A DNA stretch of 64,000 nucleotides from Bdellovibrio bacteriovorus str. Tiberius. Lineage in GTDB: Bacteria > Bdellovibrionota > Bdellovibrionia > Bdellovibrionales > Bdellovibrionaceae. This document shows, in pieces, positions 1-64,000 of this stretch; the first letter of the stretch is position 1; each line of letters opens with the position of its first letter. The translations under genes and the position numbers were made by a program. Under the pieces are notes generated by a model, which worked only from the letters and a program-made list of their open reading frames with translations, had not been told where the DNA came from and searched no databases. The stretch lies in the NCBI RefSeq assembly GCF_000317895.1, contig NC_019567.1, positions 2,356,001-2,420,000 on the forward strand. Reading direction: 5' to 3'.

Positions 1-174
1 CACTATCGATCAGACACCAACAGCACTCGCTCAGACAATTGGTCGACCAAAGGAAACGTAAATCCGTATACCGGGGCGTATGGAACCAAGAATCCTTACG
101 GCTCCGGAAGCTCATATAATAACAACTCGTATGGAAACTCGAATAATTCAAATTCAACTAACTGGAACGATTAG
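1..174 (+). CDS. C-terminal end of a secreted hypothetical protein (partial)
   Basis: Frame 1 is open from the window edge to a TAG at 172-174, giving 57 residues. The tail is rich in Asn, Ser, Tyr and Gly. It contains the stretch WSTKGNVNPYTGAYGTKNPY, which resembles the tail of small secreted proteins in many proteobacteria that carry YSTRGNVNPYTGK-like motifs. Those are usually short exported proteins of unknown function. The start and any signal peptide lie outside the window. A stem-loop follows 27 bases after the stop. The call of a real gene rests on the family-like motif and the open frame; the function is unknown. Confidence 0.7.
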   Translation, partial: HYRSDTNSTRSDNWSTKGNVNPYTGAYGTKNPYGSGSSYNNNSYGNSNNSNSTNWND

Positions 175-200
175 TTAGCACTTCGCCCTTATAATGAGAA

Positions 201-220
201 ACCCCGCTGTAAAGCGGGGC
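201..220. terminator. Stem-loop after the partial secreted protein gene
   Basis: CCCCGC and GCGGGG flank a six-base loop. The tail on the plus strand is only moderately T-rich, while the minus-strand side reads into TTTCTC, so it may work in either direction. It lies between the partial CDS and the tRNA-Cys gene. The 130 bases after it (221-350) show no gene I can support. Confidence 0.5.
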
Positions 221-350
221 TTCAGCTCTAAGACAGATATGCATCTACCGAAATCACCAAACTCAAAATCTTGGCGGAGTCGGGAACCCAAAGAGCCAGG
301 CTTGTAAGGTTCATGTCGACTTTATTTTCTAAAGAGGCTTAAAACACAAA

Positions 351-370
351 AACCCGCTGTTAAGCGGGTT
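351..370 (-). terminator. Terminator of tRNA-Cys
   Basis: On the minus strand AACCCGC and GCGGGTT form a perfect stem directly downstream of the tRNA 3' end, followed by TTTGTGTTTT. This is a standard intrinsic terminator placed six bases after the tRNA CCA end. Confidence 0.8.
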
Positions 371-376
371 TAAAGT

Positions 377-450
377 TGGAGGTGACGAGCGGATTTGAAC
401 CGCTGTAGCAGCTTTTGCAGAGCTGAGCCTAACCCCTCGGCCACATCACC
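377..450 (-). tRNA. tRNA-Cys (GCA)
   Basis: The minus strand from 450 to 377 folds as a 74-base cloverleaf. The acceptor arm is GGTGATG paired with CGTCACC, with one G-U pair. The anticodon arm is CAGCT-CTGCAAA-AGCTG, giving anticodon GCA. The T arm is AGCGG-TTCAAAT-CCGCT. CCA is encoded, and the discriminator base is U, the known identity element for cysteine tRNA. It is a single-gene unit with its own terminator and no neighbouring tRNA. Confidence 0.95.
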
Positions 451-512
451 ATGTGCATTTTCTTATGCGAAGGAAGGACCAAAATAATCCTTCCCCCCGT
501 TTAAGTCAATAT

Positions 513-1964
513 TTATCCCCCAAGTCGTTTTAAAGCTTCAAACGGAAGATGGGTGATTTTCAAGGCTTCCTCAACATGAAGCGGATGAAGCTTTTCAGCC
601 TTCATCAGATCCGCCAAACTCCTTGCGACCCGGAGCGTCGCAAGCTCCCGACGCCTAGAAGACAGCTCTTTAGGGAACAGCTCCCGCATGTAAAACCCGG
701 GCAGATCCTGGGTCAGTTCCTCCCAGCTCCAGCGGGCGGCTACCCTTAAAAACCGAGGATCTTTTCCAGCCATAGCCGCTCTAAAAGCCCGAACCTCTTC
801 CAGCTCTTTTAAAAGACTGATCCCGGTGACGGTCCCACCCTCTTCCCGCTTGCGGGTAAAGAAGGTGATCTGGAACCGGTCGACCAAAGGCCCCGACAGA
901 CGCTCCATATAGGAATGACACTTCTTAATCGAGCGCCCACAGATGACTTTGGCCTGAGGCACCCAATCCCCGCAAGGACAAAGGTTCGTGGTCGCCACCA
1001 CCAGCGTGTCGGCTGGATGTTCTTCGACGTAACGACCGCGGCGAATGCGGATGCGGAAGTCCTCCATGGGTTCCCGCAGGGCCTCTTGGGCGCGGGGGTT
1101 AAATTCCAACAATTCATCCAAAACCATCATCCCCTTGTGCGCCCGGGTGATGTCGCCTTTGAACGGCGGCACTCCCCCACCGATCAGTCCCAACGGCGAA
1201 GTTGAATGGTGAGGATGCACCATGGGACGCCAGGATAGCGGAGCCTCCGCGCCCCCTTTATTATTCTGACGAATTTCATGCATCTCTTTCTGGGTGGGCG
1301 CCGCCAGCAACGCGTGCAGTGCTTTGGCGATCGTGCTTTTACCAGACCCCGCAGGGCCCGCCAGCAACACGGAATGCTCGCCAATGGCAGCAAGTTTTAA
1401 AAGCTTTGCCTGGCGATCAGGAAACTCCAGATCAAGGCCAAACGACGGACGTTCAATCGGATATTCGCGCGGAGCATGAGCCACGATCTCAGGTGCCGTG
1501 ACGGATTTTAATTCCCGCAAACACGAACGTGCAAATGGCGAAGAACGTCCATCACCGTCCCCGGTCCACACGGTCAAGGGAACTTCGGGATCAAAGTCTT
1601 CATGCAGATCCCCGGGTTCAAACACTTCTCCGCCCAAAGAAAGTTCACCATACACCAAAGCTTCCCCATCCAAAGGCTTTGGCACTTGTTCGGTTTCCCA
1701 CAAGATGCCCAAGGCCACCGCAAGCTCCAAGCCCCGCGAAGTTTTCTTTAAATGCGAGGGGCGCAAGTTGACCAGAATCTGCTGCGCTTTCGGGAATTCA
1801 TACCCTTGATTGCGAATCGCACTTTTGATCCGGTGGATGCTTTCTTTGATCGCCTGATCCGGCAAGCCTAAGAATTGAATTTGCGGCAACCCCGGAACGA
1901 AGCTCAGCTCTACCTCTACAGGCACCAGACGGTCGTTATTTCGAATAAGTGATTGGATTTTCAT
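513..1964 (-). CDS. comM: ComM/YifB-family AAA+ ATPase (Mg-chelatase-like)
   Basis: The 483-residue product fits the YifB/ComM family (usually about 500), hexameric helicases that promote branch migration during integration of transforming DNA. An N-terminal ChlI-like domain fills about residues 1-170. Walker A GPAGSGKST is near 203-211 and Walker B MMVLDELLEF near 285. The sensor region has CPCG followed by two further Cys and a GPLVDRF motif, and a C-terminal helical domain ends the protein. The usual NPCPCG reads NLCPCG here. I chose the ATG at 1964 because it gives the family N-terminus MKIQSLI; an in-frame TTG six codons upstream exists, and neither has a clear ribosome site. The gene stands downstream of the xer recombinase, separated by a terminator. 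It is a natural partner for DNA uptake, but no uptake genes are nearby. Confidence 0.9.
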   Translation of the reverse strand: MKIQSLIRNNDRLVPVEVELSFVPGLPQIQFLGLPDQAIKESIHRIKSAIRNQGYEFPKAQQILVNLRPSHLKKTSRGLELAVALGILWETEQVPKPLDGEALVYGELSLGGEVFEPGDLHEDFDPEVPLTVWTGDGDGRSSPFARSCLRELKSVTAPEIVAHAPREYPIERPSFGLDLEFPDRQAKLLKLAAIGEHSVLLAGPAGSGKSTIAKALHALLAAPTQKEMHEIRQNNKGGAEAPLSWRPMVHPHHSTSPLGLIGGGVPPFKGDITRAHKGMMVLDELLEFNPRAQEALREPMEDFRIRIRRGRYVEEHPADTLVVATTNLCPCGDWVPQAKVICGRSIKKCHSYMERLSGPLVDRFQITFFTRKREEGGTVTGISLLKELEEVRAFRAAMAGKDPRFLRVAARWSWEELTQDLPGFYMRELFPKELSSRRRELATLRVARSLADLMKAEKLHPLHVEEALKITHLPFEALKRLGG

Positions 1965-2010
1965 GACAGGGCCCAAAAGCAAGTTCAGGCCCGCGATAGA
2001 ACAAATAAAA

Positions 2011-2033
2011 AAGGCCCCTCAGTGAGGAGCCTT
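2011..2033 (-). terminator. Terminator after the Xer recombinase gene
   Basis: On the minus strand AAGGCTCCTCA and TGAGGGGCCTT form a strong stem followed by TTTTTATTTG. It lies 14 bases after the recombinase stop and just upstream of comM, separating the two genes. Confidence 0.85.
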
Positions 2034-2046
2034 TTCGAAAGCCGGA

Positions 2047-2925
2047 CTATTTATCCGCATCAACCATCTGCGAAAGCGGATGGTGTTCTTCGATGGTTTT
2101 GGTCATCGTGTTGGTGGTAACGTTCGTGTAAATCTGCGTCGTCTGGATGCTAGCATGTCCCAGCAGCATCTGAATGGAACGAAGATCCGCTCCGCTTTCC
2201 AGCAAAGCCGTCGCACAACCATGACGGAATCTGTGCGGATTCACCGGTTCAGCAAAACCAGCGCGAGCCGACCACGCCGCCAGCCATCTCCACACGTCCA
2301 CGCGGGACGGACGATGACCACGGTCATTGATCAGAATCGACGGGCTGTTTTCTTTCATCAGCGTCGGACGATGTTCTTTCAAATAAACAGTCAGATTTTC
2401 TGCCAGCTTTTCAGTCAAAGGCACCAGGCGTTCTTTATTGCCCTTACCCAAAACCTTGATCCAACGGTCCGTCTGATTGAAATCGATCACATTCAAACCG
2501 ATCAATTCAGACACACGGCAGCCCAAACCATAAAGGAACAACAGCGTCAGCTGATTGCGCGCGGTTTTCACCGCATCCGGAACTTCCGCTGCATCAAAAA
2601 GTTGCTGGAACTCTTGTGGAGTCAGAACCTTTGGCAGGCCCACCTTCACTTTTGGTGGACGCAGCTCACGCAGCTCCGGGCATTTCATCCCGCGAGTTTC
2701 ACAGAATTTAAAGTAAGTGCGCAAAGAAGAAATCACACGGGCCTGAGAGCGTGTGGAGAGATTGTTTTTCTTCATAAACTCATAAAAGCCCGGCACCGTT
2801 TTACCGGTTTTACGGTACTCAAGATAGAGTTCCAAATCGCGGCGATATGCCATCACCGTATTCTGGGAGCGTCCTCGTACATTTTGCAGTTCATCAAAGA
2901 AGTCGATCCAAAGAGGTAGTTCCAT
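2047..2925 (-). CDS. Tyrosine recombinase of the XerC/XerD type
   Basis: The 292-residue protein has the length and layout of chromosome-dimer-resolution recombinases. The N-terminal SAM-like core-binding domain (about 1-85) carries SQNTVMAYRRDLELYLEY. The catalytic domain shows all active-site residues, numbered from the GTG start at 2931: Arg139 (GCRVSEL), Lys163 (LGKGNKERLV), His233 and Arg236 (HRFRHG), His259 (LLGHASIQTT) and Tyr268 (QIYTNV). It would cut dif-like sites as a heterotetramer with a second Xer protein, which is not in this window, and I cannot tell XerC from XerD. The ATG at 2925 is preferred over the GTG at 2931; both lack a clear Shine-Dalgarno. It has its own terminator and does not sit in an operon. 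No phage or integron genes surround it, so a housekeeping role is more likely than an integrase role. Confidence 0.88.
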   Translation of the reverse strand: MELPLWIDFFDELQNVRGRSQNTVMAYRRDLELYLEYRKTGKTVPGFYEFMKKNNLSTRSQARVISSLRTYFKFCETRGMKCPELRELRPPKVKVGLPKVLTPQEFQQLFDAAEVPDAVKTARNQLTLLFLYGLGCRVSELIGLNVIDFNQTDRWIKVLGKGNKERLVPLTEKLAENLTVYLKEHRPTLMKENSPSILINDRGHRPSRVDVWRWLAAWSARAGFAEPVNPHRFRHGCATALLESGADLRSIQMLLGHASIQTTQIYTNVTTNTMTKTIEEHHPLSQMVDADK

Positions 2926-2961
2926 ACCCACATTAGACCCAGACTTTCATCTATACGCAAG

Positions 2962-2988
2962 AAAAAACCCCAGGTTTCCCCGGGGCTT
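2962..2988 (-). terminator. Terminator after the lipoprotein gene at 3019
   Basis: On the minus strand AAGCCCCGGGG and CCTGGGGTT form a stem, followed by TTTTTCTTG. It is 31 bases past the stop of the lipoprotein gene. Confidence 0.75.
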
Positions 2989-3018
2989 GGTGATTCATTT
3001 ATTTGGATTTGGTGAAGA

Positions 3019-3642
3019 TTAGTAGAAGGAACCGAAGAATCTGCCAGAGCAAACGTAACCATTCACTCGAGTCACAGAAACTTTTGCGAACAGGCGGGTT
3101 CCAGAAGTGAACAACTGACCGTTTTCGATTTTCACTTCGATATTACCCACGTTGCTCAGCATTGCCGGCACATTCACATCGCCGCCTGCCAAGCCCATAG
3201 TTCCTGTCGTCAAAGTCTGCAGATTGTAAGTTCCTGCTGGCAAAACACATGGAGTCAACTGAGCCCCAGTGACCGTATCCACATCCATCATCTGTCTGGT
3301 TACAACCATCTGACCTTGGATCGCAATCGGACCCTGGTAGTTATTGTAGTTGTTCCCAGAGGCATTTTGCTGAATCAGGTTCGCAGACACGATGATCTGC
3401 ATATTCTGCAACATGATCTCAGGATTGCTGGTGGATGACTGAGACTGGAAAGTCGTCAGAATCACCGGTGCGGTGATATTGCCACAAGCCTGATTCAGAC
3501 AGTTCAAACCCACATTGGTGTTTGTACCGCCGCCACCGCCTTTACCGCAGGCTGCCAAAGCCAGAACCATACCCAGCGCTGCAAAAGCTCGTGTGAACAT
3601 CTTTGCTGGAAAACTTAAAGTTTTGTTGTTAAGTCCTTCCAT
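3019..3642 (-). CDS. Predicted lipoprotein, unknown function
   Basis: The 207-residue protein carries a late signal sequence: residues 15-32 read MFTRAFAALGMVLALAAC, a good lipobox with Cys32. A Gly-rich linker (GKGGGGGTNTN) follows. The mature part of about 175 residues is Asn, Gln, Thr and Gly rich, with predicted beta character and four more Cys. I chose the first ATG because GGAG stands eight bases before it. The ATG at residue 15 would give a more typical signal peptide but has a weaker site. It ends at its own terminator, and its upstream neighbour on the same strand is another lipoprotein gene 107 bases away. I recognise no domain. An envelope lipoprotein is the safest statement. Confidence 0.8.
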   Translation of the reverse strand: MEGLNNKTLSFPAKMFTRAFAALGMVLALAACGKGGGGGTNTNVGLNCLNQACGNITAPVILTTFQSQSSTSNPEIMLQNMQIIVSANLIQQNASGNNYNNYQGPIAIQGQMVVTRQMMDVDTVTGAQLTPCVLPAGTYNLQTLTTGTMGLAGGDVNVPAMLSNVGNIEVKIENGQLFTSGTRLFAKVSVTRVNGYVCSGRFFGSFY

Positions 3643-3749
3643 TTTTTCTCTCCTGGTTAATTACCTTATTAATAAAAATTATATTAAAATTCTAAACTGC
3701 TTCAGCTTTCACGCCTGCCGGCGTTCCAGCTCTGCCGGGCCGTGCCCGA

Positions 3750-4523
3750 TTACTTAAACGCTGCGGATTTTGCCAAGCCGGAGAATGTTCCAAGCTTTTT
3801 GAATCCGTCTGCTGGGTACAGGCTGGTCTTGTCAATTACTGCAGAAGCGCGGCAGTTGTATGGACCCGAGCGGATGTACCAGCATTTTCTGTATGGAGAC
3901 TGTTGTACGTAGGACTGTGCGAAGTTCTTGTAGTATACAGAACCTGTTACATATCCGCCGCCTTGACCGTCACCTTGGTTCACTACGTTATCCACGATCA
4001 GTACAATGGCACCCTGAGCATCCTGGAAGTAAGCGCTGAAGACTGTCTTGCTGCCATATTTGAACCAGTAGTTGTAGTTGTACTCAAGCATGTTGTTGTC
4101 CTGCAGACCGCTCAACTTCTGATTGGTGCCAGAACCGGATTCAAACACACCTTGATACTGATAACCTGTGTCTACATAAGAAATCTTCACAGAACCGGCA
4201 TAACGGCCGCTCTCAAGCTTTTGCAAATCCACCGTCAACTTATAGTTGGATGGATTGTTCAGCGGGTGAGAAGCCACATAGTTACTGAACTCAGTAAATG
4301 ATGTCGGTACGAAATCAACCGTGTTGCTGCCAGAAGTGGATCCGGAAGAAGATGAACCAGAACCATCTGGTGAAGTCGGTACGCTTCCATCAACTCCGCC
4401 ATCAACAACTGTATTCGTGTTGGTGTTGGATCCAGTCTGGAACTGATTGCTCTTACCGCAACCAACGCCCATCAAAGAGAACGCCGCCAGCAGGAAGATC
4501 AGTTTAGAGTTGAATGTTTTCAT
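3750..4523 (-). CDS. Predicted lipoprotein with Ser/Gly/Asn linker
   Basis: This 257-residue protein starts with a signal peptide ending in the lipobox LMGVGC (Cys22). About 55 residues of low-complexity linker follow, rich in Asn, Thr, Gly and Ser, as is common in surface lipoproteins that must reach across the periplasm. Residues about 85-240 form a beta-rich domain with repeated Tyr (for example YVDTGYQYQGVFESGSG) and a late Cys pair (RKCWYIRSGPYNCRA) that could form a disulfide. The site GAGG lies before the ATG. It is not obviously an operon with the next lipoprotein gene, although both share strand. I do not recognise the domain. Confidence 0.82.
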   Translation of the reverse strand: MKTFNSKLIFLLAAFSLMGVGCGKSNQFQTGSNTNTNTVVDGGVDGSVPTSPDGSGSSSSGSTSGSNTVDFVPTSFTEFSNYVASHPLNNPSNYKLTVDLQKLESGRYAGSVKISYVDTGYQYQGVFESGSGTNQKLSGLQDNNMLEYNYNYWFKYGSKTVFSAYFQDAQGAIVLIVDNVVNQGDGQGGGYVTGSVYYKNFAQSYVQQSPYRKCWYIRSGPYNCRASAVIDKTSLYPADGFKKLGTFSGLAKSAAFK

Positions 4524-4815
4524 ATCAGCCTCACTTAAAAGGTCCGGTTGATTGATGGACCTCTCACCAAGACTCTATTGCGATGCTTGTGCCAACCTTG
4601 CCAAAACGGCATAACTCTATGATCTAACGGGGGTTTTGCAGCTAATCTCAGGGTGGTACAAACCCCAGTAATCGTCTAATCCTTGAGGATGGTGCGCAAA
4701 AGGGGCACCACTGTCACATCCTGAGCCGCCTAAAACTTCGACGAAAAAAGAAATATTTAAGATTTTCCCTCATCTTACCGAAATGGGATGTATCAATTTA
4801 AACAAGGAATTATAG
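4524..4815. other. Intergenic region with two candidate stem-loops
   Basis: This 292-base gap separates the lipoprotein promoter side from the mini-gene at 4816. It holds no supported open frame. Two inverted repeats are visible: GGGGTTTTG at 4630-4638 with CAAACCCC at 4659-4666, and TGGTGC at 4690-4695 with GCACCA at 4705-4710. Neither is followed by a T run, so they are not ordinary terminators. They could be leader or small-RNA structures, or chance. Confidence 0.35.
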
Positions 4816-4893
4816 ATGACTGTTACAGCAACAAACGCATTGATCCTGGGCGCAGTATTCATGTTCGCAGCCCGCGTATTCATGGGCTTCTAA
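4816..4893 (+). CDS. 25-residue hydrophobic mini-protein
   Basis: ATG at 4816 opens a 25-codon frame. The peptide is MTVTATNALILGAVFMFAAR followed by VFMGF, essentially one membrane-spanning segment with a single Arg. AGGAA stands seven bases before the ATG. The stop codon TAA lies inside the loop region of a strong intrinsic terminator, so the gene has its own start site and its own end. It is too short to assign to a family by eye. It could be a small membrane peptide that modulates a partner, a toxin-like peptide, or a leader. Conservation of the peptide in related genomes would decide whether it is translated. Confidence 0.5.
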   Translation: MTVTATNALILGAVFMFAARVFMGF

Positions 4894-4905
4894 GCCCTTT
4901 TTATT
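4884..4905 (+). terminator. Terminator overlapping the mini-gene stop codon
   Basis: GGGCTT at 4884-4889 pairs with AAGCCC at 4892-4897 and is followed by TTTTTATTT. The TAA of the 25-codon gene is at 4891-4893, within the hairpin. The minus-strand SpoIID-like gene ends at 4901, so the tail is shared. Confidence 0.75.
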
Positions 4906-6085
4906 TCTGAACGGCCTCTTGTGCAACGAGCGTTGCACCACTCAAGCCCGCCAATGGATAATAGTGTTTTAAGATCTGCCGGAAGGAATACCCCTTCTGC
5001 CCCAAAGCACGACTTCCCCACTGACACAATCCCACGCCATGACCAAAACCACGGCCCTCAAACAGGAATTGATCCCCGTTTTGCTTCATATCAAACAAAG
5101 CACTGCGCAGATCCTGAAAACCCAAAGCCTGACGGAAGTCATTGGCTGAAATCACCTTATCCGGCAGCCCATTGAAAGCCACACGCACAGACTTGATTCT
5201 TTGATCTGCAGGATTTCGTTCCAACCGCAAATCACTGAAATCTTCAACCTTCAAACGCTTTTGCAGATCCATTTTCGTCAGTGCCAACTTCCAGTGGCCG
5301 CGCGGGTTCGTGGGACAAGAGCTGTCCACCACCACTCCGGTGTTCACACCATAGTTCCAGACATTCTTGGACGTCGTGGTTTTGCCACCGCAGTCAGAAT
5401 GATAGAAGGCCTTCAGCACGCGGTCTTTATTCCCCAAAAGTTTGATCCCTTGGGTGGACTCTACCGCCTGCAAAGCTTTTTGAATCAACGGGCTTTTACG
5501 ATCTTCCGCCACCACATGACGAAAAACCTGATCCAGCACACTGCTTTCCAGATGATAGGCTTTGTCTTTGCGTTCGCTGATCACCGCCAGCGCATAGGAT
5601 CTTGCCGCCACCGCCTGAGCCTTCAGGGTTTCCAACGGCCAGGACAAGGGCATTTCACTGGCCAGCACACCCGTGATATATTCATCCAGCGGCATCACGC
5701 CGATAACATCAATCTGTCTTTCAGAATTTAAGTTCAGCAAAACCCGGCTTGGCAGCGCCTGGGATCCGGCACGCAGGTTGTGCCCCTGAATCATCAGGTA
5801 CTTGTCGGTAAAAAGATGCTCAGGGTCTTTGTTATTGATACGAAGGGCCCAGATTTTTTTTGAGCCTTTTGAAAGCACTCGCACTTCGGCAGAAGAGGAA
5901 TTAGGAATCGCCACCGGGCGGAAATTCTGGGTCAGATTTTGAAACTGCAAACCCGTCCCGTTGAAAGAGATTTTTCCGGCCACGGAACTTAAGCGCACAC
6001 GAACAATTTCTTTATCCGCGCGGGCCTCTGAGGTGAAACTGACCAAACCAATGCTGAAGATCAACGCTGCAAAAACGAGCTTCAC
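4901..6085 (-). CDS. SpoIID/LytB-domain protein (peptidoglycan lytic enzyme family)
   Basis: The 394-residue protein has a signal peptide (about 1-23, ending EARA). SpoIID-type proteins are lytic transglycosylases that cut glycan strands lacking stem peptides. The family core runs from about residue 125 to the end: VMPLDEYITGVLASEMPLSW contains the conserved Glu144, followed by KAQAVAARSYAL, FYHSDCGGKT and the C-terminal GRGFGHGVGLCQWGSRALG with the usual GHGVG-x-QWG signature. Outside endospore formers such proteins often act in cell separation or wall remodelling. The start is GTG at 6085, supported by GGAG eight bases upstream. It is a monocistronic unit pointing at the mini-gene. In a predator a wall-modifying role on self or prey is possible, but this is inference. 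Confidence 0.88.
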   Translation of the reverse strand: MKLVFAALIFSIGLVSFTSEARADKEIVRVRLSSVAGKISFNGTGLQFQNLTQNFRPVAIPNSSSAEVRVLSKGSKKIWALRINNKDPEHLFTDKYLMIQGHNLRAGSQALPSRVLLNLNSERQIDVIGVMPLDEYITGVLASEMPLSWPLETLKAQAVAARSYALAVISERKDKAYHLESSVLDQVFRHVVAEDRKSPLIQKALQAVESTQGIKLLGNKDRVLKAFYHSDCGGKTTTSKNVWNYGVNTGVVVDSSCPTNPRGHWKLALTKMDLQKRLKVEDFSDLRLERNPADQRIKSVRVAFNGLPDKVISANDFRQALGFQDLRSALFDMKQNGDQFLFEGRGFGHGVGLCQWGSRALGQKGYSFRQILKHYYPLAGLSGATLVAQEAVQK

Positions 6086-6177
6086 TGTTGTTACTCCATC
6101 CGTAGAGCAAAAAAATAGGGATAAAGCGTCTTGCTTTATCCCCTCTATTAAACCAACAGTGGTCCAGCGATGAAAGT

Positions 6178-6930
6178 CTAGTTTTCCTTTTTCGTCATCT
6201 CCATGAACGGTTTAATCATGTCTAGAGGCAACGGGAACAGGATCGTGTTGGATTTATCACCAGCAATTTCCGTCAAAGTCTGCAAATAAGCCAATTGCAG
6301 GGCTGATGGAGATCCCGCCAGAGTGTTGGAAGCTTCCTGAAGCTTCTGCGCACGCTGCACTTCCCCTTCCGCGCTGATGACTTTTGCACGACGCTCACGC
6401 TCAGCTTCCGCTTCACGGGCCATGGCTCTTTGCATTTCTTTTGGAAGGTCGATTTGTTTCACTTCAACCATCGTCACTTTGATTCCCCAGGATTCAGTCG
6501 CCTTATCCAGGATCACCTGCAAAGCGGCATTGATCTTGTCACGATGCTCCAGCACGTCATCAAGATGGTACTGACCCATCACAGAACGCAAAGTGGTCTG
6601 CGCCAGCTGACTGGTTGCAAAGTAATAGTCTTCGATTTTTGTGATCGCTTCCATCGGAGAAATCACCTTGAAGTAAACAACCGCATTCACCTGCATGGAT
6701 ACGTTGTCTTTCGTGATAACGTCCTGAGGCTGAACATCCATTGTGATGGTACGAGTGTCGATCTTGATCATGCGCTCTACGAACGGAATCAACAGAATCA
6801 AGCCCGGACCACGCACGCCCACAGCTTTACCCAGACGCAAAACCACACCGCGTTCCCAGTCGTTCAGAATCTTGATCATCGAGCTGCCGATGATACCGCC
6901 GATGACGATAATACCAATTATAAATTCCAT
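6178..6930 (-). CDS. Slipin/stomatin-like SPFH-domain protein
   Basis: The 250-residue protein has one N-terminal membrane segment (about 2-20) and an SPFH/Band 7 domain (about 25-190): [40 protein letters not shown] and the coiled region with [20 protein letters not shown]. These proteins oligomerise into membrane microdomain scaffolds and are classic partners of NfeD proteases. The gene starts 12 bases after the stop of the NfeD gene, and its ribosome site AAGGAG overlaps that stop, so the two are co-translated. The conserved pairing supports a membrane quality-control role, in which the protease cleaves the C-terminus of the slipin (known for archaeal and bacterial relatives). Confidence 0.93.
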
Positions 6931-6942
6931 GCTGCTATCTCC

Positions 6943-8217
6943 TTATTTGTTCTTTTTCACATTCAAAGTCAGACCCTGGCGGCCCGTGATATGCACACGA
7001 TCGCCGGGAACCAGTGGATCTTCAGAAACGAATTTCCAGATTTCGCCGATAATTTCAACTTGCCCGCTGTGCCCGTTAGCTTCCACGGTCATCACCACGC
7101 CGTCACGGCTTTGCATCTGCGCATCCGCATCCTGAGTGCGCAGTCGGATGGTTTTCACCGCCAGATACCCCAAGCCCAGAAAGAAAATCCCCAAAACACC
7201 CACGACTGAAACAATCAAAGACATTGGCAATGCATACCCCGTTGTCTGCGCATCAAATAGAAACACACTTCCCACAAACACGGCAATCAGGCCGCCGATA
7301 CCCAAAGCACCGAAGCTTGGGATGAACATTTCAGCAATCAGGAATGCCACACCCAACAAGATCAAAGCCAACCCGCCCCAGGTGACATCCAGCTTGTGGA
7401 AAGCCACCATGGAAAGCACCAGACCGATCCCGCCGATCACCCCGGGCGCGATCAATCCCGGATGTGTCACTTCGACATACAACAAAGCCAAACTTCCCAT
7501 GAACAGCAAATAGGCAAATTCAGGATCAGCCACAAAACTTAAAACCTTATAGCGAAGATCCGGTGCAAATTCGCGCAAGTCATGAACGGCCACGATGGCA
7601 GGCTCTTTTTCTTCACCCAACAGAACCTTGCGGCCTTGAGCTTGTTGCAGGAACTCCAGCTCTGTAGCGGCCAGAATATCCAACGCGCCTTCAGCATGGG
7701 CCACTTCGCTGGATAAAGACTTCGCTTCTGTGATGATTTCTTTTGAGAACTTCAGACTGCGACCACGAAGCTTGGTCACGCCTTCCATCCAGCTGACGGT
7801 GTCGTTGATAAGTTTTTTGCGCAGATCTTCCGGCGTCTTTTCACCCGTGCCCAGAATCGGCGTCGCCGCGCCGATATTGGTGGCAGTCAATCCGCCGTTC
7901 ACGTGGCAAGCTTGCAGAATAATAGCCCCAGCACTGCCCGCATGCCCCCCGCGAGGAGCAATCAGACACAGGTAAGGAACCGGTGACGCCAGAATGCGTT
8001 CAACAATCAGACGCGTGCTTTGCAGGCTGCCACCCGGTGTGTTGATACGCAGATACAATGAACTGCACTTATCTTCGACGGCGCGTTTTTCAGCGCGTTC
8101 CAGATAATCAGAAGTGCTGGCCGAGATGGCCTCGTTGATAGTGATCGCCGTCGTACAGTCCGCTTTGGCAACCACCGACAGCAAAGACACAAACAGGATC
8201 AGCATCAAAGACTTCAT
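6943..8217 (-). CDS. NfeD-family membrane serine protease (ClpP-class)
   Basis: The 424-residue protein is a full-length NfeD1b-type enzyme. A signal peptide (1-19) precedes a ClpP-like protease domain. The nucleophile is probably Ser95 in RGGHAGSAGA, and Lys134 or Lys135 in LRKKLINDT is the candidate general base (Ser-Lys dyad by family knowledge). Four or five membrane segments follow between about 220 and 350. A C-terminal OB-fold NfeD domain (about 365-424) ends the protein. The ATG overlaps the stop of the upstream gene by four bases (ATGA), and the slipin gene follows after 12 bases, giving a three-gene operon. Confidence 0.93.
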   Translation of the reverse strand: MKSLMLILFVSLLSVVAKADCTTAITINEAISASTSDYLERAEKRAVEDKCSSLYLRINTPGGSLQSTRLIVERILASPVPYLCLIAPRGGHAGSAGAIILQACHVNGGLTATNIGAATPILGTGEKTPEDLRKKLINDTVSWMEGVTKLRGRSLKFSKEIITEAKSLSSEVAHAEGALDILAATELEFLQQAQGRKVLLGEEKEPAIVAVHDLREFAPDLRYKVLSFVADPEFAYLLFMGSLALLYVEVTHPGLIAPGVIGGIGLVLSMVAFHKLDVTWGGLALILLGVAFLIAEMFIPSFGALGIGGLIAVFVGSVFLFDAQTTGYALPMSLIVSVVGVLGIFFLGLGYLAVKTIRLRTQDADAQMQSRDGVVMTVEANGHSGQVEIIGEIWKFVSEDPLVPGDRVHITGRQGLTLNVKKNK

Positions 8218-8711
8218 ACTCCGAGCTCCTTCATTACTTTTTGCAGGTCATTCCACACGACTTTTTTAGCGGCCGGGTCTTCCAGCAGATAAGCCGGGCT
8301 GTAGGTTTCAAGCCACTTGCCCGGACCTTTGAAAATCAACTCGCCGATGTCTTTCGGGAACGAGCTATAGACAACCACAACTTTGCTTTCACAGATCTTC
8401 GCCAGTTCCGACGGAAGCTGTGACCGGTCTTCCACCGTGCAATCCAACTCAAGCACCTGCAGATTACGCAGCTTCATCGCTGCCTTCATCTTGGAGTAAA
8501 GGTCATTCACTTCCGGCAGGAACAGACTTTCTTTGCTTTGGGTCAGGATATTTAAAAACACCAATTCATAATGGCGAAGTTCAGAGACCGTGAATGGTCC
8601 CTTTGCGGTGAAAAACTGCGTCTTGGCAGCTTCAACCCCGGCTTGTTGGGGACCGAGCATGACATTTTGCAGACCAAGAACGTCTTGAAGATACTGGATG
8701 TAGTCTTTCAT
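8214..8711 (-). CDS. Degenerate uracil-DNA-glycosylase-like protein
   Basis: This 165-residue protein ends with ETYSPAYLLEDPAAKKVVWN and DLQKVMKELG. That closely follows the C-terminal motif of family 4 uracil-DNA glycosylases (typically T-Y-H-P-x-x-L-L-R-x-P with K-x-x-V-W-x-D-L), with His replaced by Ser. The catalytic GEAPG-type motif and the four iron-sulfur Cys of that family are absent; the matching stretch reads LVFLNILTQS. So the fold is probably kept while glycosylase chemistry is lost. I chose the ATG at 8711; an in-frame TTG at 8750 would add 13 residues. Its TGA overlaps the NfeD start, placing it first in the slipin/NfeD operon. Its role there is unknown. Confidence 0.7.
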   Translation of the reverse strand: MKDYIQYLQDVLGLQNVMLGPQQAGVEAAKTQFFTAKGPFTVSELRHYELVFLNILTQSKESLFLPEVNDLYSKMKAAMKLRNLQVLELDCTVEDRSQLPSELAKICESKVVVVYSSFPKDIGELIFKGPGKWLETYSPAYLLEDPAAKKVVWNDLQKVMKELGV

Positions 8712-8860
8712 GGCGCCGATTGTATCTGGACCTTGGTTTGTAGACACCAAAAACCGGGGTTAATGCACTGTTCAAAGGGGGCCAAAACCCGCTTTTTTGT
8801 CTCAAGTTGGGACAAACTTTACCGATAAGAAAGATATCACGCACAAACAGGAGGCATCAC

Positions 8861-9064
8861 ATGGAAGTATTCAAATTCAATATCATCCCGACTGAAGAAT
8901 TCATGAAACGCGAAGCCTTCCGCAAAGCCATCAACAACTGTGAAGCCTGCGGCACGGCCCTGGAATTCAGTTACAAACAATTGAATGAATTTGCAGTGCT
9001 TTCAGAAGAAGCATCCTGCCCATGCTGTGCTTTGATCAAAGAAGAAAATCACCGAGTGCACTAA
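8861..9064 (+). CDS. Small Cys-rich (zinc-ribbon-like) protein
   Basis: AGGAGG at 8849-8854 lies six bases before the ATG at 8861, a very strong ribosome site; an upstream in-frame ATG at 8807 is not needed. The 67-residue product has CEAC (27-30) and CPCC (53-56), a pattern that suits one zinc site. A helical N-terminus rich in Lys and Glu precedes it. Such small ribbon proteins are common in Bdellovibrio-like genomes, with no assigned function. The stop TAA shares bases 9061-9064 (CTAA) with the stop TAG of the convergent transporter gene. Nucleic-acid or protein binding is possible but not shown. Confidence 0.75.
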   Translation: MEVFKFNIIPTEEFMKREAFRKAINNCEACGTALEFSYKQLNEFAVLSEEASCPCCALIKEENHRVH

Positions 9065-10257
9065 GCGCGAGTGAAATCTTTAAGCCCTTTGTAAAATCCA
9101 ATCAGCCCCAAACCCACGGAAGCCATGACAAGGGCCACACTTGTGGAACCTACACGCGCCACGGCTCCCCAGGAAATCGCCCCCAACGCCATGCCAGCAT
9201 AGAACACCGCCAAGAACACCCCCAGCATTGTCGCCTTCAATTGCGAAGCTCCGGTGATTTGCCGAGAACTCATGTTCATCAAAGTGGAAAGCACCAGCCA
9301 ACCCACCCCGCCACAGAACATCGCTGCACACATCAGCATGTAACCGGGTGCAAGACCCAACAACAAAATCCCCACGGCATAAATAATATACGATCCCGCC
9401 AAGGATTTTTGAGTGCGATCCGGATGCATGATCTTTCCTGACAAGAAAGCACTGACGCAGGCACCAAGCCCAAGGAATCCCAGAAGTGATCCGTATTGCA
9501 GCGAGCTTAGTTGCAGCTCGATACGCCCGCGTGTCGGATAAAGCGCCCACAACGAAGACGCAAAGAAAGTGACCAGGAAAATTTCCACCCACAGTTTCAT
9601 GTTATGCAATGACAACAACGGCTTCCAGTCACTTTCCTGAATGCGGATTTTTTGCTTTTGGGTTTCCACGGTTTGCGGCACTGGCCACTTCCAGAAAAAC
9701 AGAATCAATCCCAGGTAAGAAACACTGTTCACCACAAAGGCACTGCTGGGACCAAAACCACTTAAGATACCGCCACCCAGTGTGGGCCCCAGAACTCGCG
9801 TGATGTTAATCCCCATGTAGTACACAAGCACCGCCTGCGCCTGCATGGCATTGGGAACAAGATCAGTCAGCACGGACTGAAACGCGGGATTGGAAAGTGC
9901 GAATCCCACACCCATGATCAGCGACAACCCCAGCAAACTGACTTCGGTGACTTGTTCTGTCCAAACCAGATACGCCAAAAGACCCGCGGCAAAACACATC
10001 AGACCTTGCGCAAATAAAAGCAATTTTCGACGATGCCCCAGATCCGACAAATAGCCGGAAGGGATACTGAAGAACAACACAGGCAAACTGCCCGTGAACG
10101 ACAGCAAAGAAATAATCAGCGGTGACGTCGATAAATGTGTCATCACCCAGCTGGCCGCCACATCCTGAATCCAGGTTCCCAGATTCGATAAAAAGGCACA
10201 GATCCAGAAGGATCGATAGATGGAAATTTTCATCGGAGACCAGACTGATTCGTTCAT
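9061..10257 (-). CDS. MFS exporter (DHA3/EntS-like)
   Basis: The 398-residue protein has about 12 membrane segments and a DHA3-type N-terminus: FWICAFLSNLGTWIQDVAAS followed by GYLSDLGHRRKLLL, the loop 2-3 signature of the major facilitator superfamily. Relatives export siderophores or macrolides by proton antiport in the inner membrane. The first ATG at 10257 and an ATG seven codons downstream (10236) are both possible starts; neither has a strong ribosome site. It is monocistronic, divergent from the small secreted protein at 10335 and convergent with the Cys-rich gene. The substrate cannot be inferred. Confidence 0.85.
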   Translation of the reverse strand: MNESVWSPMKISIYRSFWICAFLSNLGTWIQDVAASWVMTHLSTSPLIISLLSFTGSLPVLFFSIPSGYLSDLGHRRKLLLFAQGLMCFAAGLLAYLVWTEQVTEVSLLGLSLIMGVGFALSNPAFQSVLTDLVPNAMQAQAVLVYYMGINITRVLGPTLGGGILSGFGPSSAFVVNSVSYLGLILFFWKWPVPQTVETQKQKIRIQESDWKPLLSLHNMKLWVEIFLVTFFASSLWALYPTRGRIELQLSSLQYGSLLGFLGLGACVSAFLSGKIMHPDRTQKSLAGSYIIYAVGILLLGLAPGYMLMCAAMFCGGVGWLVLSTLMNMSSRQITGASQLKATMLGVFLAVFYAGMALGAISWGAVARVGSTSVALVMASVGLGLIGFYKGLKDFTRA

Positions 10258-10334
10258 GACAAGAACAGCATACTCCTGAAAAACTTTGCGACCAATCTCT
10301 TCTTGGGAAAAAATAGAAGTGTCAGGAGGTGCTT

Positions 10335-10739
10335 ATGAAGCTTCTACTAAGTATTTTCCTTGCCGCAGGCCTATACCTGCCCTTAACAGCCCAGGCAGCC
10401 CCACTGGAAGTCACCGTCACTCCATCCACGATAGAGACGCAGTCGCATCAATACTATTACTACAATTTTGGCAGCGTGCGCGTGAACTGGAGCCAATACG
10501 CTGATATCTATTTGCGCAACACAGGATATGAACCTTTGTATGTTCGTGGAGTTTACATCAGCGGTGCCGCGTTCTGGGCCTGGAGCCAATGTCCGAACTA
10601 TCTGTATCCGGGCCAAAGCTGTTTGACCCGTGTCGAGTTCCGTCCTTGGTATGAAGGCTATTTCAGCGGCGCACTCAGATTCGCCTTCCCGAACGGCAGT
10701 ATAGTCGTTGAACTCTACGGCTGGGGTGTGCGCTGGTGA
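10335..10739 (+). CDS. Small secreted ASH-like beta-sandwich protein
   Basis: The 134-residue product begins with a signal peptide (about 1-19, ending LTAQAA). The mature part follows the pattern of choice-of-anchor D / ASH Ig-like domains: IYLRNTGYEPLYVRGVYISG, C...LYPGQSCLTRVEFRP, then YFSGALRF and a final LYGWGV. It has one likely disulfide (two Cys about 13 apart). It differs from the family in many Tyr and Trp. The ATG at 10335 has AGGAGGT four bases upstream; an upstream GTG at 10329 overlaps that site and is rejected. The stop abuts the murJ stop with no gap. A periplasmic or surface binding role is likely. Confidence 0.78.
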   Translation: MKLLLSIFLAAGLYLPLTAQAAPLEVTVTPSTIETQSHQYYYYNFGSVRVNWSQYADIYLRNTGYEPLYVRGVYISGAAFWAWSQCPNYLYPGQSCLTRVEFRPWYEGYFSGALRFAFPNGSIVVELYGWGVRW

Positions 10740-12302
10740 TTAACGAATTCGGCGCAGAACTTTCTGCAGCAAACTGTGTGCTTGCTCTACTTTCAAGAAA
10801 TAACCCAATATGAAGTAGAGCAGGCCATAGACCGAAAGTGCCACTGCCGCACGCGCAATGACGTGCATTGAAGCATCGAGCAAACCCTTGGCAACGAGCG
10901 CGCCGGCACCCGCCCCAATCAAAGCCATCAGCCACACTTTACCCTGGAATCTTAAAGACAATCCAGTGCGACCGATGCGTTTATTCAAGGCCTTGCGCAA
11001 AAGATAGAATTCAATCCAACCCGCCATCCCCGCAGCCGCGGTCAGACCTGCTGTTCCCCACTGAGAATCAAGACCCAACGCCTGGGGCACATAGAACCCC
11101 AGCATCGCGCCCAGCAAGGTCGCAAAGATCACACGCACAATTGCAAATTGCAGCGGTGTCTTGGTGTCTTTCAAAGAAAAGAACGTCGAGGAATACAAAC
11201 GTCCCAGGGTGGAGGCCAATAAGCCCAAGGTGTATCCCACCAGCACCATCCACACATAATGGGTGTTCTGTGCAGTGAATTCACCAGTCTGGAAAACAGC
11301 GCCGACAATCAGATCCCCCAAAATCAGGAAACCCGCCACCGACGGAATAATAAAGAACGCGATCTGTTCAAGCCCCTTGTTCAGGCGCCCTTGCAGATAG
11401 TGACGGATCTCTTCGTCAGAACCTGTCGCTTGGGACATCGCCGGCAGCTCGGCGGCCGAGACACTCATACCAAAAAGGCTTACTGGCAACAGATACAAGG
11501 TCTGCGCATAAGCCAACGCGGATACCGCTCCGGTTGGCAGCAAACTTGCCAGTACGTTATCGATATAGGCACTGACCTGAACCACCCCGCGGGAAAACAC
11601 CACCGGCACAAAGTTCTTCACCACCGTGCGAACAGAAGTAAGTTTCAAATCCAAAGACGGAGAAATCTTTCTTCCCAAACGCAACGCCGACGGCAACTGC
11701 ACTGCAAATTGCAGAAAGCTTCCGGCCACAAGGCCCCAAGCCACCGTGACGGCCAGATCAAACTGACCTTGCTTCCCACCCCACATCACAAGCGCTGCGA
11801 TAATCGCCAAGTTCCAGATCACCGGCGCCACATAAGAAAGGAAGAACTTGCGATGGGAATTTAAAATCCCCAGACACCAGGCCGACATTACCAAGAAACC
11901 CGTGCCCGGGAACAGGATCTGGACGATTTGAATGGTCAGATCCCGCTTTTCACCGGTAAACCCCGGCGCAATCACATCAATCAAAAATGGTGTCGCCAGC
12001 ACACCCAACAGCACCAGACCTGAAGTCATCAGGAACAACAAACTGCCAATGACCGACGCCACTTTGGCAGCGTCTTCATCGTGTTTTTTTGCCAGCAACT
12101 GGGCATAGACCGGGATAAAGCTTGCGGACAGCACGCCTTCACCGAAAAGATTTTGCAGGAAATTGGGAATTTTTAAAGCGGCCTTGAAGGCGTCCCCGGC
12201 ATCAGAATTTCCGAAGTAGTGGGCAAAGACCCTTTCACGGACAAGACCCGCGATACGGCTTAAAAATATCCCCAGTCCCACTAAGAGCGCATGACTCTTC
12301 AC
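10740..12302 (-). CDS. murJ: Lipid II flippase MurJ
   Basis: The 520-residue protein is a full MviN/MurJ, with the family start GIFLSRIAGLVRERVFAHYF and GDAFKAALKIPNFLQNLFGE, the conserved FIPVYAQ segment and about 14 membrane segments. It flips lipid II across the inner membrane for peptidoglycan synthesis. The start is GTG and overlaps the uvrC stop by four bases (GTGA), so it is translationally coupled as the last gene of uvrB-uvrC-murJ. Joining a wall-precursor gene to excision-repair genes is an unusual partner choice, and whether murJ also has its own promoter inside uvrC cannot be seen. Confidence 0.95.
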   Translation of the reverse strand: MKSHALLVGLGIFLSRIAGLVRERVFAHYFGNSDAGDAFKAALKIPNFLQNLFGEGVLSASFIPVYAQLLAKKHDEDAAKVASVIGSLLFLMTSGLVLLGVLATPFLIDVIAPGFTGEKRDLTIQIVQILFPGTGFLVMSAWCLGILNSHRKFFLSYVAPVIWNLAIIAALVMWGGKQGQFDLAVTVAWGLVAGSFLQFAVQLPSALRLGRKISPSLDLKLTSVRTVVKNFVPVVFSRGVVQVSAYIDNVLASLLPTGAVSALAYAQTLYLLPVSLFGMSVSAAELPAMSQATGSDEEIRHYLQGRLNKGLEQIAFFIIPSVAGFLILGDLIVGAVFQTGEFTAQNTHYVWMVLVGYTLGLLASTLGRLYSSTFFSLKDTKTPLQFAIVRVIFATLLGAMLGFYVPQALGLDSQWGTAGLTAAAGMAGWIEFYLLRKALNKRIGRTGLSLRFQGKVWLMALIGAGAGALVAKGLLDASMHVIARAAVALSVYGLLYFILGYFLKVEQAHSLLQKVLRRIR

Positions 12303-14191
12303 TCTTCAACCTCAGTTTCTTCTTCTTCGCTTTCGTTCAGTTGCAGTAAAATACGCTCGGCCAGGACCCGGTTAAAGCCCTTCAGTTTTGCGATTTCCTC
12401 GGCATCAGCCATTTTGATTTCATCAACAGAGTTGAACTGAGTCAAAAGAACTTTCTTTCTTTTTTCCCCCAAACCCACGACGTAATCCAGCTCACTTTCA
12501 AGCGACGTGCCCTCACGCAACTTGCGGTGGTAGGTGATGGCAAAACGATGGGCTTCATCACGGATGCCCGAAAGAATGTACAAGGCCTCGGCATTGTGCT
12601 TAAAGATCACCGGATTGGACCGACCCGGCAAGAAGAAGCGCTCTTCCGTGGATTCGACTTCCTGTTTCTGGAAGTCACTTTCAGTGCGCGCCTTGGCCAA
12701 GCCCACCACGGGAATGTCCTTGCGGCCGATTTCTTCCAGAATCTTCATGGCCTGGGACAGCTGCCCCTTGCCACCGTCGATCACGATCAAATGTGGATCA
12801 TCATATTCCGTATGCTTGAAGCGACGACTTAGAACCTCGTACATCGAGGCAAAGTCATTGATGCCCTGAACGGTTTTAATCTTATAACGACGATAATGTT
12901 CTTTGGCCGGAACCCCGTCCTCAAACACCACCTGCGAGGCCACGGTTTCAGCCCCCTGGAAGGTAGAGATATCATAACACTCAATACGGCGCGGACGTTC
13001 CGGCAGATTGAAGCGTTCTTTGATTTCTTCCAAACCACGCAGCTTTTCTTCGGACTTCGAAACGTATTTCAAGAAATGCGACTTGGCGTTTTCATGGGCC
13101 ATTTCAACCAGATTGCGGCCGCGCTCATCAGTGGCAAATCTGACAGTAGCCTTGCTGCCCGAGCGTTCTTTTAGAACTTCTTCCATCAGCTTGGTCAGGT
13201 CGCTGCCGATATCCAGTGGCAGTAAAACCTCGTCCGGTATGAAGTTGTCTTCATAGTACTGATTCAGGAAGTCCACCAGCCATTCGCGTGGATCTTCAAC
13301 CGCATCATTCGGATCAAAGTGCGGCAGATAATGCGGCCTTGTTCCTATAACACGTCCGGCACGGATGTGGACGGTTTCAATCAAACAGCCACGTTCATCC
13401 CCATAGTACCCCAGAGCATCCTGGTCTTTTTCCGAGGTGTCATTGATGACCGCCTGTTTTTGCAAGATGGCTTTAATGGATTCAATGGAGTCCCGCAGGC
13501 GCGCGGCGACTTCGAATCTTTCCTCGTCAGCGGCGCCTCTCATTTTTTCGGTCATGGTTTTAATGACCTTCTTGTTCTGGCCTTTCAGGAACAGCTTCGC
13601 CCCTTCGACCTCGTTGCGATAATCTTCCATTGAGATGTACTTCACACAAGGCGCTGTACAACGGCCGATCTGGTAGGTCATGCATGGACGTGTGCGGGAT
13701 TTAAAGACTGCATCGGTGCAATCGCGGATTTTAAAGGTTCTGTTTAGAAACTTGATCGTGCCATGCACGGCCAGACCTGAGGTGTAGGGACCAAAATAAA
13801 GGGACCCGTCTTTTTTCACCTTGCGCGCCAGATACAGCCTTGGCGCCTGATCACCCCAGCTAAAGCGAATGTAAGGATAGGCCTTATCATCGCGCAGACG
13901 GATATTGTATTTAGGGCGGTGTTTTTTAATCAGCGAGGCTTCCAGCAAAAACGCCTCGACCTCGGTTTTAGTCAGAATGTATTCAACTTCGCAGATGTTC
14001 GAGACCAGCAAACGCGTCTTGGGACTGTGATCCTTGCTGTCGTTAAAGTAGCTGCGCACACGGCTTCTAAGATTCTTCGCTTTACCGATATAGATGATCT
14101 TATCGGCGGTGTTTTTCATCAGATAAACACCACTTTGCGTCGGAAACTCTTTTACCTTGTCGCGCACTTCCTCGAACTTACTTGAGGCCAT
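12299..14191 (-). CDS. uvrC: UvrABC excinuclease subunit C
   Basis: The 630-residue product has the family layout. A GIY-YIG nuclease domain at the start ([20 protein letters not shown]) makes the 3' incision. A UVR helix pair ([19 protein letters not shown]) contacts UvrB. The RNase H-like domain ([18 protein letters not shown] and [11 protein letters not shown]) makes the 5' incision, and a helix-hairpin-helix region sits near the end. I start it at the ATG at 14191 because GGAGG lies nine bases upstream. A longer GTG start at 14230 would add an unrelated Arg-rich stretch. It overlaps the end of uvrB by 14 bases. Confidence 0.96.
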
Positions 14192-16253
14192 TCTTGACGA
14201 CCTCCGCACTTTCCTGCTCGATCTCTCCACTTCGCACGTTCAGCTCCACAATCTGCAGACGTTTGATTTCGTCGCGGATCTTGGCCGCTTCCTCAAACTC
14301 GAGGTTCGCAGAAAGCTCTTTCATGCGGGCACGAAGTTTGTTGATCTCTTGCTGGATCTTTTCAGGCTGCTGTGCAAATTTGTTTAAAATGGCAGCGGAC
14401 TTGTTTTCACCACCCAACGGTGTGGAAACCGTTCCGTCAAACATTTCACCCAGACCATCACGGATGCGTTTTTTCACCGACTGCGGGGTAATGCCATTGG
14501 CTTCGTTGTATTCACTCTGAATACGACGACGACGGTCGGTTTCATTCATGGCTTTTGCCATGCTTTCAGTGATAATGTCCCCGTAAAGAATCACGCGGCC
14601 ATTCAAGTTACGGGCCGCACGACCGATGGTCTGCACCAATGATCTTTCCGAACGCAGGAAGCCCTCTTTATCGGCATCGGTGATACCCACAAGGCTGACT
14701 TCAGGGATATCCAGGCCTTCTCGCAACAAGTTGATCCCCACCAGAACGTCGAAAACACCCAAACGCAAATCGCGCAGGATTTCCATACGTTCCATGGTGT
14801 CGATCTCGCTGTGCAGATACTTTACTTTGATGCCCAGATTTTCATAGTACTCGGTCAGATCTTCAGCCGAACGCTTAGTCAGGGTTGTGATCAAGACACG
14901 CTCTTGCTTGGCAACGCGGATGCGGATTTCTTTCAGCAGGTCATCGACCTGATGTTTCACCGGGCGAACTTCCACGACCGGATCAATCAGGCCCGTCGGT
15001 CGAATGATCTGCTCGACAATAACCCCTTCGGATTTTTGCAGTTCATAAGTTCCAGGCGTCGCTGAGACATAGACAACCTTGTCCATCATGGTTTCAAATT
15101 CCTGGAAGTTCAAAGGACGATTGTCCAATGCCGACGGCAGGCGGAAGCCGTGTTCAACCAGATTCATTTTTCGCGCACGGTCCCCACGATACATCCCTCC
15201 GATTTGAGGCACGGTGACGTGGGACTCGTCGATAAAGGTGACAAAGTCTTTGGGGAAGTATTCAAGCAGCGTCGGAGGTGGCTCCCCCGGCCCACGGCCC
15301 GTCATGTGGCGGGAATAGTTTTCGATCCCCTGACAGAAACCCATTTGTTCCATCATCTCGATGTCGTAATAGGTTCTTTGTTCCAAACGCTGGGCTTCAA
15401 GCAGTTTCATTTCCTGATTCAGCTGCACCAGGCGATCACGCAATTCATCCTGAATGGTCTTAATGGCACGTTTTAAAGAGTCATCACTGGTGACGTGGTG
15501 ACTTCCCGGATAAATACCGATTTGGTCAATTTCTTCCAGGATCTGCCCGGTCAATGGATCAATCCACGAAAGACGCTCGATATAGTCGCCAAAGAATTCG
15601 ACACGCACGGCGCGCTCTTCTTCATACGGCGGGAAAATCTCGACATTGTCCCCGCGCACGCGCACCGTTCCGCGCGAGAAGTCCACGTTGTTACGCTGAT
15701 ACTGAATACGGATCAATTCTCGCAGCAAATGATCGCGCTTCATCGAGGTGTTGGACACGATTTGGATCATCATGCCTTCATAGGCCTCTGGCGAACCCAA
15801 ACCATAAATGCACGATACAGAGCTAACGATGATCACATCACGACGATCAAACAACGAACGCGTCGCCGAGTGGCGCATGCGATCGATTTGTTCGTTGATC
15901 GCCGAGTCCTTTTCGATATACGTGTCAGTGGAGGGAATATAAGCTTCAGGCTGATAGTAGTCGTAATAGCTGACAAAGTATTCCACGGCATTATGCGGGA
16001 ACAGTTCTTTGAATTCAGCATAAAGCTGAGCCGCCAGAGTTTTATTCGGAGCCAACACCAGCGCGGGCTGATTCAAATTAGCAATAGTGTGAGCCATCGT
16101 GAAGGTCTTACCCGACCCGGTCACCCCCAGCAGTGTTTGATGCTTCAACCCTGCGGTGAAGTTTTCAGCAATCTGCTCAATTGCTTTCGGCTGATCACCG
16201 GAAGGTTTAAACTCGGACACCAATTGAAAGTTCTTTTTATATGCTGAGGCCAT
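14178..16253 (-). CDS. uvrB: UvrABC excinuclease subunit B
   Basis: The product is 691 residues, typical of UvrB. It starts [20 protein letters not shown], then Walker [13 protein letters not shown], the beta-hairpin [20 protein letters not shown], helicase motif [20 protein letters not shown], the motif V-VI region with [12 protein letters not shown], and the C-terminal UVR domain ([17 protein letters not shown]). It loads UvrC at damaged sites. The start at 16253 is set by homology; the frame is open 54 codons further upstream, but that part is not UvrB-like. The GGAGG before the ATG is only one or two bases away, which is closer than normal. It heads the operon with uvrC and murJ and is divergent from the acylase gene. 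Confidence 0.96.
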
Positions 16254-16377
16254 CCCTCCAAGAATAGCACGATCATAAAAAAGTACCCGCCCTTTTTTGG
16301 CCCTACTCTGCGTTATATGCGAGGTGGCAATTAAAGGTTTTCTTGCCTCCCCACCAGACCCCGCCGACAGTTGAGGA

Positions 16378-18684
16378 ATGAAAACACTCAAACGAAGCCT
16401 TCTCGTATTCTTCATCCTGGTTACTGTCTTCTGCTTGGGGGGTTACTTGTTTATGCGCCAGTCCCTGCCGCCTATGGAAGGTTCACTGCCGCTTAAAGGG
16501 CTGACTGGGCCCGTGATCGTGATTCGCGATCAATACGGCATTCCTCACATCAAAGCCGCCAGTAAAAAAGACGCCCTGAAAGCACTGGGCTTTGTCATGG
16601 CCAGCGAAAGACTTTTCCAAATGGAACTTTCCCGCCGCATGACCCAAGGGGAACTTTCTGAGGTCTTCGGAGAGCTGGCTCTGCCCAGCGACAAGCTGTA
16701 TCGCAGCCTGATGCTTCGCCGATCTGTCGAGCGCATGCTTGCGAAAGAAAAAGCCGAGGGACGCTTTGATCAAAACATGTGGGACGAGATGGAAGCTTAC
16801 TTTGAGGGCGTGAATCAATACATCACCACTCAAAAGGCCCCCTATGAAATGACCTTGGTAGGACTAAAACCCCGCCCGTTCTCGCCCTTGGATGCTTATA
16901 TCATGACCGGCCACATGGCCTACAGCTTTGGAATCGCATTGAAAGCCGATCCTTTAATGACCGAGCTTGCCGGCAAACTTTCTCCAGAATCTTTCCAAGG
17001 CCTTCGCAATGTGCCGTTAAAAGCTCCGCTAAAAATCACCAGCCTGCAGGGCGGCTTCACACCGTTCGAGCTGCTGACCGAAAATCTTTTCACCGCTTCC
17101 TTTGAAGGCAGCAACGCATGGCTGATTGGACCGGACCGTTCTCAGTCCGGCAAAAGTATCTTCGCCAACGATCCTCACATCGGGTTTTCACACCCGGCAA
17201 CCTGGGTGGAAGCGCATATACAAACCCCCGAGTTTGAACTTTACGGCCACTATCTGCCCTTGGTGCCGTTTGCCATCCTGGGTCACAGCCGCCAGCACGC
17301 CTGGGGCTTCACCATGTCGCTTTCTGACGACATGGATCTTTACGCTGAGACCTTGAACAAAGATAAAAATACCGCCGTCTTTATGGGCAAGGAAGTTCCT
17401 TATCAGGAATGGACTGAAACCATCAAAATCAAAGATGCGGATGATCTGGTGCTGAACATGATTGAAACCAATCACGGCCCGATCATGGATGAAACTCTGG
17501 AACGCAAAAATCTGGCATTGAAATGGGCGTACCACCGCCCGGAAAACAATCCGATGAAAGCCCTTTTTGAAATGGGCAAAGCGCCGAACATGACAGCCTT
17601 TGAAACAGCCCTGCAATATGGAACAGCACCAGGTCTGAATGTCATGTATGCGGATGCCGAAAATATCGCATGGTGGATCTTCGGTGACATTGCCATTAAG
17701 AAAAATCCCAACTCGGACATGATTCTGGATGGAGCTTCCGGACTTGAAGAATACGAACGTGTTCTGGCGTGGAAAGACAAACCCCACAAAGTGAATCCTG
17801 AAAATGGCATTATCGTAACTGCCAATTCCCGCCCCGAGGGGATTTCTGAAAATATTCGCGGCGACTGGCAGTCTGATGACCGTTACCAAACTTTGCTGCG
17901 AGCTTTGGGTGAAAAAGACCTGTGGAGTGCCGATGATGTGCGTGCCCTGCAAACAGACAACTTCAACTATAAAACCCGAGAGCTTTTAGACAAACTGAAC
18001 GACCATCTGCAACTGGATGAAGTACAGAATCTGAAATATGAAACTGAATTGAACGCGCTGAAAAACTGGAACTTGCGTTCAGACATTCAATCCGTGGAAG
18101 CCAGTCTTTACCACCAGTGGAACAACGAGCTGGTATTGCTGCTGCTAAAAGATGTTCCTGAAGAAACGAAGGCCACCTATCTGACCACCCCTTACGCCTG
18201 GGCGTTTTACGAGCGCGCCGTTTTGGACGACAGCTCGCCCTGGTGGAAAAACCGCAATCAGGATCAGCTGATCACCCAAGCCTTCGTGACTGCGATTGAA
18301 AAAGTGCAGGACATCCCCTGGGGCGAACTGCACACCGTGGAATACAAACATCCACTGGGTCGCAGCTTCCCGCTGGATAAGATCTTCAATCTGGGGCCTT
18401 ATCCGATGCCGGGCGCTTACAATGAAATCAATAACAACAAGATGCGCGGTCTTGGTGGTGATTTCAAAGTTGTGGCCGGTCCATCCACCCGTCGCGTGAT
18501 AGATTTTGCCCGTCCACAAACCAGCTGGGGTATCAATCCCATTGGCATTTCCGGACATATCCTGTCACCATTCTACAAAGATCAGGTGCAATTGTTCCTG
18601 GATGGAAAATACCGCCCGCAATACATGGCGGCCGAAGACATTGAAAAGAATAAAAAATACGAACTGAAACTGACACCCCAATAA
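16378..18684 (+). CDS. Penicillin-acylase-family N-terminal-nucleophile hydrolase
   Basis: The 768-residue precursor has an N-terminal membrane/signal segment (7-24). The alpha part follows with [20 protein letters not shown]. The beta chain would begin at Ser245 in [11 protein letters not shown], the nucleophile that is freed by self-cleavage, and it retains ANDPHIGF and later HGP and N-rich motifs of the family. Relatives hydrolyse beta-lactams, acyl-homoserine lactones or other N-acyl amides in the periplasm. The specificity cannot be read. GAGGA lies right against the ATG, an odd spacing, but the signal sequence makes this the natural start. The next gene follows after 11 bases and is probably co-transcribed. 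Confidence 0.9.
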
Positions 18685-18695
18685 CCGGAGGAACC

Positions 18696-19211
18696 ATGAA
18701 GTTTCTAATTTTGCTCACCGCACTTTGCACAGCTTCTGCATCATTTGCAGCCTTTGATATCAAGCCCGGCCTGTGGGAAGTAAAAATGCAAATGACCCTG
18801 GATGGAAAAGCCTTTGATCCCATGGCGGAAATGAACAAAGCCCTGGAACAACTGCCACCGGAACAAAGAAAAAAGATGGAAGCGATGCTGGCAGGTTCGG
18901 ACAAGATTCCCGTCACAAAAAATGGCTATCGCATCTGCTATACCGCCGACATGCTGAAGAATCCCAATAAAGTGATGGAAGGAACCAAAGCCTGCACCAC
19001 CAAGATCACCACGCAAACGGCGAAAAAACTGGCGGGAACTTTTGACTGCCCGAAAGACGATGCCAAGGGTGATTTTGAATGGAATGCCAAATCCAGCAAC
19101 GAATACGAAGGGCTGATGAACGGCAAAACCAGCAAGGGTAACAACACTCAAATCCGCTATCAGGGTAAGTTTATTTCTGCTGATTGCGGTAAAGTGAAGC
19201 CTGTACTTTAG
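18696..19211 (+). CDS. DUF3617-family secreted protein
   Basis: The 171-residue protein has a signal peptide (1-18) and then FDIKPGLWEVKMQMTLDGKA, the hallmark opening of DUF3617 proteins. The family also keeps three spaced Cys as here: GYRICYTADML, KACTTKI and FDCPKDD, with a fourth near the end. A short helical insert rich in Glu and Lys (about 40-65) precedes them. The family is periplasmic and of unknown function. GGAGG stands before the ATG. It lies 11 bases after the acylase gene in the same direction. Confidence 0.85.
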   Translation: MKFLILLTALCTASASFAAFDIKPGLWEVKMQMTLDGKAFDPMAEMNKALEQLPPEQRKKMEAMLAGSDKIPVTKNGYRICYTADMLKNPNKVMEGTKACTTKITTQTAKKLAGTFDCPKDDAKGDFEWNAKSSNEYEGLMNGKTSKGNNTQIRYQGKFISADCGKVKPVL

Positions 19212-19286
19212 CACCCGATCCGGTCTTGGACTTTCAGCCTTCTTCTTTGGATGCCATATTAGTGGCATTCCATGGAAGGAGGCTTT

Positions 19287-19778
19287 ATGTTTACCAAATC
19301 TTTACTGACTGCTTTCACAGCTCTGTTTGCCACGACCGCCTTGGCCTATCCCAATGTCGGCGACAAAGTATCCTGGACAGGCACGATGAGCACCATCAAT
19401 GGCGAAACCAACGCCGTGAAAATCACTAAAGAAGTCATCGGCCACGACGAAAAAAAGAACATCTGGAAAATCAAAATAGAAGCGGTCGTAGGCACCGACA
19501 AAACCAGTGAAACGATGGAGATCTCTGACCTCTATTCACCAGCAAAATACAAAACCCTGATCGCCGACTGCGAGAAAAACGGTGGCACTCTGGAAAAACT
19601 GAGCGCCCCGGCGGGAACTTATGACACCTGTAAAATGAGCATGACCATGGCCGATGGCACCATGGTCGAACGCTGGTGGGGCGACATCCCGTTTGGCGTC
19701 GTCAGCAAAAACACCCGCGACAGCGGCAAAATGCCGATCTCCAAACCGGATTTAAATTCAATCATCGCGGGATTATAA
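19287..19778 (+). CDS. Small secreted protein, unknown function
   Basis: GGAAGGAGG ends five bases before the ATG at 19287, so this start is preferred over the in-frame ATG at 19272 that overlaps the ribosome site. The 163-residue product has a signal peptide (about 1-20, ending TALA). A beta-rich mature domain holds two Cys (LIADCEKNGG and YDTCKMSMTM) likely to form one disulfide, and a conserved-looking WWGDIPFGVV. It is similar in style to the DUF3617-like neighbour, so a duplicate of distant origin is possible. Function not recognised. Confidence 0.8.
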   Translation: MFTKSLLTAFTALFATTALAYPNVGDKVSWTGTMSTINGETNAVKITKEVIGHDEKKNIWKIKIEAVVGTDKTSETMEISDLYSPAKYKTLIADCEKNGGTLEKLSAPAGTYDTCKMSMTMADGTMVERWWGDIPFGVVSKNTRDSGKMPISKPDLNSIIAGL

Positions 19779-19838
19779 ATGAATGACATCATCCGCCATC
19801 GTAGCGGCGGCGGGCCGTATCAAAGTTTGGAAAAATAG
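19779..19838 (+). pseudogene. N-terminal remnant of a RidA-like gene
   Basis: Starting directly after the stop at 19778, ATG opens a 19-residue frame, MNDIIRHRSGGGPYQSLEK, then TAG. The segment IIRHRSGGGPYQ resembles the opening of RidA-family (YjgF) proteins, which begin with I-I-R-x-x-S-G-x-P-Y/W-E and go on for about 120 residues. Here the frame is lost in AT-rich sequence after the codon for Leu17. I read it as a 5' fragment whose 3' part was deleted. It could be chance, as only about 12 residues are informative. Confidence 0.5.
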
Positions 19839-19868
19839 AATTTAGTTTCAGGATTTAATTTTCAGAAT

Positions 19869-19991
19869 TCAAATTTCAAAAGTCATGATGGTCACACCGG
19901 GCTGATCGGTCCAGAACGCCTGATAGATCCAGTCACCCACCTCCGAAAGCAGTTCCGGATTTTCATATAGATGGCGGATGACCAAGGACAC
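19869..19991 (-). pseudogene. N-terminal remnant of a GNAT-acetyltransferase-like gene
   Basis: On the minus strand a GTG that shares its first base with the cysS TAG stop (19991) opens a 40-residue frame reading VSLVIRHLYENPELLSEVGD, then WIYQAFWTDQPGVTIMTFEI and TGA. This looks like the start of GNAT-family N-acetyltransferases, where a short beta strand and a helix with W-x-Y/H-x-x-W precede the acetyl-CoA fold. The remaining 100 or more residues are missing. The frame faces the RidA-like fragment 30 bases away, so one deletion could have removed both 3' ends. If translated, it would be coupled to cysS. Confidence 0.5.
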
Positions 19992-21439
19992 TATTTCGTC
20001 ACTTCCCAGAAGCTTCCTTCCGGAGTGTCGCTGACAGATATACCCAATGCGGTGATTTTCGCGCGCAATTCATCAGACTTCGCAAAGTCCTTCGCCGCAC
20101 GGGCCTCACCACGTTCTGCCACCAATGTGTCGACAGCGGATCTTTCAAGATTCATTTTCTTCAGCAACATATCATCAAGCTTGATCAGGAACGCGTGAGC
20201 CGGTTCCTGGAACAAACTCATCGTTGAACCCATTTTACGAACGAAGTTATGGAAGGCCAGCGCTTTCCCCTGAATCGCTGGGTTCACTTTCATGCCTCGG
20301 CGAACCTGGGCATTGAACTGGCGAACCACTTCAAACATCGCCGCAAACGCATCCGGTGTTCCGAAGTCATGATTCATGGCTTCTTCCACTTTCTTCCAGG
20401 CGTCCTGCGTGATTTTCGCAAAAGCAGCATCTTCCTGAGTCACTTCCGGAGTCAGATAACTTTCCGCCATGGAAAGCGCCGAATACACGCGCGACAACCC
20501 GCCCACGGCGCGCTCGACGGCTTCATCACCAAAGTCACTCAACGTGCGATAGTGCGCAGACAGAATCATCCATTTGTAGATCTCGGCGTTGTACATCTCC
20601 AGGAATTCTCGCATGGTCACGATGTTCCCCAAAGACTTGGACATCTTCTGTCCACCGAAGTTCAGCATGTTGTTGTGCATCCAGTATTTTACGAATGCTT
20701 TGCCAGTGCAGCCTTCACTTTGCGCGATTTCGTTTTCGTGGTGTGGGAAGATCAAGTCCATACCGCCACCGTGAATGTCAATTTGATCGCCGAAAAGATT
20801 TTTAATCATCGCCGAGCACTCAATGTGCCAGCCCGGACGACCTGGCCCCCAAGGAGACGGCCAGGACACTTCACCCGGCTTTGCCGCTTTCCAAAGGGCA
20901 AAGTCCATTGGGTTGCGTTTCTTTTCATCAACTTCCACTCGCGCACCCGCCAGCAAGTCGTCGGTGTTACGACCACTCAGCTTGCCATAGTCCTTGAAGG
21001 ATTCGATGGAATAAAGAACGTCGCCTTGAGCTTCATAAGCCTTCTTCTGACTGACCAGATTTTCCACCATGGAGCGAATGTCATCCATGTGTTCAGTCAC
21101 TTTTGGATTCATGTCATGCGGGCGCAGGCCCAGCATTGCGAAATCTTTTTTGTATTCTGCGATGTATTTTTCAGACAATTCAGTCGGGGTCATACCCAGC
21201 TCGTTCGCACGATTGATGATCTTGTCATCAACGTCCGTGAAATTCAGAGCGTAGGTTACTTTATAACCAAGATTTTCAAGCCAGTTGCGAACCATGTTAA
21301 AGACCACCGGCCCGCGGAAGTTACCCACGTGCAGGAAGTTATAAACAGTCGGACCGCACACATACATTTTCACCTGTCCCGGTGTCAGTGGTGTGAAATC
21401 TTCAAGCTGCTTGCTTTGCGAATTGTGAATCTTCAACAT
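19991..21439 (-). CDS. cysS: Cysteine--tRNA ligase
   Basis: The 482-residue protein carries the class I signature as HVGN (about 37-40) within MYVCGPTVYNFLHVGNFRGP, the zinc site with Cys and His residues (HIECSAMIKNLFG and HHENEIAQSE) and KMSKSLGN. The C-terminal helical anticodon domain is complete. It charges tRNA-Cys, whose gene is also in this window at 377-450. It lies 11 bases after gltX on the same strand, so the two ligases are co-transcribed. Confidence 0.97.
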   Translation of the reverse strand: MLKIHNSQSKQLEDFTPLTPGQVKMYVCGPTVYNFLHVGNFRGPVVFNMVRNWLENLGYKVTYALNFTDVDDKIINRANELGMTPTELSEKYIAEYKKDFAMLGLRPHDMNPKVTEHMDDIRSMVENLVSQKKAYEAQGDVLYSIESFKDYGKLSGRNTDDLLAGARVEVDEKKRNPMDFALWKAAKPGEVSWPSPWGPGRPGWHIECSAMIKNLFGDQIDIHGGGMDLIFPHHENEIAQSEGCTGKAFVKYWMHNNMLNFGGQKMSKSLGNIVTMREFLEMYNAEIYKWMILSAHYRTLSDFGDEAVERAVGGLSRVYSALSMAESYLTPEVTQEDAAFAKITQDAWKKVEEAMNHDFGTPDAFAAMFEVVRQFNAQVRRGMKVNPAIQGKALAFHNFVRKMGSTMSLFQEPAHAFLIKLDDMLLKKMNLERSAVDTLVAERGEARAAKDFAKSDELRAKITALGISVSDTPEGSFWEVTK

Positions 21440-21450
21440 AGTTTTTAAAC

Positions 21451-22923
21451 CTACACTTTTGCCAGGGCCTGCTCTGCGCGGGCCACCAACGAGGATTTTT
21501 TCATCAAAGGAACCAGAGTCTTCAATTCAGCTCCGTGAGGCTTCCCGATCACCGCCACACGAATTGGCATGAACAGGTGTTTGCCTTTGGAACCCGTCTG
21601 GTTTTTCACTTCGTCCTGCATTTTCAGGAACTCTTCTTCTGTCATGAAATCAGAAGGATGGGCCTGAAGCAGGTTTTTCCAGGAAGTCAGAACCGCTTTG
21701 GTGGATTCCCACTTCATGGTTTCATCCGCTTCCGGCAGGATCACATAAGATTTGTCATTCAATGGGCGATACAGTTCGATCGCATCGGCCAGAATTTCCA
21801 TGTACGGCTTGAACAAATCCAGGGACTTGCTTTGCCACGCAGGATCCGCTGGCAGATCCATGTTTTCACGAGCCAAAAACGGCGCTACCGCCTGCCACAA
21901 CTCTGCATTTGGAAGCGCACGCAAGTGCTGCGCATTCATCCATTTGAATTTCACACGGTCAAAGATCGCGCCGGATGGATTCAAACGGGAAATATCAAAC
22001 ACTTCCAGCATGTCTTTCACCGACAGGATTTCGCGACCCTGAGGATCAGACCAACCCAACAATGCGATGAAGTTCAATACGGCACTTGCCAGGTAACCTT
22101 CGTCTTTCAACTGACCGCAAGCCACGGCACCTTTACGCTTGGAAAGTTTTTGGCGGTCTTCATCCAGAATCAAAGCCATGTGGCCGAACTCCGGCGCCTG
22201 CCAGTTCATCGCCTCATAGATCATAAGCTGTCTTAGAGTGTTTGGCAGATGCTCTTCCGCACGGAAGACATGGGTCATCTTCATCAGATGGTCATCGACC
22301 ACGCAGCAGAAGTTGTAAACCGGCATGCCGTCAGAACGAAGCAGAACAAAGTCCCCCACCATGTCAGATGGGAATTTCACTTCGCCACGAACAAGATCGG
22401 TGAAGATATAATCTTTCACCAGGTTTTTGGTTTTGAAACGAACCACGGCTTTGTCGCCGGTTTTCAGACGTTCCAAAGCCTGATCCAAAGACCAATCCTG
22501 ATACGGAGACTGCAAGTGCGCGAAATTTCCAGCTGCGGCTTTTTGCTTTTCAATTTCCTCTTCGGTCATAAAGCAATAGTACGCTTTGCCTTCTTTCAAA
22601 AGCTGATCAGCGATTTCTTTGTAGATATGCAGGCGCTCACTTTGACGGTAAGGACCGTTGGGGCCCACGTCTTTCAACGTCACCGGATCCACACCCTCGT
22701 CCCATTTCAAACCCAGCCAAACCAGGTCATCAACAACCCCACGCAGGGATTCTTGAGTGGAACGGGCTTCATCCGTGTCTTCGATACGCAGGATGAACTC
22801 ACCGCCATTTTTCTTGGCAAAAAGATAGTTATAAAGCGCGGTTCTTGCGCCACCCACGTGCAGGTAACCCGTTGGGGACGGAGCAAAACGAACACGAACA
22901 TGCGGAGAGATTTTCGAGGACAT
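21451..22923 (-). CDS. gltX: Glutamate--tRNA ligase
   Basis: The 490-residue product starts MSSKISPHVRVRFAPSPTGY with the class I HIGH-like site in GYLHVGGARTALYNY, and has KLSKRKG further on. The length fits the discriminating or non-discriminating GluRS class. I chose the ATG at 22923, preceded by GGAG at a normal spacing, over the in-frame TTG at 22935. A terminator sits just upstream, so the gltX-cysS unit must have its own promoter. No gatCAB genes are in the window, so whether it also makes Glu-tRNA-Gln is open. Confidence 0.97.
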   Translation of the reverse strand: MSSKISPHVRVRFAPSPTGYLHVGGARTALYNYLFAKKNGGEFILRIEDTDEARSTQESLRGVVDDLVWLGLKWDEGVDPVTLKDVGPNGPYRQSERLHIYKEIADQLLKEGKAYYCFMTEEEIEKQKAAAGNFAHLQSPYQDWSLDQALERLKTGDKAVVRFKTKNLVKDYIFTDLVRGEVKFPSDMVGDFVLLRSDGMPVYNFCCVVDDHLMKMTHVFRAEEHLPNTLRQLMIYEAMNWQAPEFGHMALILDEDRQKLSKRKGAVACGQLKDEGYLASAVLNFIALLGWSDPQGREILSVKDMLEVFDISRLNPSGAIFDRVKFKWMNAQHLRALPNAELWQAVAPFLARENMDLPADPAWQSKSLDLFKPYMEILADAIELYRPLNDKSYVILPEADETMKWESTKAVLTSWKNLLQAHPSDFMTEEEFLKMQDEVKNQTGSKGKHLFMPIRVAVIGKPHGAELKTLVPLMKKSSLVARAEQALAKV

Positions 22924-22950
22924 GCGGAACTCCAAAGCTGGGAAAGGCCT

Positions 22951-22988
22951 TAAAAAACAAAAAGGGCCTGGTCATTAAACCAAGCCCC
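22951..22988 (-). terminator. Terminator after carD
   Basis: On the minus strand GGGCTTGGT and ACCAGGCCC form a nine-pair stem with one G-U, followed by TTTTTGTTTTTT. It separates carD from gltX. A second inverted repeat, CCAGCC at 23016-23021 with GGCTGG at 23028-23033, lies between it and the carD stop and has a poor tail. Confidence 0.85.
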
Positions 22989-23043
22989 GAATTTATTATG
23001 TTTTTTGAAAGTCGTCCAGCCTTTCTCGGCTGGTTAAAAAAGC

Positions 23044-23538
23044 CTAACCCGTGATACCGAAGATGGCTTTAACTTCTTCCTCTTTGAACAGCTCTTCCTG
23101 GCTGGTCGCCAAAGTCAGCTCTTTCAAAAGCAGGCTGCGCGCAGAATCAAGCATCTTGCGCTCACCGAAGGAAAGCTCTTTGTCCGCTTTCAAAAGGAAC
23201 AAATCGCGTAAAACTTCAGCAATCTCGAATACGGAACCCGTTTTGATCTTCTCCATGTACTCGCGATAACGGCGATTCCATGTCTGGTTGTCGATCTTGA
23301 TGTCTTTTTCTTTAAGGATTCCAACAACTCGGGATGCTTCGGATTTGGAGATGATAGGACGCAGACCCGCGGACTTCACGTTCGTGGTAGGGATCATGAT
23401 CTTCAGACCCGTGTCCACCAACTGCATGTTGTAGAACGTAGTCTTAGTACCAAGCATCTCTTTGGTTTCAATAGAAACCACTTTAACAACGCCGTATCCA
23501 GGATAAACTGCATTATCACCGACATCAAACGTCTGCAT
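23044..23538 (-). CDS. carD: CarD-family transcription regulator
   Basis: The 164-residue protein starts FDVGDNAVYPGYGVVKVVSI, the Tudor-like RNA polymerase-interacting domain (about 1-65) with the conserved VYPGYGV. The C-terminal helical DNA-binding domain follows (WNRRYREYMEKIKTGSVFEI then AEVLRDL). In mycobacteria and myxobacteria such proteins bind the polymerase beta subunit and stabilise the open complex at rRNA and other promoters. It is monocistronic, between the subtilase terminator and its own. AGG-type spacing before the ATG supports this start. It probably acts as a global regulator. Confidence 0.93.
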   Translation of the reverse strand: MQTFDVGDNAVYPGYGVVKVVSIETKEMLGTKTTFYNMQLVDTGLKIMIPTTNVKSAGLRPIISKSEASRVVGILKEKDIKIDNQTWNRRYREYMEKIKTGSVFEIAEVLRDLFLLKADKELSFGERKMLDSARSLLLKELTLATSQEELFKEEEVKAIFGITG

Positions 23539-23688
23539 TCACGAACCTCCCCAAGGGTAAAGGGACACATCCTTAGGCCTAGACCTTTGGACAGACTTGC
23601 AACCTCGACAGTTCTATCAAATTTGACACGAGTTATCAAACGGGAGCAGCGCATTGGAAATTATTTCAGAGCCCTTTGAAAAGCAAAA

Positions 23689-23714
23689 AAGGCCCGGGGT
23701 CACCCGAGCCTTTT
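23689..23714 (-). terminator. Terminator after the subtilisin-like protease gene
   Basis: On the minus strand AAAAGGCTCGGG and CCCGGGCCTTTT form a strong stem with a short loop, followed by TTTGCTTTT. It sits about 40 bases past the protease stop and upstream of the carD promoter area. Confidence 0.88.
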
Positions 23715-23751
23715 AATAGTATTTTCAATTACTTACAATGCCTAATGTGAC

Positions 23752-25890
23752 CTATTTAGCCGTATAGACTAGAGCATAAGCTTGAGCCCCGTTCTTACCT
23801 TGCGGAACTTTAAAGCCTTTTACAGTCAGCTTGTAAGTACCCGCCGGCAGGCCGGACTTTTCGATCATCTCAAGGTTGTTGATGTGATCGTTCATGCTCA
23901 GGGTCTGACCATTTGGCAAAGTCAGAACCAGATCCAAGTCATTCACCAACGCTTGGGCCGCATTCGCCGAACCCGGCGCATCCGTCCAAACAAGGTTCGC
24001 ATACAGGCTGCCTGGCGCATTCAAAGTAAATTCGTAGGAAACCTCAGCTCCTTGAGCCACACCCTGACGGTTGTCGACGAACTGTGTAGCACCACCCAAG
24101 TTGGCGATGTTAGCCACATCCACGCGACCGTATCCTTCATCAGAGTTCGGACGACGAGTCAGGATCTCTTGACCACGAGCCGCACCGATTTCACCGAACT
24201 GACCTGGGTACATATCAACCGCAGTGTGAAGCATAGTTGCCTTCATCAAAGCAGCCGATGGGTTTTTGATGCCCAATTTTTCAACAAGAACCTGACGAGC
24301 AATCGCCGCAGCACCCGCCGTCAACGGAGTCGCCATGGACGTACCACCAGACCATACATAGTCTTTGTTGTAAGCGCCCCAAAGTGGAGAAGCGTCTTTT
24401 TCCTGAGAGAACACACTCAGGATATTAGTCCCCGGAGCCACGATATCAGGCTTCGTACGACCATCTGTCGTTGGACCACGGGACGAGAACATCGCCAAAC
24501 CGTTGCCATTGTCAGAAATGTAAGAGCTGTAGATTGGTTCAGCCGGCCACTCGTCTTTTGCAGAACGAAGTTTGTTAATTGGAACCTGAATACCACCGGA
24601 TTTGGTGACGTTTTCAGAAGCGCCCACAGTCAAAACGTTCTTCGCTGTGCCCGGAGAAGCCATGGAGTTGGAATCAATACGGCCGTCTTTGTTTTTGTCG
24701 GTACCGCTGTTACCAGCCGCAAACAGAATCAACATGTCCGGATTCGCGTAAGACCATTCGTCCACTTGAACTGCGAAGTTATCATAAGCACCGAAGGTAC
24801 GAGCACCACCCCAAGAGTTGGTATGAATGCGGGCGCCATCAGCGAACGCTTTTTCAAACAAATCCCCTAGTTTGGATGGAACACTCAAGTTCTTCATCAT
24901 CGGGGACCACATGCCTTCAGCGACCATGTTAGCTTCATAAGCGCCGCCTTTCAGCAAGCCTTTGGAAGCAGTACCACGACCCATCACAGATCCGGCAACG
25001 TGAGTGCCGTGACCCATTGGATCAGACCATGATTTAGACCACAAACCGAACGGATAACCAGAGATCACGCCCCCTGCGAAATCCTGGTGGATCGCGCCGG
25101 TGTTACCGGAATCAAGACCTGTATCCGCCATGGAAACAGTCTGACCTTTACCTGCATAACCCAAAGCCCAAGCTGCATCGAAATTCATCAAACGAGTGCC
25201 GGACTCATCACCCGTCAGGTCTGAATAATCACCCGCTGCAGTTGCAGAAACCTGATCTGCCAGGTCTTCATCCATCGCGAAGTGCAAGGATTCAATCACT
25301 GGAGCCGGTTGAACGTGCTCAACACCCGTCAAAGCAGCCACCGCCGGAACAAGCCCGCGAGGAATCAAAGCAGTGATGTGCTTTCCATCAACAACTTGAA
25401 CCGCTACTTTAACATCCATTTTTTCAATTTTAGAGGCGATCACTTCCACTTCATGGGATTTGAAAGTGTTCACAAGAACTGCAACCATGTTGTCTTTAGT
25501 AAAGACGCTGGCTGGAGCAAAAGAAGTGCTCACTTTATATTGAGCGGAGTATTTCACCACGGCCTGAACACCAGGGTGAGTCGTTTTGAAAGTCACAAGA
25601 TCAGAGTAGATCCCGCGAACAACCAAAGCATCATCAGGAAGATAGCCGAACACTTCAAACTGAGCTGCCTTCAGGGCTGCTTTGTCTTTTTCAGTCACCG
25701 CTTTTTTGAACTGAACGATGTATTCAGTTTCTTTGGCTTCCATCATCCAGGAAGCAGCGTAGTTGCTGGTAAGTTTGTTGGTGTCGATAGCGCCCGCATT
25801 GAATTTCAATACCGTGCCTGCTTGTGCTGCGCAGACAGAAAGAACTGCCGCGACCGTAGAGACCGTGATGCCCTTCACAAGATGATTCAT
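23752..25890 (-). CDS. Secreted subtilisin-like (S8) serine protease
   Basis: The 712-residue precursor has a signal peptide (1-24, ending CAAQA) and a propeptide-like region to about 235. The S8 domain shows Asp256 (MADTGLD), His294 (MGHGTHVAG), the oxyanion Asn394 (AAGNSG) and Ser518 (SGGTSMATP). A C-terminal beta-sandwich of about 110 residues (TQFVDNRQGVAQGAEVSYEF) resembles the pre-peptidase-type or proprotein-convertase-like domain often found after S8 domains. It is monocistronic with a strong terminator. In a predator it could digest prey or host proteins, but this is inference from the secreted protease class. Confidence 0.93.
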   Translation of the reverse strand: MNHLVKGITVSTVAAVLSVCAAQAGTVLKFNAGAIDTNKLTSNYAASWMMEAKETEYIVQFKKAVTEKDKAALKAAQFEVFGYLPDDALVVRGIYSDLVTFKTTHPGVQAVVKYSAQYKVSTSFAPASVFTKDNMVAVLVNTFKSHEVEVIASKIEKMDVKVAVQVVDGKHITALIPRGLVPAVAALTGVEHVQPAPVIESLHFAMDEDLADQVSATAAGDYSDLTGDESGTRLMNFDAAWALGYAGKGQTVSMADTGLDSGNTGAIHQDFAGGVISGYPFGLWSKSWSDPMGHGTHVAGSVMGRGTASKGLLKGGAYEANMVAEGMWSPMMKNLSVPSKLGDLFEKAFADGARIHTNSWGGARTFGAYDNFAVQVDEWSYANPDMLILFAAGNSGTDKNKDGRIDSNSMASPGTAKNVLTVGASENVTKSGGIQVPINKLRSAKDEWPAEPIYSSYISDNGNGLAMFSSRGPTTDGRTKPDIVAPGTNILSVFSQEKDASPLWGAYNKDYVWSGGTSMATPLTAGAAAIARQVLVEKLGIKNPSAALMKATMLHTAVDMYPGQFGEIGAARGQEILTRRPNSDEGYGRVDVANIANLGGATQFVDNRQGVAQGAEVSYEFTLNAPGSLYANLVWTDAPGSANAAQALVNDLDLVLTLPNGQTLSMNDHINNLEMIEKSGLPAGTYKLTVKGFKVPQGKNGAQAYALVYTAK

Positions 25891-25975
25891 AATACCCCCT
25901 CTGAGTACAAAATCAGATCACGACCGAAGTCCAGTCGCAAGGGGTACTTAGTATATTGATGCGCTGAGTGATTTT

Positions 25976-26380
25976 TTAAAGCTGATGAGCCATCACTGCC
26001 AGAGAAAGATTCCCTGCCGTGCGACCTTTGGAATTCATGCCAAATTCCATCTCTTGATTGTCAGGAGCAAAAATCTGAGCGCGTTCCGCGAGTTTCTTTT
26101 GCCCACGCACACGTTTTGTCACGGTCACATCCATATAAAGACCGTCTTTTTTATTCACTTGGGATTTGCGAGCAAACACTTCCACCAGTGTTTCGCTTTG
26201 TCCATCGTCAGAGATTTCACTGACGAAGCTTTTCTTGCCGGATTTTGCAACCGTATTGATAGAAATAGGAGAAGCCCCCTTCAAACCGACGCGCATATTC
26301 ACCTTGTAAGAAGGTGCCGCCGCCAATGACTGAAGAGAGAATAAAACTGTTGCCGTAACTACGCTGAAGATCAATTTCAT
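25976..26380 (-). CDS. Small secreted protein, unknown function
   Basis: The 134-residue product has a signal peptide (1-20, ending SLAAA) and a mature domain of alternating basic and hydrophobic residues without Cys: SYKVNMRVGLKGASPISINT, then KKSFVSEISDDGQSETLVEV. The pattern suggests a small beta-barrel or sandwich in the periplasm. It lies between the S8 protease gene (with 85 bases of gap) and the RCC1-type lipoprotein gene, all on the minus strand, without clear operon evidence. I recognise no family. Confidence 0.72.
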   Translation of the reverse strand: MKLIFSVVTATVLFSLQSLAAAPSYKVNMRVGLKGASPISINTVAKSGKKSFVSEISDDGQSETLVEVFARKSQVNKKDGLYMDVTVTKRVRGQKKLAERAQIFAPDNQEMEFGMNSKGRTAGNLSLAVMAHQL

Positions 26381-26461
26381 AAGAGCACATCCTTGTGATC
26401 TAAGAAAAGGATGACAAACAAAATTCGCGGATGCAACAGCAAAATGTTCCGCTATTTTTTC

Positions 26462-29371
26462 TTAGAAACCAGTGATCAGCGTTGGCGTTGTCGGATCAGC
26501 TGCGCCCGGTGTCGGCGGAAGTGCTGATTGGCCGTTATTATTGCCGCCCCAGCAGAAGAGTTTCCCTGCATTCACCGCGCACACATTTCTTTCACCGATT
26601 GAAACTTTTTGCCAATTGGCGGAAGTTCCCAGCTGAATCGGAACAACTTCTGCGCCCGTGAAGGCCGAGCCATTCCCCTGCTGCCCCCAGCCATCAGAAC
26701 CCCAGCAGAACAGTTTGCCGCCATCAATGCCACAGACAGCACTATTTTCAAAGCCCGAGGCAATCTCAGTCCAAGATGACGAGACGCCCACACGCTGCGG
26801 AGTCGATGCATCAACCATGCTTCCGGTCCCCAAAGCCCCCTGATAGGATCCACCCCAACAGTAAAGCTGACCTGAGCGAATACCACACGTATGCAGGTTG
26901 CCTGCCACAACGGCGGTCCAATCAGAATCAGAGCCCACTCGGACCGGCGTGTGGGAAGAAGTGTTATTACCGTCACCCAATTCCCCGTCATCGCCGTAGC
27001 CCCAGCAATACAGTTTGCCGTCATCGATACCGCAGGAATGATAGGAGCTGATCCCCACGGCATGCCATTTATCAGAAGTGCTAACTTGAGTAGGCTCTTC
27101 CACCAAAGGCACCGTGGCCGGATCAGCCGCCATCTGCCCGTCAGAGTTCTGCCCCCAACAATACATTTTTCCACCGTTGATTCCGCACAACTGCCCGGAA
27201 CCCGCGGCAATGGCCGTCCACGCCTTGGAAGACCCCACGCGCGCTGGAATTTGCGACAAAGGCGAAACACTCATCGGCATAAAGCCACCGCCGCCCGGAG
27301 GAGGTGGTGGTGGAGGTGGGCCTCCCCCACCAAAATCAAATCCGACATTCAAGCCCCAGCAGTACAATTCACCCTCTTTAATGCCGCAGGTATGCGGCCC
27401 ACCACTGGCGATTTTCTGCCAGGCTTTGGAATTTCCAACTTGCTGAGGAACAATAGTGGACGTCAAAGATCCATTGTCATTTTGCCCCAACTGGAATGTT
27501 GAGTTATCACCCCAGCAGTACAGGCGACCCGCATTGATCGCACATGAATGACCATATCCCGCACTTGGCAAAGACCAAGTTGAAGACAACCCCACGCGGT
27601 GAGGTTTGTGGGCAATCTCAGCCCGATCCTCGCCCAATCCAATATAGTTAATAGTGTTTTCTTCATGCGCCCAACACAACACAGAGCCGTTGTTAATCCC
27701 GCAGGTCATATAATAGCTTGTGCTGATTTTATTCCAGGTGCTGTCCGAACCGATGCGAGTAGGCTCCCAAACTTCGTCCTGATAACTGACAGCGCCCCAA
27801 CAATAAAGATCGCCACCGTTACGAATACCGCATGTGTGATTGCCTCCACCAGTCAGACTTTCCCAGTCACCGAAAGAGCCCACTTGTGAAATCGCGCCGA
27901 TGATATTCCCAGCTTCGGCCTCGCCCAAGCCCAGCTCGCCGTCCGAGTTGTCACCCCAGCAGTAAAGTTTGCCATCGTTGATACCACACGTGTGATCCGA
28001 ACCGCCGACAACATCTTCCCATGTAGTGGAAACACCCACCTGCAGAATGGTCTGCTGGCGGGTCGTGCTGGCATTATTACCCAATTGTTTGCGGGCCCCG
28101 CCTCCCCAACAATACAACTTCCCGGAATCGATACCGCACACATGCGATGCCCCGGCAGAAATCTTCTGCCAGGTTGTGCTAGCGCCAATTCTTGTGGGAC
28201 TGTATTTTGTCAGAATATCTCCGGTGGCGAGCTGACCAAACTGGTTATAACCCCAGCAATAAAGCTCACCGGATCTGATACCGCACGAGAAATGCGCCCC
28301 GCCTGTCAAATCCTGCCAGTCCGAGTTGCCTCCCACTTGAGTGGGCTCTGTGACTTCCGCTGGCAGTGTTGATCCCGTCGCAGAACGACCGGAATCGTTA
28401 CGTCCCCAACAATAGAGTTTGCCATCGTTGATGCCGCAAGTTCCCTCATCACTCAAAGCCACCTTTTGCCACGTTGTGGAGCTTCCCACACGGACAGGCT
28501 TTGTGCGATTGTCCTGATCGCCGGCCCCCAAGCCCAGGCGGTATTTATCGTTGTTACCCCAACAATAAAGTTTACCTGACGTGATCGCGCAGACGTGAGT
28601 ATCACCGGCATCGATTTCCTGAAAGACTTGCGCCGGAGCACCGGCGCCAAGTTCCAACGGAATGGCCAATTCAATTTTTGGTTTAAGCCCACTCATACCA
28701 CTGTTAAGCTGAATGGTTTGATGTTCGGCGGATGACAAAGAAAGCCCCGCTTGCAAAGTCAGGGGAATACTGACCGAAGTAGCACCGGCAGGAACCAGAA
28801 TCTTCCCGGTGTTCAAACCGTTAAACAGCGCAGATTCGGAGTTGGCTGAATATATAGAGTAATCAAGATAAGTTGCAAAGGGCGCCGGAGCTGACAGGTT
28901 CAACACTGTCGTTTGTGTTGGCGCACCGGAATCAAAGCTGAAGTTTTCCTGGGAAAGAGTCAGCTGCAGGCTGTTTTGCACTCCCAGACTGACAACGCCG
29001 GAAACCGCAGAGTAAGAACCTTGAATCACCTTGACTTTAAAATCACAGGTCTCGCCCGAGACTTTGTCGATCACACCGGAAATCCAGCCTTCATCGCTGA
29101 TCGCCAGCCCCGCGCAAGTGCTGTCTTCCAAAGAAAGTGTCATCGTGCTGAATACGGACATGGCACTGGAAATACCACTGACCTGAACTTGTCCATAATA
29201 GGGGAATGATTCCGGAACATCCGTCGGCAAATCGGAAAGTTTAAAGCTGACGTCGGAAGAACCACTGTCCGTGGACTTCATCCGTTCGAAAAATTCTGCA
29301 TCCAGCGAACACGCGGTGAGCAGCAGAAAACTGATTGCAATGAGCAGATTGCGGATATAGTTCGTGGTCAT
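26462..29371 (-). CDS. RCC1-repeat lipoprotein with 14 blades
   Basis: The 969-residue protein begins with a signal peptide and lipobox LLTAC (Cys21). About 220 residues of Ig-like or linker sequence follow. The rest is 14 copies of an RCC1-type repeat of about 50 residues with the core W-x-x-I-x-x-G-x-x-H-x-C-G-I-x-x-G-x-L-Y-C-W-G-x-N, enough for two seven-blade propellers. Almost every repeat has two Cys, one in the HTCGI part and one in YCWG, so internal disulfides are likely. The ninth repeat has a GGGGPPPPPPPPGGGG insertion. The surface location and repeats suggest binding to a protein or glycan partner. RCC1 proteins in bacteria are often surface factors. Monocistronic; AAGGA lies before the ATG. 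Confidence 0.9.
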   Translation of the reverse strand: MTTNYIRNLLIAISFLLLTACSLDAEFFERMKSTDSGSSDVSFKLSDLPTDVPESFPYYGQVQVSGISSAMSVFSTMTLSLEDSTCAGLAISDEGWISGVIDKVSGETCDFKVKVIQGSYSAVSGVVSLGVQNSLQLTLSQENFSFDSGAPTQTTVLNLSAPAPFATYLDYSIYSANSESALFNGLNTGKILVPAGATSVSIPLTLQAGLSLSSAEHQTIQLNSGMSGLKPKIELAIPLELGAGAPAQVFQEIDAGDTHVCAITSGKLYCWGNNDKYRLGLGAGDQDNRTKPVRVGSSTTWQKVALSDEGTCGINDGKLYCWGRNDSGRSATGSTLPAEVTEPTQVGGNSDWQDLTGGAHFSCGIRSGELYCWGYNQFGQLATGDILTKYSPTRIGASTTWQKISAGASHVCGIDSGKLYCWGGGARKQLGNNASTTRQQTILQVGVSTTWEDVVGGSDHTCGINDGKLYCWGDNSDGELGLGEAEAGNIIGAISQVGSFGDWESLTGGGNHTCGIRNGGDLYCWGAVSYQDEVWEPTRIGSDSTWNKISTSYYMTCGINNGSVLCWAHEENTINYIGLGEDRAEIAHKPHRVGLSSTWSLPSAGYGHSCAINAGRLYCWGDNSTFQLGQNDNGSLTSTIVPQQVGNSKAWQKIASGGPHTCGIKEGELYCWGLNVGFDFGGGGPPPPPPPPGGGGFMPMSVSPLSQIPARVGSSKAWTAIAAGSGQLCGINGGKMYCWGQNSDGQMAADPATVPLVEEPTQVSTSDKWHAVGISSYHSCGIDDGKLYCWGYGDDGELGDGNNTSSHTPVRVGSDSDWTAVVAGNLHTCGIRSGQLYCWGGSYQGALGTGSMVDASTPQRVGVSSSWTEIASGFENSAVCGIDGGKLFCWGSDGWGQQGNGSAFTGAEVVPIQLGTSANWQKVSIGERNVCAVNAGKLFCWGGNNNGQSALPPTPGAADPTTPTLITGF
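27288..27332. repeat. GGN/CCN triplet tract in the RCC1-like gene
   Basis: The plus strand reads GGAGGAGGTGGTGGTGGAGG and continues to GGG between 27297 and 27320, the antisense of the Pro8 and Gly4 codons. Runs of GG separated by single bases could allow slippage or a weak G-quadruplex. Length change in multiples of three would keep the frame. Confidence 0.6.
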
Positions 29372-29488
29372 TCCAATTCCTTAAGACGTTCAGTTAGGAT
29401 CCAAATATTGATCGGTCCTTAACAACACGCACTTAAGTCATTTTCTCAGAGTGACACACGAATATTTCAAACAGGAAAGGTGTTCATA

Positions 29489-31576
29489 TTAGGCGATACC
29501 CGCAAGCGCTGCGGGCCCGTGCTCACGCAACAGCTCGGCCTTCAACCCTTGATTCTCTAAATATGAGAGTTTTGGATCTTTGCGCAAAACTTCAAAGGCC
29601 GCTTCACGCGCCTCTTGCAAGATGGCCATATCACGCACCAGATTTGCCAGCTTAAAGCCGGAAAGGCCCGACTGCCTGGTCCCCATGAATTCACCAGGCC
29701 CGCGCATTTCAAGATCGAACTCGGCGATCTTAAATCCGTCTGATGTCTTTTCCATCATCTCGGTGCGGGCTTTGCCTTCTTCAGAAACCGCATAGCCCAT
29801 GATCAGAATACAGAAGCTTTTGTATTCTCCCCGGCCTACGCGACCGCGCAACTGGTGCAGCTGCGACAGACCAAAGCGCTCAGCGTGTTCGATGATCATG
29901 ATATTGGCATTCGGCACGTCGACACCGACTTCAATGACGGTGGTTGAAACCAGCACTTGAATTTCATTTCTGCGAAACTGATCCATGACCTGATCTTTTT
30001 CGTCAGGTTTCATCTTCCCGTGCAAAAGACCAATTTTCAGCTGCGGATAAAGCTCTTTCAGTTTTTCGTATTCTGAAACCGCATCTTTCAAGTCGATCTT
30101 TTCGCTTTCCTCCACCAGAGGATACACGATATAGGCCTGTCGGCCTTTTTGCACTTGTTCCAACATGAACTGCAGGGCTTGAGGGCGTTTGCTTTCAAAT
30201 GTGGCGCGCGTTTGGATAGGGCTTCGACCTGCCGGCATTTCATCGATAATGGAAACATCCAAGTCCCCGTACACTGTCATCGCCAGTGTCCTTGGGATCG
30301 GAGTTGCCGTCATCACCAGGAAGTGCGGCGAGTTGCCTTTGTTTTTCAAAACCCCGCGCTGTTCAACCCCGAATCTATGTTGTTCATCGATGATCACAAG
30401 CCCCAGATTTGAGAATTGCACTTCATCTTCGATCAAAGCATGGGTGCCGATAATCAAGTCAATCTCTCCGGCTGCCAAAGCGGCCAGCAAAGTTTTTCTT
30501 TCAGAGGCTTTGGATTTACCCACCAGCAGCCCCAGCCGGATACCCAAGGGCTCAAGCACCTTGCGCGCATTTTTAAAGTGCTGTTCAGCCAGGATTTCTG
30601 TCGGCGCCATCAAACAGGATTGATAACCGCTTTCTGCGGCATAGATGGCAGCCATAAAGCTTACAAGAGTCTTTCCGCTTCCCACGTCCCCTTGAACCAT
30701 TCGATGCATAGGGTGACCTTTTTCCAGATCGGCTTTGATTTCAGTAAAGACGCGCTTTTGTGCGCCCGTCATTTCAAATGGCAACGATTGAAGCAATGCC
30801 CGCATCTTTTCGCCCGAGTTTCTGATTTGCGGAGCGCCTTCTTTCTGGAAGCCTGCTTTTTTTGAAGCCAGGTAAAGCTCCAACCAGAAGAACTCATCAA
30901 AGATGATGCGTTTTTGAGCATTGGTTTTAAATTCGGAATATTCCTTGGCCTTGTTCGGATCCGGAAAATGGATGTCCTTCAAAGCGTCTTTGCGCGGAAT
31001 CAGATTGTACTTTTCGCGCATCCATTTGGGGAAGGCCTCTTCCGGCCACTCTTCAATTTGCGCAAACGCGGAACGAACAAGCTTCATGATCTTGGCCGTG
31101 GCAAGGCCTTCGATTTCCGTATACAGCGGAATCAGCGCATCCTGGGTTTCTTCATCAGGCTCCACATCCTTGATATCAGGATGATGGAATTCCAAACGAC
31201 CGCGGTACTCGGTGACTTTTCCCACCACGCGAACTTCGGTGAAGGGCTTAAAGCGTTCAAAGTAGCCTTTGTAAGGCACACGGAAATATTTGCAGTGAAT
31301 CTGACCTGAGGCATCCCTGACCAGAACGTCATACATCTTACGCGCCGAACGCCCCATGTTCACACTGTGAACGGCAACGACCGTGGCCTTGATGCTGACA
31401 ATGTCATCCGGGCGCAGGCTTGAAATGTTTCTGGCTGCGCGCTGGTCTTCGTAGGCTCGGGGATAGAACTCAAAAAGGTCCCCCAAGGTCTTTAGACCTT
31501 TACGGGAAAACAGATCCCCTAATTTGGGACCTACACCTTTAAGAAATTGTATTTGCGTATCCAGACGAAGAGGCAT
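29489..31576 (-). CDS. recG: ATP-dependent DNA helicase RecG
   Basis: The 695-residue protein starts MPLRLDTQIQFLKGVGPKLG, the typical RecG opening, and includes the wedge/OB domain. Helicase motif I is VQGDVGSGKTLVSF, motif II IIDEQHRFGV, motif III MTATPIPRTLAM, and motifs V-VI LVSTTVIEVGVDVPNANIMI and QLRGRVGRGE. It remodels stalled forks and Holliday junctions. The ATG at 31576 matches family starts; an ATG six codons upstream (31594) is also in frame. It is monocistronic with a GC-rich, inverted-repeat-rich 5' region and 117 bases of gap after it. Confidence 0.96.
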   Translation of the reverse strand: MPLRLDTQIQFLKGVGPKLGDLFSRKGLKTLGDLFEFYPRAYEDQRAARNISSLRPDDIVSIKATVVAVHSVNMGRSARKMYDVLVRDASGQIHCKYFRVPYKGYFERFKPFTEVRVVGKVTEYRGRLEFHHPDIKDVEPDEETQDALIPLYTEIEGLATAKIMKLVRSAFAQIEEWPEEAFPKWMREKYNLIPRKDALKDIHFPDPNKAKEYSEFKTNAQKRIIFDEFFWLELYLASKKAGFQKEGAPQIRNSGEKMRALLQSLPFEMTGAQKRVFTEIKADLEKGHPMHRMVQGDVGSGKTLVSFMAAIYAAESGYQSCLMAPTEILAEQHFKNARKVLEPLGIRLGLLVGKSKASERKTLLAALAAGEIDLIIGTHALIEDEVQFSNLGLVIIDEQHRFGVEQRGVLKNKGNSPHFLVMTATPIPRTLAMTVYGDLDVSIIDEMPAGRSPIQTRATFESKRPQALQFMLEQVQKGRQAYIVYPLVEESEKIDLKDAVSEYEKLKELYPQLKIGLLHGKMKPDEKDQVMDQFRRNEIQVLVSTTVIEVGVDVPNANIMIIEHAERFGLSQLHQLRGRVGRGEYKSFCILIMGYAVSEEGKARTEMMEKTSDGFKIAEFDLEMRGPGEFMGTRQSGLSGFKLANLVRDMAILQEAREAAFEVLRKDPKLSYLENQGLKAELLREHGPAALAGIA

Positions 31577-31594
31577 GCAGGGATTATGACCCAT

Positions 31595-31742
31595 TCACCG
31601 GGATTTCGGCAACTGCCGAACCCCCGGCAACGCAGCCTGCCGGGAACCCGGCGGGGGCTGTTTCAGCTCGAAATTAAGCCCTTTACAGAGCGAAATCCGC
31701 TGGCACCGCCTGTGCTTTATAGGTTGGCATAAAGGAGATCTT
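31595..31742. repeat. GC-rich inverted repeats between recG and a methyltransferase gene
   Basis: Two perfect inverted repeats lie in this divergent intergenic region: TTCGGCAACTGCCGAA at 31605-31620 and GCCGGGAACCCGGC at 31639-31652, flanked by CCCCCGG and GGCGGGGG. None is followed by a T run. They could be operators for the divergent genes or structural elements such as a REP-like repeat. No gene fits here. Confidence 0.5.
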
Positions 31743-32489
31743 ATGAAAGCTCAATACCAACAATTCATCCGCACTCACAATCACAAAACTGCCATCAACG
31801 GTGAAAACCTGGTGGCCCTGAACGGCCTGACTGAACGCAATCACGTCGAGTACCTGCAAGATGTCTGCGCTGATCTGTTCCCGAACCCACAAGGATTGAA
31901 GGCTTTGGATATGGGGGCAGCTCATGGAGTTTGCGCCATGGCTCTGGCCGAACTGGGCATGCAAGTGGCGGCTTACGACATGTACCGTTCTTCTGTGGCG
32001 ATTGTTCACAAAATGGCGATGGAGCAGCACTTGAATATTTCCTTCCGCGTGGGCGGCAGCCTGCAAATCGAGCAGCTGCAGGAAAAATTCGATCTGATCC
32101 ACGATCGTGACTGCCTGACTCACATTCCACTGCCACTGGATCGTGCGCGCTTCCTGCAAAGCCTTCGTAAAATGCTGGCTGAAGATGGCAAACTGGTGAT
32201 TCGCACCTGCATCCTAAGCCCGCAGTTCGATCCGGATGACAGCTTCGAGTCCATTTGCCTGGATGCCGACTATATCTTGTGGAGACAAACTCCAGAATCA
32301 GATGCTCCGGGTGTGGTTGCCATGAATGGCCGTCACTGGACAGCACAAAAAAGACTGCCACCCGCTGAAGTGATTCGTCAGGAACTGTGCCGCGCTGGCT
32401 TCATGATTCTGGACGAAGAAATCGAGCTGGTTCCCGGTAACAACCCATCCATCCTTCGACTTGTCGTCACTAGCGCCCCTGGGCGCTAG
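31743..32489 (+). CDS. Class I SAM-dependent methyltransferase
   Basis: The 248-residue protein has motif I ALDMGAAHGVCAMALAELG (about 54-72), an acidic motif II (AAYDMYRSS) and the motif IV-like DLIHDRDCLTHIPL. The His-Asp-Arg-Asp replaces the more usual residues. The N-terminal 50 residues are helical. It resembles small-molecule methyltransferases, but the substrate is not readable. AAGGAGATC precedes the ATG at the right spacing. Its last four codons (Ala-Pro-Gly-Arg) and stop form the 3' arm of its own terminator. The next gene, a lipoprotein, starts 19 bases on. Confidence 0.85.
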   Translation: MKAQYQQFIRTHNHKTAINGENLVALNGLTERNHVEYLQDVCADLFPNPQGLKALDMGAAHGVCAMALAELGMQVAAYDMYRSSVAIVHKMAMEQHLNISFRVGGSLQIEQLQEKFDLIHDRDCLTHIPLPLDRARFLQSLRKMLAEDGKLVIRTCILSPQFDPDDSFESICLDADYILWRQTPESDAPGVVAMNGRHWTAQKRLPPAEVIRQELCRAGFMILDEEIELVPGNNPSILRLVVTSAPGR

Positions 32490-32497
32490 TTTTTTTA
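32470..32497 (+). terminator. Terminator formed partly by coding sequence
   Basis: ACTAGCGCCC and GGGCGCTAGT form a perfect 10-pair stem with a two-base loop, followed by TTTTTTT. The stop codon TAG at 32487-32489 lies in the 3' arm, so the hairpin overlaps the last codons of the methyltransferase. The following lipoprotein gene begins 12 bases beyond. Confidence 0.9.
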
Positions 32498-32508
32498 CGG
32501 AGAACCCC

Positions 32509-33573
32509 ATGAAAACCCTGCGCCTTGGTTTGACTTTGCTTTGGACACTGACTCTTGCTGCCTGTGCCGGCAGTTCTGGCTCTGACCCCTCCCCATCACC
32601 CACGCCTGCTCCGGCCAGGTTTTCTTATGTGCTGAATTCTTCCGATGACAGCGTCAGTGTTTTTTCCATTGCCCTGGATGGTTCACTGGCACCCTTGGAG
32701 GTCGCGTCCGTCGGTGGTTATGCAAAGTCACTTTTGATGGATCAAAACCAAGAGCACCTTTATGTGGTGAACGCCAGTGATGACACGATTTCGCAGTTTC
32801 AGATTGGCAGTGATGGAAAACTGCAATCACTGGGCATCGTCGCCACGGAAGAATTCCCGCAGTCTGTGCAGATTTCTCCGGATGGGCGCTTTGTTTATTC
32901 GCTGAACTTGCGCAGCGAATCCATCACTCAGTACAGCAAAGGCAGCGATGGTCGCTTGACCGCGCTTGCGACCACTCCCCACACTGCGGGGCCATTGAGC
33001 ATGCTTTTTTCCAGTCAGGGTCAGTACGCCTATGTGGTGAACATTCTTGACGCCAGCATTTCCCAATATGCGGTGGCCAGCAATGGCGCACTGACGCCGC
33101 TAGTGCCGGACCGGGTGACTTCGCAAGGCTGTCCTTCAGGCCCGATCACTTCACATAAGACCTCACAAGGTGAATTCATCTATGTGCTTAGCTGCAGCAC
33201 CGACGAAGTCGAAGTGTTTGCCATTGGTTCAGATGGCACTTTGCAATCTCGCCAAGTGATGACGACGGAATCAAGCCCGCAAGGCATGACCATCAGTGGC
33301 GACCACTTGTATGTAGCCAACGCGTTTTCATCCACCGTCAGTGTTTATGAAACTCAAACCAGTGGAACACTGGCGCTTAAGTCCACGGTGGCTGCGGGGA
33401 CTTCACCTGAAACCGTGACTGTGGATGCTGCCGGAAAATCCGCATACGTGCTTGACTATATTGAAAACCAAATATTGCAGTATCACTTAGGCACCGACGG
33501 GTCGATGACTCGAACCAGTGCGGCTCCTTTTAGCACGGGAATGACTCCAGTGCAGATGCTGCTGAAACGCTAA
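32509..33573 (+). CDS. Beta-propeller (lactonase/YVTN-like) lipoprotein
   Basis: The 354-residue product has a signal peptide and lipobox LTLAAC (Cys16); GGAG before the ATG at 32509 fixes this start. A short Ser/Pro linker (SDPSPSPTPAPA) leads into seven repeats such as HLYVVNASDDTISQFQIGSD and FVYSLNLRSESITQYSKGSD. This spacing is typical of the 6-phosphogluconolactonase-like or YVTN beta-propeller fold. The lactonase active-site residues are not evident, so a binding or scaffold role is more likely. It follows the methyltransferase terminator, so it may have its own weak promoter or depend on read-through. Confidence 0.85.
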   Translation: MKTLRLGLTLLWTLTLAACAGSSGSDPSPSPTPAPARFSYVLNSSDDSVSVFSIALDGSLAPLEVASVGGYAKSLLMDQNQEHLYVVNASDDTISQFQIGSDGKLQSLGIVATEEFPQSVQISPDGRFVYSLNLRSESITQYSKGSDGRLTALATTPHTAGPLSMLFSSQGQYAYVVNILDASISQYAVASNGALTPLVPDRVTSQGCPSGPITSHKTSQGEFIYVLSCSTDEVEVFAIGSDGTLQSRQVMTTESSPQGMTISGDHLYVANAFSSTVSVYETQTSGTLALKSTVAAGTSPETVTVDAAGKSAYVLDYIENQILQYHLGTDGSMTRTSAAPFSTGMTPVQMLLKR

Positions 33574-33600
33574 ATCCCGTCCCGCATTGAAACGTTGTGA

Positions 33601-33623
33601 GGGGCACTCGCCCCTTTGCTTCT
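33601..33623 (+). terminator. Candidate terminator after the propeller lipoprotein gene
   Basis: GGGGC at 33601-33605 and GCCCC at 33610-33614 form a five-pair stem with TTTGCTTCT after it. The tail is mixed, so efficiency is uncertain. Confidence 0.5.
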
Positions 33624-33696
33624 AGACCAAGGACCGAGCTGTTTGTTTATTGCGGATTTAGTTCCTTCAAGTCCCCTTCCGTGGCAGAATTTTCCT

Positions 33697-34641
33697 ATGG
33701 ATTCCACGACTTACTTCCGCATCCGCCTCAGCACAATTCGCCCCGACAAAGTCACCAGTTTTGACATTTACATCCTTGTGGATGGTAAACATATTTTGTA
33801 TCTGCGAGCGGGTGATAAGCTGGCTTCCGGTAAAATCAAAACATTGCACGGACGTGACACGGGCGATTCTTTCTTCGTGCGCATGGAAGACAAGCAGACT
33901 TATCGCGACTGGGTGAAAGAAGAAATGAACTCGGACCTGCTGAACCCGTTTGATAAAGCCAAGATCCTGCGTGAATCCTCGGTCGCTTTGATGGAAGATC
34001 TTTTTGAAAATCCGGATGTGAACAAGGCCCTGGATGAGTCCCGCCCGATCATCACGGATTTCATTGATCTGATGGAAAATGCTCCGGAAGCCATGGGCTT
34101 TATGATTTCTTTGTCCGGGCATGATTTCTATACTTACAATCACTCTTTGGACGTCAGCATCTATTCGTTGGGTTTGGGTAAAGCCCTAGGGTATGATGCA
34201 AAAACTTTGGAAGAGCTGGGCGTGGGCGCTCTTTTCCACGACATCGGTAAGCGCAACGTCAGCCTGGACATCCTTTGTAAAAAAGGCGGTCTGTCGGATG
34301 CTGAGTGGGAGCAAATGAAAATGCACCCGCAATATGGCTTGGTGATTTTGAACAACCACCCGAACATCAGTGATGCCATCAAAGCCGCGTGCTTTGAGCA
34401 CCACGAATCCTGGGCTGGTAACGGCTATCCTCAACAATTGGTCGCGGAAGAAATCCACCCGTTTGCAAGAATTGTTGCCATCACTGACACCTATGACGCC
34501 ATGACCACGCAAAGATCTTACAACGTGCCGATGACGCCGATTGATGCTGTCACCATGATGAAGGAAAAGCTGGCAGGTCGCTATGATCCCGACATGCTAA
34601 AGGCCATGTATTCAGTACTTTTCAAAATAAAGGTCGCTTAG
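33697..34641 (+). CDS. HD-GYP-domain cyclic-di-GMP phosphodiesterase
   Basis: The 314-residue protein has an N-terminal domain of about 125 residues (beta-rich, then helical) of unknown type. The HD-GYP domain contains the metal site LFHDIGK, then LKKG-like, HPQYGLVIL, the GYP-type HHESWAGNGYP and ARIVAITDTYDAMTTQRSYN. Family members cut cyclic-di-GMP to GMP. The GYP triad is intact. I start it at the ATG at 33697; an upstream in-frame ATG at 33616 would add a non-homologous stretch. The ATG has no clear Shine-Dalgarno. The next gene begins directly after its TAG. Confidence 0.9.
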   Translation: MDSTTYFRIRLSTIRPDKVTSFDIYILVDGKHILYLRAGDKLASGKIKTLHGRDTGDSFFVRMEDKQTYRDWVKEEMNSDLLNPFDKAKILRESSVALMEDLFENPDVNKALDESRPIITDFIDLMENAPEAMGFMISLSGHDFYTYNHSLDVSIYSLGLGKALGYDAKTLEELGVGALFHDIGKRNVSLDILCKKGGLSDAEWEQMKMHPQYGLVILNNHPNISDAIKAACFEHHESWAGNGYPQQLVAEEIHPFARIVAITDTYDAMTTQRSYNVPMTPIDAVTMMKEKLAGRYDPDMLKAMYSVLFKIKVA

Positions 34642-35019
34642 ATGAAGCTCGTTTTGCATTCTTTGGTTCTTATTGCCTGTGTCCCGCTGATTGCCATTGC
34701 GCTAGAGCCCACCAACCCTGCCGGTTTCTGCGAACGCTTCATCGGCGAAAAAGAAATCACCGAATGCCAAGAACGCACCAAAACCGAAAACGTCGACTGG
34801 TATGCCGCCACGGTCTGCCACCTGCAACAAGACGACAAGGCCTTCTGGGCATGCTGGAACAGCATTCAGGGACAAAGCTACAACCCGGCCGAGCTATCCA
34901 AATGCGGAGAAAATACCGAGGCCAGCGATACCCAGCGGCAAAGCTGTATTGATGCCGCCCGCGGCGGTCGTAAGCCGGCTTCTGTGGCTCCGTTTCAGCC
35001 TTTAAAACTTAAAAAATAG
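34642..35019 (+). CDS. Small Cys-rich secreted protein
   Basis: The 125-residue product starts right after the HD-GYP stop (TAG-ATG), so it is co-translated. A signal peptide (1-20) is followed by about 90 residues with six Cys arranged as FCERF, TECQE, TVCHL, WACWN, KCGEN and SCIDA. That could form three disulfides. It has no recognised domain. The tail is Pro and Lys rich. It could be a periplasmic protein made with the HD-GYP signalling protein. A candidate terminator follows 13 bases after the stop. Confidence 0.75.
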   Translation: MKLVLHSLVLIACVPLIAIALEPTNPAGFCERFIGEKEITECQERTKTENVDWYAATVCHLQQDDKAFWACWNSIQGQSYNPAELSKCGENTEASDTQRQSCIDAARGGRKPASVAPFQPLKLKK

Positions 35020-35032
35020 GCTTTATCCACTC

Positions 35033-35070
35033 GGGGGCTGTCGAAAAAGCTGACAGTCCCTTGTATTTTA
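35033..35070 (+). terminator. Candidate terminator after the Cys-rich gene
   Basis: GGGGCTGTC and GACAGTCCC pair with one mismatch around a loop GAAAAAGCT, followed by TTGTATTTTATT. It ends the HD-GYP/Cys-rich unit before the cytochrome-like gene. Confidence 0.65.
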
Positions 35071-35130
35071 TTCTTCGGCACTGAATCAAATCCCCCGACT
35101 TCACCAAAATTTGATAGAACCTTTGCCACT

Positions 35131-35862
35131 ATGAAAAAGCACTTCGTTTTCTTGGCGGTTTTGGGACTAACACTTATGGGCTGCAGCTACCCAATGGAAG
35201 AATTGGGTCTGTTTAAAACCGGTGGTCTTGAGATCAAAGGTTTCAGTAAATTCCAAAACGAAAAAGTAAGCTTCGATGTGGTAAAATCCACAGCGCTGAG
35301 CACCTGCCTTGAGTGTCACACCTCCGGTGGTCGCAGCATGAACACGGCCGAAAAAGTATTGGCACAAAAAGACGCCATTCTTGGCGCGATCAACAAAGGT
35401 TCCATGCCGCCTCGTTCTGCGGGCTATCAGCCTTTGAATGCCTGCGAAAAACAAATCCTTGAAACCTGGATCGACGATCAGGTGCGCAGCCGTTCTGATG
35501 TTCAGAAGGTCGGCGAACTTTCCAACTGTGGCGATGCCGAAGCCCCGGTTCAGAAACCGGAAACAGATCTGGCGACGCTGGAATTAAGTTTTGAAAATCT
35601 GAAAAAAGAAATCCTGGATCCAAAGTGCATGGTCTGCCATAGCACGGAAACGGCCCGTCGCACGATCCTTGAAACGGTGGCGGACCTTCAAAAACACAAC
35701 CTGCTCGCTGCCACTGCGGAAGAAAGCGTCTTGTACCAAGTGACAGTGCCGGGAATGAATAAACGCTTCATGCCCCCACAAAGAGGCAACACGATGCTGG
35801 CTCCTCTAACCGAGGCTGAGCTAAGCTACATGAAACGCTGGATCGAGGCTGGGGCGAAGTAA
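35131..35862 (+). CDS. Diheme cytochrome c-like lipoprotein
   Basis: The 243-residue protein has a signal peptide with lipobox LMGC (Cys18) and two heme-binding motifs: C59-L-E-C-H63 and C166-M-V-C-H170. Each is followed about 28 or 44 residues on by a Met-Pro-Pro ligand loop (SMPPRS with Met92, RFMPPQRG with Met214), as in class I c-type cytochromes. So it looks like two fused monoheme domains anchored to a membrane. It could feed an oxidase or peroxidase in the periplasm. No other respiratory genes are adjacent. Its ATG has no clear ribosome site. It is monocistronic and convergent with the gene at 35877. Confidence 0.88.
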   Translation: MKKHFVFLAVLGLTLMGCSYPMEELGLFKTGGLEIKGFSKFQNEKVSFDVVKSTALSTCLECHTSGGRSMNTAEKVLAQKDAILGAINKGSMPPRSAGYQPLNACEKQILETWIDDQVRSRSDVQKVGELSNCGDAEAPVQKPETDLATLELSFENLKKEILDPKCMVCHSTETARRTILETVADLQKHNLLAATAEESVLYQVTVPGMNKRFMPPQRGNTMLAPLTEAELSYMKRWIEAGAK

Positions 35863-35876
35863 TCGCTTCTGAAAGG

Positions 35877-36371
35877 CTATTCCAACTCACCCAGCAGGAA
35901 CTTCATCTGCTGATAGTCTTGAGCGGTGCCTAGAAGGCCTTGGGACTTGATAGAAGCGGTTTTCTTGATTTCAGAGGACTTGGGTGCTTTGGGATTTGCC
36001 TTCTTCGCCTTGGGCGCGGCCGAGGCCTTTACAGTCGTGGCAGGATCCCACTTTTCAGAGATTGCGCCGACAGCAAGGGCGGTCTTCTCTGGGGTCGATA
36101 GCAGCTCGGCTCCGGCAGAGATCAGAATGAATCTGTACTTGATCTGCTCGTTTTGATTCAACCAAAGCTCGGCACTGTGGCGCACGGACTTTTTCGTCGC
36201 CACAGTCTTAAGAGCGAACTTCTGCTGCACCCCGAAACTGTCAGTCACCTCAAGATACAACGATTCCCCTGGCGCCAGACTCGCATCCAATAGCTCCACG
36301 TTGGTGATCAATTTGTCACCAACGGGCTGGGTTGAATCTAAAAACAAGGGGTTGTGCTTTTTCAATTCCAC
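35877..36371 (-). CDS. Small Ala/Lys/Pro-rich protein coupled to ParA
   Basis: The 164-residue product starts with GTG that overlaps the end of the parA-like gene by 10 bases, so it is likely co-translated. Residues 1-100 are beta-rich (FGVQQKFALKTVATKKSVRH). Residues 110-145 are low-complexity and rich in Ala, Lys and Pro (APKAKKANPKAPKSSEIKKT). The last 20 residues may form a helix. A charged linker plus helix would suit a protein that tethers a partner, and the coupling suggests a ParA effector or cargo link. I recognise no family. Confidence 0.65.
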   Translation of the reverse strand: MELKKHNPLFLDSTQPVGDKLITNVELLDASLAPGESLYLEVTDSFGVQQKFALKTVATKKSVRHSAELWLNQNEQIKYRFILISAGAELLSTPEKTALAVGAISEKWDPATTVKASAAPKAKKANPKAPKSSEIKKTASIKSQGLLGTAQDYQQMKFLLGELE

Positions 36372-37111
36372 ATTTCCTGAGCCAGGCTTGCCAAAGCAAG
36401 GCCCGCCGGATTTTTCGGAGAAAAGTCATTCACCGGCAGATGCTTGTGGTGAGCTTCCTCGACCGCGATGGATTCAGGAATAAAGTTGTTAAACACCGGG
36501 ATGGAATAGTTCGTGCGAAGATCCTGGATGACCTTTTCCACGATACGGCGGTTGCGGTACTTGGAGATGATGATCCCACGCACGTTGATGGTGTGGCCAA
36601 GACCGTTTTTGATGCTTTTCAAAGTCTCTAGAATCAGATCAATACCCATCAAAGAGAAGTACTCTGGACAGATCGGAATCACGATGTCCTTGGAGGCAAT
36701 CAGCGCATTCACAGTCAAAAGCCCCAAAGACGGAGAACAGTCGATCACTACGATGTCGTATTCTTCCTTGATTTCCGCCAGGGCTCTTTTCAAGATGCTT
36801 TCACGGCCAAACTTGGTGGACATGGAGATCTCAATACCACTCAGCATGATTTCCGACGGGATCACGTCGATGCCGAAGGCTTCAGAGAAAACCACCGCGT
36901 CCTGCGCCTGCACTTCACCGGTAATAACGTCATAGATTGTGTCTTCAAAGTCCTCGTCGCCAAAGATCGCGCGAGTTGCGGAAGACTGAGGGTCAAGGTC
37001 AACCAGAAGAACCTTTTTGCCTTCTTTTGCCCACTGAGATGCCACGTTGATTGCGGTGGTGGTTTTAGCCACGCCACCTTTTTGATTGATGAACGATACG
37101 ATGCTGCCCAT
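36362..37111 (-). CDS. Orphan ParA-family ATPase
   Basis: The 249-residue protein begins with the deviant Walker A FINQKGGVAKTTTAIN and has DLDPQSSAT and IDCSPSLGLLTVNAL, the standard Soj/ParA markers. ParA dimers bind DNA without specificity and move a cargo by gradients. No parB gene or parS-like site is next to it, so it is not the usual chromosome pair of oriC. The coupled downstream protein is a candidate partner. GAAGGGAA precedes the ATG. The trypsin-like gene lies downstream of neither; it is transcribed separately and ends at 37209. Confidence 0.88.
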   Translation of the reverse strand: MGSIVSFINQKGGVAKTTTAINVASQWAKEGKKVLLVDLDPQSSATRAIFGDEDFEDTIYDVITGEVQAQDAVVFSEAFGIDVIPSEIMLSGIEISMSTKFGRESILKRALAEIKEEYDIVVIDCSPSLGLLTVNALIASKDIVIPICPEYFSLMGIDLILETLKSIKNGLGHTINVRGIIISKYRNRRIVEKVIQDLRTNYSIPVFNNFIPESIAVEEAHHKHLPVNDFSPKNPAGLALASLAQEMWN

Positions 37112-37208
37112 ACACGATTCCCTTCGTGGTAGATAAACTTCAACACCTAAGTCTAGCTGTTTTGTTTGGGCAATGTGAAGCGCGTTTTCGATTTCACGAC
37201 GCGGCTGC

Positions 37209-38027
37209 TTAACGATCCTTCAACAACAATGCGGAAGTCTTTTTGATCCAAGGAAGGTAAGCATCGACCCGCGAGTAAATGGAAAACTGAAAACACTTCG
37301 GCGTCAGCGGTGTCGCCAGCGAATCACCCCGGCTGGTCACACCCATCAGATACAAGTCACCGTTCTTTTCGATGTAGGCCGGGCCGCCCGAGTCGCCACT
37401 GCACACCCCTTTTTTAACCGACTGATCGATCAGAATCTCGTTTTGTCCATGGCGGGCATTACCCACTTTCAACTTCGTGGTGCGAAGAGTTCCAGAACCC
37501 TTTTTCACGCCCCACGCCCAGCTCAGTCCATATCCTGCGACCACCACTTCGGAACCTTTTTTCAGGCTTTGAAAGTCCGCAAAGATCGGTGCCGGAGCAT
37601 AACCCACCGGAATATATTCGCCCCGGATTCGGACCAGCGCGATGTCGGCAGTGTCATATTTGCGGCCACGGTTTCGTTCATAGTCCTCATGGCGCAAAGA
37701 TTTGATGGCATATCGGGAATTATAAGCATTCATGTTTTTAATATCATCCGTAAAGAACACCAACTGATGCGTGGAACCCGGGGTCACACAATGTGCGGCC
37801 GTCAACACCAGTTCTTTGGAAATCAAAGTTCCCGTACACAACGTACCAGAGCCTTCATCATACAGCCCTACGGTGGAACGCATGATTCGACTGCCCACTT
37901 CGACTTTTTCACCCCCAATGACCGCGGATTGCGAGTCTTCCGACAGAATTTCTGCGGTGTTTTGCTGCCCACAGGCCGCAAGCATCGTCACCGATAATAA
38001 AGTCAAAGAAAGTTTCTTAAGCATCAT
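37209..38027 (-). CDS. Trypsin-like (S1) protease lipoprotein
   Basis: The 272-residue protein has a signal peptide with lipobox MLAAC (Cys17 or 18). The protease starts near VIGGEKVEVGSRIM, which matches the IVGG activation site of S1 enzymes. The triad is His in VLTAAHCVT, Asp in DTADIALVRI and Ser in CSGDSGGPAY. Asp seven or so residues before the Ser is not evident, so Arg/Lys specificity is unclear. GAGGTG before the two ATGs at 38027 and 38024 supports this start over the upstream in-frame ATG at 38156. It is the first of two S1 lipoproteins here (the other at 38703). Confidence 0.92.
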   Translation of the reverse strand: MMLKKLSLTLLSVTMLAACGQQNTAEILSEDSQSAVIGGEKVEVGSRIMRSTVGLYDEGSGTLCTGTLISKELVLTAAHCVTPGSTHQLVFFTDDIKNMNAYNSRYAIKSLRHEDYERNRGRKYDTADIALVRIRGEYIPVGYAPAPIFADFQSLKKGSEVVVAGYGLSWAWGVKKGSGTLRTTKLKVGNARHGQNEILIDQSVKKGVCSGDSGGPAYIEKNGDLYLMGVTSRGDSLATPLTPKCFQFSIYSRVDAYLPWIKKTSALLLKDR

Positions 38028-38223
38028 ACACCTCGCGGTTTTGGAACCCTGTTTTACCAGATTTTCAGAGGGAAAAGTGCAGAAATCCACCGAGTGACGT
38101 TTATTGTCTTTCGCCCAAAAGTTCACCAGCAAAAACGGCCAAATTTTAGACACCACCTGAAAGCTTTTCCAGAGGGGAAATGATCATCAGAACCTCCCCA
38201 AAATCCTGTTATATTCAGCACCT

Positions 38224-38706
38224 ATGAAACCGCTTATTTTCTTTCTTGTTATGATCTCGTGTTCGGCATTTGCCAGCGATCGCATTCCTCAATGTTTCGA
38301 TCGCAAAGACCGTATGGAATTCAACGAAAGTCAGGTGCTGACCTGGCGCGAGTTTATGGAAAACAAATTCACCGCCCGCGCTTTTGTGGACGGCACCCTG
38401 GTGCGCCTGATGGAAGACCGTCAGGGACATGTGCACTTTGAAGTGGATCTGGATGAAAACCTGAACACCGACGACGACCGTGTTGAAGTGATCTATAACG
38501 TGAAATACGGCAAGCTTCCTGAATACCAACCCGGCGATCGCGTCATCGCCTGCGGTGACTTTGTGGTGGACAGGTATTCTCCCCACAAGGCCGTGATCCA
38601 TTGGCTGCACATCAATCCGAAAAAAGGCGGTCCTCATGAAGACGGCTTTATTGCCCTCAATGGACAAGTGGCCGGACTGACTGATTCTAAAGGATCTAAA
38701 AAATGA
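38224..38706 (+). CDS. DUF3465-like secreted protein
   Basis: The 160-residue product has a signal peptide (1-17). Residues 50-145 match the pattern of DUF3465 (OB-fold-like): LVRLMEDRQGHVHFEVDL, NVKYGKLPEYQPGDRVIACG and KAVIHWLHINPKKGGPHEDG with the conserved IHWxH. An insert of about 20 residues follows the second strand. The family is exported and of unknown function. It overlaps the start of the second S1 protease by four bases (ATGA), which suggests joint expression with it and perhaps a chaperone or inhibitor role. Confidence 0.78.
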   Translation: MKPLIFFLVMISCSAFASDRIPQCFDRKDRMEFNESQVLTWREFMENKFTARAFVDGTLVRLMEDRQGHVHFEVDLDENLNTDDDRVEVIYNVKYGKLPEYQPGDRVIACGDFVVDRYSPHKAVIHWLHINPKKGGPHEDGFIALNGQVAGLTDSKGSKK

Positions 38707-39590
38707 GATCCCTTGTCTGCGCCCTTCTGCCGCTGACCTTGGCCGCCTGCACGGGCTCGGCCCCTGAATCTTTATCCAAGATAGAGGCTCCCGGTGCCAT
38801 CTATAACGGCGACACCCGTGAAGATGTCAGCACCTCGTCGTCAGCGGAAAAAGAACTGGTCAAGGCCACGGCCGTCTTGGTTCATTCTTATCGCCTGGCG
38901 CAGGCGCAAAATTCAGCCATCAAACTGAACTCAACACCACTGGAACAGCTTTACCCGCTTTGCCCGGATGAAAAATTTCTGACCCAACCGACGTTGGGGT
39001 TTTGTTCCGGGACTTTGATTGGCCCCAATCTGGTACTGACGGCGGGCCACTGCGTGGAAAATCAAAAAGAATGCGACGACAGTCAGTTTATTTTCGGATG
39101 GACCGAAGAAAAATCCCGTCAAGCGATGTTGCCCTCCTCTGAAATCTACAGCTGCAAAAGCATCGTGAAGTTTGAATTAAACATCAGAAAAAATATCGAC
39201 TACGCAATTCTGGAACTGGATCGTCCCGTTCCCGGAGTTCGCCCGGCAAAGATTGCCAAAGAAGTTCTGCTGAAACCCAATCAAACTCTTTTAAGTCTGT
39301 CACACCCGCTGGGGCTGCCGGTAAAAAAAGATTACGCACACGTGCTTTCTGACAGTTCTGAGATGCACACTTTCAAAGTCCAGGTGGACACGTTCTCTGG
39401 CAGTTCGGGATCTCCGCTGTACAATGCTCAAGGTGAAATTGTCGGGATTCTTTCTCGCGGTATGGACGACATTCTTGAAGATGACATTTATCGTGTGCAA
39501 AAAGAAGGCGGCTGCATCAACTTTAATGCCTGCGCCGTGGGCCTGTGCTTTGGCCAGACTTACTACAAAGCTCCCCGTATTGACCTTTAG
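38703..39590 (+). CDS. Trypsin-like (S1) protease lipoprotein, divergent type
   Basis: The 295-residue product has a short signal peptide with lipobox TLAAC (Cys16). Its triad is His in VLTAGHCVE, Asp in KNIDYAILEL and Ser in TFSGSSGSPLYN, of the V8/glutamyl-endopeptidase-like type with GSSGSP rather than GDSGGP. It lacks the IVGG start, so it may be active without cleavage. A tail of about 30 residues has three Cys. It is coupled to the DUF3465-like gene. The neighbouring opposite-strand S1 lipoprotein at 37209 has a different active-site motif, so the two are not recent copies. Confidence 0.9.
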   Translation: MRSLVCALLPLTLAACTGSAPESLSKIEAPGAIYNGDTREDVSTSSSAEKELVKATAVLVHSYRLAQAQNSAIKLNSTPLEQLYPLCPDEKFLTQPTLGFCSGTLIGPNLVLTAGHCVENQKECDDSQFIFGWTEEKSRQAMLPSSEIYSCKSIVKFELNIRKNIDYAILELDRPVPGVRPAKIAKEVLLKPNQTLLSLSHPLGLPVKKDYAHVLSDSSEMHTFKVQVDTFSGSSGSPLYNAQGEIVGILSRGMDDILEDDIYRVQKEGGCINFNACAVGLCFGQTYYKAPRIDL

Positions 39591-39645
39591 CATATTCATA
39601 GCTTCTCGTTTAGTTGCCAAGGTTCTTTCACTCTAAACTAAAGGC

Positions 39646-41787
39646 ATGAACCAAAAGCAACTGCCATGGTGGACCTGGGTCCTTCCTTTCTTCATTTTAC
39701 TTGGAGGCACATTCCTAAGCCTCGCCTTCAAGGTTTCCCAGGGGATCTATTGGATCTATTTCCCAATCAACTTTGGCGTGATCATGGCCCTGTGGTGGGG
39801 ACCGCGGGTTTTTGCGGCCGTTTTCCTGAATGCTCTGGTTGCGATTTCGCTTTTTGGTCTGCCACGTCCGGGACTTTATCCCCTGTTTGCCCTGCCTGAA
39901 ACCTTGGAAGTGATTTTCTCGTGGTTCCTGGTGCGTGAACGCTTCAAAGACGTCCATGCCTGGAAGCCCAGTCCAAAAAATATCAGTCTTTATTTTGTGT
40001 ACGGCCTGCTGATTCCTTCAGTGATTTGCTCCATTGCGATTCAATCCCTGTTTGTTTTAACCGGCATTCAGGACAGGGCCCTCTTCGGCTGGAGCACGTT
40101 GATCACAACGGTCGGCGACCTGACGGGCGCGATCTTTATGAGCATACCGGCATTGATTCTGATTTCGCCTTGGCTGCGCAAACGCAATCTTTCATTATTT
40201 GCCGTCAAACCCCTTCCCCCGATGCACTGGGAAACCCTGACTCGAAAAGAAAAGGCCTTGTTTGCGGTCGTGTTGATCGGAATGCTGGCTTTAGCCGTGT
40301 CCGTGCACTTACCGCAGACGTGGTACGTCTATGGCATTTTGATGCTGCTATCAGCGGCCTGGTATGGCATGTACGCCGCGTTGGCCGTGAATACCTGGGT
40401 GGTTTTCCTGACCATCATACTGCCTAAGATGACGAATCTGCCCTGGTCCAATGCCTTCATTGAAGTGCAAACTCCGGCAACACTGCTGACTTTGTGTTTC
40501 TGCTCGCTAATCACGGGATCCGCCGTGACATCTTTAACCGGAAAAATCCGCGAGCTGAGCGAAACCGAAGGCCAACTGAAGGCCGCCAAAGAACAGGCCG
40601 AAGAAGCTTCCCGAGCAAAATCGGAGTTCCTGGCCCGCATGAGCCATGAAATCAGAACACCGCTGAATTCCGTCCTGGGAATGCTGGAGCTTCTGCGTGA
40701 AACCCAACTTTCAAAAGATCAGGAAAGATATTTAACTTTATTCAGCCACGCCGGGGAAAACCTCAAGGCCCTGATCAACGACCTTTTGGATTTCTCAAAG
40801 ATTGAAGCCAAAGCCCTCACGGTGGAAAACGTCAGCTACAACATTCACAGCACCATTCGCAGTGTTTTTGAAATCCTGCAAATCAAAGCCGAAGAACAAG
40901 GCCTGCACTTTGAGCTGCAGGTATCCAACGATGTCCCAGCCTTGCAATGGGGTGACCCCACCCGCCTTCGTCAGGTTTTATTCAACCTGATTGGTAACGC
41001 CCTGAAATTCACCACCGAAGGTCACGTCAAAGTGAAAGTCGATCTGACCAAAGAATCCCCCGAACAGCTGCTGATCGAGGTGCAGGACACCGGCATTGGT
41101 ATTCCGCGCGACAAACAATCCAAACTGTTTTCGCCGTTCTTCCAAGGGGACCCGACGATCAACCGAAAATATGGCGGCACAGGCCTGGGCCTTGTGATTT
41201 CCAAAAACCTGGTTGAAATCATGGGTGGCACCCTGGAAATGAAAAGCCTTGCGGGTCGCGGCACTACTTTCAAAATTTTACTTCCGCACCGTCCGGACTT
41301 TAGCAGCAACATCGAGAAAAAGACCAAGCCCGCCATGGTTTGGAACCAGCTTCCGGCCGACAAACGCTTCCGTCTGCTTTTGGTGGATGATTCTGAAGAC
41401 AACCGCGTCCTGATGATTCATTATCTTAAAAGCCTGCCCTTTGACTGTGACGAAGCCGTCAATGGTCAGGAGGCCTTTGAAAAATTCAAAGAACGTAAAT
41501 ACGACCTGGTCTTTATGGACATGCAAATGCCCATCATGACCGGATACAAGTCCACGGAACTGATCAGATATTACGAGAAAATGAACAAACTTCCACACAC
41601 ACCGATCATCGCCCTGACAGCGACTGCGGTGGTGGAAGACCTGCAACGCGCCGTCAGCAGTGGATGTGATTCCTATGCGGTGAAGCCAGTCAAAAAGGCT
41701 GAAATTTTAGAGATTCTGGCTCACAACTTGACGACAAAATCGCCGACCAAGGAAGCCTTTAAAGAACCGCCGTCACCCAGTATCTGA
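39646..41787 (+). CDS. MASE1 hybrid sensor histidine kinase with receiver
   Basis: The 713-residue protein has a MASE1 membrane sensor (about 8-300, eight or more membrane segments). A HisKA domain with His334 ([11 protein letters not shown]) follows, then the HATPase domain (N box [13 protein letters not shown]1 DTGIGI, G2 [12 protein letters not shown]). A C-terminal receiver ([12 protein letters not shown], phospho-Asp in [19 protein letters not shown]) ends at about 700. A phosphorelay to a separate response regulator is likely. The last 22 codons (low complexity, [16 protein letters not shown]) overlap the 3' end of the convergent thioesterase gene, so the tail may be a late extension. 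The start has no strong ribosome site. Confidence 0.93.
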
Positions 41788-42173
41788 GAGCGGATTTTGC
41801 CGCGAACGCGTTTTTTGGAAAGCAGCTCCTGATAGAACGCCTCTTCATCATCATCTGTCGGAAACTCACTGACGATATCGAAATCAGTTTCGACCGGGCG
41901 CAGATACTGGATCTCGCCCTTGGCTATAACGATGTTTTCGGTATCAAGATGACGTTGTTTAAGCCCTGCCAAAGCCAATGCATAGGCCGCCAGAACCGCC
42001 GAAGCATACAGACTGCCGCCAAAGGCTGTGCCTTTGTGGTTTTTACTTTTATCCAGAGACACCCGAAAATGCACACGCGAGGAACTGATTTCTTTTACTT
42101 CGATGCCAAGATGCTCGTACAGAGTGATCTTGTCCTTCAGAATCTGAATCAGTTCCTGCGGGTTTACTTCCAT
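41721..42173 (-). CDS. YiiD-C-like hotdog thioesterase
   Basis: The 150-residue product fits the hotdog fold of the YiiD C-terminal family: [30 protein letters not shown] with the conserved His-Lys-Gly-Thr-Ala-Phe-Gly-Gly, then a second half with [14 protein letters not shown]. Relatives hydrolyse acyl-CoA or acyl-ACP. It starts within the last codons of the rhodanese gene (10-base overlap), so the two are co-translated, and its 3' end overlaps the histidine kinase gene by 67 bases in the opposite direction. Substrate unknown. Confidence 0.85.
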
Positions 42174-43009
42174 TGTTCATAGCCCCCGGCAAAGTTTGTG
42201 GCATTTTTATAGCCCAGGAAATTCAAAGCATACACCACCGCACCGGAACGCACACCGTGATTGCTGACAACCAGTATACGGCTGTCTTTAGAAATGTTCT
42301 TTTCATAAAGCGCGCGCTCGATCTTTTTAGACGGAAGACCTTTGTCGTCAAAGAACTCACGCCACTCAAAGTTCACCACCGGCGCTTTCACGGATTTTTC
42401 CGTGGAAAGATTGCGCAATGCGAACTCCTGACCGGAGCGCACATCCAGCACGATCACCGGCTTTTCATTTTGTGTAACGTCCGCCTTGAACACTTTCCAA
42501 GTTGTATCAAGGTTTTCTGCCACTTCGGGTTTCCAGTAAGGCTTGTTCCGAACCAGAGGCGCTTCACGGTTGGGATTCGTATTCATTTCACGGTAAGAAG
42601 TGTGAACCAAAGTATAGACGTTTTTCACGCCCAGCACTTTCAACGTCCACGCCACACGGCCTTCTTCACCGGCCCCTTGTGCCCCTTTACCCAGCACCAC
42701 GACAGGAGTTGACGGATCTACACCCACAAGGGCCAGCCTGCGAGCAATCGCAAACAGATCATTTTGCAACAGACCACGGGATTTGGGATTGGCTTGAGAA
42801 AAGTCCTCCCAACGAACATTGATAGAGCCCGGCACATGCGCCAAGTTAAACTCAAACGCCGGACGAGCATCCAAAATTGCCGTCTTACCTTTGATCAACT
42901 GTTCAGCCGTGACATTTTCACCCATCACCGGTTCCTGCACAGTCACCTTCGTCGGCTTCATCTGACACGCACTCAAAACCACCAGCGCCGCAATCAAAAC
43001 AAACTTCAT
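42164..43009 (-). CDS. Double-rhodanese lipoprotein lacking the catalytic Cys
   Basis: The 281-residue product has a signal peptide with lipobox VVLSAC (Cys15), then two rhodanese-like domains. The first begins LDARPAFEFNLAHVPGSINV. The second has LDVRSGQEF, then SNHGVRSGAVVYALNFLGYK and ends FAGGYEQW. In the active-site loops Cys is replaced: VLGKGAQGAG in the first and VVSNHGVRSG in the second. No Cys exists outside the lipobox, so sulfur transfer is not possible and a binding or structural role is likely. The fold is otherwise intact. It is coupled with the thioesterase and follows the lysS terminator. Confidence 0.9.
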   Translation of the reverse strand: MKFVLIAALVVLSACQMKPTKVTVQEPVMGENVTAEQLIKGKTAILDARPAFEFNLAHVPGSINVRWEDFSQANPKSRGLLQNDLFAIARRLALVGVDPSTPVVVLGKGAQGAGEEGRVAWTLKVLGVKNVYTLVHTSYREMNTNPNREAPLVRNKPYWKPEVAENLDTTWKVFKADVTQNEKPVIVLDVRSGQEFALRNLSTEKSVKAPVVNFEWREFFDDKGLPSKKIERALYEKNISKDSRILVVSNHGVRSGAVVYALNFLGYKNATNFAGGYEQWK

Positions 43010-43031
43010 AACAAACCCCTGAAAAACAAAA

Positions 43032-43055
43032 GGGAGCTTGCGCTCCCCTTTTAGA
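43032..43055 (-). terminator. Terminator after lysS
   Basis: GGGAGC at 43032-43037 and GCTCCC at 43042-43047 form a six-pair stem with a four-base loop. On the minus strand it is followed by TTTTGTTTTTC. It separates lysS from the rhodanese gene promoter region. Confidence 0.8.
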
Positions 43056-43057
43056 CA

Positions 43058-44536
43058 CTATTTTGTGATTCTCATCGTCGGGAAGAAGATGATATCGCGG
43101 ATACTTGGACGATCTGTCAGCAGCATCACGATACGCTCGATACCGATTCCCACGCCCCCTGTCGGCGGCATACCAGCGTCGATCGCCAGCAGGAAGTCTT
43201 CGTCCATCGGGTGAGCTTCTTCGTCCTTCGCACGGTTGGCTTCCTGGTCTTTCAGGCGCGCCAACTGGTCTTCCGGATCATTCAGCTCAGAGTAAGCGTT
43301 CCCGATTTCCATGCAGGCTGCGAACGGCTCGAAACGCTCAACCAGTCGGCTGTCGCGACGGTGAATCTTCGTCAGCGGAGAAATCTCCACCGGGTGATCC
43401 ATCACGAATGTCGGCTGCACCAGGTGCTGTTCGGCCGTCAGTTCAAACAGTTCCATGATCATTTCGCCGCGTTTACCCGGCTCATCGATATCGCCACCGT
43501 TTTTGCGGATGGCCTGGAAGATCTCTTGATCTGTTGCCTTGTCCGGATCAATGCCCGCGTATTCTTTAACACCGTCATGAACCGTCAGACGTCTCCACGG
43601 AGGAGTGAAATCAAGCTCTTTACCCTGATAAGTCACCTTCATGCTGCCGGTGATTTTCAAAGCCAAAGAAGAGATCAGTTCTTCGAACTGTTTCATCTGA
43701 TAGTTGTAGTCCGTGTAGGCCTCGTAGAACTCAAGCAACGCGAATTCCGGGTTGTGAGTGCGGTCGATACCTTCGTTACGGAAGTTTTTGCTGATTTCGT
43801 AAACTTTCTCAAAACCACCCACGATCAGGCGTTTCAGATAAAGTTCCGGCGAGATACGCATGTAAAGTTTCATGTCCAAAGCTTTGTGGTGCGTGGTGAA
43901 CGGAGTCGCCGCAGCACCGCCGTAAACCGGCTGCAAAGTTGGAGTTTCCACTTCCATAAAACCACGGTCATCAAGGAAGCGACGAACTTCTTTGATGATC
44001 TTGGAGCGTGTTTCAAACACCTTGCGGGAATCCGCATCGGTCATCAAATCCAAATGTCTGTGACGATACTTGATTTCGATATCCTGAACGCCGTGGAATT
44101 TTTCCGGCAAAGGTTCGATGGTTTTCGTCAGAATCTGGAAAGATTTTGCGTAAATGGAGAATTCACCTTTTTGGGATTTGAAGACGAAACCGTCGATACC
44201 GACGATGTCACCCAGATCCACCAGTTCAAAAGCCGCGCGGTCCTGTTCAGAAAGCTCTTCCACTTTCACGTACACTTGCACTGTGCCGGTCTGATCCTGA
44301 ATATTGAAGAAAGAAGCCTTACCCATCATACGAAGGGTCATCAGGCGACCTGCAATACGGTAAGAGAATTCCGGCTTCTTTTCACCCGCCTGCAAAGTGG
44401 CAGAATGTTCAGCCACCACTTCAGAGATCTTCGCCTTGTTTTCAAAGACGTAGGGATACGGGTTGATGCCTTTCTCGCGAAGGGCATGAAGTTTTTTACG
44501 TTTCTCCGCTCTTAGCGGATTTTCATTGATGCTCAT
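43058..44536 (-). CDS. lysS: Lysine--tRNA ligase (class II)
   Basis: The 492-residue protein has an N-terminal OB domain (about 60-160) and the class II catalytic core: motif 1 (VRRFLDDRGFMEVETPTLQP), motif 2 (EKVYEISKNFRNEGIDRTHN with PEFALLEFY) and motif 3 near the end (GVGIGIERIVMLLTDRPSIR). It attaches Lys to its tRNA. It lies 51 bases downstream of the aldolase gene on the same strand; that gap carries a perfect GGGCCC-AAA-GGGCCC repeat (44554-44568) without a T run. The two genes may be co-transcribed. Confidence 0.97.
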   Translation of the reverse strand: MSINENPLRAEKRKKLHALREKGINPYPYVFENKAKISEVVAEHSATLQAGEKKPEFSYRIAGRLMTLRMMGKASFFNIQDQTGTVQVYVKVEELSEQDRAAFELVDLGDIVGIDGFVFKSQKGEFSIYAKSFQILTKTIEPLPEKFHGVQDIEIKYRHRHLDLMTDADSRKVFETRSKIIKEVRRFLDDRGFMEVETPTLQPVYGGAAATPFTTHHKALDMKLYMRISPELYLKRLIVGGFEKVYEISKNFRNEGIDRTHNPEFALLEFYEAYTDYNYQMKQFEELISSLALKITGSMKVTYQGKELDFTPPWRRLTVHDGVKEYAGIDPDKATDQEIFQAIRKNGGDIDEPGKRGEMIMELFELTAEQHLVQPTFVMDHPVEISPLTKIHRRDSRLVERFEPFAACMEIGNAYSELNDPEDQLARLKDQEANRAKDEEAHPMDEDFLLAIDAGMPPTGGVGIGIERIVMLLTDRPSIRDIIFFPTMRITK

Positions 44537-44587
44537 ATCTACTCCAGTTACGGGCCCTTTGGGCCCTGCACTCTGTGCGCGCAGCGC

Positions 44588-45511
44588 CTATAGTTTTTTA
44601 CCTGCGAAGGCTTCCATTACTTTGTGCAAAAGTTCCAGAGCTTCTTTTTTCGGACGCTGGAAGGCATTGCGGCCCATGATGGAACCGAATGCGCCACCTT
44701 GTGCCAGCTCGCCCACTTCCTTCAACAGATCTTCTGTGCTTTTCGCTTCGCCACCAGAGAAGATCACGATGCGTTTGCCGTTGAAGCAGGACTGAACGAT
44801 GTGACGAGTGCGGTCCACTTGAGAGGACACTTTGATGCCCTGTTCTTCGTAAACTTTTTTCGCTGCTGCCTGTTCAAGGTGTGCAGAGGAAGGTTTAACT
44901 TTGATGATGTGCGCGCCCAGCTGAGCCGCGATATGAGCCGCGTATGCGATCACATCGATGCCAGTTTCGCCTTCTTTGGAAAGCTGCTCACCACGAGGGT
45001 AAGACCAGATGATCACCGCAAGACCGGCTTCTTTAGCCGCGCGTGCCGCCTGAGCGATTTCTTCATACTGATGTTTGCGTTCTGCAGAACCTGGATAGAT
45101 TGTGAAACCAATACCCACGCAACCCAGTCTCAAAGCGTCGTCGATATAAGACGTCATCGCAGAGATCGGAGCCTTGTTGGCATAAAGAGAATCCGAGTTG
45201 TTGATTTTCAGAATCAACGGAATTTCACCCGCATAGTCACGGGCGATAGCTTCGATCGCGCCCAGTGGAGCCGCGTAAGCACTGCAACCGGATTCGATAG
45301 CCAGCTCTACGTGGTAAGCCGGGTCATAGCCATCTGGATTTTTCGCGAAAGAGCGAGCAGGTCCATGTTCGAAGCCCTGATCCACAGGCAGAATCACCAA
45401 TTTACCGGTGCCAGCCAATTTACCGTGGTTCAACATACGAGCCAGGTTCGTCAATACCCCTGGATTGTCAGCTCCGTACCAGCTCAAAATCTCTCTAACT
45501 CTTGGCGTCAT
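44588..45511 (-). CDS. fbaB: Class I fructose-bisphosphate aldolase (DhnA/FbaB type)
   Basis: The 307-residue protein matches archaeal-type class I aldolases: LVILPVDQGFEHGPARSFAK and IWSYPRGEQL are standard. The Schiff-base Lys lies in the strand IIKVKPS, and a phosphate-binding IFSGGEAKSTEDLL and GSIMGRNAFQRP follow. It interconverts fructose 1,6-bisphosphate with two triose phosphates. AGGAGATC before the ATG is a strong site. It is divergent from the Nfu gene. No class II aldolase is visible nearby. Confidence 0.94.
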   Translation of the reverse strand: MTPRVREILSWYGADNPGVLTNLARMLNHGKLAGTGKLVILPVDQGFEHGPARSFAKNPDGYDPAYHVELAIESGCSAYAAPLGAIEAIARDYAGEIPLILKINNSDSLYANKAPISAMTSYIDDALRLGCVGIGFTIYPGSAERKHQYEEIAQAARAAKEAGLAVIIWSYPRGEQLSKEGETGIDVIAYAAHIAAQLGAHIIKVKPSSAHLEQAAAKKVYEEQGIKVSSQVDRTRHIVQSCFNGKRIVIFSGGEAKSTEDLLKEVGELAQGGAFGSIMGRNAFQRPKKEALELLHKVMEAFAGKKL

Positions 45512-45638
45512 CTAGATCTCCTATAACCTATGAAGAAAACTCAAATTCGCGAGCCACTTGTCTTCTGGGCTCACATTAGCGGGGTAAATTTATTGAGTTT
45601 TCCGGATATAATCAAGCGCGTCTCGCGGATTAACACGC

Positions 45639-45665
45639 TTGGCAGAAAACATGCTGTGGTATAAT
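45639..45665 (+). promoter_or_regulatory. Candidate sigma70-type promoter of the Nfu/MATE operon
   Basis: TTGGCA at 45639-45644 and TATAAT at 45660-45665 are separated by 15 bases, slightly shorter than the best 17. The Nfu ATG lies 24 bases after the -10 box. The perfect TATAAT supports it, but the spacer is a weakness. Confidence 0.55.
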
Positions 45666-45689
45666 GTTCGTTGTCCCTGTGAGGTCTGT

Positions 45690-46250
45690 ATGAATACCAG
45701 TGAAAAAATGCCTGTCAGCTTCGAACCAACCCCGAATCCAGCCACGATGAAGTTTTTGCTTCACAAAAAGGTCACGGATCAGGGCTTTGACTGCCCTACC
45801 GTTCAGGATGCTGAACGTTCGCCATTGGCTGCCAAAATCTTCGGCTTCCCTTGGACCAGCTCTGTTTACGTGGGCCCGGACTTCATCACCGTGACCAAGC
45901 AGGACTGGGTGGACTGGGAGCTTTTGGCTCACCCGCTGACCGGCCTGATCCAGGAACACATGGATCGCGATGAACCGGTGGTTGTGACTTTCGTTGAAGC
46001 TGAAGAGGACAACGAAAACGACAGCCCGATGGCTCGCAATATCAAATCGGTTCTGAACCGCGAAATCCGCCCGGTGGTGGCGCTTGATGGCGGCGACATT
46101 GTCTTCCATAAATACGAAAACAACGTGCTTTACATTCACATGAAAGGCGCGTGCTCCGGTTGCCCAAGTTCCACGGTCACCCTGAAAGAGGGTATCGAGG
46201 TTCGCATGAAGGAACTGTTCCCGGAGATCATCGAAGTTGTCTCAGTCTAA
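45690..46250 (+). CDS. Nfu-type iron-sulfur cluster carrier
   Basis: The 186-residue protein has an Nfu N-terminal domain, opening FEPTPNPATMKFLLHKK (about 9-85), and a C-terminal NifU domain with the cluster-binding GACSGCPSSTVTLKEGIE (CxxC). The architecture is that of Nfu1/NfuA-like carriers that deliver 4Fe-4S clusters to target proteins in the cytoplasm. An acidic linker (EAEEDNENDS) separates them. The start is the ATG at 45690, with GAGGT six bases before it, rather than the upstream ATG at 45639 that would add a Cys-rich stretch. It overlaps the transporter gene by 14 bases. Confidence 0.93.
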   Translation: MNTSEKMPVSFEPTPNPATMKFLLHKKVTDQGFDCPTVQDAERSPLAAKIFGFPWTSSVYVGPDFITVTKQDWVDWELLAHPLTGLIQEHMDRDEPVVVTFVEAEEDNENDSPMARNIKSVLNREIRPVVALDGGDIVFHKYENNVLYIHMKGACSGCPSSTVTLKEGIEVRMKELFPEIIEVVSV

Positions 46251-47580
46251 ATTTATCCACGAAAGCAAAATGCTGGCCCGCTTGTCCGGACCTATCGTCG
46301 TTGGTCAAGTCGGTCAGAATCTGATCACTTTGGCTGACACGATCATGGTAGGCGCCTTGGGGTCAGTGGCCTTGGGAGCTTCCGCATTTGCCGGCAGTGT
46401 CTTTATCGTGTTTCTGATTTTCGGTCTGGGGATGCTGGCTCCGGTGACGGCGCTGTTTGCGCGCATGCAGGGACAGGAAAATTATCCTTATGGCGGGGTT
46501 TTGCTTCGCCATAGTGTGGTGGTGGCCCTGGCTATCAGTGCCTTTGTTATCGGTTTGCTGTATTTGCTACTGCCCCGTTTGAGTGTCTTTGGCCAGACTT
46601 CCGAAGTTCTGGAAATGGGCTCGGGCTTCTTTGAAATCACCATCTGGTCGGTTCTGCCAAGCTTGCTTTATCAGTCCTACAAACAGTTCACCGACGGTAT
46701 CGGCAAAACCAAAGTAGCCATGTACGTGATGATCTTTGGCGTTGTCTTTAACATTACCGGAAACTGGGTTCTGATCCACGGTCTGTATGGTCTCCCAAAA
46801 CTGGGACTAAACGGAGCCGCATGGGCCACTTTGATCGCCCGCTGCCTGATGGCAATGATGATGATCACTTATGTTCACGTTCATCCGCACTTTAAAAAGT
46901 ACCTGGTCGAACGCTGGGTTCATCGCTTTGACCATCACCTGCTGAAAAATATGATTCGCCTGGGAATTCCCAACGGCCTTACCTATTTGTTTGAAGTCGG
47001 CGCGTTTTCCGCAGCGGCGGTAATGATGGGCTGGTTTGGCGCAACACCTTTGGCTGCGCACCAGATCACCATCAGTCTTGCCAGCACAAGCTTCCTGATC
47101 ACTTTGGGTATCGGCATTGCTGCCAGCATTCGCGTAGGCTATGAACTGGGCCGTGGGGATTATTCACTGGCCCGTTTTGCAGGGTTCACCGCGATCAAGC
47201 TGGGGGCTGCCTACATGACCCTTTGTGCTCTGGGCTTTTTCTTTCTGCGTGAATGGTTCCCGACGTTCTACGTGACCGACCAGGACGTGATCGCGTGGGC
47301 GGCAAAATTCTTTATCGTGGTTGCGATCTTTGAAATCTTTGACGGTATTCAGGCCGTTGCCATCGGTGCTTTGCGTGGCATGAGCGACACCCAATGGCCC
47401 AGCATCATCGCATTCTTTGCGTACTGGGTGATGGGTCTTCCGGGTGGATACCTGCTGGCATTCCATTTGGGCGTGGGTCCGGTGGGAATCTGGATTGGCC
47501 TATTGGTGGGATTGATCTTTGCTTCAATTCTGCTGACGTGGAGATTCCACATCCTGAGCAAACGCTTTCTGAAGAATTAG
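46237..47580 (+). CDS. MATE-family efflux transporter
   Basis: The 447-residue protein has about 12 membrane segments with MATE signatures: SGPIVVGQVGQNLITLADTI near the start and LGMLAPVTALFARMQGQEN. Its middle part has GIGKTKVAMYVMIFGVVFNI and LGLNGAAWATLI. Family members use Na+ or H+ to expel cationic compounds. The TTG start at 46237 lies inside the Nfu 3' end with GGAG ten bases upstream; an ATG at 46270 is an alternative. Coupling to an iron-sulfur carrier gene is unexpected and may be an operon by chance. Confidence 0.9.
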   Translation: MSQSKFIHESKMLARLSGPIVVGQVGQNLITLADTIMVGALGSVALGASAFAGSVFIVFLIFGLGMLAPVTALFARMQGQENYPYGGVLLRHSVVVALAISAFVIGLLYLLLPRLSVFGQTSEVLEMGSGFFEITIWSVLPSLLYQSYKQFTDGIGKTKVAMYVMIFGVVFNITGNWVLIHGLYGLPKLGLNGAAWATLIARCLMAMMMITYVHVHPHFKKYLVERWVHRFDHHLLKNMIRLGIPNGLTYLFEVGAFSAAAVMMGWFGATPLAAHQITISLASTSFLITLGIGIAASIRVGYELGRGDYSLARFAGFTAIKLGAAYMTLCALGFFFLREWFPTFYVTDQDVIAWAAKFFIVVAIFEIFDGIQAVAIGALRGMSDTQWPSIIAFFAYWVMGLPGGYLLAFHLGVGPVGIWIGLLVGLIFASILLTWRFHILSKRFLKN

Positions 47581-47587
47581 ATTTTAA

Positions 47588-50368
47588 TTAAGGATGATAA
47601 ACGCAGCGATATCCGCTGTTGGTCAGAACCGCTGTCACATCCGCCGCACGCTTGGCGCTAAAGATCCCGGCGGAATTGCCATCCCCAGTTCCGCCACCAC
47701 GCCAGACACCCGTCACCGCCGAATTGCTGAAATCAATCTTACCAAAACCACAGTACTCTGGTCCACCGACTCCACTGCAAGTCACGGCCGTTGTACCAAA
47801 TGCCAGATTCAGGGCATCACCAGTGTTCTGGGCTGGATACACATAGGCCGGGCTGTAGATGACACTATTGGTGTCTTTGATCGCTTCCATGGCATTACCC
47901 GCGAAATCCCAGATAGTCTGACCGTAAGGAAGCGTGTGAGTTCTTCTTAAAGCATTGCTCGCACAAATAGCCGTATTCGGCGCGCAGACGTCCCCACCCG
48001 TGGCAGACACTGGAGACCCGGTCTGATTGTTCCCGCGATGCAAAAGTCCTGAGCCATAAATCCCGCTGGCCCAGTTTCCTGCCTGCTTCGCAATCAGATC
48101 GGCCACCGCACGCCATTCGGCATTGGTGACCAGATCATAGCCTGCCCCCAATGAAGTACAGCGCGAAACGGAACCCATATTGCTTAGACTTTCAGGTACA
48201 AGATCAGCAATAAAGCGCGGGCGCGCGGAACCGTCGTTCTTAGCTTCATACTGACCGATACAGAACGGATTCGCTACAATACCGGCATTATGAACATAGA
48301 CAAATTCCGCCGGGCACGAGAAAGCCACAAAGCTATTTGTCAAAGTGCTGCTATAGTTCCCCATTGGGTCTTTCAGACGCAGACTCATGGAATAAGTCAG
48401 ACCGGGCTGCAAAGCTGTCGACAATGAAGAGAATTTCACCGGACTTGTCACCTCAACCCAGTCGCGAATGACGGCCCCGTTGGACTGCTGCTGCAGGCGA
48501 AGTTCCGCCGTCAACACATCCGGATCCGAGGGGAAGGTGAAATTCACAAGGGGTGATTCCGTGTACAGCGGAGCAACAGCCCCCAATGTAAACGACGGAG
48601 CAACGTCCGGCCCCTGGGCGTCGACTTTCACGTTGGATGCTTTAAGGCCGTTGGCACCCGTATCAGCCGGCAACGTCATAGAAGCCTGCACAACTGGGTT
48701 GGCATTGTCGACAAGACACCCTGCACAGTTACTAAGGCTCGTGGATGTCACCCCCAGAGGGTAAGCATAGTTTCCGGCAAACACCACATAGTTGAATTGC
48801 AGTGTTCGCTGGTCCCCCTGCAGCGAAGCCGCCATCACAAGGACTCCGGTATTCAGAACCATGCTGGGCAGGTTCCCACCAATGACCTTCAGTTCACGAT
48901 CATACTCGACACGAAGACTGATCGTGGTGGAGTTGCCGTAATGAGCCCCGGGAACTGTCGCATAGACCCGGGTGATTTGCGGAACCGGGAAATCCGTTGT
49001 GAATGCAAATCCGGTATTTGACGCCGCCGTCTTGTTACCATTGGCATCAACCGCAAAGACATAAATCTTATAAGTTGAGTTCTGCTGAAGCACGCAGGCA
49101 GAGAAATCAATAGCCGAAGCCGCCACAGTTTTATCACACAACGTGGTGGCACCACTGCTGTCTTTAATATAGGCCTCGAACTGATTGAAATCTGATGGCA
49201 TCGTCAGATCGACCACAGCACCCTTGTCGCGAAGGAATGCATCTGCTGTCACATCAGCACCCGCCGTCGTGCGAACACCGGTGATTGTGAAGGCGCCAGG
49301 ACCAACAAGGTCCACGATAACATTCACCAGATTAGACATCCCCTGATTGCCTGCCCGATCGAACTGGGAAGCACGGATCGTTGGGAATCCATTGCCAGCC
49401 AGGAAATCAACTGTAAAAGTTCTCACCGCCGAACAGGTCACTTCGCGTACAACTGAATCCAGCTGCACCGAAACCGGCATTAAATCTTCAGAACATGTTC
49501 CTTGCACCGTGATAGTGTTGTCAGCGTTGATAGTTGATTGGGTGAACTTGGTGTTATTGACTGGTGACGTGATCTCCACCTCCGGAGCCGTCAAATCAAC
49601 CAAAACCTCTTTCTGCTCGAAACCAAAAACCCGGTAAGCGCCCGTGGACATGTGGTTGACCGAAATATTGGTCACACCATCACCCAAATTACTTTTCAGA
49701 GTCACCGCTGCAGAAAAAACACCGCCAGAACAATTCGCACTTTGTGGTCCGCCATCGAAGGGTCCGGTCAAATTCACCACGCCACCGTCGATTTCACAGG
49801 TGCCGCTGATTTCGTAATTTTGATTGCCCAGCTTCAATGTGTTAATACTTTCCGCGGTCAAACTGACACCCGGAGCAAAAATTATCAGTGAAAGGGTCTT
49901 GTTGAAAACAAACGTCTCCCCTTCAAGATTCTTCACATACCAGCGGATCTGGAAATCGTGAGCGGCATCCCCGGCAACGGTGGGTGTTTCATAAGGGAAG
50001 ATATGTTCTAACGGCAGTTTGAAAGTGGCTTTACCGGCATTGGCACAGTCGACCTTTGCCCCTGTCGCAAGCTCCGTGACATCACGCCACACCTTGGTTT
50101 GTGGATTTTCGGCTTCGATCTTTTCAATGGAGCGGTCACAGGTGATGCTAAGATCCACCCCGTCGGCTGAAGCTCCCAACTCGAAAGATCCCGTTCCCGT
50201 AAGATTGTCGATCGTGAACTCGCCCTTGCCGTTGATGGCTTTGTTTAAGAAGTCCATTTGCAGCGTGCGTTCGGTACAGCCCAAAATCAAAATAGACAAA
50301 AGCAGCAGACTGGCTGCTGCTTTGGTTTTCTTTAGAATTTCGGTCACTTCCCGCCTACCAACGTGCAT
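47588..50368 (-). CDS. Large lipoprotein with Ig-like modules and an FGE-like C-terminal domain
   Basis: The 926-residue protein has a signal peptide and lipobox LILGC about residue 31. It then carries several beta-rich segments of roughly 90 residues with Ig/cadherin style (for example VQGTCSEDLMPVSVQLDS and AGNQGMSNLVNVIVDLVGPG). From about residue 690 it has a formylglycine-generating-enzyme-like or C-type-lectin-like end: FCIGQYEAKNDGS, LVTNAEWRAVADLIA, GQTIWDFAGNAMEAI and NSGYRCVYHP. The catalytic Cys pair of true FGE is not evident, so this is likely a binding domain. It is monocistronic. The ATG at 50368 is my choice; a GTG at 50347 with a nearby GGGAA is possible. Confidence 0.82.
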   Translation of the reverse strand: MHVGRREVTEILKKTKAAASLLLLSILILGCTERTLQMDFLNKAINGKGEFTIDNLTGTGSFELGASADGVDLSITCDRSIEKIEAENPQTKVWRDVTELATGAKVDCANAGKATFKLPLEHIFPYETPTVAGDAAHDFQIRWYVKNLEGETFVFNKTLSLIIFAPGVSLTAESINTLKLGNQNYEISGTCEIDGGVVNLTGPFDGGPQSANCSGGVFSAAVTLKSNLGDGVTNISVNHMSTGAYRVFGFEQKEVLVDLTAPEVEITSPVNNTKFTQSTINADNTITVQGTCSEDLMPVSVQLDSVVREVTCSAVRTFTVDFLAGNGFPTIRASQFDRAGNQGMSNLVNVIVDLVGPGAFTITGVRTTAGADVTADAFLRDKGAVVDLTMPSDFNQFEAYIKDSSGATTLCDKTVAASAIDFSACVLQQNSTYKIYVFAVDANGNKTAASNTGFAFTTDFPVPQITRVYATVPGAHYGNSTTISLRVEYDRELKVIGGNLPSMVLNTGVLVMAASLQGDQRTLQFNYVVFAGNYAYPLGVTSTSLSNCAGCLVDNANPVVQASMTLPADTGANGLKASNVKVDAQGPDVAPSFTLGAVAPLYTESPLVNFTFPSDPDVLTAELRLQQQSNGAVIRDWVEVTSPVKFSSLSTALQPGLTYSMSLRLKDPMGNYSSTLTNSFVAFSCPAEFVYVHNAGIVANPFCIGQYEAKNDGSARPRFIADLVPESLSNMGSVSRCTSLGAGYDLVTNAEWRAVADLIAKQAGNWASGIYGSGLLHRGNNQTGSPVSATGGDVCAPNTAICASNALRRTHTLPYGQTIWDFAGNAMEAIKDTNSVIYSPAYVYPAQNTGDALNLAFGTTAVTCSGVGGPEYCGFGKIDFSNSAVTGVWRGGGTGDGNSAGIFSAKRAADVTAVLTNSGYRCVYHP

Positions 50369-50429
50369 GTTTATCTTATCGGAGATTGTGGAAAGCGACC
50401 TGAGTATCAAATTGAGAATCTGCGTCCAG

Positions 50430-51794
50430 TTAGTGCCAACGAACGTTCCGGTCTTCTTTGATAAAGATCATACCAATGGCGAAAGTCATCAGCGCAATGG
50501 ATATCGGATATATTAAGCCGGCGAAGTGGTTCCCGGTAGAAGCCACAATCGCCGTTCCGATGAACGGAACCAAGCCTCCGAACACCCCATTCCCGATATG
50601 ATATGGAAGAGACATCGAAGTATAGCGAATTTGTGTCGGGAAAAGTTCGACCAGGAAGGCGGCGATCGGTCCATACACCATCGTCACATAGATGACCTGA
50701 ATAAATACCAACAGAGTCAACATCACGACGTTGGGATTCACTGCCGTCGCCAATGGATCTGCCGGGTTCCAGCCAGAATAACGTTCCATCGCCTGATAGA
50801 TCGGATAGTACGTCAGCGCCGCGATCAGACACCCCGCCATCATGATATTCTTGCGCCCGATTTTATCAGACAGCCCGCCGAACACCACAAAGAACGGAGT
50901 TGCAAACAACAACGCCACCGCGATGATCTGATTGGCCACGACGAAATCGACCTTCAAAACTGTCTGCAAATAATAAAGAGCATAGAACTGACCGGTGTAC
51001 CAGACAACTCCCTGCCCGGCCGTGGCCCCCAGCAATGCCAAAATAACCAGACGGCGATTTTCAGGATGCAGAAAACTGTCCCGCAATGGACTTTTCGAGG
51101 ATTTGCCTTCGGCCTTCATCTGAATGAACACCGGGGATTCCTGCATCTTTCGGCGTATTAAATAAGACACCAAAACCAGAACCACCGACAGCAGGAATGG
51201 AATCCGCCAGCCCCATTCCTTAAAGGCGTCCTCACCCATCGTCAGACGGGTCAGCAGAATCACGCCCAGGGAAACAAACAGTCCCAGGGTCGCGGTGGTC
51301 TGAATAAAGGATGTATAAAAGCCCCGCTTGCCATCAGGGCTGTGTTCAGCCACGTAGGTGGCCGCCCCACCGTATTCGCCTCCTAATGCCAAGCCTTGCA
51401 GCAAGCGCAGAACCAATAACAGAATCGGCGCCAGAATCCCAATTGTTTCATAGCCCGGCAAAAGACCAATTGCCGTGGTCGCAAGACCCATAATCAGCAA
51501 CGTGACCATAAAGGCGTACTTACGTCCGACCACGTCTCCCACCCGGCCAAACACTAACGCACCAAAAGGACGAACAATAAAGCCCGTGGCGAACGTTGCC
51601 AACGTACTTAGCAACGCCACTGTTTCATGACCTTTAGGGAAAAATTGAGCAGAGATAATGGTGGCAAGACTTCCGAAGATATAAAAGTCATACCACTCAA
51701 TCAGAGTTCCGGCGCTGGACGCCCCAATGACTTTCCAAATTTTACTTTTATCGAAGACGGCTTTGCCCGCATCTTTGACAATAGCTGTAGCCAT
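50430..51794 (-). CDS. MHS-family MFS transporter (metabolite:proton symporter)
   Basis: The 454-residue protein fits the MHS group of the major facilitator superfamily, which take up organic acids or betaines with protons: SAGTLIEWYDFYIFGSLAT, RPFGALVFGRVGDVVGRKYA, LLQGLALGGEYGGAATYVAE and FGGLSDKIGRKNIMMAG. Twelve membrane segments are expected. The site GAGGGGAACG precedes the ATG. It lies between two large genes on the same strand (lipoprotein downstream and ABC1-kinase upstream), each separated by gaps, so its promoter is probably its own. Substrate not readable. Confidence 0.9.
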   Translation of the reverse strand: MATAIVKDAGKAVFDKSKIWKVIGASSAGTLIEWYDFYIFGSLATIISAQFFPKGHETVALLSTLATFATGFIVRPFGALVFGRVGDVVGRKYAFMVTLLIMGLATTAIGLLPGYETIGILAPILLLVLRLLQGLALGGEYGGAATYVAEHSPDGKRGFYTSFIQTTATLGLFVSLGVILLTRLTMGEDAFKEWGWRIPFLLSVVLVLVSYLIRRKMQESPVFIQMKAEGKSSKSPLRDSFLHPENRRLVILALLGATAGQGVVWYTGQFYALYYLQTVLKVDFVVANQIIAVALLFATPFFVVFGGLSDKIGRKNIMMAGCLIAALTYYPIYQAMERYSGWNPADPLATAVNPNVVMLTLLVFIQVIYVTMVYGPIAAFLVELFPTQIRYTSMSLPYHIGNGVFGGLVPFIGTAIVASTGNHFAGLIYPISIALMTFAIGMIFIKEDRNVRWH

Positions 51795-51884
51795 GAACGT
51801 TCCCCTCCTGATTTTTCCTCATTTTGATCAGGAGCGGGGAACAACAACAAACAAATTCAATGACGATTTCAAAGTATTAATTAA

Positions 51885-51906
51885 GGGACTGTCGAAGCGC
51901 AGTCCC
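51885..51906 (-). terminator. Terminator after the exported ABC1-kinase gene
   Basis: On the minus strand GGGACTG and CAGTCCC form a seven-pair stem with an eight-base loop, followed by TTAATTAAT. It touches the last base of the kinase stop codon and lies upstream of the transporter gene. Confidence 0.7.
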
Positions 51907-53993
51907 TAGTTGAACACCATTTCACAGCGAATAACCGCCGCCGGTGTCGCCGCTTTTGCCGGGATCACCTTTGGCGAAAGACCCAGCATGTCTTTCATTT
52001 CAATCCATCCAAGCTTCACAAGCTCTTTGTGAGAGATCTTGCCCTCAATCGCCAAAGCCTTGTAAACGCGTGCCGGGTTTTTAACGGCCATACTCTTCAT
52101 CAAAGAGCTGATGGACATCGTGCTGCCAGCATCCGTCAGCAGTTTATTCACGATCACGATACCGCGGTTCAGACTGACGAACTCATACGGCAGACGAAGC
52201 CCCAGATCCATCACCCAGGCAGTCCACATTTCCATTGTCAGTGGCTGTTCATACCCGTGGCGGATGTTGTGCATCTTGGCCTCGATCATGAACTGAAGAC
52301 GGCTTTGCGTGATTGTGCTTTTCTGCTTGTCAGCGATATTCCAGAAAGCACGAGCCATGGTTTCAGAGTTTAACAATTCAGTCCCTGCGCCCAACAGCAT
52401 GACTTGCGTCTGCATATCACGGCTGATCACTCCGCCCATTCCGTAATCCAGAATGTTGACGATGATTTTAGGCTCGGTCACCTGGATCATGAAGTTCCCC
52501 TGGTGCAGATCCGAATGATAGAATCCGCCGCCAAACATCACTTCCTGAGCCCAGACGCGGGCCATTTGTTCGATGATCACACGTTTCATGTCAGGCGCAA
52601 TGTCCTTGTAAATCGCGACTTCTTTATCCAGCTTTTTTCCGATGACCAGTTCTTGCACCATGAACTTAGAGCCTTTTTTACCGTCATAAATCTTCGGCAC
52701 ATGGAACTGGATTTCGTTTTTATAGTCTGGCGTGTTCATGAACGCCATTTTTTCATAGCGAGTCGCTGCAAGCTTTTGGCGAGCCACTGTATCTTCCTGA
52801 CTTAGTTCTGCCAAAACAGTGTCGGTGATATCCTGCACCACCGGAGTCAGTTTCGGAGCACCCGTTTTACGGAATTCTGGGTTGGAATCCAGAATTTCAG
52901 CCACATCCATCAGGATGCGTTTGTCTTCTTCCACACGGTCTGCGATGCCGGGCTTGATGAAACGAACAACCACGTCGCGGCGCTCGCCATCAATAACAAC
53001 CTTCGCACGGTGAACCTGAGCCATCGTTCCGACACCCAGGGGTTTTCTTTCAAAATAGTTGAACTTGTAATTGCCGTTTTCAGAATTCAAAAGCTTTTCC
53101 ACCTGAGACCACGGTACCGGGCGCACCGAGTTTTCAAGGCCGCGGAAGACCTCAACCATGTCTGGCCCCAGATCCGCCTGACGAGCCACCACCTGAAGCA
53201 GCTTTTGCAGTTGCGGACCGCTGTTTTGAACCATCAGTTCAAACTTTTTCATTTCCGGCATATTCAGATCACTGCCCAAATAAGAAGACACGATCAGCTT
53301 TTTTGAAGCCGGGCTTAGACGTCTGAAATATTCGCTGAACATCGTCTGCAGGAAGATCTTCATCGTCGCATCCTGCTGCTGACCCAGCTTGGATTCTGCG
53401 ATCTTTTCACCCACGCGATCCAGTTCTTTCATCTTTTCAGTTAACAGAGCATCACTTTCAGCCAAAACCCAGCCTTCAGCCAGCTTCTGGCCTTCCGGGT
53501 TTTGCGCCAGAGCCATCACCTGGGCCGCCAGGGCTTCCATCGGCATCTTTTGTTCAAGCTGGTCCTGAGGAACCATGTCCTTCAGTTTTTGCTGCTGCCA
53601 TTCAAGATAGGTTTCAATCTGCTTTTGCACGCGCGCGCTGTCGGAAGTATAGGTGCGCATGGCTTTGGCACCACGGGCTTCGATCATTTCCAGATCCAAA
53701 GACACGCTATGGGTGTTGGGCCATTCGCCTTTATGAAGTTTCAGGAATTCATCGAAATTGCGCACTTTAACGGTTTCAACTTCTGCCTGATAAACGGAAG
53801 AGAAATAGTTTTTGGCTCTTTCCAGAATCTGTTCTTTGTTGTCGGCCGTTTCCCCTTGGGCCATCAGGGCATAGGTCAGCGCCAGTCTTTCTTCAAAAGA
53901 CAGATGCAAGCCGACTTTCTCAGGCGTCACCGCCCAGGCAAAGCGACCAAGGATCAGTATGAATAATATCAAGAAACGCAACTGTCTCAACAT
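51906..53993 (-). CDS. Exported ABC1/UbiB-like atypical kinase
   Basis: The 695-residue protein has a clear signal sequence or membrane anchor (1-21, LRFLILFILILGRFAWA). After 230 residues of helical, Gln- and Glu-rich sequence comes an ABC1 kinase-like domain (about 255-540). Its family marks are altered. The KxGQ motif reads KLLQ (264-267), the Ala-rich loop reads GVGTMAQVH, and the ATP-binding Lys is Arg344 (VVVRFIKPGI). The catalytic loop YHSDLHQGNF and the LDYGMGG metal motif are kept. Known relatives (UbiB, ADCK3) face the cytoplasm or matrix and support ubiquinone synthesis. An exported copy without ATP nearby would need another function. Export rests on the hydrophobic start only. Confidence 0.85.
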   Translation of the reverse strand: MLRQLRFLILFILILGRFAWAVTPEKVGLHLSFEERLALTYALMAQGETADNKEQILERAKNYFSSVYQAEVETVKVRNFDEFLKLHKGEWPNTHSVSLDLEMIEARGAKAMRTYTSDSARVQKQIETYLEWQQQKLKDMVPQDQLEQKMPMEALAAQVMALAQNPEGQKLAEGWVLAESDALLTEKMKELDRVGEKIAESKLGQQQDATMKIFLQTMFSEYFRRLSPASKKLIVSSYLGSDLNMPEMKKFELMVQNSGPQLQKLLQVVARQADLGPDMVEVFRGLENSVRPVPWSQVEKLLNSENGNYKFNYFERKPLGVGTMAQVHRAKVVIDGERRDVVVRFIKPGIADRVEEDKRILMDVAEILDSNPEFRKTGAPKLTPVVQDITDTVLAELSQEDTVARQKLAATRYEKMAFMNTPDYKNEIQFHVPKIYDGKKGSKFMVQELVIGKKLDKEVAIYKDIAPDMKRVIIEQMARVWAQEVMFGGGFYHSDLHQGNFMIQVTEPKIIVNILDYGMGGVISRDMQTQVMLLGAGTELLNSETMARAFWNIADKQKSTITQSRLQFMIEAKMHNIRHGYEQPLTMEMWTAWVMDLGLRLPYEFVSLNRGIVIVNKLLTDAGSTMSISSLMKSMAVKNPARVYKALAIEGKISHKELVKLGWIEMKDMLGLSPKVIPAKAATPAAVIRCEMVFN

Positions 53994-54153
53994 GATACAC
54001 CCTTAAATTAGATAATTCAGGGATCTAGCTGCACAGTTTGGACCCGGCGGGTTTTGTGTTTTATAAGATCTGATATGGTTAAGAAATTGGCAGTGCCCCA
54101 GAAGTGTCACGTTCTACTGCCTTGACCGGGTTCATTTTTGGTCTGAAACTTCA

Positions 54154-54606
54154 GTGATGCTGAATATATTTATTGATGCTGACGGATGCCCAGTTAAAGA
54201 AGAAACCTACAAAGTGGCTGAGCGCTATCAACTGAAGGTCTTCGTCGTCGCCAACAAATACCTCAACGTCCCGCAAGATTCCCGCATCGAAATGATTGTG
54301 GCCTCGAGCGACTTTGATGCCGCCGACGATTGGATCGTAGAACACACGCAAGCCGGTGATATCGTCATTACCGCCGACATCCTGTTAGCTGAAAGATGCG
54401 TAAAAAAACAGGTTCGAGTCATAGGAATCAAAGGTATCGAATTCACCGAAGACAGCATCGGCTCTGCCGTTGCCACCCGCGAACTAATGCAAAATCTAAG
54501 ACATATGGGAGAAGTTCGCGGCGGTCCGGCACCCATGGACAAAAAGGACCGTTCAAAGTTTCTAAGCACTCTGGATCAGGTCATTCAACAGCTTAAACGC
54601 AAATAA
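54154..54606 (+). CDS. YaiI/YqxD-family protein (DUF188, PIN-like)
   Basis: The 150-residue product opens [20 protein letters not shown], the highly conserved DUF188 start with Asp residues. [20 protein letters not shown] and [15 protein letters not shown] follow. The family is PIN-like and widespread, without a settled function; a nuclease role is inferred by fold. It is a single gene 5 bases from the convergent MOSC gene. The ATG has no clear ribosome site. Confidence 0.93.
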
Positions 54607-54611
54607 ATGAG

Positions 54612-55403
54612 CTACTCCAGCACGTCCAGAGCATCACCCAGCTTAATCACGCCGGTGTTTTCCGGAATCCACAACGTACCGAAAAATACGGAAGTTCCCT
54701 CGCGACGATAGCCAGCCAGGGTTTTCAAAGGCTCAGGCCCGTTGGCAACACCTGTCGCCTGATCAATCGTGGTGATCGTGCAGCGCGAACAGCGCTTGGG
54801 TTGCGAAAACACCACGTCCCCGATGCGGATCTTTTTCCATTTGTCTTCCTCGAACGGAACGTTGCCGGAATAAATGATGTTGCCGCGGAAGCGATCCATG
54901 GTGACCGGGGTTTCCAGTCGAGAATTCAGTTCATCCAGACTTTTGGTGTTGATCAACTGAACAGGTCTGCCGTCAGCAAAGCGCACTTCCGGTTTCCATG
55001 CCTTGTCAGTAGAAAGCACACGGCGCTGGGAATACGGTGCATAGCGCACCAGACGGCAGTTCACCCCCAGATACTGGGACAGGGCCTGGGAATACAAGTC
55101 CGGCTCTAAAGCCGCTTCAAAGGTGTCGTTCCAGACCTGCACCTTGACCTGACGTTTGAAAGAATTGTTGGTGGAAATTTTAAAGAACATCTTTTGAAAT
55201 CCAACGGTCAGGGCGGTGTCTTCATAAAACACCTCGACAGTCGCAAGCTTTGGAAGCGTGCGCTGGGAAATAAATTTACCGTTTTCATCCACCAGCATCC
55301 ACTGACGATCCCCAACCGGCCCCTCATGGGTCATGGTCATCTGGTTGATCTTTTGCGCACGAGCGGATTTCAGAGGATAGATGCAAAGCTGTTCAATTTT
55401 CAT
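54612..55403 (-). CDS. MOSC-domain protein (YcbX/mARC-like)
   Basis: The 263-residue protein has the MOSC N-terminal beta-barrel domain (MKIEQLCIYPLKSARAQKIN, GPVGDRQWMLVDENG) and the MOSC domain from about 130 on. The conserved Cys lies in QPKRCSRCTITTIDQATG, where YcbX and mARC proteins bind molybdenum cofactor, and PLKTLAGYR follows. YcbX-type proteins reduce N-hydroxylated compounds with a reductase partner; the ferredoxin domain of YcbX is absent here. The GGACTATG upstream gives no ribosome site. Monocistronic. Confidence 0.9.
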   Translation of the reverse strand: MKIEQLCIYPLKSARAQKINQMTMTHEGPVGDRQWMLVDENGKFISQRTLPKLATVEVFYEDTALTVGFQKMFFKISTNNSFKRQVKVQVWNDTFEAALEPDLYSQALSQYLGVNCRLVRYAPYSQRRVLSTDKAWKPEVRFADGRPVQLINTKSLDELNSRLETPVTMDRFRGNIIYSGNVPFEEDKWKKIRIGDVVFSQPKRCSRCTITTIDQATGVANGPEPLKTLAGYRREGTSVFFGTLWIPENTGVIKLGDALDVLE

Positions 55404-55538
55404 GGGACTATGCTTTCTCTTTGCAGTCCTTATTGCAAGCCATGACTACCCGCCGCCATGTATGGAGCCATTCTGTCCCCTGAAAGGCTGGCCCCGCAGT
55501 TGCAATAAATCCTCTTCGCCACTGGGAGGGGCAAAAAA

Positions 55539-56102
55539 ATGAAAACCATCATTTTCACATTGATCCTTGGAATCTTTCTTCAAGCCACAGCTTTTGCACA
55601 AAGTGAAGGCACACTGGAACAACGTATCGCCGACCTGCAGGCCCGCATGGAACAGGCACAGAGCACGGATGAAATGCTGGCTCTTAGTGATGAGCTGATC
55701 GCCTTGACGGATGAATACATCGCCCGACACCCGGTCAAACCCGCCCCCGTTATCCCCAATGAAGTTCGCACAGTGAAGGCCGACAAATTCGGCGCCAGCC
55801 GCCACACGCTGGATGTCTGGGGTTCTTACCGCAAGATCATCATCCGCTGCGTGGAAGGACAAGTTGTCTTTGAAAACACTCCTCGAGTCATCGCCCAAAG
55901 CGAAGAGCGCGTGACCATGAATTATATCTATAAAATGAGAGCCGGTGAAACCGTGGAGTTTGATCTGGGTCACTACACCTTTGATCGCCACTTCGGCCAG
56001 AGATACTCTGAAACCCTGGATGTGCGCAGCCTGATTCTGGATATCTCCAGCCCGAACATCATCGGCAGCCGCGGCCGTCTGGAAATCGAATTCGTTCGCT
56101 AA
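55539..56102 (+). CDS. Secreted protein with coiled N-terminus and beta-rich C-terminus
   Basis: The 187-residue product has a signal peptide (1-20, ending TAFA). A helical stretch follows (EQRIADLQARMEQAQSTDEM), possibly a coiled coil. A beta-rich domain then runs to the end (RHTLDVWGSYRKIIIRCVEG, DLGHYTFDRHFGQRYS). A Gly-rich GGGAGGGG lies nine bases before the ATG and acts as the ribosome site. It is monocistronic with a strong terminator. I do not recognise the domain; periplasmic location is the firm statement. Confidence 0.78.
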   Translation: MKTIIFTLILGIFLQATAFAQSEGTLEQRIADLQARMEQAQSTDEMLALSDELIALTDEYIARHPVKPAPVIPNEVRTVKADKFGASRHTLDVWGSYRKIIIRCVEGQVVFENTPRVIAQSEERVTMNYIYKMRAGETVEFDLGHYTFDRHFGQRYSETLDVRSLILDISSPNIIGSRGRLEIEFVR

Positions 56103-56112
56103 AAAAGAAAAA

Positions 56113-56139
56113 GGGCGCCGCTTCCGGTGCCCTTTTCTT
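56113..56139 (+). terminator. Terminator after the secreted protein gene at 55539
   Basis: GGGCGCCG at 56113-56120 pairs with CGGTGCCC at 56125-56132 (one G-U), followed by TTTTCTTTG. The A-rich 5' side could also serve the convergent gene. Confidence 0.85.
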
Positions 56140-56190
56140 TGATTTCAGAGATTTTCCAATCCCCAATTTCTAATTTTTAATCTCTGCAAA

Positions 56191-57162
56191 CTACTTACCC
56201 ATTACATAAGCGAAGATCAGAGGCGCAACGATAGTTGCATCGGATTCAACGATGTAGCTAGGAGTTGTCGGAGCCAGTTTACCCCAGGTGATTTTTTCGT
56301 TCGGAATCGCACCAGAGTATGAACCGTAAGAAGTTGTAGAATCAGAGATCTGAGCGAAGTAGCTCCACAATGGAATGTCTTCGTGACCCAAATCCTGTTC
56401 CAGCATTGGAACAACACAGATTGGGAAGTCGCCGGCGATACCGCCACCGATCTGGAAGAAGCCCACTGGTGCTTTTTTGGAAGCACTCATGTACCACTCA
56501 GCCCAGGTTTTCATGTACTCGATACCACCTTTAACAGTGGTGGATTTTTTGATGTCACCTTTGATGATGTGACCAGTGAAGATGTTACCCAAAGTGGAGT
56601 CTTCCCAGCCTGGAACAACCATTGGAAGGTTCTTTTCAGCAGCCGCCAGCAACCAGGAATTTTTTGGATCGATCTGGTAGTACTGGTTCAATTTGCCGGA
56701 AAGAAGGATTTTGTACATGAATTCGTGCGGGAAGTAAGACTCACCTTTGGAGTCAGCATCCTGCCAGTATTCCAAAACCACGTTCTCGATACGACGGATA
56801 GCTTCTTCTTCAGGGATGCACGTGTCAGTAACACGGTTCAAGTGCTTCTCAAGCAATTTTTGCTCGTCAGCCGGAGTCAGATCACGATAGTTCGGGATGC
56901 GCACGTAATGATCGTGAGCAACCAGGTTGAACACGTCTTCTTCAAGGTTCGCACCTGTGCAAGAGATCGCGTGAACTTTACCCATGCGGATCATTTCAGC
57001 CAAAGAAAGACCCAGTTCCGCTGTAGACATGGCACCTGCCAAAGTCACCAGCATCTGGCCACCGTTATCCATGTGAAGTTTGTAGCCTTTAGCAGCATCT
57101 TTCAATGCAGCGGCGTTGAAGTGACGGTAGTGATGATCGATAAACTGAGTAATTGGACCCAT
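56191..57162 (-). CDS. Deoxyhypusine-synthase-like protein without the usual Lys motif
   Basis: The 323-residue protein is a bacterial deoxyhypusine-synthase-family member: VTLAGAMSTAELGLSLAEMI, ISCTGANLEEDVFNLVAHDH, YFPHEFMYKIL and VVPGWEDSTLGNIFTGHI are typical. True eukaryotic enzymes use a Lys in a GGG-x-x-K-H motif. Here it reads QIGGGIAGDFPICVVPMLEQ, so that Lys is absent. Bacteria lack eIF5A, the usual substrate. Relatives in bacteria are thought to act on polyamines (homospermidine synthase-like), and NAD-binding residues seem kept. AAGGAGAA precedes the ATG. The methyltransferase gene upstream is on the same strand, 136 bases away. Confidence 0.88.
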   Translation of the reverse strand: MGPITQFIDHHYRHFNAAALKDAAKGYKLHMDNGGQMLVTLAGAMSTAELGLSLAEMIRMGKVHAISCTGANLEEDVFNLVAHDHYVRIPNYRDLTPADEQKLLEKHLNRVTDTCIPEEEAIRRIENVVLEYWQDADSKGESYFPHEFMYKILLSGKLNQYYQIDPKNSWLLAAAEKNLPMVVPGWEDSTLGNIFTGHIIKGDIKKSTTVKGGIEYMKTWAEWYMSASKKAPVGFFQIGGGIAGDFPICVVPMLEQDLGHEDIPLWSYFAQISDSTTSYGSYSGAIPNEKITWGKLAPTTPSYIVESDATIVAPLIFAYVMGK

Positions 57163-57298
57163 GAGTTCTCCTTGTAGCTTTATTCAAGTGGCAAGGAAAC
57201 TACCAGAAACAAAGCAAAACACAAGTCTAAAAACTTGAGTCCTTTTGGAGTGTTACCCCGTTTCCGGGATTTGAAAACATCAATTCAAAAAAACGACA

Positions 57299-58351
57299 CT
57301 ACTCTGAGGGTTTACGCGCCAAAAGGGCTTTGGCAAAAAATCCCTGATCCTTATGCAGCCCCTCAAAACCGGCCGCGATCATGAGGCCTTCCATCGGATT
57401 TTGGGTGTAGTTTTTGTAAAACGGCTCATGGAAATCCACGGGGAATTGCTCCAAAGCCCACTCAAATTCGTGAGTGTCCTCTGCCTGCAGGGAATCCACC
57501 AGCCCATAGGCCCCGCCCGGTTTCAACACGCGGAAGCCTTCGGCAATCACACGACGACGGATTTCATGAGGCAGTTCATGGAACATAAAGCAGGAATAAA
57601 CCAGATCAAACCTGGCATCCTGGAACGGCAGCTCTTCCGCCGCCCCTTGCACAAAATCCAGGCGGTCAAATTCATGCAGATTATCCTGGGCTTTTTTCAA
57701 GTACGGATAACTTAAATCCAACACTGTGATCTTGGCCTTTGGGTATGCAAGCTTCATGAATCTTGTCAGGCGCCCCGTTCCCGCTCCGACTTCCAAAAAA
57801 TGCAGACCAGCGCCGTCACCAGGGTGAGTCTGTTTTGCCAAGGGGATAATCAGGCGTCTCATGGCATCGGCAGAACCCGAGAACAGGATTTCAACCTGAT
57901 GCTCGTACAGTTCGGCGGATTCCCTAGTCAGATAGCCTCCGGTTTGAAAGTGGAAGTTTCGCTGATAGTACTCGGGCAGATCCTTCATGAAGTTTTCAGC
58001 TTCGCCATCAAAGTCATGGGCGGACTTGTCCTTGCGGCGTTTGGCGATGGAATACCCATCATAAATGATTCGCGGATAGCGCATGAAGTGGCGGGCGACG
58101 GTTTCAGGTTTTAAAACCTCCACCGGGTAAATTCCTTGAGCGATATTTTCGCTGTCTTTTTTTAAAAGCCGGAAAAGCTCGCGGTACGCCAGGCGCAGCT
58201 TGTGCGGATCGATGTTCTTGTGAGGCTTCTTGCCACCCGTGGTGATAAATTCAAAAAAAGGCAGTGTCCACTGCTGGGCTGCGAACCCCGCTGAACGCGC
58301 CAGTGAATACCCCAGAGTGATTTTGTCCTGATAAGGAATCTTGATCTTCAT
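57299..58351 (-). CDS. Class I methyltransferase with a long N-terminal domain
   Basis: The 350-residue protein has an N-terminal helical part of about 165 residues and a methyltransferase domain: motif I LHFLEVGAGTGRLTRFMKLA, ITVLDLSYPYLKKA, FVQGAAEELPFQDARFDLVY and FRVLKPGGAYGLVDSLQ. The middle fits the UbiE/Coq5-like methyltransf_11 pattern. I start it at the ATG at 58351 because GGAGG lies eight bases before; the ORF continues five codons upstream. Substrate is unknown. It precedes the DHS-like gene on the same strand. Confidence 0.88.
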   Translation of the reverse strand: MKIKIPYQDKITLGYSLARSAGFAAQQWTLPFFEFITTGGKKPHKNIDPHKLRLAYRELFRLLKKDSENIAQGIYPVEVLKPETVARHFMRYPRIIYDGYSIAKRRKDKSAHDFDGEAENFMKDLPEYYQRNFHFQTGGYLTRESAELYEHQVEILFSGSADAMRRLIIPLAKQTHPGDGAGLHFLEVGAGTGRLTRFMKLAYPKAKITVLDLSYPYLKKAQDNLHEFDRLDFVQGAAEELPFQDARFDLVYSCFMFHELPHEIRRRVIAEGFRVLKPGGAYGLVDSLQAEDTHEFEWALEQFPVDFHEPFYKNYTQNPMEGLMIAAGFEGLHKDQGFFAKALLARKPSE

Positions 58352-58497
58352 AGACAAGGCCTCCATCCACTATTTTACCGCCGGAGTTTGGGAAAAAACA
58401 AGAATCCCCCAGCGTGATTCCCGGTGTCACTTTGGTTTGGCACAAAGGTTGTAAGGCACCTATTGCCCGTCTGATTGTCACCACAAAGGAGATACCT

Positions 58498-59331
58498 GTG
58501 CTTACCAAAACCGCCGCTGTCATTTTGCTGTTGTCACTGTGTTGTACCGTTTCCATGGCCGCCGACGATTCCAAAGTCAGCCGCAGCCTTGATGAAATTT
58601 CTGTTGCTAAAGAGCAAACCCGACTGGTCATGGGCCAAGTCTCCAGCCCTGATCAAAAAGAACGCCTGCGCTATGTGACGGACCGACTGAATTCCGCTGA
58701 AGAACTTCTGCGTCAGGCTCTGGGTGGAGCCGGCGGCTCCACTCCTCCCCCACCGACTTATGGTTCTGTCGAACTCTTCCGCTCTGACTCTTGTTCTGGC
58801 AGCCTGATTGGCACCGTCAGCGCGGCCTCCAGCTGCGAAAGATTTTCTTCTGCCGGTGACACCTGGGGAGTTCGCATCAACGGTCAGTGCCTGAACATCT
58901 CGGACACATCATCCGTGAAAGCCTGTGAATCATTCAAGGGTGGCGCAGATCCTCGCGCTGTGACCATTTACACTTCCGACTCGTGCTCAGGCAATGCGAT
59001 CGCCGCAATCAGCGCCGGTTCTCAGTGCGAAAACTTTGACAGCACCGGCTCCAGCGCTTGGGCTGTAAAAATCGATGGCAAGTGCCAGAACATCAGCGAC
59101 ACGGCACCAGCCAAGGCGTGCGCGGCCTTCAAGGGTGCCAGCACTCCGGGCACAGTGAAAATCTTCAACTCGGATTCCTGTTCTGGAAACATGGTGGCGG
59201 CCGTAGACTACAACACTCGCTGCGAAAGTCTAAGAGGCCTGCCTGCTGCGTGGGGAATTGAAGTCAACGGCCGCTGTGAAAATATCAGCGACCTGGATAT
59301 CGTTTCAGCCTGCGAACGTTACAGACCGTAA
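58498..59331 (+). CDS. Secreted protein with three Cys-rich repeats
   Basis: GTG at 58498 with AAGGAG at the right distance starts a 277-residue product; the longer ORF from 58414 has no site. Residues 1-21 form a signal peptide (ending VSMAA). A helical stretch (30-70) with Arg and Glu and a Gly/Pro linker (GGAGGSTPPPPTYG) lead into three repeats of about 65-70 residues. Each reads V-x-I/L-F/Y-x-S-D-S-C-S-G, a mid Cys, W-x-V-x-I-x-G-x-C-x-N-I-S-D and a final A-C-x-x-F/Y. The four Cys per repeat suggest two disulfides each. Repeats 1-3 start near 89, 152 and 219. I recognise no family; a surface binding protein is likely. Confidence 0.85.
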   Translation: MLTKTAAVILLLSLCCTVSMAADDSKVSRSLDEISVAKEQTRLVMGQVSSPDQKERLRYVTDRLNSAEELLRQALGGAGGSTPPPPTYGSVELFRSDSCSGSLIGTVSAASSCERFSSAGDTWGVRINGQCLNISDTSSVKACESFKGGADPRAVTIYTSDSCSGNAIAAISAGSQCENFDSTGSSAWAVKIDGKCQNISDTAPAKACAAFKGASTPGTVKIFNSDSCSGNMVAAVDYNTRCESLRGLPAAWGIEVNGRCENISDLDIVSACERYRP

Positions 59332-59491
59332 TTTTTCATCGCCCGAACTGACGACTCCAGTCTTGTTGACATCATCATGATGTCTCAAGCTGGGTCGTTC
59401 CCCAACCTGCTGGGAACGAAATACCCGGAAATCTTACGGGTTATTCTAATAAGGCCTCGGATTTAATCCGATAAAATATACCGGAGGCCTT
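59332..59491 (+). promoter_or_regulatory. Intergenic region rich in inverted repeats, with a start-proximal hairpin
   Basis: CGTTCCC at 59396-59402 and GGGAACG at 59412-59418 form a seven-pair stem without a T run. ACCCG and CGGGT at about 59423-59441 form a weak one. The main one is AAGGCCTC at 59451-59458 with GAGGCCTT at 59484-59491, ending one base before the ATG at 59492. It contains the ribosome site GGAGG. Inside lies CGGAT-TTA-ATCCG at 59458-59470. So the next gene's ribosome site can be hidden in a stem, a layout of translational control elements. No match to a known riboswitch was seen. Confidence 0.6.
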
Positions 59492-60265
59492 ATGAACCAT
59501 CGGTACGTTCTGCTCTGTCTGACGACAGCGCTATTTTCCACCGGCTGCGTGCTGCAAGCACACCTGACTCCGGCGATTGCCAATGTTGAAAATGAAGTCA
59601 ATCTGGGATCTTCGCAAGCCGGATTCACCGCCGTCTTCAAAGCGAACAACACACCGCTGTTTGGAATTTATGATGAAAACACGACATCAGCAGTGCTGAC
59701 CGGCGTCTGTAAACCCGGCGATCTGATCGTGATCCTTGGGGCCGGCGAGGTCGTCAAGAACCCTTCCTTGTTCTGTCCTGAAAATGGTGTGTGGTCGACC
59801 AGCATCGACTTGACGATTTACCCTGGCTACAGTTCATCGGACTCAACCCAACCCATTTCAGCAAGCACACGCGGAAGCTCAAATTCTTCTGTTAACATTC
59901 ATCTGACTTATTCACCGACGGCTATCCCTGCCGCGGGGGCTGGTTCCTACATCTACTTCTCCAACGGAAAGACATATCTCAGCTCAATAGCCGGTGGCGG
60001 AACTCAGACCGGAAGTTTTTCCCAGCGCATCTCGCACATCGGTCTGACGCAGAAAATGCAATATCAATATCGCATGGAAATATATAGAGCAGGCTCTCTG
60101 CATCTGACTCTGGGTACCAGCACAAGCCTTACCAGCCCCCTAGAAATCACCGCGCCCTACACATGGCAAAATGGCGACACAGTGAAGGTGACACCATTTG
60201 ATTCTTCCGGTGACAAATCCAGTATCAATGTCGCGATACCGGATCCTGCAGGTGTCAGTATATAA
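59492..60265 (+). CDS. Predicted lipoprotein, unknown function
   Basis: The 257-residue product has a signal peptide with lipobox FSTGC (Cys19). The mature domain is Ser, Thr and Gly rich and beta-like (SSQAGFTAVFKANNTPLFGI, VNIHLTYSPTAIPAAGAG) with two Cys (VCKPGDL and LFCPENG) that may form one disulfide. It resembles Ig-like or adhesin domains but no family is clear. The ribosome site GGAGG is placed in an inverted repeat directly before the ATG. Its 3' end is near the minus-strand 49-codon gene. Confidence 0.8.
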   Translation: MNHRYVLLCLTTALFSTGCVLQAHLTPAIANVENEVNLGSSQAGFTAVFKANNTPLFGIYDENTTSAVLTGVCKPGDLIVILGAGEVVKNPSLFCPENGVWSTSIDLTIYPGYSSSDSTQPISASTRGSSNSSVNIHLTYSPTAIPAAGAGSYIYFSNGKTYLSSIAGGGTQTGSFSQRISHIGLTQKMQYQYRMEIYRAGSLHLTLGTSTSLTSPLEITAPYTWQNGDTVKVTPFDSSGDKSSINVAIPDPAGVSI

Positions 60266-60277
60266 TTGAGTTGGAAG

Positions 60278-60427
60278 TTAGTTTTGAACAGAAGCGGCGG
60301 CTGCAGTAGCGGCCGCTTTTCTTTTGGCTTTGCCTTCCTTGTACCAGTGCCAGAAGGTGACACCCAGGAAACCAAAGCTGAACAGAATAATCAAAGTCAT
60401 CAGAACGAACCAGGCAAGTACAATCAT
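60278..60427 (-). CDS. 49-residue single-pass membrane protein
   Basis: The ATG at 60427 overlaps the tcdA stop (ATGA) and opens a 49-codon frame on the minus strand. The peptide starts MIVLAWFVLMTLIILFSFGF, then LGVTFWHWYKEGKAKRKAAA and an Ala-rich tail to VQN. One membrane segment (1-26) is followed by a basic stretch (KEGKAKRK) and an Ala-rich tail. The exact overlap, the positive-inside pattern and the downstream position support translation as the last gene of tatD-tcdA. Function unknown. Confidence 0.75.
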   Translation of the reverse strand: MIVLAWFVLMTLIILFSFGFLGVTFWHWYKEGKAKRKAAATAAAASVQN

Positions 60428-61278
60428 GCTTTAGCCTCGTTCTGCGCCTGAGCGTGGATTTCATTCACGATGTGGGAAGCCATGGCCAAACCAAAAGCCC
60501 CCGTCACATAGCTTGCAGTCCCCCAGATCACGTTACGGCTGTCACAGTTGTGCAGATCGTTCTGACCTTTAGGGCATACACATTTGAAACCCTGACCGTG
60601 GTCGTATTTCAGCTCTACCGGCTGAATCGGAGTTTCATCAGAGAAGATGCAAGGAATGCCGAAGTTCTTTTCCGGGAAATCATATTTCTGGCGCAGCATT
60701 TTGCGCACTTGCGCCGCCATTGGATCAACATACGTGTCGGCCAAATCGGCCTTCTTGATACGAAGTGGATCCATCTTCGCCGCAGAACCACCGGAAGTGA
60801 TGACTTTGATACCACGCTCACGGCAGGTCGCCAGCAAGTGGGTTTTCGCAGTCAAGTTATCGATAGCATCCACGATATAGTCCGGCTTATGGGACAACAT
60901 CATTTCAGAATTTTCAGCGTTGTAGAATTCCGGAATCACCGTGACGTTGTTCTGCGGATTGATTTTGCGCAGACGTTCGCCCATCACTTCGGCTTTCTTT
61001 TTACCCACCAGGCCTTGTAAAGCATGCAACTGGCGATTGGCGTTGGTGATGCAGATTTCATCAAAATCAATAATGGTCAGCTTGCCGACGCCGGAACGAG
61101 CCAGGGACTCAGCAGCCCAAGAACCCACGCCGCCCAATCCAATCACCATCACGTGAGTGTTGAAAAGGCGCTTCATCACCTCATCACCCACCAAACGACC
61201 CATACGATCGAAACGGCGGTGCAAAACGTACTCAGTTTCCTGAGGTTGAGGCAAATTAGGTGATTGTGTGGTTTCCAT
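60424..61278 (-). CDS. tcdA: tRNA threonylcarbamoyladenosine dehydratase (TcdA)
   Basis: The 284-residue protein is E1-like: RFDRMGRLVGDEVMKRLF, then VMVIGLGGVGSWAAESLARS with the ATP-binding GxGGxGS, DFDEICITNANRQLHAL and DAIDNLTAKTHLLATC. The extended C-terminal part (KCVCPKGQNDLHNCDSRNV) carries three Cys. It cyclises t6A37 in ANN-decoding tRNAs to ct6A using ATP. It overlaps the TatD gene by 23 bases and the small membrane protein gene by 4, so all three are translated together. Confidence 0.94.
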   Translation of the reverse strand: METTQSPNLPQPQETEYVLHRRFDRMGRLVGDEVMKRLFNTHVMVIGLGGVGSWAAESLARSGVGKLTIIDFDEICITNANRQLHALQGLVGKKKAEVMGERLRKINPQNNVTVIPEFYNAENSEMMLSHKPDYIVDAIDNLTAKTHLLATCRERGIKVITSGGSAAKMDPLRIKKADLADTYVDPMAAQVRKMLRQKYDFPEKNFGIPCIFSDETPIQPVELKYDHGQGFKCVCPKGQNDLHNCDSRNVIWGTASYVTGAFGLAMASHIVNEIHAQAQNEAKA

Positions 61279-62065
61279 GAAAAAGTCTCCGAAAGTTTGC
61301 AGTAGTGATATCTAATATTTCCAGAGGATCAAGTGATTTTAGCTCCCCTATAGTTCTTGCCACCTCCCAGATGCTTTCTGGGGGATTTAGGCGGCCTTTA
61401 TAGGCAGGAGGCCCCTGATCCGGGCTGTCACTTTCAATTAAAAGCATTTCCAGCGGAACTTCACGCACCGCCTGATGCAGCTTCTGATTGTCCGGGCGAC
61501 ACACCGGGCCCCCAACGGACAGCATAAGGCCCCTTTGCAGGAACTCCTGCGCCTTATAAGCACTGCCGTTGAACGAGTGTACCATGCCTTTTTGCTTTGG
61601 CAGCCCCCACACGTCCATGATCTTAAGACCTTCCTCGTGAGCCTGTACCAGATGCAGAACCAACGGCTTCCCCGTGATATGCCCCAGTTCCAACTGTTGC
61701 TCAAATACGCCAATCTGGCGCTCCATCGAGTCTTTCATGATATGCGGGCGAAAATCCAAGCCAAGCTCCCCCAAACCATCGGCTTCAGGCAGGGCCTGCG
61801 CCAGCAGATCCAGAGCCTGCTCACATTCATCGTCTTCATGAGCCGCCACCCAATACGGATGCAGTCCAAAGCAAAGACCGATATGGCGGGGATGGCGCGC
61901 TTTGATTTCACGCTGGCGCTGCCAGTCTTCGGGGTCCACGCCCCCTTGCATAAAGAAGGCGATGCCCTTTGTGCGGGCTTCATCGATAATAGTATCCACC
62001 TGTCCCTGCCATCGCAGGTCCGCAAGGTGTCCGTGAGCATCGATCCAATAGCCAAATCCAACCAT
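61256..62065 (-). CDS. TatD-family metal-dependent hydrolase
   Basis: The 269-residue protein has the TatD metal site DAHGHLADLRWQG, then GLCFGLHPYW, GELGLDF, LHLVQAHEEGLKIM, VHSFNGS and LLIESDSPDQGPP. The family hydrolyses DNA or RNA 3' ends or D-aminoacyl-tRNA in different members. The strand LHL before the usual His is LVLHLVQAH, so the His is kept. It heads the operon with tcdA. The start at 62065 lacks a clear ribosome site. Confidence 0.92.
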   Translation of the reverse strand: MVGFGYWIDAHGHLADLRWQGQVDTIIDEARTKGIAFFMQGGVDPEDWQRQREIKARHPRHIGLCFGLHPYWVAAHEDDECEQALDLLAQALPEADGLGELGLDFRPHIMKDSMERQIGVFEQQLELGHITGKPLVLHLVQAHEEGLKIMDVWGLPKQKGMVHSFNGSAYKAQEFLQRGLMLSVGGPVCRPDNQKLHQAVREVPLEMLLIESDSPDQGPPAYKGRLNPPESIWEVARTIGELKSLDPLEILDITTANFRRLFHGNHTIT

Positions 62066-62145
62066 AGGTCTAGGTTATATCCCGAAAACCCGGACTCGAA
62101 CAAGGCCGCAGTTCAACCGATAACAACAGACATGTAGGAGTATGT

Positions 62146-63204
62146 ATGAAGCATAAAAGCTTGCGTTTGGGTTTTGACGTTACCATGGAAAAGGGTTCCA
62201 CCTGGAAACCTGTGAAGGTTCAATTCTGGAATCAACCATCTGCTTACGATAAATTCAAAGCGTCTGAGCCATTCAAGTACATGTCTGACGCCTTGGTGGG
62301 ATTGTCTCTGGTCAAATTGAATCATTACATCAAAAGCCCGGTGGCAACTCCCCACCTGGATTATAATTTTGCGAGCGAAGCCTGGAAGGCCCTGGATCCT
62401 CACACCGAGCTTTACGAACGCTCTTTGCCACGCGTACGTGCATTGCAGTCTCACATCGCCGTTGTGAATCCGGATCTGTGTGCCGAGTTTGAAGCTAACT
62501 TCAACGAACACTTTGAAACGGCATTGAAGCCCTGGGGCGTGGACCTGACGGCTTTGTGGCCGCTTCTGGACAGCTTCAGCTGGTTTGAAACAAAAATGGG
62601 GCAGCCGTTGATGTACAACTTCGGTTTGAACTTCTCTAAACCGTTTGTCGACAAGCTTCAGTATCTTTATTCCTTCCTGTACAACCTGCGCAGCCTGGTG
62701 GCGGTGGATCACAACGCTCACGTTGAAGACCCATCCCATGAAGGTGTTAAAGTGGATGCCATCACGGACTATCTGCCGCGCGCGGAATACGTGGTGAATG
62801 ATGCTTTGCTGTACTGGAACTTCAAAAAGTTCTCTCAGCCGTTTGCGGGTCCTAAAACTCCGGACAGCCGTGTTGAAAAACTGCTAGTGAACCCGATGGA
62901 AAAAGCCTTCCATAAGTATTCTCACAATGCCTGCCACCTGGTGGACAATCTGCCGAAAAACTTCATCGAATCTTTAAGCCCGATGGAGCTGGAAGAGGCC
63001 TTCTATCTTGTTCAGATGGACTGGTTGCTGGGTTCCCCTGCCGGTTTGTTGTTCAAAATCCGCGAAGAGATCTTTGCCCTGCAAAGTGGTTATGAGAAAA
63101 TCTTCTGGAAAGATGTCGAGCCTAAATTCCACTCGAAACCAGTCAGTCTGCACCTGTGCTGTGAGGTGACTCCGGAAGCGGTCTTCGGCAGCAATGCTGC
63201 TTAA
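62146..63204 (+). CDS. Hypothetical protein, 352 residues
   Basis: The product has no signal peptide or membrane segment. It is rich in aromatic residues and Leu, with mostly helical character, for example KVQFWNQPSAYDKFKASEPF and VVNDALLYWNFKKFSQPFAG. Scattered Cys are found (PDLCAEF, HNACHLVD, HLCCEVT). AGGAG stands seven bases before the ATG and a perfect terminator follows, so it is a single, well-delimited gene. I recognise no family. A cytoplasmic protein of lineage-specific function is the fair description. Confidence 0.8.
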   Translation: MKHKSLRLGFDVTMEKGSTWKPVKVQFWNQPSAYDKFKASEPFKYMSDALVGLSLVKLNHYIKSPVATPHLDYNFASEAWKALDPHTELYERSLPRVRALQSHIAVVNPDLCAEFEANFNEHFETALKPWGVDLTALWPLLDSFSWFETKMGQPLMYNFGLNFSKPFVDKLQYLYSFLYNLRSLVAVDHNAHVEDPSHEGVKVDAITDYLPRAEYVVNDALLYWNFKKFSQPFAGPKTPDSRVEKLLVNPMEKAFHKYSHNACHLVDNLPKNFIESLSPMELEEAFYLVQMDWLLGSPAGLLFKIREEIFALQSGYEKIFWKDVEPKFHSKPVSLHLCCEVTPEAVFGSNAA

Positions 63205-63229
63205 TCTGAGTTCATGAATTAAAAACTAA

Positions 63230-63259
63230 AAAGCCCAGCTTCGAGCTGGGCTTTTCTTT
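63230..63259. terminator. Bidirectional terminator between convergent genes
   Basis: AAAGCCCAGCT at 63230-63240 and AGCTGGGCTTT at 63244-63254 form a perfect stem with a three-base loop, with TTTTCTTTTT after it on the plus strand and an A-rich run before it that serves the minus strand. Confidence 0.92.
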
Positions 63260-63931
63260 TTAGCGACTGGCAGCGCGGGTCGACCAGCGCTGATGGATCT
63301 TCTTGGCAACAAAGTAAATAACTAAAAGACCGATGATTCCGAAAAGAACCAGTTTGAACTGACGCAGGTACTTCAGGATCGGCTCCCCGTAATGCGCCAA
63401 CAGGTAAATCTGGGTCGGCACGCTGATCAAAGCGGCAATACCGTCGATCACCAGGAACTTCCACACAGGATATCTCAGCATCCCGCAAGCCAAGTGACCT
63501 GGGAAACGCAAACCCGGAGTAAAACGGAAGATACCACAAGCATAGGCGCCGTATTTGTGAGTCCATTCTTCCACACGTTTCATCATGTGCTCAGGGAAGA
63601 ACTTGTGAACTCTGGGGTGATAAAGAAGCTTTCGTCCAAACACCCTGCCTATCACATAGATCAGGGTGTCACTGGCCACGACGGCCGTAAAGGCTATGAT
63701 GGCGGCGGTATGAACATTGACGACGGGAGCGCCCTCATAGGGGGGCGGAAAATGCGCAGGGTGGGCACCCATAAAGGCCAAAATACCCACGCTAATAAGG
63801 GTGACTTCTTCCGGCAGCGGGAAACCAACGGCAGACAATGCCATCATCGCGATCAAACCGGCGTAAACCATCCCCGGCTGATACGCAAACTGAGACATCC
63901 ATTGAAATATTGGCTCGTTAGCAAACTCCAA
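63260..63931 (-). CDS. DedA-family membrane protein
   Basis: The 223-residue protein has about five membrane segments and the DedA signature: FGRKLLYHPRVHKFFPEHMM, then FRFTPGLRFPGHLACGMLRY with conserved Arg and Pro-Gly. Family members flip undecaprenyl phosphate and other lipids in the inner membrane. The start is TTG at 63931 with AAGGAG upstream. An out-of-frame ATG (MQFGVC, then stop) sits between the ribosome site and the TTG, so initiation may be reduced or coupled. Divergent from the partial gene at the window edge. Confidence 0.92.
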   Translation of the reverse strand: MEFANEPIFQWMSQFAYQPGMVYAGLIAMMALSAVGFPLPEEVTLISVGILAFMGAHPAHFPPPYEGAPVVNVHTAAIIAFTAVVASDTLIYVIGRVFGRKLLYHPRVHKFFPEHMMKRVEEWTHKYGAYACGIFRFTPGLRFPGHLACGMLRYPVWKFLVIDGIAALISVPTQIYLLAHYGEPILKYLRQFKLVLFGIIGLLVIYFVAKKIHQRWSTRAASR

Positions 63932-63958
63932 ACTGCATCTCTCCTTGAGGACCTTACT

Positions 63959-64000
63959 ATGGATGAAACTGTCTCACTTGAACACCCTTGCTACACCGTG
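63959..64000 (+). CDS. Start of an unidentified gene (partial)
   Basis: ATG at 63959 with GAGG nine bases upstream opens a frame reading MDETVSLEHPCYTV to the window end without a stop. It is divergent from the DedA gene. Fourteen codons are not enough to name a family. Confidence 0.45.
   Translation, partial: MDETVSLEHPCYTV

Follow-up and report, generated by a model that had tools for sequence, protein, structure and literature searches.

The window analysed here, a stretch of 64,000 nucleotides at positions 2356001-2420000 of the complete 3,988,594-base genome of Bdellovibrio bacteriovorus str. Tiberius, carries a gene for a protein which, judged from its sequence, we read as an envelope-located variant of the ABC1 family with a portable terminal cysteine tag. 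In the preferred interpretation, to which a probability of about one half is given, the protein would retain a site for Mg and a phosphate-bearing ligand, would serve the handling of membrane lipids, and would be tethered by its terminal Cys. The predicted exported ABC1 proteins have a common origin, form one clade, and were found here only in Bdellovibrionota.

The gene begins with an ATG at 53993-53991 and ends with a TAG at 51908-51906, and the plus strand of 51906-53993 holds shorter overlapping frames only. It is one of three ABC1 genes in its genome, the other two being of the ordinary type. An earlier note on this DNA had described an ABC1/UbiB-like kinase with a signal sequence and altered ATP-site residues. 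The altered protein is real: R344, K264/L266/Q267, G320/G322, D495, N500 and D516 were confirmed at the codon level, and the motifs are fixed across the clade. Three features were absent from that description, namely the C-terminal Cys (C690), the loss of the alpha-C Glu (T402), and the loss of the C-terminal transmembrane segment. The parts of the gene are listed in Table 1.

Table 1. Positions in the window, strand, and basis of assignment for the parts of the ABC1 gene
Feature	Position	Strand	Basis
ABC1/UbiB-fold gene, predicted exported product, 695 aa	51906..53993	-	ORF, Pfam, orthologues
AAGGG, likely ribosome-binding site	54000..54004	-	sequence; six bases upstream of ATG
Predicted signal peptide, residues 1-21 (A-W-A before V22), Sec/SPI type	53931..53993	-	sequence, hydrophobicity, family comparison
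N-terminal extension, mostly helical, residues 22-245, no match to a family	53259..53930	-	predicted model
K264-L-L-Q267, counterpart of UbiB KxGQ; K and Q kept, G lost	53193..53204	-	alignment, codons
G320-V-G-T-M-A-Q326, counterpart of Ala-rich loop; G322 aligns with COQ8A A339	53016..53036	-	alignment
R344 (CGT) at beta-3 lysine position (COQ8A K358)	52962..52964	-	alignment, codon
E396 (ExD Glu counterpart, COQ8A E405) to Q406	52776..52808	-	ungapped MAFFT alignment with canonical proteins
T402 at alpha-C Glu position (COQ8A E411)	within 52776..52808	-	ungapped MAFFT alignment
Catalytic loop H493-S-D495-L-H-Q-G-N500	52494..52517	-	alignment
D516-Y-G518, DFG motif	52440..52448	-	alignment
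R610, counterpart of UbiB Arg/Lys holding the catalytic Asp (COQ8A R611)	52164..52166	-	alignment only
Terminal cysteine box R689-C690-E-M-V-F-N695, end of disordered tail	51909..51929	-	sequence, predicted model

The Pfam profile of ABC1 (PF03109) matches residues 286-532 with 106.5 bits (cut-off 22.9), and the best sequence match in the PDB is COQ8A (phmmer, E 1.4e-09). As the earlier note had proposed, a structure was predicted, from 45 clade sequences, and the protein was aligned with UbiB/COQ8. The model (mean pLDDT 84.6, pTM 0.77) has the ABC1 fold with COQ8A as its top match, both in Foldseek (E 1.6e-11) and in VIA (Z 17.5, 345 residues, rmsd 3.9 A, other ABC1 structures following), the matches spanning mainly residues 246-647 and barely covering the N-terminal extension. 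In contrast, the NCBIfam equivalog for UbiB (TIGR01982) scores 117.1 bits, far under its cut-off of 487.55; because of this low score, the protein is classified as one of the ABC1 fold but not as UbiB proper. Of the residues that define ABC1 proteins, the catalytic Asp (D495), the Asn (N500), the DFG Asp (D516) and the Arg (R610) are present, while the KxGQ motif, the Ala-rich loop, the beta-3 Lys and the alpha-C Glu are not; the C-terminal transmembrane helices of UbiB are also missing. Catalytic motif residues are lost as in pseudokinases, these being the Lys and Glu of the salt bridge, with the Glu position taken from the ungapped alignment. PADLOC gives a weak match to the PD-T4-6 kinase (27.9 bits), confined to the catalytic loop.

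In a tree of 62 rows, all 41 exported rows fall into one clade (support 100/100), which splits into an outer branch (n = 11, 99/99) and a core branch (n = 30, 100/99), and the canonical ABC1 proteins of Bdellovibrionota and of other phyla lie outside it. The residue counts given below refer to 30 rows labelled core, 11 labelled outer and 21 canonical rows, in which L064 counts as core and L249 as outer, although the tree places L064 in the outer branch and L249 in the core branch. An orthologue is present in 21 of 24 genomes of the genus. Across the phylum, 59 of 368 genomes have a match of at least 300 bits to the clade profile; further long, divergent relatives score below 300 bits. At two loci, L083:675-4448:+ (G052) and L244 (G340), the ABC1 domain lies towards the C-terminus of a 1258-aa putative exported protein, which also has the terminal Cys of the clade.

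Outside the phylum, an alignment scan of 84,980 species, which depends on short conserved peptides, so that very distant exported ABC1 proteins of other phyla could escape it, gave clade members only from kin of Bdellovibrio and Bacteriovorax and from uncultured bins among the best 80 of 319 matches. The scan yielded 79 loci. Thirty-five (L085-L119) score as clade members with 262 to 932 bits; by their titles they come from kin of Bdellovibrio/Bacteriovorax or from bins of uncultured 'Proteobacteria/Deltaproteobacteria/Oligoflexia'. The other 44 (L120-L163) encode canonical ABC1 proteins of other phyla and score 74 to 108 bits. A scan of genome contigs with the window protein alone, whose patterns are too specific, returned no relative. 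On plasmids, tblastn found, among the matches listed, only canonical AarF/UbiB proteins at less than 30% identity.

Export of the proteins of this clade is well supported by their predicted N-termini. The window protein begins with MLRQLRFLILFILILGRFAWA, followed by VT, and the A-W-A that comes after a hydrophobic stretch is found also in the nearest orthologues. Among 72 exported members with an intact N-terminus (L024, L237 and L250 being left out), 71 pass a signal heuristic that asks for a basic start followed by a strongly hydrophobic segment; this is our own hydrophobicity rule and not SignalP, with a threshold of 2.0 and one start-codon rule for all proteins including controls. The threshold is reached by none of eight canonical ABC1 proteins of the phylum (L002 not scored) and by 3 of 44 from other phyla (L141, L142, L149). 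A lipobox pattern occurs in 15 of the 71 passing members, 13 of them in or adjoining the Bacteriovorax-like branch, although two of the 15 (L233, L249) may be chance matches within the hydrophobic stretch. A strict small-x-Ala motif lies near the expected cleavage site in 47 of the 56 non-lipobox members. A lipobox in one branch and small-x-Ala at the same place in the other are hard to explain without export. The signal sequence claimed in the earlier note is thereby strengthened, and the heuristic and the conservation gave no sign that the N-terminus is anything other than a signal sequence. The accompanying statement that known ABC1 proteins are cytoplasmic or located in an organelle matrix went too far. 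According to excerpts of PMC10214851, the yeast protein Cqd1 is exposed to the intermembrane space of mitochondria and has an effect on lipid homeostasis, and Mcp2 (Cqd2) is named as facing the same space in the reference list of that paper.

The nucleotide pocket differs between the branches. Every one of the 41 exported rows retains K264 and Q267 of KxGQ, while the Gly of this motif is lost in all of them (30/30 core, 11/11 outer) and kept in 21/21 canonical rows. At the position of COQ8A A339 (G322), 28/30 core rows have Gly and 21/21 canonical rows have Ala. The beta-3 Lys position (R344) is occupied by Arg in 27/30 core rows and by Lys in 10/11 outer and 21/21 canonical rows; K347, three residues further on, is found in 28/30 core rows, and its canonical counterpart is the Arg of the RPG motif. 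The alpha-C Glu is lost in 29/30 core rows and kept in 10/11 outer and 21/21 canonical rows, and Q406, one helical turn past T402, is Gln in 26/30 core rows and in no outer or canonical row, in a register behind E396 that rests on the ungapped MAFFT alignment and that phmmer shifts by four residues. D495, N500, D516 and R610 show no variation among the 41 exported rows.

Since the outer branch combines a predicted export signal with the canonical Lys/Glu pocket and the core branch has the changed pocket, putative export, together with the loss of the KxGQ Gly, preceded the pocket change, in which the Lys, its partner Glu and the loop Ala changed as a set in the core. The altered ATP-site residues pointed out in the earlier note are thus borne out, and to them is added the alpha-C Glu, the partner of the beta-3 Lys. 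Its further suggestion of a catalytically poor protein or pseudokinase stands in part. The loss of Lys and Glu makes it plausible, whereas a dead enzyme is not established, because D495, N500 and D516 never vary and G322 matches the activating A339G change of COQ8A. With this change ATP preference and autophosphorylation are restored (excerpts of PMC4718504), and in human COQ8A it raises ATPase activity (excerpts of PMC7263595).

The terminal Cys of the clade is the new feature reported here. The C-terminus is intact in 73 exported members (L014 and L237, cut or incomplete there, being left out), and 69 of these carry a Cys among their final 21 residues, as compared with none of 52 canonical proteins (8 of the phylum and 44 of other phyla). 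When the residues of each protein are shuffled, the number of such members averages 3.3 and reaches 9 at most. The four exceptions are L235, L238, L240 and L243, two of which have a Cys at 29 and one at 46 residues from the end. In 50 of the 73 the mature part has no other Cys, and C690 is the only Cys of the window protein, in a tail whose residues 675-695 have a pLDDT below 50. Within the genus the Cys is followed by V/I at +3 in 20/20 and by F at +4 in 19/20 ABC1 proteins. A C-terminal transmembrane segment is predicted in 20 of 21 canonical proteins and in 1 of 73 exported ones. The putative exported clade is marked by a conserved terminal Cys box and by the loss of the C-terminal membrane segment.

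The same spacing, C-x-x-[VIL]-[FLM], occurs at the C-terminus of unrelated Bdellovibrio families predicted to be exported, and behind the signal peptide in others. In the 1.664 Mb of the window's own genome that was read (42%), exported-like proteins of at least 150 aa with one mature Cys have this Cys 4-10 residues from the end in six cases against 1.14 expected, one of the six being probably not exported; the figures for non-exported single-Cys proteins are 3 and 3.09. Two of the six led to families. P0002 (L179:17589-18920:-, genome 3017592-3018920) is a putative exported protein of 443 aa ending in CGRVFNH, with the fold of NIS siderophore synthetases (AcsD, E 5.6e-11). In its 18 loci in relatives the Cys is among the last 8 residues in 16, at -12 in one, and lacking in one; V/I is found at +3 in 11/15 and F at +4 in 10/15, the remaining residues being hydrophobic apart from two exceptions at +3, with no exception at +4. 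P0003 (L200:17735-18526:+, genome 3237735-3238523), a HAD-like protein (DIDWT) of 263 aa, likewise predicted to be exported and ending in CGRVF, is restricted to the genus in a search of 44 genomes. Its terminal Cys is present in 15 of 17 loci, with V/I at +3 and F at +4 in 15/15; the two remaining loci are fragments of a single broken gene. Even where the tails of orthologues can no longer be aligned, the box is conserved. A single genome (G025, 2,657,893 bases) is without the exported ABC1 gene, P0002 and P0003.

Two more families carry the box behind the signal peptide. P0004, a candidate exported glutamine-deamidase-like protein (19.6 bits, under the Pfam cut-off of 25), belongs to a family (L260:9270-10052:+ and L333-L338 among its loci) with the box at the C-terminus in six of 13 loci, directly behind the signal peptide in five, and at neither place in two; the five N-terminal-box homologues (e.g. 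SRCEAVFG) have no box at the C-terminus. In the family of L282:5013-5984:- (genome 1865016-1865984; 323 aa, probably exported, no Pfam match) the sole mature Cys belongs to an RCESVF that comes immediately after the signal peptide in 15/15 loci, including L366; a paralogue lies at 1111896-1112879 of the same genome. Further single cases are L336:211-1362 (C-terminal) and L373:370-1338 (N-terminal). P0005, a C92 amidase, is a doubtful carrier, with a tail box in 5 of 20 homologues. A PLD lipoprotein (L255:5460-7004) with a Cys 10 residues from the end was judged incidental; its end presumably is like those of ordinary PLD proteins. Behind signal peptides no general enrichment of the box was found in the own genome (1 observed, 0.82 expected), and the case for the N-terminal box rests on conservation in families. 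The pattern was noticed post hoc; what lends it weight is that orthologues conserve it and that it switches ends in the deamidase family.

A tentative wider reading, which we consider possible but do not favour, is that Bdellovibrionota anchor or route exported enzymes of cytoplasmic type by a portable box, [RS]-C-x-x-[VIL]-F, placed C-terminally or behind the signal peptide, and that the carriers act in the ATP-bearing prey. The carriers would be the kinase-like ABC1 protein, which is the most widespread, the NIS-synthetase fold, the HAD-phosphatase-like and glutamine-deamidase-like proteins, and the family without a Pfam match. The ATP-using folds among them suggest action in an ATP-bearing compartment outside the predator cytoplasm, i.e. 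in the prey. It is somewhat doubtful, though it deserves weight, that in each protein the terminal Cys simply forms an ordinary disulfide of a dimer and that like boxes elsewhere are coincidences found by looking. The post hoc discovery, the small excess in the own genome (six against 1.14, one of the six probably not exported), and the 15 of 20 C92 homologues without a box speak for coincidence. It accords poorly, however, with the same spacing of Cys, V/I at +3 and F at +4 in three unrelated families, with a box that persists where the tails cannot be aligned, with its swap from C- to N-terminus among the deamidase-like proteins, and with its presence in every member of the L282:5013-5984 family.

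For the window protein itself, the preferred reading places the ABC1 variant outside the inner membrane of the predator or further out, where C690 would hold it through a lipid, a disulfide or another thiol link, canonical UbiB using two C-terminal transmembrane helices instead. A nucleotide or another phosphate-bearing ligand may still be bound through D516, N500 and R344, and binding would be coupled to the handling of lipids or isoprenoids of the envelope membrane, as in UbiB, COQ8 and Cqd1, rather than to protein phosphorylation. Against it stand the periplasm, where to our knowledge no ATP is expected, the loss of both partners of the Lys-Glu salt bridge, which is costly to activity in most kinases, the score far under the cut-off of the UbiB equivalog, the signal peptides predicted from a hydrophobicity rule and the lipobox, and the finding that no neighbour pointing to lipids or quinones is conserved across the 51 loci examined. 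The loss of this pair in nearly all core members and a location that, as far as we know, lacks ATP would also suit an exported pseudokinase without nucleotide binding, used as a platform for lipids or proteins. One would expect the residues of a dead site to drift, however, and here the catalytic Asp, Asn and DFG Asp are invariant and Gly has come back at the A339 site in most core members; such a scaffold thus seems unlikely. The maintenance of catalytic residues despite a predator periplasm that should be free of ATP would be understandable if the enzyme were delivered to the prey cytoplasm and worked there with ATP, the Cys box being a shared route of delivery or anchoring. Two box families with folds of ATP users (ABC1 and the NIS-synthetase fold) and carriers resembling HAD phosphatases and, below the Pfam cut-off, glutamine deamidases, activities common in injected effectors, are in line with this. 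Yet the Bacteriovorax-like members are predicted lipoproteins, which favours an envelope anchor, the gene is present in most genomes of the genus and absent from many family members, and no secretion route is known for the ABC1 variant, type III, IV and VI systems being reported absent from B. bacteriovorus in excerpts of PMC7174725. A prey-directed enzyme is accordingly judged improbable. It is very unlikely that the N-terminal helix stays uncleaved and anchors the protein in the membrane, with the domain outside or, less likely, inside: the strict small-x-Ala motif is indeed lacking in nine of the 56 non-lipobox members, but A-W-A follows the hydrophobic stretch in the window protein and its nearest orthologues, and the Bacteriovorax-like branch has a lipobox instead, which by definition is cleaved. 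An envelope location as in the preferred reading has a precedent in Cqd1, which lies on the periplasm-like side of its membrane with a role in lipid homeostasis (excerpts of PMC10214851).

The surroundings of the gene are variable. In 51 non-redundant loci no neighbour is common to the whole clade, and gene neighbourhood was rejected as a functional clue on this ground; the only neighbours that recur in the genus are an MFS transporter, an FGE-like lipoprotein and a MOSC protein. The MFS transporter (50430-51794, minus strand) lies directly downstream on the same strand and adjoins the ABC1 gene in 4 of 51 loci. An ORF at 47588-50410 (minus strand) encodes a lipoprotein-like product of 940 aa without a Pfam match, which recurs near the ABC1 gene in the genus and whose end we take to resemble an FGE-type domain. 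At 56191-57162 (minus strand) a deoxyhypusine-synthase-like protein is encoded (PF01916, 142.6 bits), here in a bacterium.

The UbiB family is large, and what its members do is still debated. A natural clade in which the fold has moved across the membrane, the metal-binding residues are kept, and Lys, Glu and loop have changed together allows a direct test of how the parts of the protein divide between ATP and lipids. Should the terminal Cys box prove to be a shared tag, the exported tools of predatory bacteria, in which secretion is described as largely unexplored (excerpts of PMC12622784), could be listed and tested by means of it. Searches of open-access PMC texts returned no paper that describes either an exported ABC1 protein or a terminal cysteine box of Bdellovibrio.

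Several known systems may be compared. The NIS synthetases (AcsD, IucA/IucC) are like P0002 in fold only and are unrelated to the window protein; P0002 is smaller (443 aa) and predicted to be exported. Mycobacterial Rv3197 and MSMEG_1954 resemble the predicted model in fold (Z 12.7 to 14.7), and we know of no report that they are exported. Yeast Cqd1 and Mcp2/Cqd2 also have the kinase-like domain on the periplasm-equivalent side of the membrane (excerpts of PMC10214851), but they are mitochondrial and held by transmembrane segments, and are likened to the bacterial clade by location and not by sequence. With UbiB/COQ8 (PF03109) the window protein shares the fold, the K and Q of KxGQ, the ExD Glu, the catalytic Asp and Asn, the DFG Asp, and the Arg opposite the catalytic Asp. 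In contrast to UbiB/COQ8, it is predicted to be exported, has the KxGQ Gly, the Ala-rich loop, the beta-3 Lys and the alpha-C Glu replaced, and has 245 extra N-terminal residues and a disordered tail with one Cys in place of the C-terminal transmembrane helices.

Follow-up and report, generated by a model that had tools for sequence, protein, structure and literature searches.

Does the inverted repeat that reaches the start codon of a small gene in Bdellovibrio bacteriovorus str. Tiberius control the translation of that gene and, if so, does it act as a switch? The window, that is, the whole stretch of 64,000 nucleotides analysed, is part of a single 3,988,594-base contig, and the features of the locus all lie on its + strand. 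The gene (59492..60265, 257 aa) likely encodes a lipoprotein: the protein has a hydrophobic N-terminal stretch whose last residues are LFSTGC, has no family match, and its predicted structure has a mean pLDDT of 48. The stop codon of the upstream gene (58414..59331), which carries three repeats with Ser-Asp-Ser-Cys-Ser-Gly (SDSCSG...ISD) and has no Pfam or NCBIfam match, lies 160 nt 5' of the ATG at 59492. The two genes are also neighbours in the genomes designated G001, G004 and G007.

The lipoprotein gene was found in 5 of 24 Bdellovibrio genomes; the remaining 42 genomes of the family yielded no copy. In G004 it is a remnant (L005 / L007): the leader and the first 65 or so codons are deleted, the last part of the upstream gene is fused to the lipoprotein gene at about codon 65, and the frame breaks down around codons 200-222. 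G019 has a distant homologue (protein 35% identical) without a comparable leader. Given this restricted distribution, only three leaders, those of the window, G001 and G007, could be compared, and all conservation figures given below for the leader rest on them. When the leader DNA was compared with the 24 congeneric genomes, G001 alone stood above noise; the G007 leader, the most diverged of the three, is 46% identical to that of the window.

The initial annotation had described an eight-pair inverted repeat just before the ATG, and AAGGCCTC (59451-59458) is indeed fully complementary to GAGGCCTT (59484-59491). The repeat is in fact longer, with a perfect helix of 10 bp between the 5' or anti-Shine-Dalgarno (SD) arm, ATAAGGCCTC (59449..59458), and the 3' arm, GAGGCCTTAT (59484..59493). 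The 3' arm had been said to contain the whole GGAGG ribosome site (59483-59487); it spans four of these bases, the first G lying just beyond the helix, and it also runs into the start codon, whose A and T are both paired. The small hairpin reported in the loop exists as TCGGATT-T-AATCCGA (59457..59471); its arms flank a 1-nt centre, and 4-5 pairs can form around a 3-nt loop. It is unconserved (only 58% of cells paired across the three leaders). The stem reported further upstream (59395..59419) is also present, with eight pairs rather than seven, TCGTTCCC (59395-59402) facing GGGAACGA (59412-59419). Its arms are identical in G001, the stem is absent from G007, and no T run follows it. When 59380-59520 was folded by energy model, one of the checks that the annotation had proposed, the 10-bp helix was present in the minimum-energy structure; relative to shuffles, the stability of the leader as a whole was raised only slightly (z = -1.7), which is not exceptional.

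How unusual is such a helix? The genome sample combined the window with stretches totalling 400 kb (464 kb in all). Its genes were called with our own simple rule, based on ORFs and SD sequences, so that the figures are approximate. When the 60 nt upstream were shuffled and the ribosome site held fixed, helices of at least 8 pairs arose in 1.45% of shuffles, and of at least 10 pairs in 0.13%. The helix is the longest of its kind among 119 confidently called ATG/SD genes of the 464 kb, where 0.05 were expected; chance alone should still produce a few such helices in a genome whose size suggests some 3,700 genes. There is a slight general excess of start-site helices of at least 6 pairs (10 observed versus 4.3 expected). 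The cost of opening the SD sequence is 9.4 kcal/mol in the window, compared to a mean of 5.2 for 295 sampled genes; 23 of the 295, the window gene included, are at least as closed, so that the value is high, not extreme.

The claim that the hairpin hides the ribosome site is supported for two of the three leaders. Opening costs are about 9 kcal/mol in the window and 12.5-15 kcal/mol in G007, against the genome mean of 5.2, and these two leaders were predicted to be masked at all fold lengths tried, with the SD sequence and/or the start codon base-paired. In G007 a different inner hairpin, GAAGAAC/GTTCTTC, is stacked on the core, and predicted masking is stronger than in the window. In G001 pairing of the site is weak: the best fold differs from that of the window, and for the majority of fold lengths the opening cost (about 3-5.5 kcal/mol) does not exceed the genome mean.

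Conservation was then considered arm by arm. The 5' arm is 80% identical between the window and G007, compared to 46% over the leader. Among the 8-nt windows that precede the ribosome site, only those at 59379-59394 and at the 5' arm itself (59451-59459) have at least 7 identities to G007. Within the arms, the three leaders share an unchanged five-pair core, GCCTC/GAGGC. Of the ten pairs, five are invariant, four are broken in one species and one varies on a single side (A-U to G-U). Counting from the loop, an A-C mismatch replaces the sixth pair in G001 and the seventh in G007, which has further mismatches at the base. No pair changed on both sides, so the three leaders hold no covariation and no compensatory change in the helix. 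Pairing measures across them were no higher than in shuffles, 76 of 500 shuffles reaching the observed percentage paired. The initial annotation had held that a lack of covariation, or loss of the repeat in relatives with the same gene, would speak against its proposal. This applies by half: the five-pair core is retained, but neither the complete repeat nor the inner and upstream stems are kept throughout. These comparisons support conservation of the arm as a sequence better than conservation of the masking.

A search of 24 genomes of the genus for GGCCTC-gap-GAGGCCNNATG returned two orthologous leaders and one unrelated gene, in G014; the reversed control gave one match. The G014 gene, which we take to be rhomboid-like, has TTGACA just 5' of the pattern and TATAGC within the loop, and this match was judged to be due to chance.

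We consider a passive, strain-variable brake on translation to be the most likely explanation, with a probability of a little under one half, and an accidental helix comes a close second. If the leader is transcribed as drawn and the helix forms in the cell, ATAAGGCCTC would pair with GAGGCCTTAT in the mRNA and tie up most of the SD sequence together with the start codon. The ribosome would then pay roughly 9-12 kcal/mol for initiation, and the outcome would be a constant, low translation of the small lipoprotein gene. The strength of this brake would vary by strain, strong in the window and in G007 and weak in G001, and no sensing would be involved. The hairpin is real, moderately unusual and partly conserved, and it is of a known general kind: as in other 5' UTR hairpins that sequester the SD sequence and set the translation level, a local stem carries the ribosome site and start codon in its 3' arm. 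It differs from them in that it is predicted from sequence, and in that masking is not kept in G001. If functional, it would be another example of a local stem setting translation, in a predator whose translational control has been little studied.

That the helix has no function at all is quite possible. AGGCCT is a palindrome, so that any second copy nearby, brought in for instance by a tandem duplication, yields an inverted repeat; it does occur twice at this locus, as a direct repeat spaced by 33 nt, and because of this self-complementarity direct duplication alone could create such a repeat. In G007, a stretch of 28-30 nt that includes the 5' arm can be aligned to the true start region, from the ribosome site through the start codon to the first codons (GGAGGCCTCATTGAAGAACCGAAAAGTT against GGAGGCCCTATGAAAAATCGGTACGTT; P of 0.001 or less versus shuffles, 0.007-0.09 when the arm was kept constant). 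The stretch looks like a degenerate tandem copy of that region, and it is plausible that the repeat arose there by tandem duplication. An ancestral duplication in all three species was considered and rejected, the alignment being significant in G007 only; for the window and G001, where it is at chance level, this origin is at most a possibility, and this weighs against an accident, as does the conservation of the 5' arm where the remaining leader diverged. Helices of at least 8 pairs are found in 2.7% of sampled genes and 1.45% of shuffles, and strong masking is missing in G001; both speak for an accident. Against it, a length of 10 pairs is the extreme of the strict 119-gene sample. A ribosome site that carries the palindrome (GGAGGCCT) would in any case turn direct duplications into 'masking hairpins', and such hairpins need conserved pairing before they are called switches.

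A switch, such as the RNA thermometer or autoregulated leader that had been proposed, is not supported: the helix opens little more easily with rising temperature, has no Rfam match and shows no compensatory change. An RNA thermometer is highly improbable. As in ROSE and fourU elements, the SD sequence is held within a hairpin just 5' of the AUG, but the helix here is perfect and G+C-rich, and in the energy model it stays closed at physiological temperatures. Warming from 25 to 42 C lowers the cost of opening the SD sequence and start codon only from about 14 to about 11 kcal/mol, and the SD core remains paired across 20-42 C, so that the hairpin does not act as a thermometer in the model. An Rfam search of the leader at curated and lax thresholds returned nothing relevant, with no ROSE or fourU match, and our literature search found no paper on an RNA thermometer in Bdellovibrio. 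A regulated leader, in which a small RNA, a protein or the product of the gene itself would open the stem, is unlikely. The ribosome site is masked, as in riboswitches and autogenously controlled leaders that act at the SD sequence, and a conserved intergenic block lies upstream. Unlike in those leaders, no conserved aptamer or binding site was found in the RNA of the three sequences, and comparing them by eye revealed neither an alternative fold nor any stretch further upstream that could pair with the 5' arm; the loop is unconserved (42% identity between the window and G007), no Rfam family matches, and G001 does not keep the masking. A more elaborate version, in which a Bdellovibrio-specific, strain-tuned element born from a ribosome-site duplication would hold back a surface lipoprotein and release it once the stem is opened by a phase-specific small RNA or protein, is a long shot. 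It is also distinctly unlikely that the 5' arm acts as DNA rather than RNA, either at a promoter with TATTCT (59441-59446) as its -10 box or as half of a protein-binding site. The TATTCT region is similar in the window and in G001 (TATCCT), and a stress-protein gene has a similar hairpin at its start codon, one arm of which, TGCTATCCT, resembles an extended -10; yet no sigma-70-type site rose above the scan threshold on this strand, and G007 lacks the TA-rich stretch.

Besides the arms, the leader contains the best conserved intergenic block of the locus, GTCTCAAG[CT]TGGG[TC]C[GA]TTCCC (59382..59402), present as a single copy in the genome, which is possibly a promoter or a protein site. A FliA promoter was considered for it. 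The FliA promoter motif of Bdellovibrio, active in attack phase, is TTAAG-N16-CCGATA (PMC3627812, which also provides TAP-treated 5' end sequencing of HD100 in that phase). The block has a FliA-like TCAAG (59385-59389) followed at N16 by CCTGCT instead of CCGATA, and this candidate was rejected. A scan of the + strand found no intrinsic terminator between the upstream and lipoprotein genes, so that co-transcription with the upstream gene is possible. Elsewhere in the window, at 8799-8830, GTCTCAAGTTGGG...CCGATAAG followed by AGGAGG comes near the published attack-phase FliA promoter motif, and has GTCTCAAG and TGGG in common with the block at 59382.

Other start-codon hairpins were noticed in the sampled DNA. 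In the window, a much stronger one at 19220-19290 holds the GGAGG of a 163-aa gene starting at 19287 in about 20 imperfect pairs; its opening cost, 20 kcal/mol, is the highest of the 295 genes. The protein has no Pfam match, and the hairpin is present in G001 and G004, not in G007. In L024 (9895-9998), the GGAGG of a CDP-diacylglycerol pyrophosphatase gene lies within a 13-pair stem with an opening cost of 17 kcal/mol. The stress-protein gene mentioned above is a universal stress protein gene in L038 (15735-15850), where the hairpin TGCTATCCTT/GGAGGATAGCA covers the ribosome site; since its 5' arm resembles an extended -10 promoter, that arm may be absent from the RNA. This hairpin is nearly identical in G001 and G004 and changed in G007.
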